From an uncultured Ruminococcus sp. (GTDB lineage: Bacteria; Bacillota; Clostridia; Oscillospirales; Acutalibacteraceae), in contig CACYSI010000048.1 of assembly GCA_902776975.1 (NCBI GenBank), positions 1-35,094 of the forward strand: 35,094 nucleotides of DNA, in the 5' to 3' direction. Below are positions 1 through 35,094 of this stretch, in pieces. The notes below the pieces were generated by a model. It did no database searches. It had not been told where the DNA came from and was given only the letters and a program-made list of their open reading frames with translations. A program made the position numbers and the translations under genes. Within the stretch, counting starts at the first letter, position 1. Each line of letters opens with the position of its first letter.

Positions 1-104
1 AATTCCGATTCTTCTGTTACCGGCTCCTGTCACGCGCCCTCTGCCTTTTTACATTTGTGACTTTTGCCTATTGACAAACGGTCACTACATAACAGTATTC
101 ATGG

Positions 105-281
105 TCACACCTCCTTAACTCGCACTTTCCTGATCTTGGCGTTCATCACTTTGATTAAGATTTCGTCGATCACATCAGTGTAGTGACCGGTATTGATCAA
201 AGCGTTTCTCTTGTCATTCAGCGCATGGACGATCTCCTGCCGTTCTTTATAGGTGAGATAAATGTGGTACTTCTTTTTCAT
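105..281 (-). CDS. Small hypothetical protein, mobile-element type
   Basis: A 58-residue basic protein beginning MKKKYHIYLT. This start is chosen because TTTGGAGG lies 8 bases upstream; an upstream TTG in the same frame has no such site. There is no signal peptide or membrane segment, and no domain I can name with certainty. From memory, similar short proteins (KKYHIYLT...ERQ...L...GHYTDVIDE) are common beside mobilisation genes in clostridial integrative elements, so it may be a relic of one; this is inference. Directly after the stop codon there is another strong GGAGG site and an ATG, but that frame closes after five codons, which suggests a decayed downstream gene. Nothing else in the first 100 bases supports a gene. 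Confidence 0.5.
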   Translation of the reverse strand: MKKKYHIYLTYKERQEIVHALNDKRNALINTGHYTDVIDEILIKVMNAKIRKVRVKEV

Positions 282-493
282 TCGTAAAACCTCCAAAGTA
301 TTGAATTCATCCTACAAATCCAATCTATCCGACTGTTTTACATAACCGATCTTAAATCTCACTCTTTATCTAATGTGTCATGAGGACTGTTTTTAGGGAG
401 AGAGCATACGGTGCGCTTTACGGGAGCATCGTGCAACAAACGATTACTCTTTTTTCGATGACAAATACGCCTGTCGCCCGCACCATAGAAATA

Positions 494-651
494 ATACTAA
501 TTTCAAATAAAACCCTTTAACATCTGTTGCGGAGAATTCCGTATAACTTTGTTGTCAGACTTGACAGGCGCCAGCCTGCCTGCGTCCTCCGGCGCGTTCT
601 ACGAAATTCTCCGCTAACACCTTATTTAAGCTTTTTATTTGAAATTAGTAT
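494..651. repeat. MITE-like imperfect palindrome
   Basis: A perfect 19-base inverted repeat (ATACTAATTTCAAATAAAA at 494-512 against its complement at 633-651) bounds a 158-base segment. The inverted similarity continues inward with GCGGAGAATTCCGTATAAC against GCGGAGAATTTCGTAGAAC (read on the other strand), so each arm is about 50-60 bases and the whole could fold into one long hairpin. The ends are TA, as in TA-target MITEs. It carries no ORF. The surrounding gene-free stretch 282-788 otherwise shows nothing clear. Confidence 0.6.
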
Positions 652-729
652 AAGGGCATCTGTAAGGATGCCCTATTTCAATATAAAAGTGCGAGAGTAG
701 CTAAAATATCGAAATCAGAGATTTAACTA

Positions 730-758
730 TTGCTAAATGACATGTAAGCTGTTATGAT
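730..758 (+). promoter_or_regulatory. Promoter of the lipoprotein gene
   Basis: TTGCTA and TATGAT are separated by 17 bases and lie about 30 bases ahead of the lipoprotein start. An overlapping TATAAT at 758-763 is an alternative -10 box but would give a 22-base spacer. Confidence 0.45.
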
Positions 759-788
759 ATAATCATATTAGATTAAGGAGATGTTTTA

Positions 789-1301
789 ATGAAAAAGATA
801 ATTGCTTTGATACTCGCTCTTATACTTTGTTTTGCTGTAGCGGGATGTTCGGTAACAAAAAAAGATAACGATGCGACTGTCAGTACCGCTGATGAAGCTA
901 AAGCTACAGATGATACCTCTGTTTCTGAACCTGTTGCTTCTGAACCTGTGGCTGCGGACAACGCTGCTAAAATTTACGCAAGTATAGAAGAATATATCAG
1001 CGATCCCGCTGTAAGCAAGTCATTGGATTCGGCAAAAGAAAGTTTCGGAGATAAACTGAACTTTGAATATCACGCCGAGGATGATAAGCTCATATACGAT
1101 TATACTTATACCGAGCAATACGGTGAAGCGGCATTAGATTCGATCAGACCGACTCTTGAGGCTTCATTTGAGGAAGAAGCCGATTCTTTCAATCAGGTGG
1201 TGGATGTTCTCAAGAAAACCGTGAAAACCGCCTCTCCCAAGCTGGTGATCAATTATCGTAACGGTGACGGCACCGTCATAGCGACCCATACCTATGAATG
1301 A
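789..1301 (+). CDS. Secreted lipoprotein, DUF4854-like
   Basis: A 170-residue protein with a lipoprotein signal: MKK, a hydrophobic stretch, then the lipobox AVAGC with the lipidated cysteine at residue 20. Residues 21-60 are a threonine/serine/alanine-rich linker with a repeated SEPVA unit. The C-terminal ~110 residues (from SIEEYISDPAV) resemble the DUF4854 family of Firmicutes surface lipoproteins: a helical segment followed by strands ending in YRNGDGTVIATHTYE. The family has no established function. AAGGAG lies eight bases before the ATG. It is monocistronic and converges with guaA across a shared terminator. Anchoring outside the cytoplasmic membrane is well supported; the family name is moderately sure. 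Confidence 0.75.
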   Translation: MKKIIALILALILCFAVAGCSVTKKDNDATVSTADEAKATDDTSVSEPVASEPVAADNAAKIYASIEEYISDPAVSKSLDSAKESFGDKLNFEYHAEDDKLIYDYTYTEQYGEAALDSIRPTLEASFEEEADSFNQVVDVLKKTVKTASPKLVINYRNGDGTVIATHTYE

Positions 1302-1322
1302 TGTGACATAATAAAAATGAAT

Positions 1323-1362
1323 AACAGCCGCCGAGCGGGAGAGATCCCCTTCGGCGGCTGTT
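1323..1362. terminator. Bidirectional terminator, lipoprotein / guaA
   Basis: A perfect 12-base inverted repeat (AACAGCCGCCGA with TCGGCGGCTGTT, loop 16) sits between convergent genes. It is T-rich on both outer sides (TTTG on +, TTATTCATTTTTA on -), so it can end transcripts from either side. The 1363-1467 interval holds nothing else clear. Confidence 0.75.
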
Positions 1363-1467
1363 TGTATCAGTCGATAAATTTAGTTATTTGTTTGCGGTGA
1401 TGATTCCGCTTTGCAAAAGTGATGTTATGACCGCTTTCGCGTTCACAGTTGATTTTGCTTTGCAAAA

Positions 1468-2979
1468 TCACTCCCATTCTACCGTTGCCGGCGGCTTACT
1501 TGTGATATCGTAAACTACTCGTGTTATACCCTTCAGCTCATCGGTGATACGGCTCGACGCCTTTTCGAGGACCTCATAGGGGATGCGCGACCAGTCGGCT
1601 GTTACAAAGTCGTCGCTGTTGATGGCTCTCAGGACTATAGTGTTGCCGAAGGTTCTTTCGCCGTCGTGGACGCCTACAGACTTGATGTCGGCAAGCACGG
1701 CAAAATACTGGTTGGTGTAGCGGTCATAGCCGGTCTTTTCGATCTCATCACGGAAGATAGCGTCCGCCTCACGAAGCAGATTCAGCTTCTCGGCAGTGAT
1801 CTCGCCGATGCAGCGGATAGCGAGTCCCGGACCGGGGAAGGGCTGACGCCATACAAGATCCTTGGGGATGCCGAGCGCCTGACCCATCCTTCTGACTTCA
1901 TCCTTGAACAGATTTCTGAGCGGCTCGAGCATATCGTCGAAGTCTATCACGGCAGTCAGGCTCTCCGCGGTGATATCTCCTGAGCCTCTGTCTATAACAT
2001 CTGAGTATATAGTGCCCTGTACAAGATAGTTCAGCTTGCCTATTTTAGCTGCCTCTTCTTTGAATACGCTGACAAACTCCTCGCTGATGACTTTGCGCTT
2101 CATGTCGGGCTGTGTGATGCCTTTCAGCTTGTTCAAAAAGCGCTCTCTTGCGTCAACTCTGATAAGATTGAACTTGAATGTATCGCGGAAGATACGCTCC
2201 ACGTTGTCGGCTTCTTCTTTACGCAGAAGACCGTGGTCTACAAATACGCAGAACAGATTATCGCCGACAGCCTTATGCAGCAGCATAGCGGCTACCGAGC
2301 TGTCTACGCCGCCCGACAGAGCGCAGAGCACCTTCTTGCCGTCTAACATGCTCTTATACTCGGCGATCTTTTCTTCGACAAAGGTCTCCATCTTCCAGTC
2401 GCCCTTGCATCCGCAGATGTTGTACAAGAAGTTGTGCAGCAAAAGCTCACCGTACTCGGTATGGCTTACCTCGGGATGGAACTGTACGCCGTAGATATTG
2501 CGGTCGCTGTCTTCAATAGCGGCGACGGGGCAGAACTCGGTATACGCGGTCACGGCGAAGCCGATCGGAGCCTGTTTGATATAGTTGCGATGACTCATCC
2601 AGCTTGTGCTGACAGCAGGAAAGCCGTCAAGCAAGGCGCTGCCGTCAGAGACGAGCTCTACCTTGCCGTACTCACCACCGCCGTCGGCATAGGTGACCTT
2701 ACCGCCCGCTGTATAGGCGATAAGCTGACAACCGTAGCCGATGCCGAGTATCGGGATACCGGCTTCAAAGATCGCGGGATCATAGTGCGCTGCGTCTTTA
2801 TCGTACACGCTGTAGGAGCCGCCTGTAAGGATAACTCCCTTATAACCTTCTTTGACGATCTCGTCAACGGTTATCTTGGTGTATGGCTTGATCTCGGCAT
2901 AGATGTTTTGCTCGCGTATTCTGCGAGCCGCAAGCTGACTGTACTGTCCGCCAAAGTCAAGAACCAGTATTTTTTCCAT
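1468..2979 (-). CDS. guaA: GMP synthase with altered glutaminase site
   Basis: A 503-residue GMP synthase, which converts XMP to GMP with ATP and ammonia or glutamine in purine synthesis. The start is the ATG preceded by GAGGGG; an in-frame TTG 18 bases upstream lacks a site. Residues 1-190 are a class I glutamine amidotransferase domain (LDFGGQYSQL near the N-terminus, FHPEVSHTEYG with the triad His and Glu). The ATP-pyrophosphatase domain follows with the P-loop SGGVDSS, then the dimerisation domain ending KPPATVEWE. Odd point: the nucleophile motif G-x-C-x-G-x-Q reads GIGYGCQ (residues 79-85), so glycine occupies the catalytic cysteine position and a cysteine appears three residues later. 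The oxyanion loop reads GGSYSV rather than the usual GGPxSV. Synthetase residues look intact, so ammonia-dependent activity is likely. Confidence 0.95.
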   Translation of the reverse strand: MEKILVLDFGGQYSQLAARRIREQNIYAEIKPYTKITVDEIVKEGYKGVILTGGSYSVYDKDAAHYDPAIFEAGIPILGIGYGCQLIAYTAGGKVTYADGGGEYGKVELVSDGSALLDGFPAVSTSWMSHRNYIKQAPIGFAVTAYTEFCPVAAIEDSDRNIYGVQFHPEVSHTEYGELLLHNFLYNICGCKGDWKMETFVEEKIAEYKSMLDGKKVLCALSGGVDSSVAAMLLHKAVGDNLFCVFVDHGLLRKEEADNVERIFRDTFKFNLIRVDARERFLNKLKGITQPDMKRKVISEEFVSVFKEEAAKIGKLNYLVQGTIYSDVIDRGSGDITAESLTAVIDFDDMLEPLRNLFKDEVRRMGQALGIPKDLVWRQPFPGPGLAIRCIGEITAEKLNLLREADAIFRDEIEKTGYDRYTNQYFAVLADIKSVGVHDGERTFGNTIVLRAINSDDFVTADWSRIPYEVLEKASSRITDELKGITRVVYDITSKPPATVEWE

Positions 2980-3256
2980 AAATTCCCCTCTTTTCAAAAG
3001 ATTTAGATAAGTATGTTGTATGATAACCGATCAATATCGGCGTTAGCCTCGGCAATATAAGGGATTTTGCAGGAATACTTAAATATCAAGTCATTTTGCT
3101 TCATGAATTTTAAAAATATTCTAACATATGGATGATAAAAATGCAATGATTTATTGTAAAAATTGCATTAATGTTTTGAAATTTGCCGTTAAATTATTGT
3201 CAATTCTATTAGCTGACAAAGTCGAAAGAAAATTTTAAATAATCACGTAAAAACTA

Positions 3257-3285
3257 TTGACAGTCAAATGAACTTGTGATATAAT
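3257..3285 (+). promoter_or_regulatory. Consensus promoter of the SPFH operon
   Basis: TTGACA and TATAAT with a 17-base spacer, 38 bases before the regulator gene. The AT-rich 2980-3256 interval between divergent genes should also hold the guaA promoter, but I could not assign it, and I saw no purine riboswitch there. Confidence 0.8.
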
Positions 3286-3326
3286 TATGTAAACATCAAG
3301 AAAGGTGAAAAACAGGAGGCGAGATG

Positions 3327-3761
3327 ATGTCAGATAATCCGACAGACAAGCGAGGCGTAGGTTCTCTTGCTGATTACGCCCCGCTCATACAGGCGGCAGA
3401 CGGGCTCACACTCAGGCAGATATGCTCTTTAAGCGATCTGGAGCCTACTACCGTTCAGAACTGGATCAAGCGCGGATTTGTTCCGCATCCTGAGGGCAAG
3501 AAATACCATGAGAGGCACCTGGCGCGAGTGCTGCTGATCTCTAAGCTCAGAGAGAGTATGCAGATAGATAAGATCGGCGAGCTGCTCATATATATAAACG
3601 GTGATACCGATGATATGAGCGATGACGTCATATCCGAAGAAGAGCTCTTCGATCTTTTCATCGGCATGACGGCGATACTTGATGATCTCAGCGTCATGGC
3701 GTGCGCCTACATGGCAGGCATTTATAAGCGAAAGGCAGACAGCCTCTTCGCGGAATTATAA
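3327..3761 (+). CDS. DUF1836 (MerR-like) regulator
   Basis: A 144-residue cytoplasmic protein of the DUF1836 family, with a MerR-like winged-helix start: GLTLRQICSLSDLEPTTVQN, then WIKRGFVPHPEGKKYHERHLAR, then helices containing LRESMQIDKIGELLIYING. The family is assumed to bind DNA; targets are unknown. The second of two adjacent ATGs is chosen because it stands seven bases from AGGAGG; the first stands only four away. It heads a run of five same-strand genes (two SPFH proteins, a small membrane protein, NfeD) and ends ten bases before the first SPFH gene, so local or autogenous control of that membrane-scaffold operon is a reasonable inference. Confidence 0.8.
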   Translation: MSDNPTDKRGVGSLADYAPLIQAADGLTLRQICSLSDLEPTTVQNWIKRGFVPHPEGKKYHERHLARVLLISKLRESMQIDKIGELLIYINGDTDDMSDDVISEEELFDLFIGMTAILDDLSVMACAYMAGIYKRKADSLFAEL

Positions 3762-3771
3762 GGAGTAAACA

Positions 3772-4590
3772 ATGGATAATAAGATTAAGAATATAAATAT
3801 AAAAAAGATAGTTATACCTGTTGTGATCGTTCTTGTGCTGATATTTATCGGCGCTAACGCTATCACGGTAGTCAACGCCGGTCACACCGGTGTGGTAGTG
3901 ACTTTCGGTAAGGTCAACGAAGGTGTTTTGCAGGAGGGCATCCACGCTAAGATACCTTTTGTGCAGAACGTCGTTATGATCGATAACCGTATTCGCAAGC
4001 TCGAGGTACAGACAGAGGCATTCTCTAAAGACCTTCAGAGCGTAGATACTACCTTAGCTATCAACTACCGCGTAGATACCGCTAAGTCATACAGTATATA
4101 CAAGAATATCGGCGCCGATTATGAGAACGTTCTTGTTACCCCTGCTGTAAACGAGGTGCTCAAGGCTATCACCGCTACCTATACAGCCGAAGAGACAGTC
4201 ACCAACCGCGCTTTGATATCAGACGGACTTGTCGAGGGGCTCAACGACAAGCTCAACTCCATAGGATTGTATGTGACTGATGTAAATATCATCGATTTTG
4301 ACTTCTCAGACGCTTTCATCACCGCTATCGAAGAGAAGCAGGTAGCTCAGCAGCAGCTCCTAAAGGCTGAGACCGAGAAGAAGACAGCTATCACCAACGC
4401 TGAGGCAGACGCTGAAGCCGCTAAGATCAGAGCTGAGGGCGAAGCTTCCGCAAACGATACTCTCGCAAAATCACTGACATCCTCTGTAATAGAGAACAAG
4501 AAGATCGAAAAGTGGAACGGCGAGCTGCCTAAGGTAACTTCAGACAGCGGCACAATAATCGACATCGGAGATACTGCCGATAAGAAATAA
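3772..4590 (+). CDS. SPFH/band 7 (prohibitin-type) membrane protein
   Basis: A 272-residue protein with one N-terminal membrane segment (about residues 13-34, IVIPVVIVLVLIFIGANA). A band 7 domain follows at 34-200 with the typical VVVTFGKVNEGVLQEGIHAK and a later IEEKQVAQQQ. An alanine/glutamate-rich coiled coil spans about 190-235, and a short hydrophilic tail ends the protein. SPFH proteins oligomerise on membranes and organise microdomains or hold proteases. The prohibitin-like repeat AEADAEAAKIRAEGEA is clear. GGAG lies at good distance before the ATG. It is the first of two SPFH genes flanking an NfeD gene in one operon, the usual partner arrangement. The exact subfamily (prohibitin versus HflK-like) is unsure. 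Confidence 0.88.
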   Translation: MDNKIKNINIKKIVIPVVIVLVLIFIGANAITVVNAGHTGVVVTFGKVNEGVLQEGIHAKIPFVQNVVMIDNRIRKLEVQTEAFSKDLQSVDTTLAINYRVDTAKSYSIYKNIGADYENVLVTPAVNEVLKAITATYTAEETVTNRALISDGLVEGLNDKLNSIGLYVTDVNIIDFDFSDAFITAIEEKQVAQQQLLKAETEKKTAITNAEADAEAAKIRAEGEASANDTLAKSLTSSVIENKKIEKWNGELPKVTSDSGTIIDIGDTADKK

Positions 4591-4603
4591 TGGTATTATA
4601 TAT

Positions 4604-4912
4604 ATGGAAAACAATCAAAAAGACTTTATGAAGAACCGCCCGGTGGCGGCTCAGGCAAATCAGTATAAAGACGTATACGGCTCGCAGAAAAAGTCGACCC
4701 GTACTACTATCAGCGCGGCGCTGATGGTTCTCGACTTCATACTCGCTGTTATCGCTATCATAACAGGTAACAGATTGATGATGATCATCTTTATACCGCT
4801 GTTCTTTATACTGCTTATATCGTTTATCGCGGCTAAGCGAGCCGATAAGTATAACGCTCCGGTAGAGCCGCGGGAAAATACAGAAGCAATTTTCAAAGAT
4901 CATACAATTTAA
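4604..4912 (+). CDS. Small two-helix membrane protein, unknown
   Basis: A 102-residue protein with a hydrophilic N-terminus (about 38 residues) and two closely spaced hydrophobic segments (around residues 40-56 and 60-76, including MVLDFILAVIAIITG and MIIFIPLFFILLISF). A charged C-terminal tail follows. I do not recognise a family. No clear ribosome binding site precedes the ATG (TATTATATAT), so translation may be weak or coupled to the upstream SPFH gene 13 bases away. The position between SPFH and NfeD genes on the same strand suggests a role at the same membrane site, but that is inference only. Confidence 0.65.
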   Translation: MENNQKDFMKNRPVAAQANQYKDVYGSQKKSTRTTISAALMVLDFILAVIAIITGNRLMMIIFIPLFFILLISFIAAKRADKYNAPVEPRENTEAIFKDHTI

Positions 4913-4924
4913 AGAGGTGAATCT

Positions 4925-5359
4925 ATGAGTGGCATGACGATTTTTTGGCTTGTTTTGGCAGTAGTTACTGCGGTGCTCGAAGGAGCCACCGTGCAGCTTG
5001 TGTCTATCTGGTTTACCGTAGGCGGAATAGCGGCTTGTATAACCTCGGCGTTTACCGACAATATTATTATACAAGTGTGCGTTTTCATCGCGGTGACCGC
5101 TATAGCGCTCTTAGCTACACGCCCGTTAGTCAAAAAAATGAAACAAAAGCGCTCTGAGCCTACCAACGCCGACCGCTATATCGGCAAGACGGCTGTAGTG
5201 GTACAGAGCATCGACAACGACATGGCCGAGGGCATGGTCAGGGTAGATAACCAGAAGTGGACAGCCAGATCCGAGAGCGGCGAGAAGATACCGCAGGGCG
5301 CTCAGGTCAAGGTAGTCGCTATCGAAGGCGTCAAGCTGATAGTCAGTTCGGGCAGTTAG
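4925..5359 (+). CDS. NfeD-family membrane protein
   Basis: A 144-residue short NfeD protein. Two or three membrane segments occupy residues 4-65 (FWLVLAVVTAVLEG and following). The soluble C-terminal OB-fold of about 60 residues begins at YIGKTAVVVQSI and ends KVVAIEGVKLIV, matching the NfeD C-terminal domain pattern. NfeD proteins pair with stomatin/SPFH proteins in bacteria and archaea and are encoded beside them, as here, with an SPFH gene on each side. AAAGAGGTGAATCT precedes the ATG. It lacks the N-terminal serine protease domain of long NfeD proteins. Exact function is unknown for the family. Confidence 0.85.
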   Translation: MSGMTIFWLVLAVVTAVLEGATVQLVSIWFTVGGIAACITSAFTDNIIIQVCVFIAVTAIALLATRPLVKKMKQKRSEPTNADRYIGKTAVVVQSIDNDMAEGMVRVDNQKWTARSESGEKIPQGAQVKVVAIEGVKLIVSSGS

Positions 5360-5445
5360 TCTACCTGTCGTACGGGTGGATCCTTCCTCCCGCAACACCG
5401 ATCAAACTTAATTCATTATTATATTATTACAGAAAGGAAATCACT

Positions 5446-6351
5446 ATGAATATCGTTCCCATTATCATCATTTCAGTTATCGCTATCGCGGTGATAGTTG
5501 TTATCGTCCGCAATATCAAGATCGTGCCTCAGGCACACGCGTTTGTCATCGAGCGTCTCGGCGCTTATCATCAGACTTGGGGCACAGGCCTGCACATCAA
5601 GGTGCCCTTTATCGACCGTATCTCAAAGAAGGTCTCGCTGAAAGAGCAGGTCGTGGACTTCCCGCCCCAGCCGGTCATCACACGAGATAACGTTACCATG
5701 CAGATAGATACCGTCGTATACTTTGAGATCACCGATCCCAAGCTCTATACCTACGGTGTTGAGCGTCCCTTGAGCGCTATCGAAAACCTCACTGCGACAA
5801 CTCTGCGTAACATCATAGGCGACCTCGAGCTTGACTCCACGCTGACATCCCGTGATACCATCAACGATAAGATCCGCATCATCCTTGATGAGGCTACCGA
5901 CGCGTGGGGCATCAGAGTCATCCGTGTAGAGCTCAAGAACATCCTGCCTCCCCGTGAGATCCAGGACGCTATGGAGAAGCAGATGAAGGCTGAGCGTGAG
6001 CGCCGCGCCCGTATCCTTGACGCAGAAGGTGAGAAGCGCTCTCAGATCCTCGTTGCCGAGGGTCTTAAGGAGTCAGCTATCCTCAAGGCTGACGCTGTCA
6101 AAGAGACTAAGATCCGTGAGGCTGACGGTGAGGCTCAGGCTATCATCGCAGTACAGAAGGCGTATGCCGACGCTCTGCGTATGCTCTCCGAGGCTAATCC
6201 CACAGATAAGGTCATCGCTCTGAAGTCTCTTGAGGCTCTGCAGAAGGTAGCCGACGGTAAGGCTACCAAGCTGATCATCCCCTCTGATATGCAGGGTATA
6301 GCGGGACTCGCTACCTCTGTTAAGGAGCTTGTTACCGATATCAAAGAATAA
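5446..6351 (+). CDS. Stomatin-like SPFH protein (QmcA/paraslipin type)
   Basis: A 301-residue SPFH protein. The ATG is preceded by AGAAAGGAAA; the open frame extends further upstream into the nfeD gene but without a start site or homologous sequence. One membrane segment (residues 4-22) leads into a stomatin-type band 7 domain: VPQAHAFVIERLGAYHQTWG, then FPPQPVITRDNV, and DRISKKVSLKEQ. A coiled coil rich in AEGEKR/AEGLKE follows at about residues 180-235. The C-terminal end contains ALKSLEALQKVADGKATKL, typical of the slipin/QmcA group. It is partner to the nfeD gene 86 bases upstream. The family forms membrane-associated rings or microdomains. Confidence 0.9.
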   Translation: MNIVPIIIISVIAIAVIVVIVRNIKIVPQAHAFVIERLGAYHQTWGTGLHIKVPFIDRISKKVSLKEQVVDFPPQPVITRDNVTMQIDTVVYFEITDPKLYTYGVERPLSAIENLTATTLRNIIGDLELDSTLTSRDTINDKIRIILDEATDAWGIRVIRVELKNILPPREIQDAMEKQMKAERERRARILDAEGEKRSQILVAEGLKESAILKADAVKETKIREADGEAQAIIAVQKAYADALRMLSEANPTDKVIALKSLEALQKVADGKATKLIIPSDMQGIAGLATSVKELVTDIKE

Positions 6352-6374
6352 TACTGTATCAGAATAATAATCAT

Positions 6375-6402
6375 GGCTGCCGCCGATAATTAAGCGGCAG
6401 CC
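6375..6402 (+). terminator. Terminator of the SPFH operon
   Basis: GGCTGCCGC and GCGGCAGCC form a perfect 9-base stem with a 10-base loop, followed by TTTGCCGTTTTGTTT. Confidence 0.75.
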
Positions 6403-6508
6403 TTTGCCGTTTTGTTTGCAAATATTTTCAAATATAATGAACCTTTTTGTCGTCACGATTGTATATATAAGCAGAGGGTAATACAGGTATTGCAGCGGGG
6501 GTGAGGAA

Positions 6509-7000
6509 TTGACCGACTTCGACCGATACGTGTCTATGTATTCTCGGGATCTTACACGATTGTGTCTGAAGCTGTGTGCCGATCCCCATGACGCAGAGGA
6601 TCTCTTTCAGGATACATGGACAAGGGCTTTTGATTACATAGATCGATACAGCAGCGATCACAGCTTTAAGACATGGCTCTTTACCATTTGTGTGAACATA
6701 TTTAAAAATTCATCTAAGAGCAAGTATAATACGACAAAGCTCAACTTTAACGACAGCGATGAAAAAGAGCGGTTCTTGAATTCGATACCAGACGATCAAC
6801 CGGATATCGACTCATATCTTGCTTTGAGGACGGCTTTGTCCGCTCTGCCGAAGAAGCACAGAGCGGTGATAATACTGTATTATTACAGAGAATTCAGCCA
6901 GAGCGAGATAGCTCATATACTCGGCATCCCCGAGGGCACGGTAAAATCCCGCCTAAATACAGCGAAGAAACTATTGAAAAGGAGGCTTGAAAATGACTGA
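6509..7000 (+). CDS. ECF-type sigma factor (first of two)
   Basis: A 163-residue sigma-70 family factor of ECF size. Region 2 covers about residues 8-75 with DPHDAEDLFQDTWTRAFDYI and the core-binding stretch FKTWLFTICVN. Region 4 covers 107-160 with LPKKHRAVIILYYYREFSQS and the helix-turn-helix IAHILGIPEGTVKSR. Region 3 is absent. The start is TTG, picked because GGGGGTGAGG stands just before it and no ATG lies near. The stop overlaps the next gene by eight bases, which suggests translational coupling with the membrane anti-sigma factor. A TATATA box lies about 45 bases upstream, but no clear -35. Likely role: redirect RNA polymerase after a surface signal. Confidence 0.88.
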   Translation: MTDFDRYVSMYSRDLTRLCLKLCADPHDAEDLFQDTWTRAFDYIDRYSSDHSFKTWLFTICVNIFKNSSKSKYNTTKLNFNDSDEKERFLNSIPDDQPDIDSYLALRTALSALPKKHRAVIILYYYREFSQSEIAHILGIPEGTVKSRLNTAKKLLKRRLEND

Positions 7001-7853
7001 TAAAGATTTTGATAAGATGCTTGAGCAGTATTGTGCCGCCGAGCCTGATACATCATTTGAATACAAGCCTTCACACAGGCGCGCCGGACCCGTTGCTTCT
7101 TCTAAAAACAGATTATTAGCAGCGGCGGCAGCTATAGCGCTGATAAGCGCGGTCGGTATAGGCGCTTATATTATGTTCGGCAACAGATTTGATGTGTCTA
7201 CCGCCGTTGAGCCCATGATGCCTACTGCAGCGGCGAAGATGACAGAGAGTAAAGATCCGACCGAGAATGACTCGGCAGTCACAGCGACCGAGCCTCATAC
7301 CTCCGATCCAGCTACTGAGGCGACTCAGACCGCTTCACTGAGAGACGCTTCGGCTGTCGGATCGCAAAATACATCCAACACTGTTATCGTATATCAGATA
7401 AACGAGGTTGAGACACCCGCGGATCAGAGCGTAACCGAGAGCGTTTCGGCGCCGACTCCGCAGCCTACGGTCATCTCTACCGAAGCTCCCACACAGCAAC
7501 TTACTGAGCCTGTTGACGAGCCGCCGCTAACGCGTCCTACAGAGAGCGATATCCAGCCGGTCGGCGTTTCGTTCAGCGGAGTAGTCGACTCGAGTATGCT
7601 GACAGGCAGCGGTAACGTGTACAGTAGGATATTTGATGACAGAGGTCGATTGCTCGGAGACTCGGACGCTTATTCGCCCGATCGTCTGGCTGTTATAGTT
7701 GAACAGGACGGAGATTTGGCTTCGGTACAGTATACCGTACCCGAGGACTTGCTTTACAAAGAGGGATACTACAATATCGTGTTTTATAATGAGGACGGCA
7801 AACGACTCGCTCAGGGTCAGTTGTATATCCAACCGTTTGATACTGATGAATAA
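6993..7853 (+). CDS. Transmembrane anti-sigma factor with sensor ectodomain
   Basis: A 286-residue single-pass protein. A cytoplasmic tail (1-40) should hold the sigma factor, followed by a membrane helix (41-63). A proline/threonine/glutamate-rich stalk (about 64-190) contains many TE and PT pairs. The extracellular C-terminal domain (about 191-286), probably all-beta, contains VYSRIFDDRGRLLG and GYYNIVFYNEDGKRLAQG. There is no zinc anti-sigma (HxxxCxxC) motif. The ATG after GGAGGCTTGAAA is used; a TTG two codons earlier is less well spaced. The architecture recalls RsgI-type polysaccharide sensors of cellulolytic clostridia, but the domain itself is not one I can name. A second protein with the same layout lies at 24394-25332. 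Confidence 0.75.
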   Translation: MTDKDFDKMLEQYCAAEPDTSFEYKPSHRRAGPVASSKNRLLAAAAAIALISAVGIGAYIMFGNRFDVSTAVEPMMPTAAAKMTESKDPTENDSAVTATEPHTSDPATEATQTASLRDASAVGSQNTSNTVIVYQINEVETPADQSVTESVSAPTPQPTVISTEAPTQQLTEPVDEPPLTRPTESDIQPVGVSFSGVVDSSMLTGSGNVYSRIFDDRGRLLGDSDAYSPDRLAVIVEQDGDLASVQYTVPEDLLYKEGYYNIVFYNEDGKRLAQGQLYIQPFDTDE

Positions 7854-7871
7854 CCGATAGGAGGTAAAAGT

Positions 7872-9665
7872 ATGAAAAAGATCACAGCGATGATCCTTGC
7901 TTTGATTATGCTGTCTGCGTTTTTGTCTGTGCCGTTCGGCGCGTCTGACAGCGAGATAGCCCCGACTCGCAGCGCGGAGGACTACTATCTCGTCGGCTCT
8001 ATGACAGATTGGAAGATATCGAAGGATCATCACCTGACTGAGGTAGAGGTCAGCGGCTACGAGCTGTATGTCATCAGAGATGTTTATCTGACAGTCGAAG
8101 ATCAGTTCAAGTTTGCTTACTCGCTGCATGGCGTTTTTCCCGACGAGTGGTTCCCGTACGGTATGGGCAACAATTTTAACGAGAACGATCAAAGTATTAT
8201 TGAAGATGCGTTTTATGATATCTATTTCAGACCTAATATGGACGGCGGTTCCGGATGGTTCTACGGTTGTATAAAGCTCGAGCCGTCCGAAGATATCTCG
8301 TCTACCGAAGGGGAGCCCGGTATACAGGCGCCGACCGAGGGCAGTACCTCCGGTATGCCTATGGCGGGTAACGGCACTCTTTACATCTACGGCACCTTCT
8401 CCGATTGGGAGCTGAAGGATGAGTACGCGCTTGATCGCAACGCCGACGGCTTCTATGAGCCTGAGGACTATGTCTATCTCAAAAAGACCGACAGGCTCCG
8501 CATCGCCTATTCTTTGGACGGAGTCAATATCGAAACGGTGTTCCCACAGAAAGACAATGTATACTTTACTCCGGCGTATACCAGCCGCTATTATAAGATA
8601 GAGTTTGACCTTTCCTGCAAGCAGAGCGGAGATGAATGGTTTAAGGGTTGTATCAGAGCGCGGATTATGTCTTCTCCCCGAAGACAGTGGCGATCAGGCA
8701 TTGATACTCCCGCTTACGATTATAAGCTCGGAGAATATCTGAGATTTGATTTTCAAGAGGATTTTTCGTATTCAGAATTATACTACCATACACAACGCAG
8801 CGAGGATATTTCTATCGGAGGTAATTATACAGATTGGGTCCTTGTGAGCGCGGAGCCTATTCTTGATAATGACGGAGTTATGTACGGAGTCTTTGATGAT
8901 GTGATGCTGATGAACGGTATCTCATATCCGTTCAGATTCGGTTACGGAGTGTATGACTGCATAAACGACAAGTTCTACAGCATTACACAGGCTTGGGATA
9001 TGGGCTTTGACGACTTGCATGATGTTTTTGTCCATGTGCTGAAGTCAAAGGATCTTATCGGCAGCATATTTATGCTGGGTGACGCTGACCGCGACGGTGA
9101 GCTGACTGTACTTGACGCTACTCATCTGCAAAGGTTCACCGTACACGCCGAGGATCTGGAGTATGATGATGTGACAGCGCATAAAAGTCATTCCTTCGGT
9201 CCTGAGATAAAGTATCTGACAGACTTCAACTGCGACGGAGACCGCGATATTATAGACGTCACCTTGATCCAGCGTCAGGTGACCGGTATAGAGCTGTATA
9301 AGCACGATCCGACAGCGAGCGTGAAGATAGTCGAAAAGGACGGCAAGTATTACGCTCAGGCGAGCAGCTCCTTCATGCGCGGTAATGTAAAGTATCGCTA
9401 TTGGATATCCGGAGGACTTCATGGGTATTCATATTATGATGTTAATAATATGGGAGCGTTCACATTCTGTAATGATCCGGATTACGATATAGAACCGGGC
9501 GGCGTGGTATTATCTACAGGCTTTACTGATGAAGACTGCGTAGAGCTGCCGCTCGACAGCATTACTAAGGATGAGAGGTTTACTCTGACTATCACCGCCA
9601 AGGATTCTTCCGGTAAGCTCTCAACATCCGAGTGTTATAATTTCTTTAATTCATCTGATAAGTAA
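7872..9665 (+). CDS. Secreted dockerin protein with CBM-like modules
   Basis: A 597-residue extracellular protein. A signal peptide ends near residue 24 (LSVPFGA). Two related beta modules follow: about 36-138 (YYLVGSMTDWKIS ... GWFYGCIKLE) and 168-264 (LYIYGTFSDWELK ... EWFKGCIRAR). A more distant third begins near 300 (ISIGGNYTDWVLV). The xxGxxxDW pattern resembles starch-binding/CBM-like immunoglobulin folds. A type I dockerin lies at about 402-472, with calcium loops DADRDGELTVLD and DFNCDGDRDIID separated by a longer than usual linker. The last 120 residues form an Ig- or Fn3-like domain. No catalytic domain is seen. AGGAGG precedes the ATG and the gene lies 18 bases behind the anti-sigma gene, so it is probably a target or partner of that sensor, docking onto a cohesin scaffold. 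Confidence 0.85.
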   Translation: MKKITAMILALIMLSAFLSVPFGASDSEIAPTRSAEDYYLVGSMTDWKISKDHHLTEVEVSGYELYVIRDVYLTVEDQFKFAYSLHGVFPDEWFPYGMGNNFNENDQSIIEDAFYDIYFRPNMDGGSGWFYGCIKLEPSEDISSTEGEPGIQAPTEGSTSGMPMAGNGTLYIYGTFSDWELKDEYALDRNADGFYEPEDYVYLKKTDRLRIAYSLDGVNIETVFPQKDNVYFTPAYTSRYYKIEFDLSCKQSGDEWFKGCIRARIMSSPRRQWRSGIDTPAYDYKLGEYLRFDFQEDFSYSELYYHTQRSEDISIGGNYTDWVLVSAEPILDNDGVMYGVFDDVMLMNGISYPFRFGYGVYDCINDKFYSITQAWDMGFDDLHDVFVHVLKSKDLIGSIFMLGDADRDGELTVLDATHLQRFTVHAEDLEYDDVTAHKSHSFGPEIKYLTDFNCDGDRDIIDVTLIQRQVTGIELYKHDPTASVKIVEKDGKYYAQASSSFMRGNVKYRYWISGGLHGYSYYDVNNMGAFTFCNDPDYDIEPGGVVLSTGFTDEDCVELPLDSITKDERFTLTITAKDSSGKLSTSECYNFFNSSDK

Positions 9666-9692
9666 AACAATTCCATATTACCCTATACGACG

Positions 9693-9733
9693 TAACGCCG
9701 CGGCTGAGCTTGATCCGGTTCGCCGCGGCGTTA
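9693..9733. terminator. Terminator-like hairpin after the dockerin gene
   Basis: TAACGCCGCGG pairs perfectly with CCGCGGCGTTA over 11 bases with a 19-base loop. The T-run after it is poor, so efficiency is uncertain. It lies between convergent genes. Confidence 0.6.
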
Positions 9734-9748
9734 TGTCGCCGGATTGAT

Positions 9749-9862
9749 CTACTCTCTTATATTATCCGAATGTCTGTCGGCGTCGGAGGCTACGTTCATC
9801 AGCGCCATGATGATAACTCCGATGATCCCGCCTACGATGATGCCTATCAAAAATCCTAACAT
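9749..9862 (-). CDS. Tiny membrane protein, DUF3789-like
   Basis: A 37-residue protein reading MLGFLIGIIVGGIIGVIIMA and then a hydrophilic tail with SDADRHSDN. One glycine/isoleucine-rich membrane helix fills residues 3-22. GGAGAG stands eight bases before the ATG. The pattern (short glycine-zipper helix, then an ALMNVAS-type junction and an acidic tail) fits the DUF3789 family of very small Firmicutes membrane proteins, whose function is unknown. It is on its own, convergent with the dockerin gene. The 9863-10134 interval upstream is AT-rich and holds no other gene. Confidence 0.7.
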   Translation of the reverse strand: MLGFLIGIIVGGIIGVIIMALMNVASDADRHSDNIRE

Positions 9863-10134
9863 TTTGATCTCTCCTCGTTAAAAAAATAATTATTACTATT
9901 ATTCCAATACCTAATAATAAATATACATATTTGCGGTAAAATACTACATATAGCGCCCCTTTTATTCCGATATACAAAATATTATTAAAACTTTGTAACT
10001 GTAGATTATGGTTTTGTTACTTGCAAACCACAAGATATTGTGCTATTATTCTAATTGCAATCAAGATAGAGTATATTTTTACTGTATTGAGACATATTTA
10101 AAACAGAAATAATAAAGGAAATGAGGAGATTGAC

Positions 10135-10428
10135 ATGAAAATAACAGTAACAGGCGGCACACTTGATCAGGCAGAGATCAACGCTTATGTAGAGCAGCTC
10201 AGAGAGCAGAACCCCGATAAGTACATCAAGACAGTTACATTCACCGTTGACGGTGAGTATGTTGATATGAGCTATACTTATGATAACGTCCCCTTCGAGC
10301 GTATCCGCCGCATCACAGGCTATCTCGTAGGTACCGTAGACCGCTTCAACGACGCTAAGCGCGCCGAGGTACAGGACAGAGTCAAGCACTCTATCGACTG
10401 CGGCTGTTCTTTAGAGGAGATCGCCTGA
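10135..10428 (+). CDS. Small NrdD-like protein
   Basis: A 97-residue soluble protein starting MKITVTGGTLDQAEINAYVE. The C-terminal half contains RIRRITGYLVGTVDRFNDAK followed by R-x-E-V-x-D-R-V-K-H-S, which resembles the very C-terminal part of anaerobic ribonucleotide reductase (NrdD) in Clostridia. Short free-standing proteins of this kind are often annotated as anaerobic ribonucleoside-triphosphate reductase, but it lacks the radical-bearing and active-site parts, so it cannot be the enzyme alone. A regulatory or partner role is open. GAGGAG lies seven bases before the ATG. It is monocistronic, just upstream of the metK promoter. Confidence 0.7.
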   Translation: MKITVTGGTLDQAEINAYVEQLREQNPDKYIKTVTFTVDGEYVDMSYTYDNVPFERIRRITGYLVGTVDRFNDAKRAEVQDRVKHSIDCGCSLEEIA

Positions 10429-10450
10429 TCTTGTCGACGGATATCGGCTA

Positions 10451-10479
10451 TTGACATATCCTGTCTGACGTATTATAAT
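10451..10479 (+). promoter_or_regulatory. Consensus promoter of metK
   Basis: TTGACA and TATAAT with a 17-base spacer, 60 bases ahead of the SAM riboswitch. Transcription would start near 10486, so a strong hairpin (10491-10523) would be at the very 5' end of the RNA. Confidence 0.85.
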
Positions 10480-10490
10480 ACAACATCGTA

Positions 10491-10523
10491 GGGAGGGACG
10501 TGACAAGCGTGATTGTCCCTCCC
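10491..10523. repeat. GGGAGGGAC palindrome at the metK leader start
   Basis: GGGAGGGAC and GTCCCTCCC form a 9-base stem with a 15-base loop. It resembles the GGGAGGGTC palindromes at the ends of the repeats near 19706 and 22496, so it may be a relative of that family. It lacks a T-run and is not a convincing terminator. Confidence 0.6.
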
Positions 10524-10539
10524 GTATTATTACAATCTT

Positions 10540-10632
10540 ACTTATCAAGAGCGACTGAGGGACAGGCCCGCTGAAGTCCGGCAACCTGCGTATGTAAGGT
10601 GCTAAATCCTGCGGTTTAACCGAAAGATGAGT
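10540..10632 (+). promoter_or_regulatory. SAM-I (S-box) riboswitch
   Basis: The conserved S-box core is present in order: CTTATCAAGAG, GACTGAGGGACAGGCCCG, TGAAGTCCGGCAACC, AAGGTGCTAAATCC and GAAAGATGAG. The P1 stem pairs ACTTATC with GATGAGT. SAM binding should favour the terminator that follows and so shut off metK, the enzyme that makes SAM. Confidence 0.96.
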
Positions 10633-10640
10633 ATATTATG

Positions 10641-10669
10641 CTCCGTGTGGTTGCCGCACGGAGTTTTTT
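10641..10669 (+). terminator. SAM riboswitch terminator
   Basis: CTCCGTGTGG pairs with CCGCACGGAG (one G-U) around a TTG loop and is followed by six T residues. It is the expression platform of the S-box leader. Confidence 0.9.
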
Positions 10670-10704
10670 GATTTTGTTCGGTTAATAAGGAATGAGGTAT
10701 ATTT

Positions 10705-11883
10705 ATGTCATATTTGTTTACATCGGAGTCGGTAACTGAGGGGCATCCCGATAAGGTGTGCGACAGAGTCTCCGATTCTATACTTGACGCGGTACTCGCG
10801 CAGGATAAGAACGCTCATGTAGCCTGCGAGACCACCGCTACTACAGGTCGTATCAATATCATGGGAGAGGTCAGCACTACCGCGCAGGTCGACTTTGAGG
10901 CTGTAGCGCGCAGGGCTGTCTGCGAGATAGGCTACGACTGTGAGAGAGCTACCTTTGACGGCAACACATGTGAGGTCAATGTGTTCCTTGACAGCCAAAG
11001 CCCCGATATAGCTATGGGCGTGAACGAGTCCTATGAGCACAAGGACGGCGACAGCGGCGACGAGAGCCAGCTCGGAGCCGGCGATCAGGGCATGATGTTC
11101 GGCTATGCCTGCGACGAGACTCCCGAGCTTATGCCGCTCGCGATCTCGCTCTCTCATAAGCTCGCTAAGCGTCTGACCGACGTACGCAAGAACGGCACTC
11201 TGCCTTATCTCCGTCCCGACGGCAAGACCCAGGTCACCGCTGAGTATGACGGCGATACAGTCAAGCGGGTCGATACTGTTGTTGTATCTACTCAGCACGA
11301 CGATGATATCCCTCTATCAAAGATCCGCGAGGATATCATCAATGTAGTTATAAAGCCCGTTATCCCCGCAGAGCTGATGGATGATGATACCAAGATATTC
11401 GTCAATCCTACAGGTCGCTTTGTCATAGGCGGCCCTGAGGGCGACTCCGGTCTCACCGGCAGAAAGATCATAGTCGATACCTACGGCGGTTACGCCCGTC
11501 ACGGCGGCGGCGCCTTCTCGGGCAAGGATCCGACTAAGGTAGACCGCTCGGCGGCTTACTATGCCAGATATATAGCTAAAAATATAGTCGCAGCCGGTAT
11601 AGCCAAAAAGGCTGAGGTGCAGCTCGCTTACGCTATAGGTGTGGCAAGACCGGTATCTGTCATGGTAGATACCTTCGGTACCTCAAAGTACAGCAACGAA
11701 GCTGTATCAAAGGCTGTTAATAAGGTGTTTGACGCTCGTCCGTCGTCGATAATCCGCTCGCTCGATCTGCTCAATACCAAGTATGCTCCGCTCTCATCCT
11801 ACGGTCATATGGGTCGTGAGGAGCTCGGCGTAAAGTGGGAGGATACCGATAAGACCGAGGCGCTTCTGCAGGCGCTCAATTGA
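10705..11883 (+). CDS. metK: S-adenosylmethionine synthetase
   Basis: A 392-residue methionine adenosyltransferase, forming SAM from methionine and ATP in the cytosol. It has the family signatures: [19 protein letters not shown] near the N-terminus (ATP and metal site), the hexapeptide region [12 protein letters not shown] at about 126-137, and [20 protein letters not shown] at about 267-286 (phosphate-binding P-loop). Length is normal for the family. AAGGAATGAGG precedes the ATG. It is transcribed alone from a consensus promoter through an S-box riboswitch, so SAM should repress it. The stop is followed by a strong hairpin shared with the convergent mazF gene. Confidence 0.98.
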
Positions 11884-11908
11884 TAGTGATATAGTATACA
11901 CATATAAA

Positions 11909-11938
11909 AGTCATCCGGGGATTATTCCTCGGATGACT
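11909..11938. terminator. Bidirectional terminator, metK / mazF
   Basis: AGTCATCCGGGG pairs with TTCCTCGGATGACT over 12 bases with one G-U. The AAAA before the stem serves as a U-run for mazF-side transcripts; the metK side has only a short AT-rich tail. Confidence 0.7.
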
Positions 11939-11949
11939 ATTCATATATA

Positions 11950-12297
11950 CTAACCTATCAGCCCGAAGGAGACCGACAGCGCCTGATTGATAGCCTTCAT
12001 AGCTTCTATGTCTATAGAGCCCATCTTCTCCTTGAGACGTCTTTTGTCTAATGTACGCACCTGCTCGAGCAGTACCACGCTGTCCTTTTGCAGTCCGCAT
12101 CCGCCCGCTTCTATCGGGATATGAGTCGGCAGCTTTGTTTTGCTTTGGCGGCTTGTTATGGCGGCAGCGATCACGGTAGGTGAGTATCGGTTGCCTACGT
12201 CGTTCTGTATTATCAGCACGGGCCTTATGCCGCCTTGCTCAGAGCCTACTACCGGGCTCAGATCGGCATAGTATATATCGCCGCGTTTTATGTTCAA
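11950..12297 (-). CDS. mazF: MazF/PemK-family endoribonuclease toxin
   Basis: A 115-residue MazF-family RNase, which cleaves mRNA at short sequence motifs. It starts [22 protein letters not shown] and contains [12 protein letters not shown] and [17 protein letters not shown], the usual core with the catalytic arginine and threonine regions, and ends near the normal length. The chosen start is TTG, ten bases after AGGAG; an upstream GTG would sit almost on top of that site. No antitoxin ORF precedes it: the 135 bases up to the next gene hold only a divergent promoter. Clostridial chromosomal MazF homologues (NdoA type) are usually paired with a CopG-like antitoxin, so the partner is missing or elsewhere. 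Confidence 0.9.
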
Positions 12298-12377
12298 GTT
12301 ATTCACACTCCTGTATATTTATCTGTCAGTATTGTTGGCTGTTTTTTCTCGTTTTATACTAAGACAACTCCGCGCGG

Positions 12378-12406
12378 TTGAATTATACTCTTCATTGTGC
12401 TATAAT
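12378..12406 (+). promoter_or_regulatory. Promoter of the EamA transporter
   Basis: TTGAAT and TATAAT with a 17-base spacer, about 30 bases ahead of the transporter start. Confidence 0.6.
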
Positions 12407-12435
12407 TTTATTACTGATTTATTATATGACCGGTG

Positions 12436-13326
12436 ATGTTTAAGGTGAGTAACAGAACTAAAGGAATAGTCTTCTTGGTATTATCGGCGTTTTTCTTCGC
12501 CTGTATGAATATGTTTGTAAAGCTCAGCGGAGATGAACTGCCTGTTTTTCAAAAAGTGTTTTTCCGCAACGCTATGGCTTCGGTTATAGCTATAGCCGTA
12601 TTGATAAAGAACAAGCAGGGCTTCAGACCTAAGGTCAAGGGATCTATGCCGTTTTTGATCATGCGAACACTGTTCGGGCTCGGGGGAGTAGTCTGCAACT
12701 ATTACGCGCTCGAGACACTTGTGCTGTCTGACGCGTCTATACTCAATAAGATGTCGCCGTTCTTCGCGGTGCTGTTCTCTTTCATATTCATTAAGGAGCG
12801 TCCGAGGCTGTATCAGTGGCTTATCCTCGGCGGAGCGCTCTTCGGGACGCTGTTCGTCATCAAGCCGAGCTTCGCCAACGCCGCTTTCATCCCCGCTTTG
12901 GTCGGATTCTTGGGCGGAGTTTTGGCGGGAGCCGCATACGGATGTGTCCGCAAATTAGGTCTGATGGGGGAGAGCAATCCTTACATAGTGTTCTTCTTTT
13001 CTACGGCTTCTACTCTGATCGTGACGCCCGTGATGATAGCGGGCTATGTGCCTATGACCGTGTATCAGTGGATATATCTGCTGTCGGCGGGCGTATCGGC
13101 GGCTCTGGCACAGTTCTGCATCACGGCGGCGTATACCTACGCGCCCGCTAAGGAGATATCGGTATATGATTTCAGCCAGATAATATTCGCGTCGCTTATG
13201 AGTCTGATAGTATTTCAGCAAACGCCGGATATCTACAGTATCATAGGTTATATAATCATAATTTCCATGGCTGTTCTCAACTATTTTATCAGCAACAAAA
13301 AAATAACTAAAAAGAATAACGGCTGA
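12436..13326 (+). CDS. EamA/DMT-family transporter
   Basis: A 296-residue integral membrane protein with about ten hydrophobic segments and the two-fold EamA repeat. The first repeat runs from KGIVFLVLSAFFFACMNMFV to ILGGALFGTLFVIKP; the second starts near GFLGGVLAGAAYGCVRKLG. Members of the drug/metabolite transporter superfamily export amino acids, nucleosides or other small metabolites; the substrate cannot be read from sequence. The ATG is used although a GTG lies directly before it; no strong ribosome binding site is visible, so translation may be weak. It stands alone with its own promoter, directly upstream of the T-box-controlled ligase gene; a link to amino-acid traffic is only a guess. 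Confidence 0.88.
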   Translation: MFKVSNRTKGIVFLVLSAFFFACMNMFVKLSGDELPVFQKVFFRNAMASVIAIAVLIKNKQGFRPKVKGSMPFLIMRTLFGLGGVVCNYYALETLVLSDASILNKMSPFFAVLFSFIFIKERPRLYQWLILGGALFGTLFVIKPSFANAAFIPALVGFLGGVLAGAAYGCVRKLGLMGESNPYIVFFFSTASTLIVTPVMIAGYVPMTVYQWIYLLSAGVSAALAQFCITAAYTYAPAKEISVYDFSQIIFASLMSLIVFQQTPDIYSIIGYIIIISMAVLNYFISNKKITKKNNG

Positions 13327-13353
13327 TAGCTTATTATCGTCATAATAACGATA

Positions 13354-13381
13354 TTGACATTTTGCTTTAATGTGCTAAAAT
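13354..13381 (+). promoter_or_regulatory. Promoter of the first T-box unit
   Basis: TTGACA and TAAAAT with a 16-base spacer, about 18 bases ahead of the T-box leader. Confidence 0.75.
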
Positions 13382-13398
13382 TAGCTATAGACAATTAA

Positions 13399-13669
13399 TA
13401 AAGGCTGTGACGAAGACGGTCAGGGCTATGCTTTTTCAGAGAGTCGGCGTATGGTGTGAGCCGACAGAGCTAACCTCAGTACCCATCCCTTCCGAGCCGG
13501 AGGCCCGAACGGCGTTGCTTAGTAGATACCTCCCGTGATTGCTGCGTAAAGGCATAGGGGTTGTCAGACCCTGAGAGCGGCAGTTTTATACTGCAAATTG
13601 AGTGGTACCGCGGATGTGATTATTCACACTCGTCTCAATGTTGAGACGGGTGTGTTTTTTTTGAGGTAC
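13399..13669 (+). promoter_or_regulatory. T-box leader, specifier probably AUC (Ile)
   Basis: A tRNA-sensing leader. The Stem I base AAAGGCTGTGACGAAGA closes with CCGAGCC. The AG bulge and distal loop read CAGAGAGTCGGC, then GTATGGTGTGA, then GCCGAC. The T-box core TGAGTGGTACCGCGG is at 13599-13613; its UGGU pairs with a tRNA ending ACCA, so the discriminator is A. Aligned on the closing GAGCC, the specifier position (13485-13487) reads ATC, isoleucine; the base after it is C rather than the usual purine, so the reading is tentative. It controls the first HTH-cupin-ligase gene. Confidence 0.9.
13625..13662 (+). terminator. T-box 1 terminator
   Basis: CACACTCGTCTCAA pairs with TTGAGACGGGTGTG (14 bases, one G-U, loop TG), followed by eight T residues. 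It competes with the antiterminator that contains the T-box core. Confidence 0.92.
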
Positions 13670-13670
13670 T

Positions 13671-14041
13671 GTCCAAGAAGCGGAGCCGCAGGCGAACGCT
13701 GATTGGCTAACAGTACCCACGCAAGGCTCTCCCAAGAACCGGAGCCGTAAGGCGAACGGTGATTGGCAGAGAGCTACTGCGAAGGCGCAAGTCCAAGAAG
13801 CGGAGCCTCAGGCGAACGCTGATTGGCTAACAGTACCCACGCAAGGCTCTCCCAAGAACCGGAGCCGTAAGGCGAACGGCGATTGGCAGAGAGCTACTGC
13901 GAAGGCGCAAGTCCAAGAAGCGGAGCCGCAGGCGAACGCTGATTGGCTAACAGTACCCACGCAAGGCTCTTCCAAGAACCGGAGCCGTAAGGCGAACGGC
14001 GATTGGCAGAGAGCTACTGCGAATAGGTCCAAGAAGCGGAG
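13671..14041. repeat. Tandem 120-base repeat, three copies plus remnant
   Basis: Three copies begin at 13671, 13791 and 13911 with GTCCAAGAAGCGGAGCC. The period is exactly 120 and only about four positions differ; a broken fourth copy starts at 14027. Each unit is itself two diverged 60-base halves, both carrying CCAAGAA-x-CGGAGCC, AGGCGAACG and GATTGGC. One forward frame stays open through all copies (a 40-residue period) but contains no ATG, GTG or TTG, so it is probably not translated. The array lies between the T-box terminator and the ligase start, inside the 5' leader. Confidence 0.95.
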
Positions 14042-14148
14042 AGAAAATCTTTAACGCTGATTACATCTGTCGTGAACAAACCGCTCATTACAAGGCGTGA
14101 TATTTATTAATTGGTCTGATATTTATATTGATCAATGGAGGAAATACT

Positions 14149-16287
14149 ATGTCAGTTGTAGACAACGAAAAACTCATGGAGGTCGCGGAGCGTATCCGCG
14201 AAATGCGTGAGATCAGCGGCTTTTCCGTTGAAGAAATGGCAGAAAAGACCGAGGTCAGCGTATCTGAGTACAAGGCTTATGAAAACGGTACTGTTGATTT
14301 CCCTTTTACCTTTATCCACAAGTGCGCTTTGGCTTTCGGTCTCGGCATCACCGATATCCTCGAGGGTGAGTCGGCTCGTCTCAAGAGCTATACAGTGACC
14401 CGTCGCGGCGGCGGCAGACAGACCGCCGAGGAAGAGGGCATATCTATCGTGAACGTCGCTCCGATGTTCAAAAACAAGATCGCCGAGCCTTACTTTTGCA
14501 AGTATGACTACAACGAGGAGCTTCAGACTAAGCCTATCCACCTCACTAAGCACGCCGGACAGGAGTTCGACTTTGTACTCTCGGGCAAGATGAAGATACA
14601 GATCGGAAATAACTTTGAAGAGCTTGCAGCCGGCGACAGCATCTATTATAATTCGTCCACGCCTCACGGTATGATCGCTATCGGCGGCGAGGACGTCAAG
14701 TTCATCGCGATCATCCTCCCGGGCGAGAAAGAGTCCGAGGAGCTTGACGACGGCGTCATGAAGTCTCATATCGCTAAGAAGTCCGCTATCACCGGTCAGT
14801 TCGTGCGCACTCTCGAGGACGGAGACGGTTGCCTGAAGGCTATCAACTTCCGCAACGAGGATAAGTTCAACTTTGCCTTTGATTGCGTTGACGCTATCGC
14901 GAACAACACTCCCGATAAGCTCGCGATGCTCCATATCTCAAAGGATAAGACAGAGCGCCGCTTTACATTCAACGATATGAAGCGCCGTTCAAATCAGACG
15001 GCTAATTACTTCAAGAGCCTCGGCATCAAGAGGGGCGACCGTGTAATGCTCGTCTTAAAGCGTCATTACCAGTTCTGGTTCTCGATGCTCGCTCTGCATA
15101 AGCTCGGAGCTATAGCTATCCCCGCAACTAATCAGCTGCTCGCTCACGACTTTGAGTATCGCTTCAATTCAGCGGGAGTCAGCGCTATCGTAGCTACCGC
15201 CGACGGCTCTGTCGCCGACTCTGTGGATGAGGCGCAGAAGACCTGCCCGACCCTTACCACAAAGATCCTTGTAGGAGGCACAAGAGAGGGCTGGCGAGAC
15301 TTTAACAGCGAGTTTGAGATGTACTCTACCCATTATTATCGCACAGTTGATACACCCTGCGGCGACGATACCATGGTTATGTTCTTTACATCCGGCACTA
15401 CCGGTTATCCCAAGATCGCCGAGCACAGCTACAAGTATGCTTTAGGTCACTATGTCACGGCTAAGTACTGGCACGGCGTCGATCCCGACGGTCTGCATTT
15501 CACTATCTCCGATACAGGCTGGGGCAAAGCTCTGTGGGGCAAGTTCTACGGTCAGTGGCTCTCCGAGGGCGCTGTCTTTACATATGACTTCGACCGCTTT
15601 CACGCGGATGATATCCTCCCGATGTTCGCCAAATACCACATCACTACCTTCTGCGCTCCGCCTACCATGCTGCGCATGATGATCAAGGAGGATATCAGCA
15701 AGTACGACCTTTCCAGCATAGTGCATATGACTACAGCGGGCGAGGCGCTCAATCCCGAGGTTTACAGACAATTCAAGAAGGCTACCGGACTCAGGATCAT
15801 GGAGGGCTTCGGTCAGACTGAGACCACCCTTACTATCGGTAACCTCTTCGGCACCAATCCCAAGATCGGCTCTATGGGCAAACCTACTCCCGGCTATGAT
15901 ATCGACATAGTCGATCCCGACGGCAATCCCGTCCCCGACGGCGAGCCCGGCGAGATCATCATCCGTACCGATAAGCGCGTACCCTGCGGCTTGTTCAAGG
16001 GCTATTACAACAATCCCGAGGCTACTGCCGAGGCGTGGCACGACGGCATGTATCATACAGGCGATACAGCCTGGAGAGATGAAGACGGCTACTTCTGGTA
16101 TGTAGGCAGAACAGACGACGTCATCAAGAGCTCGGGCTATCGTATCGGGCCGTTTGAGATCGAGTCTGTTATCATGGAGCTGCCCTATGTGCTCGAGTGC
16201 GGCGTATCTGCCGCTCCCGATGAGGTCAGAGGTCAGGTCGTTAAGGCTTCTATCGTGCTTGTAAAGGGCCAGCGCAACAAATTATAA
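14149..16287 (+). CDS. HTH-cupin-acyl-CoA ligase fusion, C-terminally shortened
   Basis: A 712-residue fusion. Residues 10-72 are an XRE helix-turn-helix (IREMREISGFSVEEMAEKTE). Residues 108-190 are a cupin (HAGQEFDFVLSGKMKIQIG, then TPHG). From about 235 it is an AMP-forming acyl-CoA ligase related to short/medium-chain acyl-CoA synthetases, with P-loop FFTSGTTGYPK at 412-422 and A8-type KSSGYRIGPFEIES. The start is the ATG after GGAGGAA. Compared with its paralogue at 16711, it lacks about 43 residues near the C-terminus: IVLV-KG is joined directly to QRNKL, so the PKTTSGK motif with the adenylation lysine is gone. It is led by a T-box reading Ile; 2-methylbutyrate would be the fitting substrate, but with the lysine lost it may be inactive or regulatory. 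Confidence 0.88.
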   Translation: MSVVDNEKLMEVAERIREMREISGFSVEEMAEKTEVSVSEYKAYENGTVDFPFTFIHKCALAFGLGITDILEGESARLKSYTVTRRGGGRQTAEEEGISIVNVAPMFKNKIAEPYFCKYDYNEELQTKPIHLTKHAGQEFDFVLSGKMKIQIGNNFEELAAGDSIYYNSSTPHGMIAIGGEDVKFIAIILPGEKESEELDDGVMKSHIAKKSAITGQFVRTLEDGDGCLKAINFRNEDKFNFAFDCVDAIANNTPDKLAMLHISKDKTERRFTFNDMKRRSNQTANYFKSLGIKRGDRVMLVLKRHYQFWFSMLALHKLGAIAIPATNQLLAHDFEYRFNSAGVSAIVATADGSVADSVDEAQKTCPTLTTKILVGGTREGWRDFNSEFEMYSTHYYRTVDTPCGDDTMVMFFTSGTTGYPKIAEHSYKYALGHYVTAKYWHGVDPDGLHFTISDTGWGKALWGKFYGQWLSEGAVFTYDFDRFHADDILPMFAKYHITTFCAPPTMLRMMIKEDISKYDLSSIVHMTTAGEALNPEVYRQFKKATGLRIMEGFGQTETTLTIGNLFGTNPKIGSMGKPTPGYDIDIVDPDGNPVPDGEPGEIIIRTDKRVPCGLFKGYYNNPEATAEAWHDGMYHTGDTAWRDEDGYFWYVGRTDDVIKSSGYRIGPFEIESVIMELPYVLECGVSAAPDEVRGQVVKASIVLVKGQRNKL

Positions 16288-16302
16288 TAAGACGTAAAAA
16301 CG

Positions 16303-16324
16303 GGGCGCGGGCAAGCCTGTGCCC
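16303..16324. other. Hairpin after the first ligase gene
   Basis: GGGCGCGGGC pairs with GCCTGTGCCC over ten bases with two G-U pairs and almost no loop. No T-run follows, so it is a weak terminator at best. Confidence 0.35.
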
Positions 16325-16337
16325 TGCAAATTACGGG

Positions 16338-16366
16338 TTGACAAACATATAAATATGTGATAAGAT
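16338..16366 (+). promoter_or_regulatory. Promoter of the second T-box unit
   Basis: TTGACA and TAAGAT with a 17-base spacer, 11 bases ahead of the second T-box. The second ligase and the genes behind it therefore need not depend on the first leader. Confidence 0.8.
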
Positions 16367-16376
16367 AAGACGAGTT

Positions 16377-16670
16377 AAAGGCTGTGACGAAGAGGACTCG
16401 GTCAGTCCGTCACTCAGAGAAGGAGCGGTTGGTGAAAGCTCCCGTGACGTTTTCCGTGTTTGTAGCTTTTGAGCCGGGGAGAAGAAAGCGGCTTTGCCGT
16501 GATTAGACCTCCTCCGTGATTACTGCGTAAAGGTATAGGGGTTACTGCCGTATCGATAGAAAAGGCATCAGACCCTGAGAGCGGCGCGACAGAATTGACG
16601 CGCAATTTGAGTGGTACCGCGGGTGTTATACGCTCGTCTCAAAGTTATTACTTTGGGATGAGCGTTTTTA
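16377..16670 (+). promoter_or_regulatory. T-box leader, specifier probably GUA (Val)
   Basis: The same layout as the first T-box. The base is AAAGGCTGTGACGAAGAGGAC closing with TTTTGAGCC. The stem GTCAC/GTGAC encloses the AG bulge CAGAGAA and the distal hairpin GGAGC/GCTCC. The T-box core TGAGTGGTACCGCGG is at 16608-16622 (discriminator A). In the helix below the specifier loop AAGAG pairs with CTTTT, which places the specifier at 16462-16464: GTA, valine, followed by the expected purine G. TTT (Phe), three bases earlier, is the less likely alternative. Confidence 0.92.
16631..16669 (+). terminator. T-box 2 terminator
   Basis: CGCTCGTCTCAAAG pairs with CTTTGGGATGAGCG (14 bases, two G-U), followed by five T residues. 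Confidence 0.9.
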
Positions 16671-16710
16671 TTATGAGATCGCTTATCCCGCAAAAGAGGT
16701 ATTAAAAGGT

Positions 16711-18996
16711 ATGGAAAAAATCACTTCATTGGATCTGAAAATCAAAGAGATGGCAGCTCGTATCCGTGAGCTGCGTGAACTTGAAGGCAAGACTATAGCT
16801 GAGATGGCTGCCTTCACCGACGTATCCGAGGACGAGTATATCGCCTGTGAGTCGGGCGAGCAGGATCTGAACTTCGCGTTCATTTACCGTGTATCGCAGG
16901 CTCTCAACGTCAATGTTACCGAGATCATCGAGGGTATCTCTCCTAATCTTAAGTCCTATACGGTTACCCGCAAGGGGCTCGGACAGAAGGTATCTCAGGC
17001 TCACGGCATGACTTATTATAACCTTGCCTATGCGTTCCAGAATCGTATCGCCGAGCCTCTGTATGTTAAGAGCAAGTATAATCCCGATAAGCAGAACAAG
17101 CCCATGGAGTTGACTACTCATGACGGTCAGGAGATAGATATCGTCATCGAAGGTCAGCTTATGGTACAGGTAGGCGATCATAAAGAGATATTAGGCCCCG
17201 GAGATACTATCTATTTTGACTCTAACACCCCTCACGGTGAGATGGCTGTAGGCGAGCAGGATTGTATCTTCTACGCTATCGTCCTCAATCCCAAGGGCGA
17301 GCCTATCCCCGAACTCACTCATACCAAGGCTATAGCGGCAGCTAAGGTCGAGAACACCGATACCAAAGAGCGTGTATGGAAGAAGTTTGTTGACTATGAG
17401 GTCAACGAGAACGGCACTCCCACTAAGGTGACCTTTAAAAACGAAGATTCTTTCAACTTCGGCTTTGATGTTATAGATGAGATATCCTATAAGGATCCCG
17501 AAAAGCTCGCGATGATCCATGTAGGTAAGGATAAGACCGAGCATCGCTTTACATTTACCGATATTCGTCACGCGTCATGTCAGTGCGCTAACTACTTCAA
17601 AAGCCTCGGTATCAGACGCGGCGACCGTGTCATGCTGATCCTGAAGCGTCATTATCAATTCTGGTTCGCTATCATCGGTCTGCATAAGCTCGGAGCTATC
17701 GCTATCCCGGCGACTAACCAGCTGCAGGCTCACGACCTTGAGTATCGCTTCAAGGCGGCGGGTGTTTCGGCTATACTCTGTACCGGCGACGGCTACTCTG
17801 CCGAAGAGGTAGAGAAGGCTATGGAGAGCTATCCGCAGCTCAAGCGTATCATGGTCAACGGTGTACGCGAGGGATGGCGCAACTTTGACGAGGAGTATAA
17901 GCTCTTCTCATCTCACTTCAAGCGCACTGAGCATACTCCCTGCGGCGACGATATCATGCTGATGTACTTTACATCCGGCACATCCGGCTATCCTAAGATA
18001 GCAGCCCACAGCTACAAGCTGGCTCTGGGTCACTTCATGACGGCTCACTTCTGGCATAATGTCGATCCCGACGGACTGCACTTCACCATATCCGATACAG
18101 GTTGGGCAAAGGCAGCGTGGGGCAAGCTCTACGGTCAGTGGCTGTGTGAGGCTCCGATGTTCGTTTACGACTTCGACCGTTTCCACGCCGACGACATCCT
18201 GCCGATGTTCGCTAAATATAAGATAACTACCTTCTGCGCTCCGCCTACGATGCTGCGTATGATGATCAAGGAGGATATCAGCAAGTACGATTTCTCCTCA
18301 GTCAAGCGCATGACTACAGCTGGCGAGGCGCTCAATCCCGAGGTATATAATCAGTTTGAAAAGCTGACAGGCTTGCAGATCATGGAGGGCTTCGGTCAGA
18401 CCGAGACCGCCGTCATCATCTGCAACATGATCGGCGCTCCGCATAAGATCGGCTCTATGGGTAAGCCCTCGCCGATATATGATATCCACCTTATCGATAA
18501 AGACGGCAACGATGTACCCGACGGCGAGCCCGGCGAGATCGTAATCAATATATCCGAGAAGATGCCCTGCGGTCTTGCTCTGTACTACTACAATGATGTT
18601 GAGAGCACTCGCAAGAACTGGCGCAACGGCTATTATCACACAGGCGACCTCGCGTGGCGTGATGAAGACGGCTTCTTCTGGTATGTAGGCAGAGCCGACG
18701 ACGTCATCAAGAGCTCGGGCTACCGTATCGGACCGTTCGAGATCGAGTCGGTCATCATGGAGCTGCCTTATGTTCTCGAGTGCGGTGTTTCAGCCGCTCC
18801 CGACCCTGTCAGAGGTCAGGTAGTCAAGGCTTCTATCGTCCTTGTAGCCGGTACCGAGGGCACAGACGAACTCAAGAAGGAGATCCAGGATTACGTCAAG
18901 ACTCATACCGCTCCTTATAAATATCCGCGTATCGTAGTATTCCGCGACGCTCTGCCCAAGACCACCAGCGGCAAGATACAGCGAAACCTGCTGTAA
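16711..18996 (+). CDS. HTH-cupin-acyl-CoA ligase fusion, full length
   Basis: A 761-residue paralogue of the upstream fusion. Residues 12-75 are an XRE helix-turn-helix (IRELRELEGKTIAEMAAF). Residues 112-195 are a cupin (HDGQEIDIVIEGQLMVQVG, then TPHGEMAVG). An acyl-CoA ligase covers about 245-761, with P-loop YFTSGTSGYPK (419-429), KSSGYRIGPFEIESV, and an intact C-terminal PKTTSGKIQRNLL whose lysine 755 should be the catalytic A10 residue. The enzyme would make acyl-AMP and then acyl-CoA from a short carboxylic acid. Its own promoter and a T-box that reads Val precede it; isobutyrate is the fitting substrate, by inference. A downstream ATPase gene follows after 15 bases, then vor and ilvE. 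The HTH-cupin part could make it a self-regulating enzyme. Confidence 0.92.
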   Translation: MEKITSLDLKIKEMAARIRELRELEGKTIAEMAAFTDVSEDEYIACESGEQDLNFAFIYRVSQALNVNVTEIIEGISPNLKSYTVTRKGLGQKVSQAHGMTYYNLAYAFQNRIAEPLYVKSKYNPDKQNKPMELTTHDGQEIDIVIEGQLMVQVGDHKEILGPGDTIYFDSNTPHGEMAVGEQDCIFYAIVLNPKGEPIPELTHTKAIAAAKVENTDTKERVWKKFVDYEVNENGTPTKVTFKNEDSFNFGFDVIDEISYKDPEKLAMIHVGKDKTEHRFTFTDIRHASCQCANYFKSLGIRRGDRVMLILKRHYQFWFAIIGLHKLGAIAIPATNQLQAHDLEYRFKAAGVSAILCTGDGYSAEEVEKAMESYPQLKRIMVNGVREGWRNFDEEYKLFSSHFKRTEHTPCGDDIMLMYFTSGTSGYPKIAAHSYKLALGHFMTAHFWHNVDPDGLHFTISDTGWAKAAWGKLYGQWLCEAPMFVYDFDRFHADDILPMFAKYKITTFCAPPTMLRMMIKEDISKYDFSSVKRMTTAGEALNPEVYNQFEKLTGLQIMEGFGQTETAVIICNMIGAPHKIGSMGKPSPIYDIHLIDKDGNDVPDGEPGEIVINISEKMPCGLALYYYNDVESTRKNWRNGYYHTGDLAWRDEDGFFWYVGRADDVIKSSGYRIGPFEIESVIMELPYVLECGVSAAPDPVRGQVVKASIVLVAGTEGTDELKKEIQDYVKTHTAPYKYPRIVVFRDALPKTTSGKIQRNLL

Positions 18997-19011
18997 GCTC
19001 GGGTGGATACT

Positions 19012-19674
19012 ATGAATTATAAACGTTTAACCATACTCTGCGGTCATTACGGCTCGGGAAAGACCAATATCGCCGTCAATATGGCGCTCGATCTGCGCTC
19101 TCAGCGCGACAATGTAGCCATAGCCGATCTCGATATAGTCAACCCGTATTTTCGGAGTAAAGACAGTGAAGATGAGTTCAGAGAGCATGACATCCGTCTG
19201 ATATGCTCTGAGTTCGCTTCGTCAAACGTCGATCTGCCGTCTATGCCCGCCGACCTTTATTCGATAACAGATGATAAAAGTCTGAGCGTTATCATGGATA
19301 TCGGCGGCGACGACAGAGGAGCTTACGCTCTCGGCAGACTCCGTGATATGATCCTCGCTGAGGATGACTATGAGATGCTTATGGTCGTCAACAAGTTCCG
19401 CCCACTCACTCCCGACGCTCCCTCGGTGATCGAGGTCATGCGTGAGATAGAGGCGGCGTGCGGCATACCGTTCACCGGCATTGTGAACAACTCTAACCTT
19501 GCCGATGAAACATCCGCGGAGGATGTTCTCGGTTCCCGGAAGTTCGCTGAAGAGGTATGTGAGTTATCAGGGCTGCCGCTTGTGCTGACTACAGTAAACG
19601 AAAAGCTCTATGATGCGCTTAAAGATAAGATGAGCCCGTTGTTCAGCTTGAAGCTCCAAAAGAAACCGATATAA
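19012..19674 (+). CDS. MinD/ParA-like P-loop ATPase
   Basis: A 220-residue protein with a deviant Walker A, GHYGSGKTNIAVNMA, at about residues 10-24, DLDIVNPYFRSK after it, and a Walker B-like strand VIMDIGGDDRGAYALGR. Guanine/adenine-type contacts are suggested by VVNKFRP and VNNSNL. This is the SIMIBI class to which MinD, ParA, CobQ and Fe-S carrier ATPases belong; the specific subfamily is not recognised. The ATG preceded by GGGTGG is used; an in-frame GTG lies nine bases upstream. It directly follows the Val T-box ligase and precedes the ferredoxin oxidoreductase genes, so a role in assembling or serving that Fe-S enzyme is possible, but unproven. Confidence 0.75.
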   Translation: MNYKRLTILCGHYGSGKTNIAVNMALDLRSQRDNVAIADLDIVNPYFRSKDSEDEFREHDIRLICSEFASSNVDLPSMPADLYSITDDKSLSVIMDIGGDDRGAYALGRLRDMILAEDDYEMLMVVNKFRPLTPDAPSVIEVMREIEAACGIPFTGIVNNSNLADETSAEDVLGSRKFAEEVCELSGLPLVLTTVNEKLYDALKDKMSPLFSLKLQKKPI

Positions 19675-19705
19675 GCGATTTGTCTAATCTATAGGTAACG
19701 TCCCT

Positions 19706-19864
19706 TTGTAGGGGAGGGTCTTGACCCTCCCGATTGAAAATTTTATGATTTTCAATATCCCCTTGTGTTTCAATATTTCTATTCTTAATGTTTTATCAAG
19801 CATAAGGTAAGTGTCGCGTGACGCTCAAATCACGTGAGCGGGCGGGTCAAGCCCCGCCCCTACA
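19706..19864. repeat. MITE-like repeat with GGGAGGGTC ends, copy 1
   Basis: The left end TTGTAGGGGAGGGTC with TTGACCCTCCCG, and the right end CGGGCGGGTCAAGCCCC then GCCCCTACA, are inverted copies of each other, and each end is also a palindrome by itself. The 159-base element has an AT-rich, non-coding centre. A second copy with the same ends and a different centre lies at 22496. It separates the ATPase gene from the vor genes. Confidence 0.75.
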
Positions 19865-19910
19865 TAGGCGTTCTCTATTGCTCATAACAATCAAAGAAGG
19901 GAAAATGTAT

Positions 19911-20117
19911 ATGGCAAAACTGACATTCAAGACCGACAACTGCAAGGGTTGCGCTCTGTGTGTAGACGCCTGCCCCAAGGGCATCCTGCGTATCGCCACA
20001 GACAAGATCAACAAAAAGGGTCATCATCCCGTCGAGTGCACCGATATGGATCAGTGTATCGGCTGCGCCTCGTGCTACATGATGTGTCCCGACTGTATTA
20101 TCAAGGTAGAAAGGTGA
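19911..20117 (+). CDS. 2-oxoacid:ferredoxin oxidoreductase, ferredoxin (delta) subunit
   Basis: A 68-residue two-cluster ferredoxin. Two [4Fe-4S] motifs are visible: CKGCALCVDACP (from residue 11) and CIGCASCYMMCPDC (from about 49). It would pass electrons between the thiamine-bearing core and external ferredoxin. The second of two close ATGs is chosen because it lies about nine bases from AGAAGGG; the other is only three away. The frame is open further upstream but that stretch is part of the repeat element. It is nine bases ahead of the alpha subunit gene. Confidence 0.9.
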   Translation: MAKLTFKTDNCKGCALCVDACPKGILRIATDKINKKGHHPVECTDMDQCIGCASCYMMCPDCIIKVER

Positions 20118-20126
20118 TGAAAAGCT

Positions 20127-21191
20127 ATGGCAGATAAGATTTTGATGAAGGGTAACGAGGCTATCGCCGCCGCCGCTATCAAAGCCGGCTGCATGCATTA
20201 CTTCGGTTATCCTATCACACCTCAGACCGAGATTGCCGCTTACATGGCTAAGGTCATGCCTAAGATCGGCGGTACCTTCCTGCAGGCTGAGTCTGAGATC
20301 GCCGCTATCAATATGGTCTACGGCGTAGCATCCGCAGGTAAGAGAGTTATGACATCCTCGTCCTCTCCGGGCGTATCCCTTAAGGGTGAGGGTATATCCT
20401 ATTTGGCAGGCTCCGATCTGCCCGCTCTGGTAGTCAACGTACAGCGCGGCGGCCCCGGCCTCGGCGGCATCCAGCCTTCACAGTCCGACTACTTCCAGTC
20501 TACCCGCGGCGGCGGTCACGGCGACTATCACATGATAGTTCTCGCTCCCGCTTCAGTTCAGGAGATGGCTGAGCTGACAGTAAAGGGCTTTGAGCTTGCC
20601 GATAAATACCGCGTTACATCTATGGTCCTCGCCGACGGTACTATGGGTCAGATGATGGAGCCCGTATCTATCGAAGATCTCGAGGTCAAGCCCGCTCCCG
20701 AAAAGCCCTGGGCTACCACAGGTACTCAGATGGCTCGTGAGCACAATATCGTAAACTCTCTCTCTCTTGTTCCCGAAGAGCTCGAGCAGCTCAACTTTGA
20801 GCGCTATGACCGCTATAAGGTCATCGAAGAGAACGAGACTCTGTATGAAGAGTACAAGGTCGATGACGCCGACATCGTCATCGCCGCTTTCGGTATCGCC
20901 GCGCGTGTAAGTAAGAACGCTGTTGACGAAGCCCGTAAGCTCGGCATCAAGGTCGGTCTCATCCGTCCCATCACTCTCTGGCCGTTCCCCAAGGCTCCCT
21001 TCAAGAAGGCCGCCGAGCACGCTAAGGCGTTCATCTCGGTAGAGCTCAATATGGGTCAGATGATCGAGGACGTTCAGCTCGCTATCGAGTCTAAGTGTCC
21101 CGTAACCCTTTGCAACCGCGCGGGCGGTATGATCCCCGATCCCGAGCAGGTGCTTAATTCTATAAAAGAAGTAAACGGAGGTATCGCGTAA
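20127..21191 (+). CDS. vorB: 2-oxoacid:ferredoxin oxidoreductase, alpha subunit (Vor type)
   Basis: A 354-residue alpha subunit of a four-subunit oxidoreductase acting on 2-oxoacids, CoA and ferredoxin. It has GNEAIAAAAIKAGCMHYFGY followed by PITPQTEIAAYMA, EAESEIAAINM-type QAESEIAAINMVYGVASAGK, SSSSPGVSLKGEGISYLAG and QRGGPGLGGIQPSQSDYFQ. These match proteins usually named VorB (3-methyl-2-oxobutanoate dehydrogenase). In reverse with reduced ferredoxin it could carboxylate a branched acyl-CoA. The stop overlaps the beta start by one base (TAATG). Substrate range cannot be read from sequence; the adjacent ilvE and Val T-box favour branched 2-oxoacids, but 2-oxoglutarate or others are not excluded. 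Confidence 0.9.
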   Translation: MADKILMKGNEAIAAAAIKAGCMHYFGYPITPQTEIAAYMAKVMPKIGGTFLQAESEIAAINMVYGVASAGKRVMTSSSSPGVSLKGEGISYLAGSDLPALVVNVQRGGPGLGGIQPSQSDYFQSTRGGGHGDYHMIVLAPASVQEMAELTVKGFELADKYRVTSMVLADGTMGQMMEPVSIEDLEVKPAPEKPWATTGTQMAREHNIVNSLSLVPEELEQLNFERYDRYKVIEENETLYEEYKVDDADIVIAAFGIAARVSKNAVDEARKLGIKVGLIRPITLWPFPKAPFKKAAEHAKAFISVELNMGQMIEDVQLAIESKCPVTLCNRAGGMIPDPEQVLNSIKEVNGGIA

Positions 21192-21949
21192 TGGCTGTAT
21201 TTGAAAAACCGCATGCGCTCATTGATGTGCCGCTGCATTATTGCCCCGGCTGTACCCACGGTATCGTTCACCGTCTCGTAGCCGAGGTCATCGACGAGCT
21301 CGGTATCGAGGGCAAGACCATCGGTATCGCTCCCGTAGGCTGCTCCGTTATGGCTTATAACTACTTCAACTGTGATATGATCGAGGCTGCTCACGGCCGA
21401 GCTCCGGCTGTAGCTACAGGCGTTAAGCGCGCCGATCCCGATAACCACATCGTATTCACCTATCAGGGTGACGGCGACCTCGCTTCTATCGGTATGGCTG
21501 AGACGGTTCACGCCGCAGCCCGTAACGAGAACATCACCGTTATCTTTATCAATAACGCTATCTATGGTATGACAGGCGGTCAGATGGCGCCTACATCTCT
21601 TGTAGGTCAGGTCACACAGACCTCTCCCTACGGCAGAGATCCCAAGCTCTGCGGCTATCCGATCAAGGTTTGTGAGATGCTCTCTGAGCTGGTAGGCCCC
21701 GAGTATCTCGAGCGTGTTACCGTAAACAATGTCAAGAATGTCCGCAACGCTAAGAAGGCTATCAAAAAGGCGTTTCAGAACCAGATCGACGGCAAGGGAT
21801 TCTCTCTCGTAGAGGTAGTATCCTCCTGCCCGACCAACTGGGGCATGACTCCCAAGCAGGCTCTCCAGTGGATCGAGAGCGATATGCTGCCTTACTATCC
21901 CTTAGGCGTATACAAGGATCGCTCCGCAGAGCAGAAGGAGGCAGAGTAA
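21191..21949 (+). CDS. vorA: 2-oxoacid:ferredoxin oxidoreductase, beta (TPP) subunit
   Basis: A 252-residue thiamine-diphosphate-binding subunit. CPGCTHG near residue 18 supplies conserved cysteines for an iron-sulfur cluster. YQGDGDLASIG at about 95-105 followed by INNAIYGMTGGQMAPTS is the GDG...N metal/TPP motif. With the alpha and gamma subunits it forms the catalytic core. The start overlaps the alpha stop, and the stop overlaps the gamma start (TAATG again), so translation is probably coupled. The length is normal for short beta subunits of the Vor/Kor group. Confidence 0.9.
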   Translation: MAVFEKPHALIDVPLHYCPGCTHGIVHRLVAEVIDELGIEGKTIGIAPVGCSVMAYNYFNCDMIEAAHGRAPAVATGVKRADPDNHIVFTYQGDGDLASIGMAETVHAAARNENITVIFINNAIYGMTGGQMAPTSLVGQVTQTSPYGRDPKLCGYPIKVCEMLSELVGPEYLERVTVNNVKNVRNAKKAIKKAFQNQIDGKGFSLVEVVSSCPTNWGMTPKQALQWIESDMLPYYPLGVYKDRSAEQKEAE

Positions 21950-22485
21950 TGAGCGCTAAAAATATGTTATTCTCCGGCTTCGGCGGTCAGGGTATCCTGT
22001 TCGCGGGTAAGTTCATAGCTTATAAGGGTCTTATTGAGGATAAGCAGGTATCTTGGCTGCCCTCATACGGTCCCGAGATGCGCGGCGGCACAGCTTCCTG
22101 CTCAGTTATCGTATCTGATACACCCGTTGGCTCTCCGATAGTCAGCAATCCCGATATCTTAGTCGCCATGAACCTGCCTTCTCTCGACAGATTCGAAGAT
22201 AAGGTCGTATCGGGCGGTATGATCTTTGCCGACAGCACTCTTATCGAGCGTAAGGTCGAGCGTGATGATGTTAAAGTCTTTTATATCCCCGCTACCAAGA
22301 TGGCTTCGGATGAGAAGCTCGGCAATCTGGCTAACATGATCATCGTAGGCAAGCTCCTTAAGGAGACAGGCGACTATACAGAAGAGGGTATCAGAGCCGC
22401 TCTTGATAAAGTCATCCCCGCAAAGCGCGCCAACATGAAGGATGTCAACTTCAAGGCTATTCAGATGGGCGCTGAGTTTGAATAA
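21949..22485 (+). CDS. 2-oxoacid:ferredoxin oxidoreductase, gamma subunit
   Basis: A 178-residue gamma subunit. It begins [20 protein letters not shown], the GFGGQG signature, and has [19 protein letters not shown], the second family signature, followed by [21 protein letters not shown] near the C-terminus. GGAGG lies nine bases before the ATG. It is the last of the four vor genes. No terminator follows directly; instead a palindromic repeat begins ten bases after the stop, before ilvE. Confidence 0.9.
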
Positions 22486-22495
22486 GCTGAGCTTA

Positions 22496-22661
22496 TTGTA
22501 GGGGAGGGTCTTGACCCTCCCGGGCAAAAGGATGTCTGAAAAGTCGTTTGCCATGATATTAACACTTTATTTTTTCGTTCGTTTGTAAGTGGATGAAATA
22601 TTCTTATTTTTTCGATCTGCTTACGCAGTTCGAACGGGCGGGTCAAGACCCGCCCCTACAA
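22496..22661. repeat. MITE-like repeat with GGGAGGGTC ends, copy 2
   Basis: The left end TTGTAGGGGAGGGTC is identical to copy 1 over at least 27 bases; the right end CGGGCGGGTCAAGACCC then GCCCCTACAA is its inverted relative. The element is 166 bases with an AT-rich centre unlike copy 1. RNA from it would form a hairpin at each end and could act as a processing or termination site between vorC-side genes and ilvE. Confidence 0.75.
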
Positions 22662-22686
22662 TCACATTATGAAGAGGAATGCTATT

Positions 22687-23751
22687 ATGGATATCAAAGT
22701 TACATTAAATCCCAATCCCAAGAAGAAGCCCGAAGATACTTCTACTCTCGGCTTTGGTAAGATCTTTACAGACCATATGTTCCGCTGGAGCTGGAACAGC
22801 GAAAAAGGCTGGTACAATCCCCGTATCGTACCCTTTGAGCGCCTTTCCATCCATCCCGCTTCCACCGTGCTGCACTACGGCTCCGAGATCTTTGAGGGTC
22901 TTAAGGCTTATCGCCGCGCTGACGGTAAGGTACAGATGTTCCGTCCTATCGAGAACATCCGCCGTATGAACAACTCCGCTGAGCGACTCTGCCTGCCTCA
23001 GATGCCTGAGGATGACTTCATGCAGGCTCTTATCGAGTTTGTACGCTTAGAGCAGGATTGGACTCCTGCCGATAAGGGCACATCTCTCTATCTGCGTCCG
23101 TTCATGTACGGCGATGACGAGAGCCTCGGCGTACACGCTGTTCACAACGCTGAGTTTATCATCATCGCTTCTCCCGTAGGCTCTTACTACAAAGAGGGTC
23201 TCAACCCCGTTAAGATCATGATCGAGGATCAGGATGTCAGAGCGGTACGCGGCGGTACAGGCTACGCTAAGTGCGGCGGTAACTACGCTGCTTCCAACCG
23301 TGCCGGCGAGCGCGCGGAGCAGATGGGCTACAGCCAGGTTCTCTGGCTCGACGGCGTTGAGCGTAAGTACATCGAAGAGGTCGGCGCTATGAACGTTATG
23401 TTCAAGATCGGCGACGAGATCGTTACTCCTAAACTGACAGGTTCTATCCTGCCCGGTATCACCCGTAAGAGCTGCATCGAGGTTCTGGCTGACGAGGGTA
23501 TCAAGGTATCCGAGCGTCTGCTCTCTGTTGAGGAGCTTTCTAATGCCATGACAGACGGCACTCTTGCCGAGGCATGGGGCTGCGGTACAGCGGCTGTTAT
23601 CTCTCCGATCGGCGAGCTGTGCTACAAGGATCATAAGTATACGGTAAACAACAACGAGATCGGCGAGCTCTCTCAGCATCTGTATGATACCATCACAGGT
23701 ATCCAGTGGGGCGAGATCGAAGATAAGTTCGGCTGGACCGTACAGGTTTGA
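22687..23751 (+). CDS. ilvE: Branched-chain amino acid aminotransferase
   Basis: A 354-residue class IV PLP aminotransferase of the longer (BCAT/eukaryotic-like) type. It interconverts Val, Leu and Ile with their 2-oxoacids using glutamate. Features: VLHYGSEIFEGLKAYR (about 58-73), RPFMYGDDESLGVHA, GGTGYAKCGGNYAASNRAG with the PLP lysine near residue 187, and WLDGVERKYIEEVGAMNVMF. The ATG seven bases from AGAGGAA is used; another ATG 18 bases upstream is poorly placed. It follows the vor genes across a repeat element and ends at a strong terminator. Here it would finish synthesis of, or start degradation of, branched-chain amino acids. Confidence 0.95.
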   Translation: MDIKVTLNPNPKKKPEDTSTLGFGKIFTDHMFRWSWNSEKGWYNPRIVPFERLSIHPASTVLHYGSEIFEGLKAYRRADGKVQMFRPIENIRRMNNSAERLCLPQMPEDDFMQALIEFVRLEQDWTPADKGTSLYLRPFMYGDDESLGVHAVHNAEFIIIASPVGSYYKEGLNPVKIMIEDQDVRAVRGGTGYAKCGGNYAASNRAGERAEQMGYSQVLWLDGVERKYIEEVGAMNVMFKIGDEIVTPKLTGSILPGITRKSCIEVLADEGIKVSERLLSVEELSNAMTDGTLAEAWGCGTAAVISPIGELCYKDHKYTVNNNEIGELSQHLYDTITGIQWGEIEDKFGWTVQV

Positions 23752-23770
23752 TTTAATAAATATAGAATTA

Positions 23771-23797
23771 AACGGCAGGGTAAAACCTGCCGTTTTT
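23771..23797 (+). terminator. Terminator after ilvE
   Basis: AACGGCAGG and CCTGCCGTT form a perfect 9-base stem with a six-base loop, followed by TTT. Confidence 0.88.
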
Positions 23798-23869
23798 GCT
23801 TATCTGAAACTATGGTTACAGTCCCATGACATGTTTGTCCGGGCTGTGGAAATCTCAACCGAAAAATTT

Positions 23870-23894
23870 GCAACCAAAACGTTCACTTGAGCGT
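23870..23894 (+). promoter_or_regulatory. Candidate ECF-type promoter
   Basis: GCAACC and CGT are separated by 16 bases, resembling the AAC-16-CGT form of ECF sigma promoters, just ahead of the second ECF operon. It could be autoregulatory. The evidence is one site only. Confidence 0.3.
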
Positions 23895-23920
23895 GTACAT
23901 TATGAAGGGGGTGTAAAAGC

Positions 23921-24397
23921 ATGAAGCGGTACGCGGGTCTTACATATGAGCAAGCGGTGCGAAAATACGCAGACAGCGTGGCTAAAGTTTGCAGAGTTCA
24001 TCTTGTTAATACTGCCGATGCCGAGGATTGCTTTCAGAACACCTTTTTTAAGCTGTATACCAAGTCGCCTGATTTCAATGACGAAGAGCATCTTAAAGCG
24101 TGGCTTCTCAGAGTGGCTATCAACGAGTGCAAAAGCTGTGTCAGAAGAGACCGACGCAGAAACAGAGAAGCTAAAACCCCGGACATAGCCCCTTCTACCG
24201 AGGATGCAAACGATATCTCATGGGCTCTGGCTCTCGTGGAGTTCAAATACCGACAGGTGCTTTATATGCATTACTGTGAGCGATACAAGATAGATGAGAT
24301 CGCCTCCATCCTCGGTAAGAACAAAAATACGGTGAAAACCATGCTGAGCCGAGGCAGAGAACGTCTGAAAAAGCTGTACGGAGGTGATGAAAAGTGA
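23921..24397 (+). CDS. ECF-type sigma factor (second of two)
   Basis: A 158-residue ECF sigma factor. Region 2 (about 10-72) has NTADAEDCFQNTFFKLYT and HLKAWLLRVAINECK. Region 4 (about 100-155) has KYRQVLYMHYCERYKID, then EIASILGKNKNTVKTMLSRG as the helix-turn-helix. A basic linker RRDRRRNREAK separates them. GGGGGTG precedes the ATG at good distance. The stop overlaps the GTG start of the membrane anti-sigma gene. It resembles the factor at 6509 in layout but has diverged clearly in sequence, so the two should serve separate signals. Confidence 0.88.
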   Translation: MKRYAGLTYEQAVRKYADSVAKVCRVHLVNTADAEDCFQNTFFKLYTKSPDFNDEEHLKAWLLRVAINECKSCVRRDRRRNREAKTPDIAPSTEDANDISWALALVEFKYRQVLYMHYCERYKIDEIASILGKNKNTVKTMLSRGRERLKKLYGGDEK

Positions 24398-25332
24398 AAA
24401 AGGTCAATTTTGATACAATAGATAAAATGACCGCGCCTGAAGAATGGGTGAACAAAGCGCTTTCCATCCCCGAAGAGCAGTCAAAAAGAAAATCTCGTAG
24501 CATACCTTTTTGGCAGTACTCAGTCGCTTTTGCCGCATGCTTGGTAGCTGTAGCGGCTGTAACCGTGACACTGTTTACTCTTACGAGAGATAAAGATCCG
24601 ATCGTGATCAGAGAGAATGTACCGGTGATCGTTATGCCTACTCTGTCGACGCGGGAGGATAAAATGGTCTCTGAAGAGTCACAGCAACCATCAGACCATA
24701 ATGGCATATATACGGACGATTCAGATGTTTCTGTCCGGCAGGACGTTGTACAAGGCACAGATACGGCGCGTTCGCAGGTATCTTCACGATCAGATTCATC
24801 TACTCAGTCGGAAACGCTCCGAGCCGCTCGATCGGTCACAGGAACCTCAGACGCTCCTACAATCCCGTCTATCTCTGCTTCAGAAGATTCAACAGTCACT
24901 GCGACTGAATATGTCACTGAACCGGCTTATATACAAACAGAGCCCGCGACACAGCAGGCTACAGAGTCCGCGACTCAGCTTGCTACTGAACCCGGATATA
25001 TACACACCGAACCTGTCACTCAAAATACAACAGAACCCGCTGTAGAATACGTTGATACGATTGAAAGGGGGTTTTATATCCCCGAGTGGATGGATGTTTA
25101 CTGTAAAATAACGGATACTTCGGGAAACATCCTGTACGGAGATGAGGATCTGTCCTCTCAGCAGCACCTTTGTACCGTCACTGAGAGGACGAGATATCAG
25201 ACCTTCTGTTCCTATTCACCCAAGGAGCTTGGTGTTCTGCCTGAGCGTGGTTGCTATTTATGCTCATTCTATACATTATATGATGAAACGTGCGTCGTTT
25301 TATTATCCGAAAAGGTTTATTTAAATAACTGA
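24394..25332 (+). CDS. Transmembrane anti-sigma factor, repeat stalk and ectodomain
   Basis: A 312-residue single-pass protein with GTG start after GGAGGTGATGAAAA. A cytoplasmic tail (1-38) contains APEEWVNKALSIPEE, and a membrane helix spans 39-63. A long serine/threonine stalk follows, and 168-222 is an internal repeat in which units such as TEPAYIQTEP and TEPGYIHTEP recur. The C-terminal domain (about 226-312, with VYCKITDTSGNILYGDEDLS and GCYLCSFYTLYDE) looks related to the domain at the end of the 6993 protein. It carries five cysteines, so disulfides are possible. There is no zinc anti-sigma motif. The ligand is unknown; no dockerin gene follows here. Confidence 0.72.
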   Translation: MKKVNFDTIDKMTAPEEWVNKALSIPEEQSKRKSRSIPFWQYSVAFAACLVAVAAVTVTLFTLTRDKDPIVIRENVPVIVMPTLSTREDKMVSEESQQPSDHNGIYTDDSDVSVRQDVVQGTDTARSQVSSRSDSSTQSETLRAARSVTGTSDAPTIPSISASEDSTVTATEYVTEPAYIQTEPATQQATESATQLATEPGYIHTEPVTQNTTEPAVEYVDTIERGFYIPEWMDVYCKITDTSGNILYGDEDLSSQQHLCTVTERTRYQTFCSYSPKELGVLPERGCYLCSFYTLYDETCVVLLSEKVYLNN

Positions 25333-25361
25333 GAACTGATTTTGAAGTGAAGATAACTGAT

Positions 25362-26516
25362 ATGGAAACAAAGACTTTAACGAATAGAGATGAAAGAATA
25401 AATCTGCAATTCAAACTACTGGCGGCAATAGGCGCTGTTATAGTGGTTTCGGGACACTGCTATCACGGCGGTATCTCGCTTGCTTATGAGTGGTTTCCTA
25501 TATATTCTTTCAATGTTTCGTTGTTTGTTTTTATATCGGGATATTTTTATAAGCCGAAATATGAGAAGACGGTGTTCAGATATATATGGAAGCGTTTTAA
25601 AAGATTAGTGATACCGGCGTATCTCTGGAATTTGATCTACGGCGTCTTTATCCTTCTGCTGAATAACGCGGGTTATACTATCGGCGCAAAGGTCACCCCA
25701 TTCAATTTATTTGTGATGCCCTTCGTGGACGGAGAGGCATTTGAGTATAATCTCGGATCATGGTTCGTCTATCCGTTATTCCTTTGCTGTGTGTTCAACG
25801 TGCTTTTTCGTAAGCTTGCCGGGACGCTGAAAATCAGAAACGAGTATGTGTTCCTTTTGATTTATCTTTTTGTAGGGATGTACGGAATACATCTTTCCAT
25901 AGAGGGTCACAACATAGGTATTATGAGACTTTTGACAAGAACGATGTTTTTTCTTCCGAGTTATCAGCTGGGAGTTATCTACCGCGCGCGTTGGGAGAAA
26001 AAAGACAGGCTCAACAATACCGCGTATTTCGCTTTGCTGTTCGCCGTGCAGATCATTCTGCTTACATTTGTTCAGAACCCTGAGTACGCACCGTCGAAAA
26101 TGTCAGGCTTCAGTAACGGCCTTATCATACCGTATGTGACCGTAGTGACAGGGATCGCGTTTTGGCTCAGGATATCCCGGCTTCTTACGCCTGTTATTAA
26201 TGATTGGAGACTCGTGCTGCTTATATCCGATAACACCTACAGTATAATGATCCATCAGATGTTCGGCTTCATGTGCGTTAAATGGCTGTTTTGTATTCTG
26301 TATCGTTCTGCCGGATCGTTTTCGGACTTTAACATTCATTTTTTGCGAGAGAACATTTGGTATTACTATATACCGAAAGGATTACAGCAATACGGTATGC
26401 TGTATCTGGCTGGAGGAATATTCATCCCTATAGGTATCAAAAAGATTTGTGATATGCTTTACAGCGCAGCAATTGCTGTTAAAATACATATGATACACAG
26501 ATTTGAAAGCGGGTAA
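25362..26516 (+). CDS. Membrane acyltransferase (acyltransferase 3 family)
   Basis: A 384-residue polytopic protein with about ten membrane segments, typical of acyltransferase 3 enzymes that O-acylate cell-surface sugars. The family histidine region is VIVVSGHCYHGG near residue 30, followed by SLFVFISGYFYKPKYEKTVF and KRFKRLVIPAYLWNLIYGV. The ATG is preferred by composition; a GTG 15 bases upstream is possible and neither has a strong ribosome binding site. It follows the second anti-sigma gene after about 30 bases on the same strand, so it may belong to that operon and modify surface polysaccharide under its control (inference). The acyl donor and target are not deducible. Confidence 0.85.
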   Translation: METKTLTNRDERINLQFKLLAAIGAVIVVSGHCYHGGISLAYEWFPIYSFNVSLFVFISGYFYKPKYEKTVFRYIWKRFKRLVIPAYLWNLIYGVFILLLNNAGYTIGAKVTPFNLFVMPFVDGEAFEYNLGSWFVYPLFLCCVFNVLFRKLAGTLKIRNEYVFLLIYLFVGMYGIHLSIEGHNIGIMRLLTRTMFFLPSYQLGVIYRARWEKKDRLNNTAYFALLFAVQIILLTFVQNPEYAPSKMSGFSNGLIIPYVTVVTGIAFWLRISRLLTPVINDWRLVLLISDNTYSIMIHQMFGFMCVKWLFCILYRSAGSFSDFNIHFLRENIWYYYIPKGLQQYGMLYLAGGIFIPIGIKKICDMLYSAAIAVKIHMIHRFESG

Positions 26517-26768
26517 GACCTTATATGAAAAATGTGCTGAAAAACGGTCAGTTCGCTTTTAGTTAAGTATATTTATCTTATTTTTTTGTTTGGGGATTTG
26601 TGTGTCATCTTAGACGCATCAGAGCTTTTGTCTGCATATCACTGCCGTTCTGCGAATCCGAATAATTACATCTGCGACCTAAATTGATACAGATACAGTA
26701 TCATTTTTAGTTTTTTTGAAAATTATACTTGCATTATTCTTGCAGTTGTGGTAATATAATACTGCTTT

Positions 26769-26844
<76 letters not shown>

Positions 26845-26847
26845 TTT

Positions 26848-26891
26848 TAATGCAAAAGAGAGATACCATGAGGTATCTCTCTTTTGCATTA
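26848..26891 (+). terminator. Long hairpin behind tRNA-Ala
   Basis: A perfect 20-base stem (TAATGCAAAAGAGAGATACC with its complement, loop ATGA) starts four bases after the CCA end. T residues lie inside the second arm rather than after it, so it may be a terminator, a processing signal, or simply the centre of the larger inverted repeat that includes the tRNA 3' half. Confidence 0.6.
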
Positions 26892-26931
26892 CAGCGAAAA
26901 AGCGGAGACGGAGGGGATCGAAGGCGACCGT
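26861..26931. repeat. 71-base repeat with inverted tRNA-Ala tail, copy A
   Basis: Identical to 27065-27135 except for three bases. It contains GGAGACGGAGGGGATCGAA, the reverse complement of the tRNA-Ala T-arm and acceptor 3' strand (26822-26840) with one mismatch. Confidence 0.9.
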
Positions 26932-27064
26932 GCCAAGCCGTAAGCGTCAGCGCACGGCGCAGGTAAAAATTTAGGGAGAGCGTAGGCGAAACTTAAGACA
27001 GGCGGTGTCGCTCCGAAGACGATATCACTGAAACCGACAAGTTAAGCTCAGTCCGTCATTTTGT

Positions 27065-27135
27065 AGATACCATGAGGTATCTCTCTTTTGCGTTACAGCG
27101 AAAAAGCGGAGACGGACGGGATCGAAGGCGACTGT
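27065..27135. repeat. 71-base repeat with inverted tRNA-Ala tail, copy B
   Basis: The second copy. Here GGAGACGGACGGGATCGAA (27108-27126) is a perfect reverse complement of 19 bases of tRNA-Ala, and GATACC-ATGA-GGTATC forms a short hairpin. A T-run follows at 27135-27140. The 26932-27064 spacer has no gene; 27136-27298 is AT-rich and also empty. Confidence 0.9.
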
Positions 27136-27298
27136 TTTTTATAATATCCTTCAACTTTGATTACATGATTGACATGTTGCTCAAGATTTATAATATTTGT
27201 TGAATTATATGTCACTAAGATGATTATCTGCTCATATTGTGTCTGTATGTCGCTGTATCGAATTTACAAAACTGTAACATCATATTTCTTATATAGCC

Positions 27299-27328
27299 TT
27301 GATATTCTCGATTTAGTTGTGATATAAT
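27299..27328 (+). promoter_or_regulatory. Promoter of the pseudokinase gene
   Basis: TTGATA and TATAAT with an 18-base spacer, about 90 bases before the gene. Confidence 0.65.
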
Positions 27329-27416
27329 GATTTGGTAAATTGAGTAAGTATGACTTGCTGTATTATCAGATCATTCCCGTTTTATTACCTTAAAATTCAC
27401 TTTAGGGGGATTAGAT

Positions 27417-29027
27417 ATGCCTTTATGTATGGGTTGTCTTAACGAAATACCGGCTGCGGATTCTGTCTGCAAAGTTTGCGGCTTTAATAATGCCGAGAAG
27501 CAGACCGCTCCTTATCTGCCTTTCGGTACGGTTCTTCGCAATAAATATGTAATAGCCAGAAACCTTGATACAAACGGTGAGAGCACTAAGTATCTCAGCT
27601 ATGACAAGACCAGCGGCAAGGTGCTTGCGGTACGCGAGTTTTTGCCAATAGGTTTGTTTGACAGAGGAGACGATGAGACCAAGCTCTTTGTTTCTCCCGA
27701 GTATAAAGATTTTTTCTCCGAGGCTTTGTCCGGCTTTATGTCATATTATGAGACTCTCGGCGATCTTACCGATAAGAGCGCTATGATAGAGATCATAGAT
27801 ATGTTCACATCTAATAACACCGCCTATGTCGTTGAAGAGAACGATGATCTCATCTCTTTTACCGAGTTTGTCGATCATAACGGAGGACATCTTGAGTGGG
27901 ATGTCGCGCGTCCGATGTTCATGCCTGTCATAACACTGGTCGAGAATCTGCATAAGCTCGGTATAGGCCATTACGCTGTATCACCATCTAATCTGTATGT
28001 AACATCCGCGGGCAAGCTCAAGCTCGGCGGTTTTTGTACAGAGAGCGAGCGTAAGCGCGGCACCATGCTAAAGTCCCAGCTTTACAGCGGATGCGCTGCT
28101 CCCGAGCAGTATCAAAGTGAAGTTACGCTCGATGCCGCTACCGATATATACGGACTTACCGCCACTCTGTTTTATGCTCTGACCGGTAATCTGCCCGCTA
28201 ACGCTAAGGATCGCGAGAAGGATCAGAGACTGCTTATCAGTACCAATACAGTCAAGAGATTACCTCCTCATGTTGTTACCGCTCTCGCTAACGGTCTGCA
28301 GATGAAGCGCGATCAGCGTATCTCCGATTTTGATGAGCTCAGAGCGCAGCTCTCGGTATCATCTACCGTGCAGGCTATCCAAGATGAGATCTCGCGTACA
28401 GCGAGTATGACTCCTATCAAAAAAGAGATCGATAAAAAGACTTCGTCTGCTAACACCACGGCTGTTGGTTTGGTAGCAACTATTATTGCGTTGCTTGTAT
28501 TTGCGTCTATCGGTCTGTTTTGGCTGCCTACTAATCCTCTGATGGGATTATTCAATAACGGCTCCACTGTTCCCGCTACTTTAGCGGCGCCTACCGAGGA
28601 TTGGACAGGTCCCGTCATGGCTGATTATGTAGGCAAAAAGTATGAAGATGTTGTAGCCTCCGGAATCACGGTAAAGGTGTCCGCTGACGGTGAGTTCAGC
28701 GATACCGTGCCTAAGGGCTGTGTGATTTCGCAGGAGCCCGCGGCGGGTGATCCCGTTACCACCTCCGACTCTGTAGTTTATGTCGTCCTCAGCAAAGGTC
28801 CTCAGCTTACAGCGCTCCCGGATATCGTAGATAAATCTTATACGGCAGCTGCCGAGGAACTGACAGGCGCCGGCTTTATCGTTAATCAGGTAGTAGAGTA
28901 CAGTGATACTGTGGGCGACGGAAAGGTGATAGAGTACGTCGGTCTTAAACCCGGAGATAAGATCGAAACCGGCTCGGAGATAACGATCAGAGTATCCCGT
29001 GGTAAACAAAAGCAGAATAATGATTGA
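27417..29027 (+). CDS. Zinc-ribbon / pseudokinase / PASTA membrane protein
   Basis: A 536-residue protein. Residues 4-21 are a zinc ribbon (CMGC ... CKVC). Residues 36-315 follow the serine/threonine kinase fold (VLRNKYVIARNL, then KVLAVREFLP, then CAAPEQY, TDIYGLTATLFYALTG). The catalytic residues are lost: the VAIK lysine is Arg 73, HRD is HYA (185-187, in GHYAVSPSN), and DFG is GGF (204-206). A membrane helix lies at 347-369. Two PASTA repeats follow at about 398-462 and 463-528, domains that bind muropeptides in PknB/PrkC kinases. GGGGGAT precedes the ATG. It is probably a non-catalytic sensor or scaffold linking cell wall signals to the cytoplasm; ATP binding is doubtful. Confidence 0.88.
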   Translation: MPLCMGCLNEIPAADSVCKVCGFNNAEKQTAPYLPFGTVLRNKYVIARNLDTNGESTKYLSYDKTSGKVLAVREFLPIGLFDRGDDETKLFVSPEYKDFFSEALSGFMSYYETLGDLTDKSAMIEIIDMFTSNNTAYVVEENDDLISFTEFVDHNGGHLEWDVARPMFMPVITLVENLHKLGIGHYAVSPSNLYVTSAGKLKLGGFCTESERKRGTMLKSQLYSGCAAPEQYQSEVTLDAATDIYGLTATLFYALTGNLPANAKDREKDQRLLISTNTVKRLPPHVVTALANGLQMKRDQRISDFDELRAQLSVSSTVQAIQDEISRTASMTPIKKEIDKKTSSANTTAVGLVATIIALLVFASIGLFWLPTNPLMGLFNNGSTVPATLAAPTEDWTGPVMADYVGKKYEDVVASGITVKVSADGEFSDTVPKGCVISQEPAAGDPVTTSDSVVYVVLSKGPQLTALPDIVDKSYTAAAEELTGAGFIVNQVVEYSDTVGDGKVIEYVGLKPGDKIETGSEITIRVSRGKQKQNND

Positions 29028-29065
29028 TAAGTATCAAAATCGCTGATTTGTAAAGTATAGATCAT

Positions 29066-29095
29066 GGGCTGCCGCATCATATTACGCGGCAGCCC
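29066..29095. terminator. Bidirectional terminator, pseudokinase / XRE
   Basis: GGGCTGCCGC and GCGGCAGCCC form a perfect 10-base stem with a 10-base loop between convergent genes. T-rich flanks are weak. Confidence 0.75.
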
Positions 29096-29102
29096 TGTTA
29101 TA

Positions 29103-29768
29103 TTACAGCCTCAGCTTTGAGATCACGTTTTCAGACTGTTGTATGACGTTGAATATCTCGCCCGCGTTTTCCGGGTATTCCTCGGCGAGCATCTCTGGCG
29201 AGCTCTTCAGATTTGAAAGAGCGGTGATCCTGCTCTCGCTTTCATGTTGAGTCATGCTCTCGATATCTGCAAAGCTCTTGAGCATGGCGGCGCTTGAGTA
29301 GCCTCCGTACAGTCCCTGCGGTACCGTAAACATTTCCTGAGGATTGTTTTTGTTTGCTGAGTATATTCTTCTGAATACCTTGTACAGTCCTAACATGATA
29401 TAGTTGGTCACAGCCCTGTCAAGTCTGCGGTTTTTTGCTGTCGCGGTATAGTCGTAGATAACATTTATCATGCTTGATATAAGTCTGCGGTTTATCTTTT
29501 GCGCGGCGCTCTGTTTGTTTGAGGCGGCTTCGCGATTAGCGTCTGATAACTCGTATTCTCTGTCTGCGGTACGTCCGAGAAGATAATCACATGTTACGTT
29601 ATAGTAGTCCGCGGCTTTGACGACAAAGTCCAGACCGCATTCTCTTATTCCTTTTTCATAGTGAGAGAGCAGAGCCTGCGAGATACCGAGTTCTGCCGCG
29701 GCTTGCTTTTGACTGAGCTTTCTTTCTTTTCTTAAAAAAGTAATTGTGCGTGAAAAATCTCTGTTCAT
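29103..29768 (-). CDS. XRE-family transcriptional regulator
   Basis: A 221-residue protein with an N-terminal helix-turn-helix (residues 8-65: FLRKERKLSQKQAAAELGIS, then QALLSHYEKGIRECGLDFVV, then DYLLGRT). A mainly helical C-terminal region of about 140 residues follows that I do not recognise. GAGAGGTG stands six bases before the ATG; a GTG three codons upstream is inside that site. It is divergently placed from the histidine phosphatase gene with only 72 bases between them, so it may control itself and that neighbour. The target signal is unknown. Confidence 0.8.
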   Translation of the reverse strand: MNRDFSRTITFLRKERKLSQKQAAAELGISQALLSHYEKGIRECGLDFVVKAADYYNVTCDYLLGRTADREYELSDANREAASNKQSAAQKINRRLISSMINVIYDYTATAKNRRLDRAVTNYIMLGLYKVFRRIYSANKNNPQEMFTVPQGLYGGYSSAAMLKSFADIESMTQHESESRITALSNLKSSPEMLAEEYPENAGEIFNVIQQSENVISKLRL

Positions 29769-29840
29769 CTGTATCACCTCTCAAATATATACCGATAGTA
29801 TAATATATTTATTACAATTTGTAAAGTTCCGGAGGGAATC

Positions 29841-30470
29841 ATGAAGTCATATTATATACATTTCATACGACACGGCGCTATCAGCCCAACTCTTAAGGGC
29901 AGATACATAGGAACTACTGATGTACCTTTGTCCGAAGACGGCAAGACCGATATACGCAGGCTCGACGCTACTGCTGATTATCCTTACGCCAAGGTGGTTT
30001 TTACATCCCCATTGAAACGATGCACCCAAACAGCTAAGCTCATTTATCCCGATATCGAGCCGCTCGTCATAGATCAGCTGACCGAGTGCAGCTTCGGCGA
30101 ATGGGAGAACAAGACTGCCGATGAGCTCAGAGGCGACGAGACCTTTGCCCGTTGGCTCGCGGGCGACAGCTCCGTCAAGCCTCCGAGAGGGGAGAGTAAC
30201 GCTGATTTCACGCGCAGGATATGCCTGATGTTTGAGAGTATTGTCGACGGTCTGCTCAAGACCGGTACCACCGACGCCGCTATAGTTACTCACGGCGGAG
30301 TTATGAACACATTACTTGCCGTTTACGGCATACCGCAGGCTAAGCCTTTTGACTGGGCATGTGATAACGGCTACGGCTATTCTATGCGTGTTACACCGAT
30401 GCTTTGGATGAGGGACAAGGTCGCTGAGGTTTTTGCCACTATACCAAAGCCTCGGGATGATGAAGATTAA
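29841..30470 (+). CDS. Histidine phosphatase family protein
   Basis: A 209-residue phosphatase/mutase of the branch-1 histidine acid phosphatase fold. The phospho-accepting histidine is in HFIRHGAISP (His 11). The second histidine is in AIVTHGGVMNTLL, and the acid is in ECSFGEWENK. TSPLKRCTQTA is the usual helix-capping arginine motif. Members include alpha-ribazole phosphatase (CobC) and broad phosphatases; no cobalamin genes are near, so the substrate stays open. CCGGAGGG lies before the ATG. It appears monocistronic. Confidence 0.88.
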   Translation: MKSYYIHFIRHGAISPTLKGRYIGTTDVPLSEDGKTDIRRLDATADYPYAKVVFTSPLKRCTQTAKLIYPDIEPLVIDQLTECSFGEWENKTADELRGDETFARWLAGDSSVKPPRGESNADFTRRICLMFESIVDGLLKTGTTDAAIVTHGGVMNTLLAVYGIPQAKPFDWACDNGYGYSMRVTPMLWMRDKVAEVFATIPKPRDDED

Positions 30471-30528
30471 ATTTGCAATAACAATTCAGCAATATTTCAT
30501 AAAATGCCTTTAATTCTTACCATACTTA

Positions 30529-30557
30529 TTGAATTTTGCAAGTTAATGTGGTAAAAT
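30529..30557 (+). promoter_or_regulatory. Promoter of the rpiR-type gene cluster
   Basis: TTGAAT and TAAAAT with a 17-base spacer, about 30 bases before the regulator gene. Confidence 0.6.
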
Positions 30558-30588
30558 GAAGTGAAACATTGATTTGTGAGTGATAATT

Positions 30589-31485
30589 ATGATATCTAAT
30601 CTGCTTGTAAGAATCGATATGTCTCGTAAGGATTTTTCTAAGGGACAGCGCAGGATCGCCTCTTATATCGAGGAACACTACGATACCGCCGCCTTTATGA
30701 CTGCCGCTAAGTTAGGAGAGGTGGTCGGAGTATCCGAGAGCACGGTAGTGCGTTTTGCCGCTCAGATCGGCTACGACGGTTATCCGTATCTGCAAAAAGC
30801 CATGCAGGAGATGATACGCGACAAGCTCAACTCTATCCAGCGCATCGAGGTAACTACAGGCCGCATAGGGGACGATGATGTTGTCGAGACTGTCCTCAAT
30901 CAGGATATCGACAAGATCAAGCGTACTATAGAGGAGCTATCGAGAGAAGATTTCAAAAAGGCTGTCAACGCTATAATCAATGCTGAAAATATTTATGTTT
31001 TCGGCGTCAAGTCCGCTTCTCATATAGCCGGCTTCTTTGCGTATTATCTTGATCTGATATTCGGTAACGTCCATGTTCTTGATTCGACTTCCAAGACTAC
31101 AACATACGAGAAGCTCTTTCGTATATCCGATAAGGATGTTATGATAGGTATCAGCTTTCCGAGATACTCCACTATGGCAGTCGACGCGATGAACTTCGCG
31201 CACGATCGCGGAGCCGAGGTCATAGCCATTACCGACAGCATGATATCTCCGCTTGTCACTAACGCCGATGAGGTGCTTCTTGCTCGCTCGGATATCGCTT
31301 CAGTGGTAGATACCTTGGTAGCGCCGCTTAGCCTTATCAACGCTTTGCTGGTAGATATAGTTATCGAGCGCAAAGAGGACATCATCCATACCTTCTCTGA
31401 GCTTGAGCAGGTATGGAAAGAACAGAATGTTTACGCTCTCGATCGCGGCGCCGACAACTCGGAGGACGATAATAATGGCAGGTAA
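30589..31485 (+). CDS. MurR/RpiR-family regulator
   Basis: A 298-residue regulator. An N-terminal HTH_6 domain (about 1-75) carries FSKGQRRIASYIEEHYDTAA and KLGEVVGVSESTVVRFAAQI. A SIS sugar-phosphate-binding domain (about 125-260) has ENIYVFGVKSASHIAGFFAY and AEVIAITDSMISPLVTNAD. The family senses phosphosugars and usually regulates carbohydrate or amino-sugar genes. The start ATG has only a weak GAGTGAT site. The stop overlaps the flavoprotein start by 11 bases, so the two are coupled; the target genes are not obvious from the neighbours. Confidence 0.9.
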   Translation: MISNLLVRIDMSRKDFSKGQRRIASYIEEHYDTAAFMTAAKLGEVVGVSESTVVRFAAQIGYDGYPYLQKAMQEMIRDKLNSIQRIEVTTGRIGDDDVVETVLNQDIDKIKRTIEELSREDFKKAVNAIINAENIYVFGVKSASHIAGFFAYYLDLIFGNVHVLDSTSKTTTYEKLFRISDKDVMIGISFPRYSTMAVDAMNFAHDRGAEVIAITDSMISPLVTNADEVLLARSDIASVVDTLVAPLSLINALLVDIVIERKEDIIHTFSELEQVWKEQNVYALDRGADNSEDDNNGR

Positions 31486-32722
31486 AGTGATAGTGATAGG
31501 CGCGGGACCTGCCGGAATGATGGCGGCGGGAGCAGCCGCTGAGAACGGCGCCGACGTCATGCTTATCGAAAAGAACCGTCTGGTGGGCAGAAAGCTCGCC
31601 ATAACAGGTAAAGGCAGATGCAATATAACCAACTTCTGCGATACCGATACATTTATATCCAACGTTACAGCTAATCCGAGATTTATGTACACCGCGATAA
31701 ATCGGTTCTCGTGCTATGATACGGTTGCTTTTTTTGAGGAGCGCGGGCTTAGCACTAAGGTAGAGCGTGGCAACCGTGTTTTTCCTGTTTCTGACAAGGC
31801 GGCTGATGTAGTCGATACTCTGTATGATTATCTCGTTGAATTGAATGTCGATATCGTCAGAGCGGAAGTAAAAAGCCTGATAATCCAAGACGGCGCCGTC
31901 ATAGGTGTACGGCTCGATGATACAGAGATATACTCAGATGCAGTTATAATCACCTGCGGTGGTTTGTCCTACAAAGCTACAGGCTCTACCGGTGACGGAT
32001 ATACGTTCGCAAAATCGGCAGGACATACGATTACGCCGCTTTTACCGTCGCTTGTGCCTTTAGTGTCCGATGATAATGACGTCACGGAGCTTCAAGGCTT
32101 ATCTCTTAAAAATGTAAGTATAAAGATAATAGATAATAATTCTGATAAAGAAATATATACTGATTTCGGTGAAATGCTGTTCACTCATTTCGGTATTTCG
32201 GGTCCTATAGTCCTATCGGCGAGCGCTCATATGCGCTCTATGTCACCCGGCAGATATACGGCTTATATAGATTTGAAGCCTGCCCTCGATTCAGAGACGC
32301 TCGATAAAAGGATCCTCCGTGATCTGGCTGAGTTTTCAAATAAGGATATCATCAACTCGATGGGTAAACTTTTACCGAAGAAGCTAATTCCTGTTGTACT
32401 GGACAGAGCCGGTATCGACTTCAGGACCAAGTGCAATTCTCTCACTTCCGAAGCGAGAGAAAGGCTGCTGAATGTCATCAAGGCTTTCAAAGTCGATATA
32501 CACTCTTTCAGACCGATAAATGAGGCTATCGTAACTCACGGCGGAGTAGACGTCAAGGATATCGATCCGCGTACCATTGGCAGCAAGCTGATCAAAGGTC
32601 TGTATTTTGCCGGAGAGGTTCTTGATCTTGACGCATACACAGGCGGCTTTAACCTGCAGATAGCCTACTCTACAGGCAGACTTGCGGGTACAAGCGCCGC
32701 TTCAAGTATTCTGAATCATTAA
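31475..32722 (+). CDS. HI0933/BaiN-type FAD-dependent oxidoreductase
   Basis: A 415-residue flavoprotein. The N-terminal dinucleotide fold is VIVIGAGPAGMMAAGAAAEN with GRKLAITGKGRCNITN directly after, the hallmark of the HI0933/BaiN/YhiN group. TCGGLSYKATGSTGDGYTFA is in the middle, and GLYFAGEVLDLDAYTGGFNL with QIAYSTGR is at the C-terminal FAD site. The ATG nine bases after GGAGG is used, inside the end of the regulator gene. The physiological reaction is not settled for the family; BaiN in some clostridia is linked to bile acid reduction, but nothing here supports that use. Confidence 0.92.
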   Translation: MAGKVIVIGAGPAGMMAAGAAAENGADVMLIEKNRLVGRKLAITGKGRCNITNFCDTDTFISNVTANPRFMYTAINRFSCYDTVAFFEERGLSTKVERGNRVFPVSDKAADVVDTLYDYLVELNVDIVRAEVKSLIIQDGAVIGVRLDDTEIYSDAVIITCGGLSYKATGSTGDGYTFAKSAGHTITPLLPSLVPLVSDDNDVTELQGLSLKNVSIKIIDNNSDKEIYTDFGEMLFTHFGISGPIVLSASAHMRSMSPGRYTAYIDLKPALDSETLDKRILRDLAEFSNKDIINSMGKLLPKKLIPVVLDRAGIDFRTKCNSLTSEARERLLNVIKAFKVDIHSFRPINEAIVTHGGVDVKDIDPRTIGSKLIKGLYFAGEVLDLDAYTGGFNLQIAYSTGRLAGTSAASSILNH

Positions 32723-32748
32723 ATTGACCTATCAAGGAGATTGTTAAT

Positions 32749-33417
32749 ATGTCTATCGCTATCGCTATCGACGGACCCGCAGGGGCGGGAAAATCCACTA
32801 TAGCCCGACTTGCCGCTAAAGAACTGGGCTTTATATATGTTGATACAGGAGCTTTGTACAGAGCTATAGGCTTAGCCGCTTCACGCCGAGAATTCACATC
32901 TGATAGTACCTCTGATATTATCGCTATGCTTTCAGATATCAAGGTAGAGCTGGCGTTCAATGACAAATCCGAACAGATCGTACTGCTTGACGGCGAGGAT
33001 GTCAGCGGTCTTATCAGGACTCCCGAGATATCCATGATGGCTTCGGCTGTATCTGCTATACCCGAGGTCAGAGCGTTTTTGCTTGATCTGCAGCGTGATA
33101 TGTCGCACACTAATAACGTGATCATGGACGGCAGAGATATAGGCACGGTGGTGCTTCCCGACGCTAAGCTCAAGATATTTCTCTCGGCGTCGCCCGAGTG
33201 CCGAGCCCGCCGCCGCTACGATGAACTGATCGAAAAAGGCATGGATGTCAAATATGAGGATATCCTCAGCGACGTTATAGCTCGCGATTACGCGGATTCG
33301 CACCGTGATATAGCTCCTCTCAAGCCTGCAGATGACGCTGTTATGGTAGATACATCGGGTGAGGATCTTGAAACATCCGTCAATAAACTGCTTAAGATCA
33401 TGAGGGAACATATATGA
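32749..33417 (+). CDS. cmk: Cytidylate kinase
   Basis: A 222-residue CMP/dCMP kinase, phosphorylating CMP with ATP. The P-loop is GPAGAGKSTIAR at about 8-19. FIYVDTGALYRAIGLAA is the nucleotide-binding segment, and DGRDIGTVVLPDAKLKIFLS, then SPECRARRRYDEL, form the LID region. Normal family length. AAGGAG lies before the ATG. The stop overlaps the plsC start by four bases (ATGA). The order cmk-plsC-ispH/rpsA is common in Clostridia. Confidence 0.97.
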   Translation: MSIAIAIDGPAGAGKSTIARLAAKELGFIYVDTGALYRAIGLAASRREFTSDSTSDIIAMLSDIKVELAFNDKSEQIVLLDGEDVSGLIRTPEISMMASAVSAIPEVRAFLLDLQRDMSHTNNVIMDGRDIGTVVLPDAKLKIFLSASPECRARRRYDELIEKGMDVKYEDILSDVIARDYADSHRDIAPLKPADDAVMVDTSGEDLETSVNKLLKIMREHI

Positions 33418-34031
33418 AAAAAAAGAATCTCTTTTACTGCTTCTGGCGCGCTTTGGTAAGACCTTTCTTTCACTTGATATATCATCCTGTTTATAAGTGT
33501 ATCGAAAATATACCCGAAGAGGGCGCTTATATCTTAGCATCAAATCACCGTGAGGCAGCCGATCCCATCAATATCGGTATCGGACTCAAGCGTCAAGTCC
33601 ACTTTATGGCTAAAGCGGAGCTTTTCGAAAACAAATTCTTGGGATGGTTTTTGCGTAAGCTGGACGCTTTTCCGGTAGAGAGAGGTACAACCGCCGCCAA
33701 AGGCGCTATACAGCATTTTGAAAAGGTGGTCGAGGACGGTAACCTCATGGGTATCTTCATCGAGGGCACACGTTCCAAGACGGATGACTTTTTGCCTCCT
33801 AAAAACGGCGTAAGTCTCATAGCTTATGATACCAAGACTCCCGTTATACCCGTTTGCATTACTATCATCGGTAAGCGCAGAGTAATACATTTCGGCAAGC
33901 CTCTGAGCTTGTCTGAAATGGGCTTTGATAAGGGAGGAGCGCGAGAGTTCCGCAACGCGAGCCGTGTCATTATGGATCATATCAAGGCGCTGAGAGAAGA
34001 AGACCTCGCGGAGGCTGAGAAAAATGCCTGA
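33414..34031 (+). CDS. plsC: 1-acyl-sn-glycerol-3-phosphate acyltransferase
   Basis: A 205-residue lysophosphatidate acyltransferase, forming phosphatidic acid for membrane lipids. The catalytic NHxxxxD motif is ASNHREAADP at about 42-51. The glycerophosphate-binding EGTRS is in GIFIEGTRSKTDDF. PVIPVCITIIGKRRVIHFGKPL is near the C-terminus. A hydrophobic stretch at residues 7-22 may associate with the membrane. Translation is coupled to cmk upstream, and the end overlaps ispH by eight bases. Confidence 0.94.
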   Translation: MKKKNLFYCFWRALVRPFFHLIYHPVYKCIENIPEEGAYILASNHREAADPINIGIGLKRQVHFMAKAELFENKFLGWFLRKLDAFPVERGTTAAKGAIQHFEKVVEDGNLMGIFIEGTRSKTDDFLPPKNGVSLIAYDTKTPVIPVCITIIGKRRVIHFGKPLSLSEMGFDKGGAREFRNASRVIMDHIKALREEDLAEAEKNA

Positions 34032-35094
34032 GATAATACTCGCCGAGACCGCCGGCTTTTGCTTCGGAGTCAGCAGAGCGGTAAAGCTCGCCTTTGATGT
34101 TGCCGAAAAAAACAGCTCGGGTTGTACTCTCGGACCGATAATACATAATAAAGAGCTTGTATCGGAGCTCAGCGACAGGGGAGTAGCCGCGGTAAACTCT
34201 ATTGATGAGATCAACGGCAGACAGCCTGTGATCATCCGCTCTCACGGAGTACGACGCGATATATATGATAAGTTGCGCAAGATGGGACTCGAGTATATAG
34301 ACGCAACTTGTCCCTTTGTATCCAAGATACACCGCATCGTATACGATATGAGCAGTCAGGGATATATAATTCTGCTCGCGGGTGACGAGGATCATCCCGA
34401 GGTACAGGGTATCTTGTCCAACTGTATGAGCAGTTATTATGTGTTCAAGGATGAAGAAGAATTAGAAAGAATTTCTAAAATAATTCCAATAGAGAAAAAT
34501 AATAGCGTTTGTGTAGTCGCTCAGACAACATTTAATGAAAAAATATGGAAAAAATGTTTAAAAAATTTGAAAAAACTATATACAAATGCTAAAATTTTTG
34601 ATACAATATGTAATGCTACGTCAAAGCGCCAAGCTGAGGCTCATACCTTGTCGGCTCGTTGTGACTGTATGATCGTCATAGGAGACCGTTCCAGTTCTAA
34701 TACAAATAAGCTTTATTCTATTTGTAAAGCTAACTGTGAGCATACCTATTTGATCGAGACAGCCGCCGATCTTGATAAAGCTATGTACGCGGACGCTGAG
34801 CGTATAGGCGTAACAGCCGGCGCTTCTACACCGGAAAGGATTATAAAGGAGGTACTGGATACAATGAGTGAAAACACCACATCCAGCGTAAACGAAACTG
34901 AGAACTTTGAGGAGATGTTAGAAGAGTCTCTGAAGAGTTTAAACACTAATGAAAGGGTTATGGGTACTGTCGCGAGCATCACACCTAACGAGGTTTATGT
35001 CGAAGTCGACGGCAGAAAGCAGACTGGCTTTATCCCATTTGACGAGTTATCATCCACTCCGATTCAGAGCGCCGATGAAGTTGTCAAGGTCGGC
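34024..35094 (+). CDS. ispH: IspH / ribosomal protein S1 fusion (partial)
   Basis: An open frame of 357 codons running past the window end. The N-terminal ~275 residues are 4-hydroxy-3-methylbut-2-enyl diphosphate reductase, the last step of the MEP isoprenoid pathway. The three iron-sulfur cysteines are in GFCFGVSRAV, DATCPFVSKIH and ICNATSKRQAEA; IIRSHGV and AGDEDHPEVQG are also present. After an acidic linker (about 280-310) the first S1 RNA-binding domain begins (RVMGTVASITPNEVYVEVDG, then KQTGFIPFDELSS). This IspH-S1 fusion is known in Clostridia. Part of the reductase, about 34450-34620, is much more AT-rich than the surroundings. The ATG lies inside the end of plsC. Confidence 0.95.
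   Translation, partial: MPEIILAETAGFCFGVSRAVKLAFDVAEKNSSGCTLGPIIHNKELVSELSDRGVAAVNSIDEINGRQPVIIRSHGVRRDIYDKLRKMGLEYIDATCPFVSKIHRIVYDMSSQGYIILLAGDEDHPEVQGILSNCMSSYYVFKDEEELERISKIIPIEKNNSVCVVAQTTFNEKIWKKCLKNLKKLYTNAKIFDTICNATSKRQAEAHTLSARCDCMIVIGDRSSSNTNKLYSICKANCEHTYLIETAADLDKAMYADAERIGVTAGASTPERIIKEVLDTMSENTTSSVNETENFEEMLEESLKSLNTNERVMGTVASITPNEVYVEVDGRKQTGFIPFDELSSTPIQSADEVVKVG

Follow-up and report, generated by a model that had tools for sequence, protein, structure and literature searches.

The cluster at 13354..23797 of the window (the whole stretch of DNA analysed here, 35,094 nucleotides from an uncultured Ruminococcus sp.) very probably, at about 85% in our estimate, serves the synthesis of branched-chain amino acids from environmental branched short-chain acids, its ligase genes being switched by the cognate uncharged tRNA. 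The genes and their order, the T-boxes with their specifiers, the conservation of the locus and its co-occurrence with the loss of ilvC, ilvD and leuB were observed directly.

Organization of the gene cluster

All the parts of the cluster named in the original prediction were located in this interval, on the + strand: two HTH-cupin-acyl-CoA ligase genes, each preceded by a promoter-like site and a T-box, are followed by an ATPase gene, vorDBAC and ilvE. The first unit opens with the promoter-like site TTGACA-16-TAAAAT (13354..13381, 11 of 12 consensus positions), T-box leader 1 (13398..13640) and its terminator hairpin (13625..13654, 13 pairs then T8); three 120-nt tandem repeats (13671..14030), with 98% and 93% identity to the first copy, lie between T-box 1 and the gene of the Ile-linked ligase 1 (ACS1; 14149..16287, the start being taken as ATG 14149). 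The second unit comprises the promoter-like site TTGACA-17-TAAGAT (16338..16366, 10 of 12 consensus positions), T-box leader 2 (16375..16644), its terminator hairpin (16630..16665, 16 pairs with a T-rich tail), the gene of the full-length, Val-linked ligase 2 (ACS2; 16711..18996) and that of a P-loop ATPase of the MinD/ParA/Mrp kind (19003..19674), which scores slightly below the cut-offs of Pfam CbiA and ParA. The scans gave 17 promoter-like and 12 terminator-like sites against shuffle means of 10.7 and 8.9, respectively, and only the strong sites of either kind are meaningful.

The four vor genes are adjacent, and the products of all four were recognised by Pfam domains: the 4Fe-4S ferredoxin subunit VorD (19905..20117; the ORF opens at 19818, and the alignment to most relatives begins near residue 22-32), the 2-oxoacid:ferredoxin oxidoreductase alpha subunit VorB (20127..21191), the TPP-binding beta subunit VorA (21191..21949; PF02775, E 2e-22) and the gamma subunit VorC (21949..22485; PF01558, E 5e-34), the ORF of which opens at 21868 and has its likely start at ATG 21949. 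VorB exceeds the cut-off of the subfamily model NF005507 (545.6 vs 399 bits), while no NCBIfam cut-off was reached by VorD, VorA or VorC. The branched-chain aminotransferase IlvE (22669..23751) passes two equivalog cut-offs (NF009897, 477.5 bits at a cut-off of 307, and TIGR01123, 397.1 at a cut-off of 250), and a terminator-like hairpin of 10 pairs (23770..23795) lies 3' of its gene.

Among 80 named loci of relatives, vorB was present in 57, and these 57 include the ATPase gene in every case, ligase 1 in 51 and ilvE in 46, many of the contigs ending early. Because the ATPase, ligase 1 and ilvE recur in the vorB loci of relatives, the conserved gene order is not a matter of chance, and the association of ligase, vor and ilvE persists across these loci. 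The ATPase gene is thus a constant neighbour of vor.

T-box leaders and their specifiers

T-boxes turn genes on when one tRNA species is uncharged. In a permissive covariance search, leader 1 matched RF00230 with 77.0 bits (E 1.1e-15, model positions 1-219 of 219) and leader 2 with 75.0 bits (E 3.5e-15, whole model aligned). Both values are below the Rfam gathering score (93), and a scan of the window at that score therefore misses both leaders and listed zero T-boxes; the same holds for three relatives, whose six ligase T-boxes score 73.3 to 92.8, so that a T-box set overlooked at the standard cut-off is revealed here. The T-box core TGGTACCGCG is identical in the two leaders, whose UGGN cores lie at 13603 and 16612, and each leader has the specifier codon of one amino acid, namely ATC (Ile) at 13485-13487 in leader 1 and GTA (Val) at 16462-16464 in leader 2. 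The RF00230 alignment of both leaders includes the antiterminator part, and a terminator hairpin precedes each ligase gene.

The specifiers are constant among the relatives. In the first set, from the leader counts of which loci without the exact core TGGNACCGCG were left out, ATC was found in 49/49 ligase-1 leaders and a Val specifier in 70/70 readable ligase-2 leaders, window included; across all sets, the window together with its relatives, Ile was specified in 74/74 readable ligase-1 leaders and Val in 83/83 readable ligase-2 leaders. Specifiers were called by a regular expression, which misread L031, L082, L173 and L194 and gave no call for L068, L093, L089, L200 and L202. By eye, the printed leaders of L031, L194, L200 and L202 were read as ATC, the last being the least sure reading with a deviating T-box core, and those of L068, L082 and L173 as GTA; the L093 leader, cut at the contig start, was dropped, and the Leu leader of L089, probably CTC, was excluded as unread. 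The proposed sensing of shortage via Ile and Val tRNAs is accordingly what the readable leaders of both ligases predict. As reported in PMC7778990, AUC makes up 99% of Ile specifiers and CUC 74% of Leu specifiers.

Family and integrity of the ligases

HTH, cupin and AMP-binding domains were found in both ligases. Among solved proteins, ligase 2 is nearest to 3ETC, the acyl-CoA synthetase MacsMa of Methanosarcina acetivorans (603 bits vs 335 for the next one), which also ranked first by fold against a structure model of ligase 2 (mean pLDDT 77.8 with 28 sequences; N-terminal helices, a strand-rich middle and the ligase part). The likeness covers the ligase domain, with 48% identity in the fold alignment, and the pocket residue Trp259, whereas the aligned 3ETC chain is without the HTH-cupin part. 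According to PMC10455477, the acid preferred by this enzyme is 2-methylbutyrate, and Trp259 is an acyl-pocket residue replacing the acetate-type Trp. The pocket Trp is kept in 130/130 aligned ligases (ligase 1 52/52, ligase 2 78/78, window included), which argues, at the level of sequence, for the originally suggested preference for branched acids.

The sole position of the ligase domain which separates the paralogues at 85% or more is 466, adjoining Lys256 and near Trp259 (3ETC numbering of Lys and Trp), with Gly in 52/52 ligases 1 and Ala in 78/78 ligases 2. Ligase 1 of the window has Gly there, as does 3ETC before Lys256, unlike ligase 2, which has Ala466 (codon 18106-18108). In new sequences Gly was found in 24/25 ligases 1 and Ala in 13/13 ligases 2, giving one exception to the rule in 168 overall; the sole ligase of genome G126 is of the ligase-1 type but has Ala466. 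Branches of modest support (80 and 65) separated the two paralogues in a tree built from 138 proteins. Among the NCBIfam models, both ligases matched MbcS (NF047394) best, although this assignment was rejected, as the scores of ligases 1 and 2 (378.1 and 420.8 bits) are far below the equivalog cut-off of 850.

The original prediction of two ligase genes holds, with one correction concerning ligase 1, whose defect it did not mention. Ligase 1 of the window lacks about 42 C-terminal residues (KG followed by QRNKL), the catalytic Lys among them; that Lys is kept in 78/78 ligase 2 rows and 51/52 ligase 1 rows, the window's protein being the exception. Barring an assembly error, this ligase 1 probably cannot adenylate. 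The odds appear about even that it is decaying in the source strain and that ligase 2, with relaxed specificity, is the only functional one: the loss is in frame and takes the catalytic residue, and G126 manages with a single ligase, but the remainder of the gene is open, its protein is 92-94% identical to the six closest named relatives, and the assembly is a draft, in which an error is possible. This loss, the one-residue difference between the paralogues and a Leu unit in the same genome (see below) are observations beyond the original prediction.

Loss of classical pathway genes

The source genome gave zero matches to ilvC or ilvD, and for leuB only a 28-bit partial match. Among 60 genomes of the genus (co-occurrence counts here and below are uncorrected for relatedness), Vor-positive and Vor-negative genomes differed sharply in ilvC (2/22 vs 36/38), ilvD (2/22 vs 30/38) and leuB over its cut-off (1/22 vs 36/38). 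The expected lack of ilvC, ilvD and leuA in Vor genomes was thus mostly borne out for the first two genes, and leuB, taken in place of leuA, was mostly absent as well. The 50 genomes carrying the named loci contain vorB in 49 cases and ilvC over the cut-off in two. When 100 genomes were sampled across the family, ilvC occurred in 1/18 with ligase 2, 6/10 with ligase 1 only and 56/72 with neither, as would be expected if the isobutyrate route alone makes the Val pathway dispensable. Vor by itself is no predictor of ilvC loss across the family, being present in 29/72 genomes without the fused ligases; ligase 2 with Vor and without ilvC may serve as a genomic marker of likely dependence. Both routes are retained in G026, G041, G155 and the genomes of L039 and L055, the L087 genome has a 48-bit ilvC fragment at a contig end, and G139 has ligase 2 with zero Vor match.

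The leucine unit

A third T-box, with the specifier CUC (Leu), was found on a separate contig of the same genome, where it heads the gene of a LeuA-like protein and that of a TIM-barrel-ligase fusion. The former resembles 2-isopropylmalate synthase (LeuA) in keeping the HMGL-like and LeuA_dimer domains but differs in the loss of the metal-binding HxH and of RD in the LRDG motif, and the genome is without leuB over the cut-off. Since the HxH pair is absent from all 45 LeuA-like proteins (the first His alone occurs in one), the standard leuA route is unlikely for this unit.

Most likely, the unit would activate isovalerate for Leu synthesis via the common Vor and IlvE. That the TIM-barrel ligase acts on another acid, leucine being obtained by uptake or a different route, is rather unlikely in our view. 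Such a role would fit the retained LeuA_dimer domain and the best match of the ligase to another subgroup (NF009233, 678.6 bits, below the cut-off of 832), but the CTC specifier occurs in 16/17 Leu-unit leaders, 16/17 lead directly into the LeuA-like gene with the remaining one ending at a contig end, the unit forms a single gene run with vor and ilvE in G045 and G026, leuB over the cut-off is missing from 21/22 Vor-positive genus genomes, and the HxH loss also speaks against a normal leuA route.

Proposed mechanism and relation to known systems

We infer the substrates, the direction of Vor, the antitermination and the role of the Leu unit from the sequences. Branched short-chain acids, made by neighbouring organisms in the gut, would be taken from the surroundings; ligase 1 would convert 2-methylbutyrate and ligase 2 isobutyrate into CoA esters (ATP to AMP), Vor would form 2-oxo acids from acyl-CoA, CO2 and reduced ferredoxin, and IlvE would transaminate these to Ile and Val. 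Uncharged tRNA-Ile is predicted to stabilise the T-box 1 antiterminator, yielding the full-length ligase 1 transcript, and uncharged tRNA-Val that of T-box 2, which would allow complete transcription of ligase 2 and which also heads the ATPase-vor-ilvE genes. Isovalerate activated by the Leu T-box unit would give Leu through the shared Vor and IlvE. The route of activation, reductive carboxylation and transamination had been proposed originally, and ligase preference, specifiers and the ligase-vor-ilvE association, each examined, support it.

A further-reaching version is possible but somewhat doubtful. In it, 2-methylbutyrate, isobutyrate and isovalerate would each have a ligase of their own, and the three ligases, under T-boxes for their own products, would feed one Vor and one IlvE; residue 466 alone (Gly or Ala) would decide between Ile and Val, the HTH-cupin parts would exert a second control at the substrate level, the LeuA pseudoenzyme with its conserved leucine-domain motif would be the leucine sensor for the third ligase, and the classical branched-chain pathway would be replaced in most genomes carrying the system.

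Priming of branched membrane fatty acids as the main use of the acyl-CoAs is improbable: MbcS of Staphylococcus aureus reportedly supplies such primers, and it is the top NCBIfam match, below the cut-off, of both ligases, but the linkage to vor and ilvE, the Ile and Val specifiers and the absence of ilvC indicate amino acids, though lipid and amino acid uses could coexist. Vor and IlvE families are reversible in principle, yet fermentation of branched-chain amino acids through them to acyl-CoAs and acids is still less probable, as the ligases group with AMP-forming, acid-activating enzymes, the genome lacks ilvC, ilvD and all but a partial leuB match, and T-boxes act in amino acid shortage, the four others of this genome preceding cysE/cysS, pheS, a trpB-like gene and thrS (identified by eye from translations).

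Synthesis of branched-chain amino acids from the acids has a biochemical precedent in rumen bacteria, which reductively carboxylate isobutyrate to Val, 2-methylbutyrate to Ile and isovalerate to Leu (Allison, Robinson and co-workers, 1966-1971; cited in PMC7356843 and PMC2812497), the same three conversions as proposed here. That work, as cited, is biochemical, whereas the present analysis gives candidate genes for the route in Ruminococcus-like genomes together with amino-acid-specific RNA switches. The vor genes resemble those of 2-ketoisovalerate:ferredoxin oxidoreductase (VOR) in the four-subunit set and in VorB exceeding the curated cut-off, but here they lie 3' of a Val T-box along with a ligase. 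The T-boxes described in PMC2494555 ahead of genes for branched-chain biosynthesis and for tRNA ligases share the branched-chain specifiers and the position of the leader before amino acid genes, whereas here acid-activating ligases and Vor are controlled, with one specifier per paralogue. In the open-access literature searched, no title or abstract opening dealt with acyl-CoA ligases or Vor under a T-box, and both 'ferredoxin' and 'acyl-CoA' are absent from the main text of PMC2494555, PMC3766115 and PMC7778990; the pathway is old biochemistry, and its T-box wiring did not turn up in those titles and abstract openings. The specifier codons name the amino acid served by each ligase and so provide a testable annotation of enzyme specificity.

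Organization of the Cluster and Its Leaders

The two paralogous HTH-cupin-acyl-CoA ligase genes, ligase 1 (14149-16287) and ligase 2 (16711-18996), both on the forward strand and each encoding an N-terminal HTH, a cupin domain and an AMP-binding domain, are followed by the genes of a P-loop ATPase (19003-19674, forward strand), vorD, vorB, vorA, vorC and ilvE, and by a terminator-like hairpin after ilvE (23770-23795, forward strand). The whole predicted layout, including a promoter-like site and a T-box for each ligase gene, was recovered by domain, profile and RNA scans. VorB and IlvE passed the curated cut-offs of their family profiles; vorD, vorA and vorC were assigned by Pfam domain and neighbourhood only. 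All 57 loci with vorB also carry the ATPase, which perhaps takes part in iron-sulphur assembly. The ligase 1 of the window is devoid of about 42 C-terminal residues including the catalytic Lys, which reflects either a genuine truncation or an error in the assembly. Three 120-nt tandem repeats lie between the terminator of the first T-box and ligase 1 (13671-14030), and repeats of 27-29 nt occur close to vorD and ilvE (at 19706, 19836, 22496 and 22630).

No T-box reached the gathering score in the Rfam scan of the window; the permissive scan revealed two full-length RF00230 matches on the forward strand, at 13398-13640 (E 1.1e-15) and 16375-16644 (E 3.5e-15), each with a strong promoter-like site upstream and a terminator hairpin at its end. 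The six ligase T-boxes of three related loci (L117, L055 and L108) scored from 73.3 to 92.8, all below the cut-off of 93. A SAM riboswitch (10539-10633, 82.6 bits) was also detected upstream of the S-adenosylmethionine synthetase gene (10705-11883).

Specifier Codons of the Ligase Leaders

The first set comprised the window together with 80 named loci, which were the best among 595 confirmed candidates; all 80 carry ligase 2 and 55 carry ligase 1. Among these 80, the contigs whose ligase 2 was most similar (92-95%) were mostly labelled uncultured Ruminococcus or Clostridiales. An exact T-box core precedes 49 ligase-1 genes and 71 ligase-2 genes and occurs at 17 other places. The specifier was ATC in all 49 ligase-1 leaders (48 read by script, one by eye) and a Val codon in all 70 readable ligase-2 leaders (GTA in 66 and GTC in two by script, GTA in two by eye), one further leader being cut off. 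The second set came from 100 genomes sampled across the family (99 genera) and took in 42 of the 46 listed fused ligases, leaving out the four of genomes G000 and G039; four of the 42 were already in the first set. Among the 38 new ones, all 25 of ligase-1 type had ATC (22 by script, three by eye) and all 13 of ligase-2 type had Val codons (11 GTA and one GTC by script, one GTA by eye). In sum, window included, the readable leaders specify Ile for 74 of 74 ligase-1 genes and Val for 83 of 83 ligase-2 genes, which points to the sensing of Ile and Val tRNAs proposed in the original prediction. At four loci (L060, L061, L087 and L104) the Val T-box and ligase 2 stand without vor, and vorB lies elsewhere in the genome.

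The conversion of isobutyrate, 2-methylbutyrate and isovalerate into Val, Ile and Leu by rumen microbes is long established (Allison, Robinson and co-workers, as cited in PMC7356843 and PMC2812497), the 2-methylbutyrate route has been inferred in a methanogen (PMC2812497), and T-boxes are known to regulate ordinary branched-chain genes (PMC2494555). In the open-access literature covered by our search, we found no mention of acid-activating ligases and Vor under the control of T-boxes, of one specifier codon per ligase paralogue, or of the Leu unit described below.

Divergence of the Two Ligases

In a tree of 138 distinct proteins (52 ligase 1, 78 ligase 2 and eight unfused relatives), ligase 1 and ligase 2 were each confined to one side of a branch (supports of 80 and 65). 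Since the labels were assigned by similarity to the two proteins of the window, it is the specifiers, not the labels, that provide independent evidence. Fifteen positions separate the groups at the level of at least 85%, 14 of them in the HTH-cupin half and one, position 466, in the ligase domain. In the alignment it is Gly in 52 of 52 ligase-1 and Ala in 78 of 78 ligase-2 proteins. By alignment with 3ETC, the Methanosarcina acetivorans acyl-CoA synthetase that is the nearest solved protein to ligase 2, this residue (Gly in 3ETC) directly precedes Lys256 and stands four before Trp259; the latter is reported as critical for substrate binding in this enzyme, whose preferred acid is 2-methylbutyrate (PMC10455477). 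A presumably smaller pocket in ligase 2 would fit the smaller acid.

In the second set, position 466 was Gly in 24 of 25 ligase-1-type and Ala in 13 of 13 ligase-2-type proteins. The one exception to the rule, a ligase-1-type protein with an Ile T-box and Ala466 (L186), belongs to a 1.1 Mb genome (G126) with a single such ligase listed and no ilvC. The eight unfused relatives have Gly (six) or Met (two). Ligases with Met466 occur on stretches L119 and L120 (genomes G045 and G026), in a run with the LeuA-like gene and vor; neither stretch showed an exact T-box core.

The HTH-cupin part is about as conserved as the remainder of the protein, the C-terminal domain excepted. On four contigs (G020:C58, G045:C45, G028:C94 and G026:C39), the matches to the fused protein either have a stop that divides the HTH-cupin part from the ligase part or consist of two adjacent frames, which suggests that the fused gene may derive from genes that lay side by side.

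Distribution of the Classical Pathway Genes

It had been suggested to check whether genomes with the cluster lack ilvC, ilvD and leuA. Among 60 genomes of the genus, 22 were Vor-positive (21 over the cut-off and G014, cut at a contig end), and the expected scarcity was apparent, leuB being scored instead of leuA: ilvC was present in 2/22 genomes with Vor versus 36/38 without (Fisher 1e-11), ilvD in 2/22 versus 30/38 (1e-7) and leuB in 1/22 versus 36/38 (7e-13), all tests ignoring shared descent. These counts take in fragments under the cut-off for ilvC (two, in G013 and G024) and ilvD (one genome, G024), and for leuB only matches over it. In the 31 best genomes the figures were 1/12 versus 19/19 for ilvC, 1/12 versus 16/19 for ilvD and 1/12 versus 19/19 for leuB. 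The genome of the window (97.75% complete) gave no match for ilvC or ilvD and a 28-bit partial match for leuB. For 50 of the 80 named loci the source genomes were scanned: vorB was found in 49, 48 of them over the cut-off, and ilvC over the cut-off in two; 24 more had weak matches to the ilvC model, one of which, a contig-end fragment in the genome of L087, may be real.

Across the 100 family-wide genomes, ilvC was present in 1/18 genomes with ligase 2, 6/10 with ligase 1 only and 56/72 with neither, and Vor in 17/18, 10/10 and 29/72, respectively. Of the 72, 14 have unfused relatives, and no more than 10 ligase candidates were scored per genome. By these counts, the loss of ilvC tracks ligase 2, not Vor as such, and agrees with the proposal that ligase 2 would serve the route from isobutyrate to Val and ligase 1 that from 2-methylbutyrate to Ile, via Vor and IlvE. 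Thirteen of the 100 genomes had neither Vor nor ilvC.

The Leu Unit

The specifier was CTC in 16 of the 17 T-boxes at other places and uncertain in one. A LeuA-like gene begins 71-173 nt downstream of 16 of these 17 T-boxes, the contig ending after the other, and is followed by the gene of a protein of 841 residues that joins a xylose-isomerase-like TIM barrel to a ligase. Of the 26 vor loci that span 19 kb or more, 18 carry this fusion; at L055 an amidohydrolase gene comes next. Leu T-boxes scored from 112.3 to 123.8 in five of the six sources scanned, and none was found in the sixth, L108. The genome of the window carries this unit on another contig (L114, contig C24, 6254-11443), comprising the Leu T-box (112.3 bits, specifier CTC), the LeuA-like gene, the fusion and an amidohydrolase gene.

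The metal-binding His pair is incomplete in all 45 LeuA-like proteins, one of which retains its first member, and in none are R and D of the LRDG motif both conserved, as placed by alignment; these residues have a catalytic role in LeuA. In the LeuA_dimer domain, the GDGP(I/V)DA stretch of these proteins is nearly invariant. The 22 Vor genomes of the genus sample have one protein with a LeuA_dimer domain each, except for two in G026. Genomes G045 and G026 each have a single run of genes made up of the LeuA-like gene, the fusion, ilvE, the ATPase gene, vor and a ligase gene.

The genome of the window has seven T-boxes in total, the remaining four heading cysE/cysS, pheS, a trpB-like gene and thrS, as named by eye from translations.
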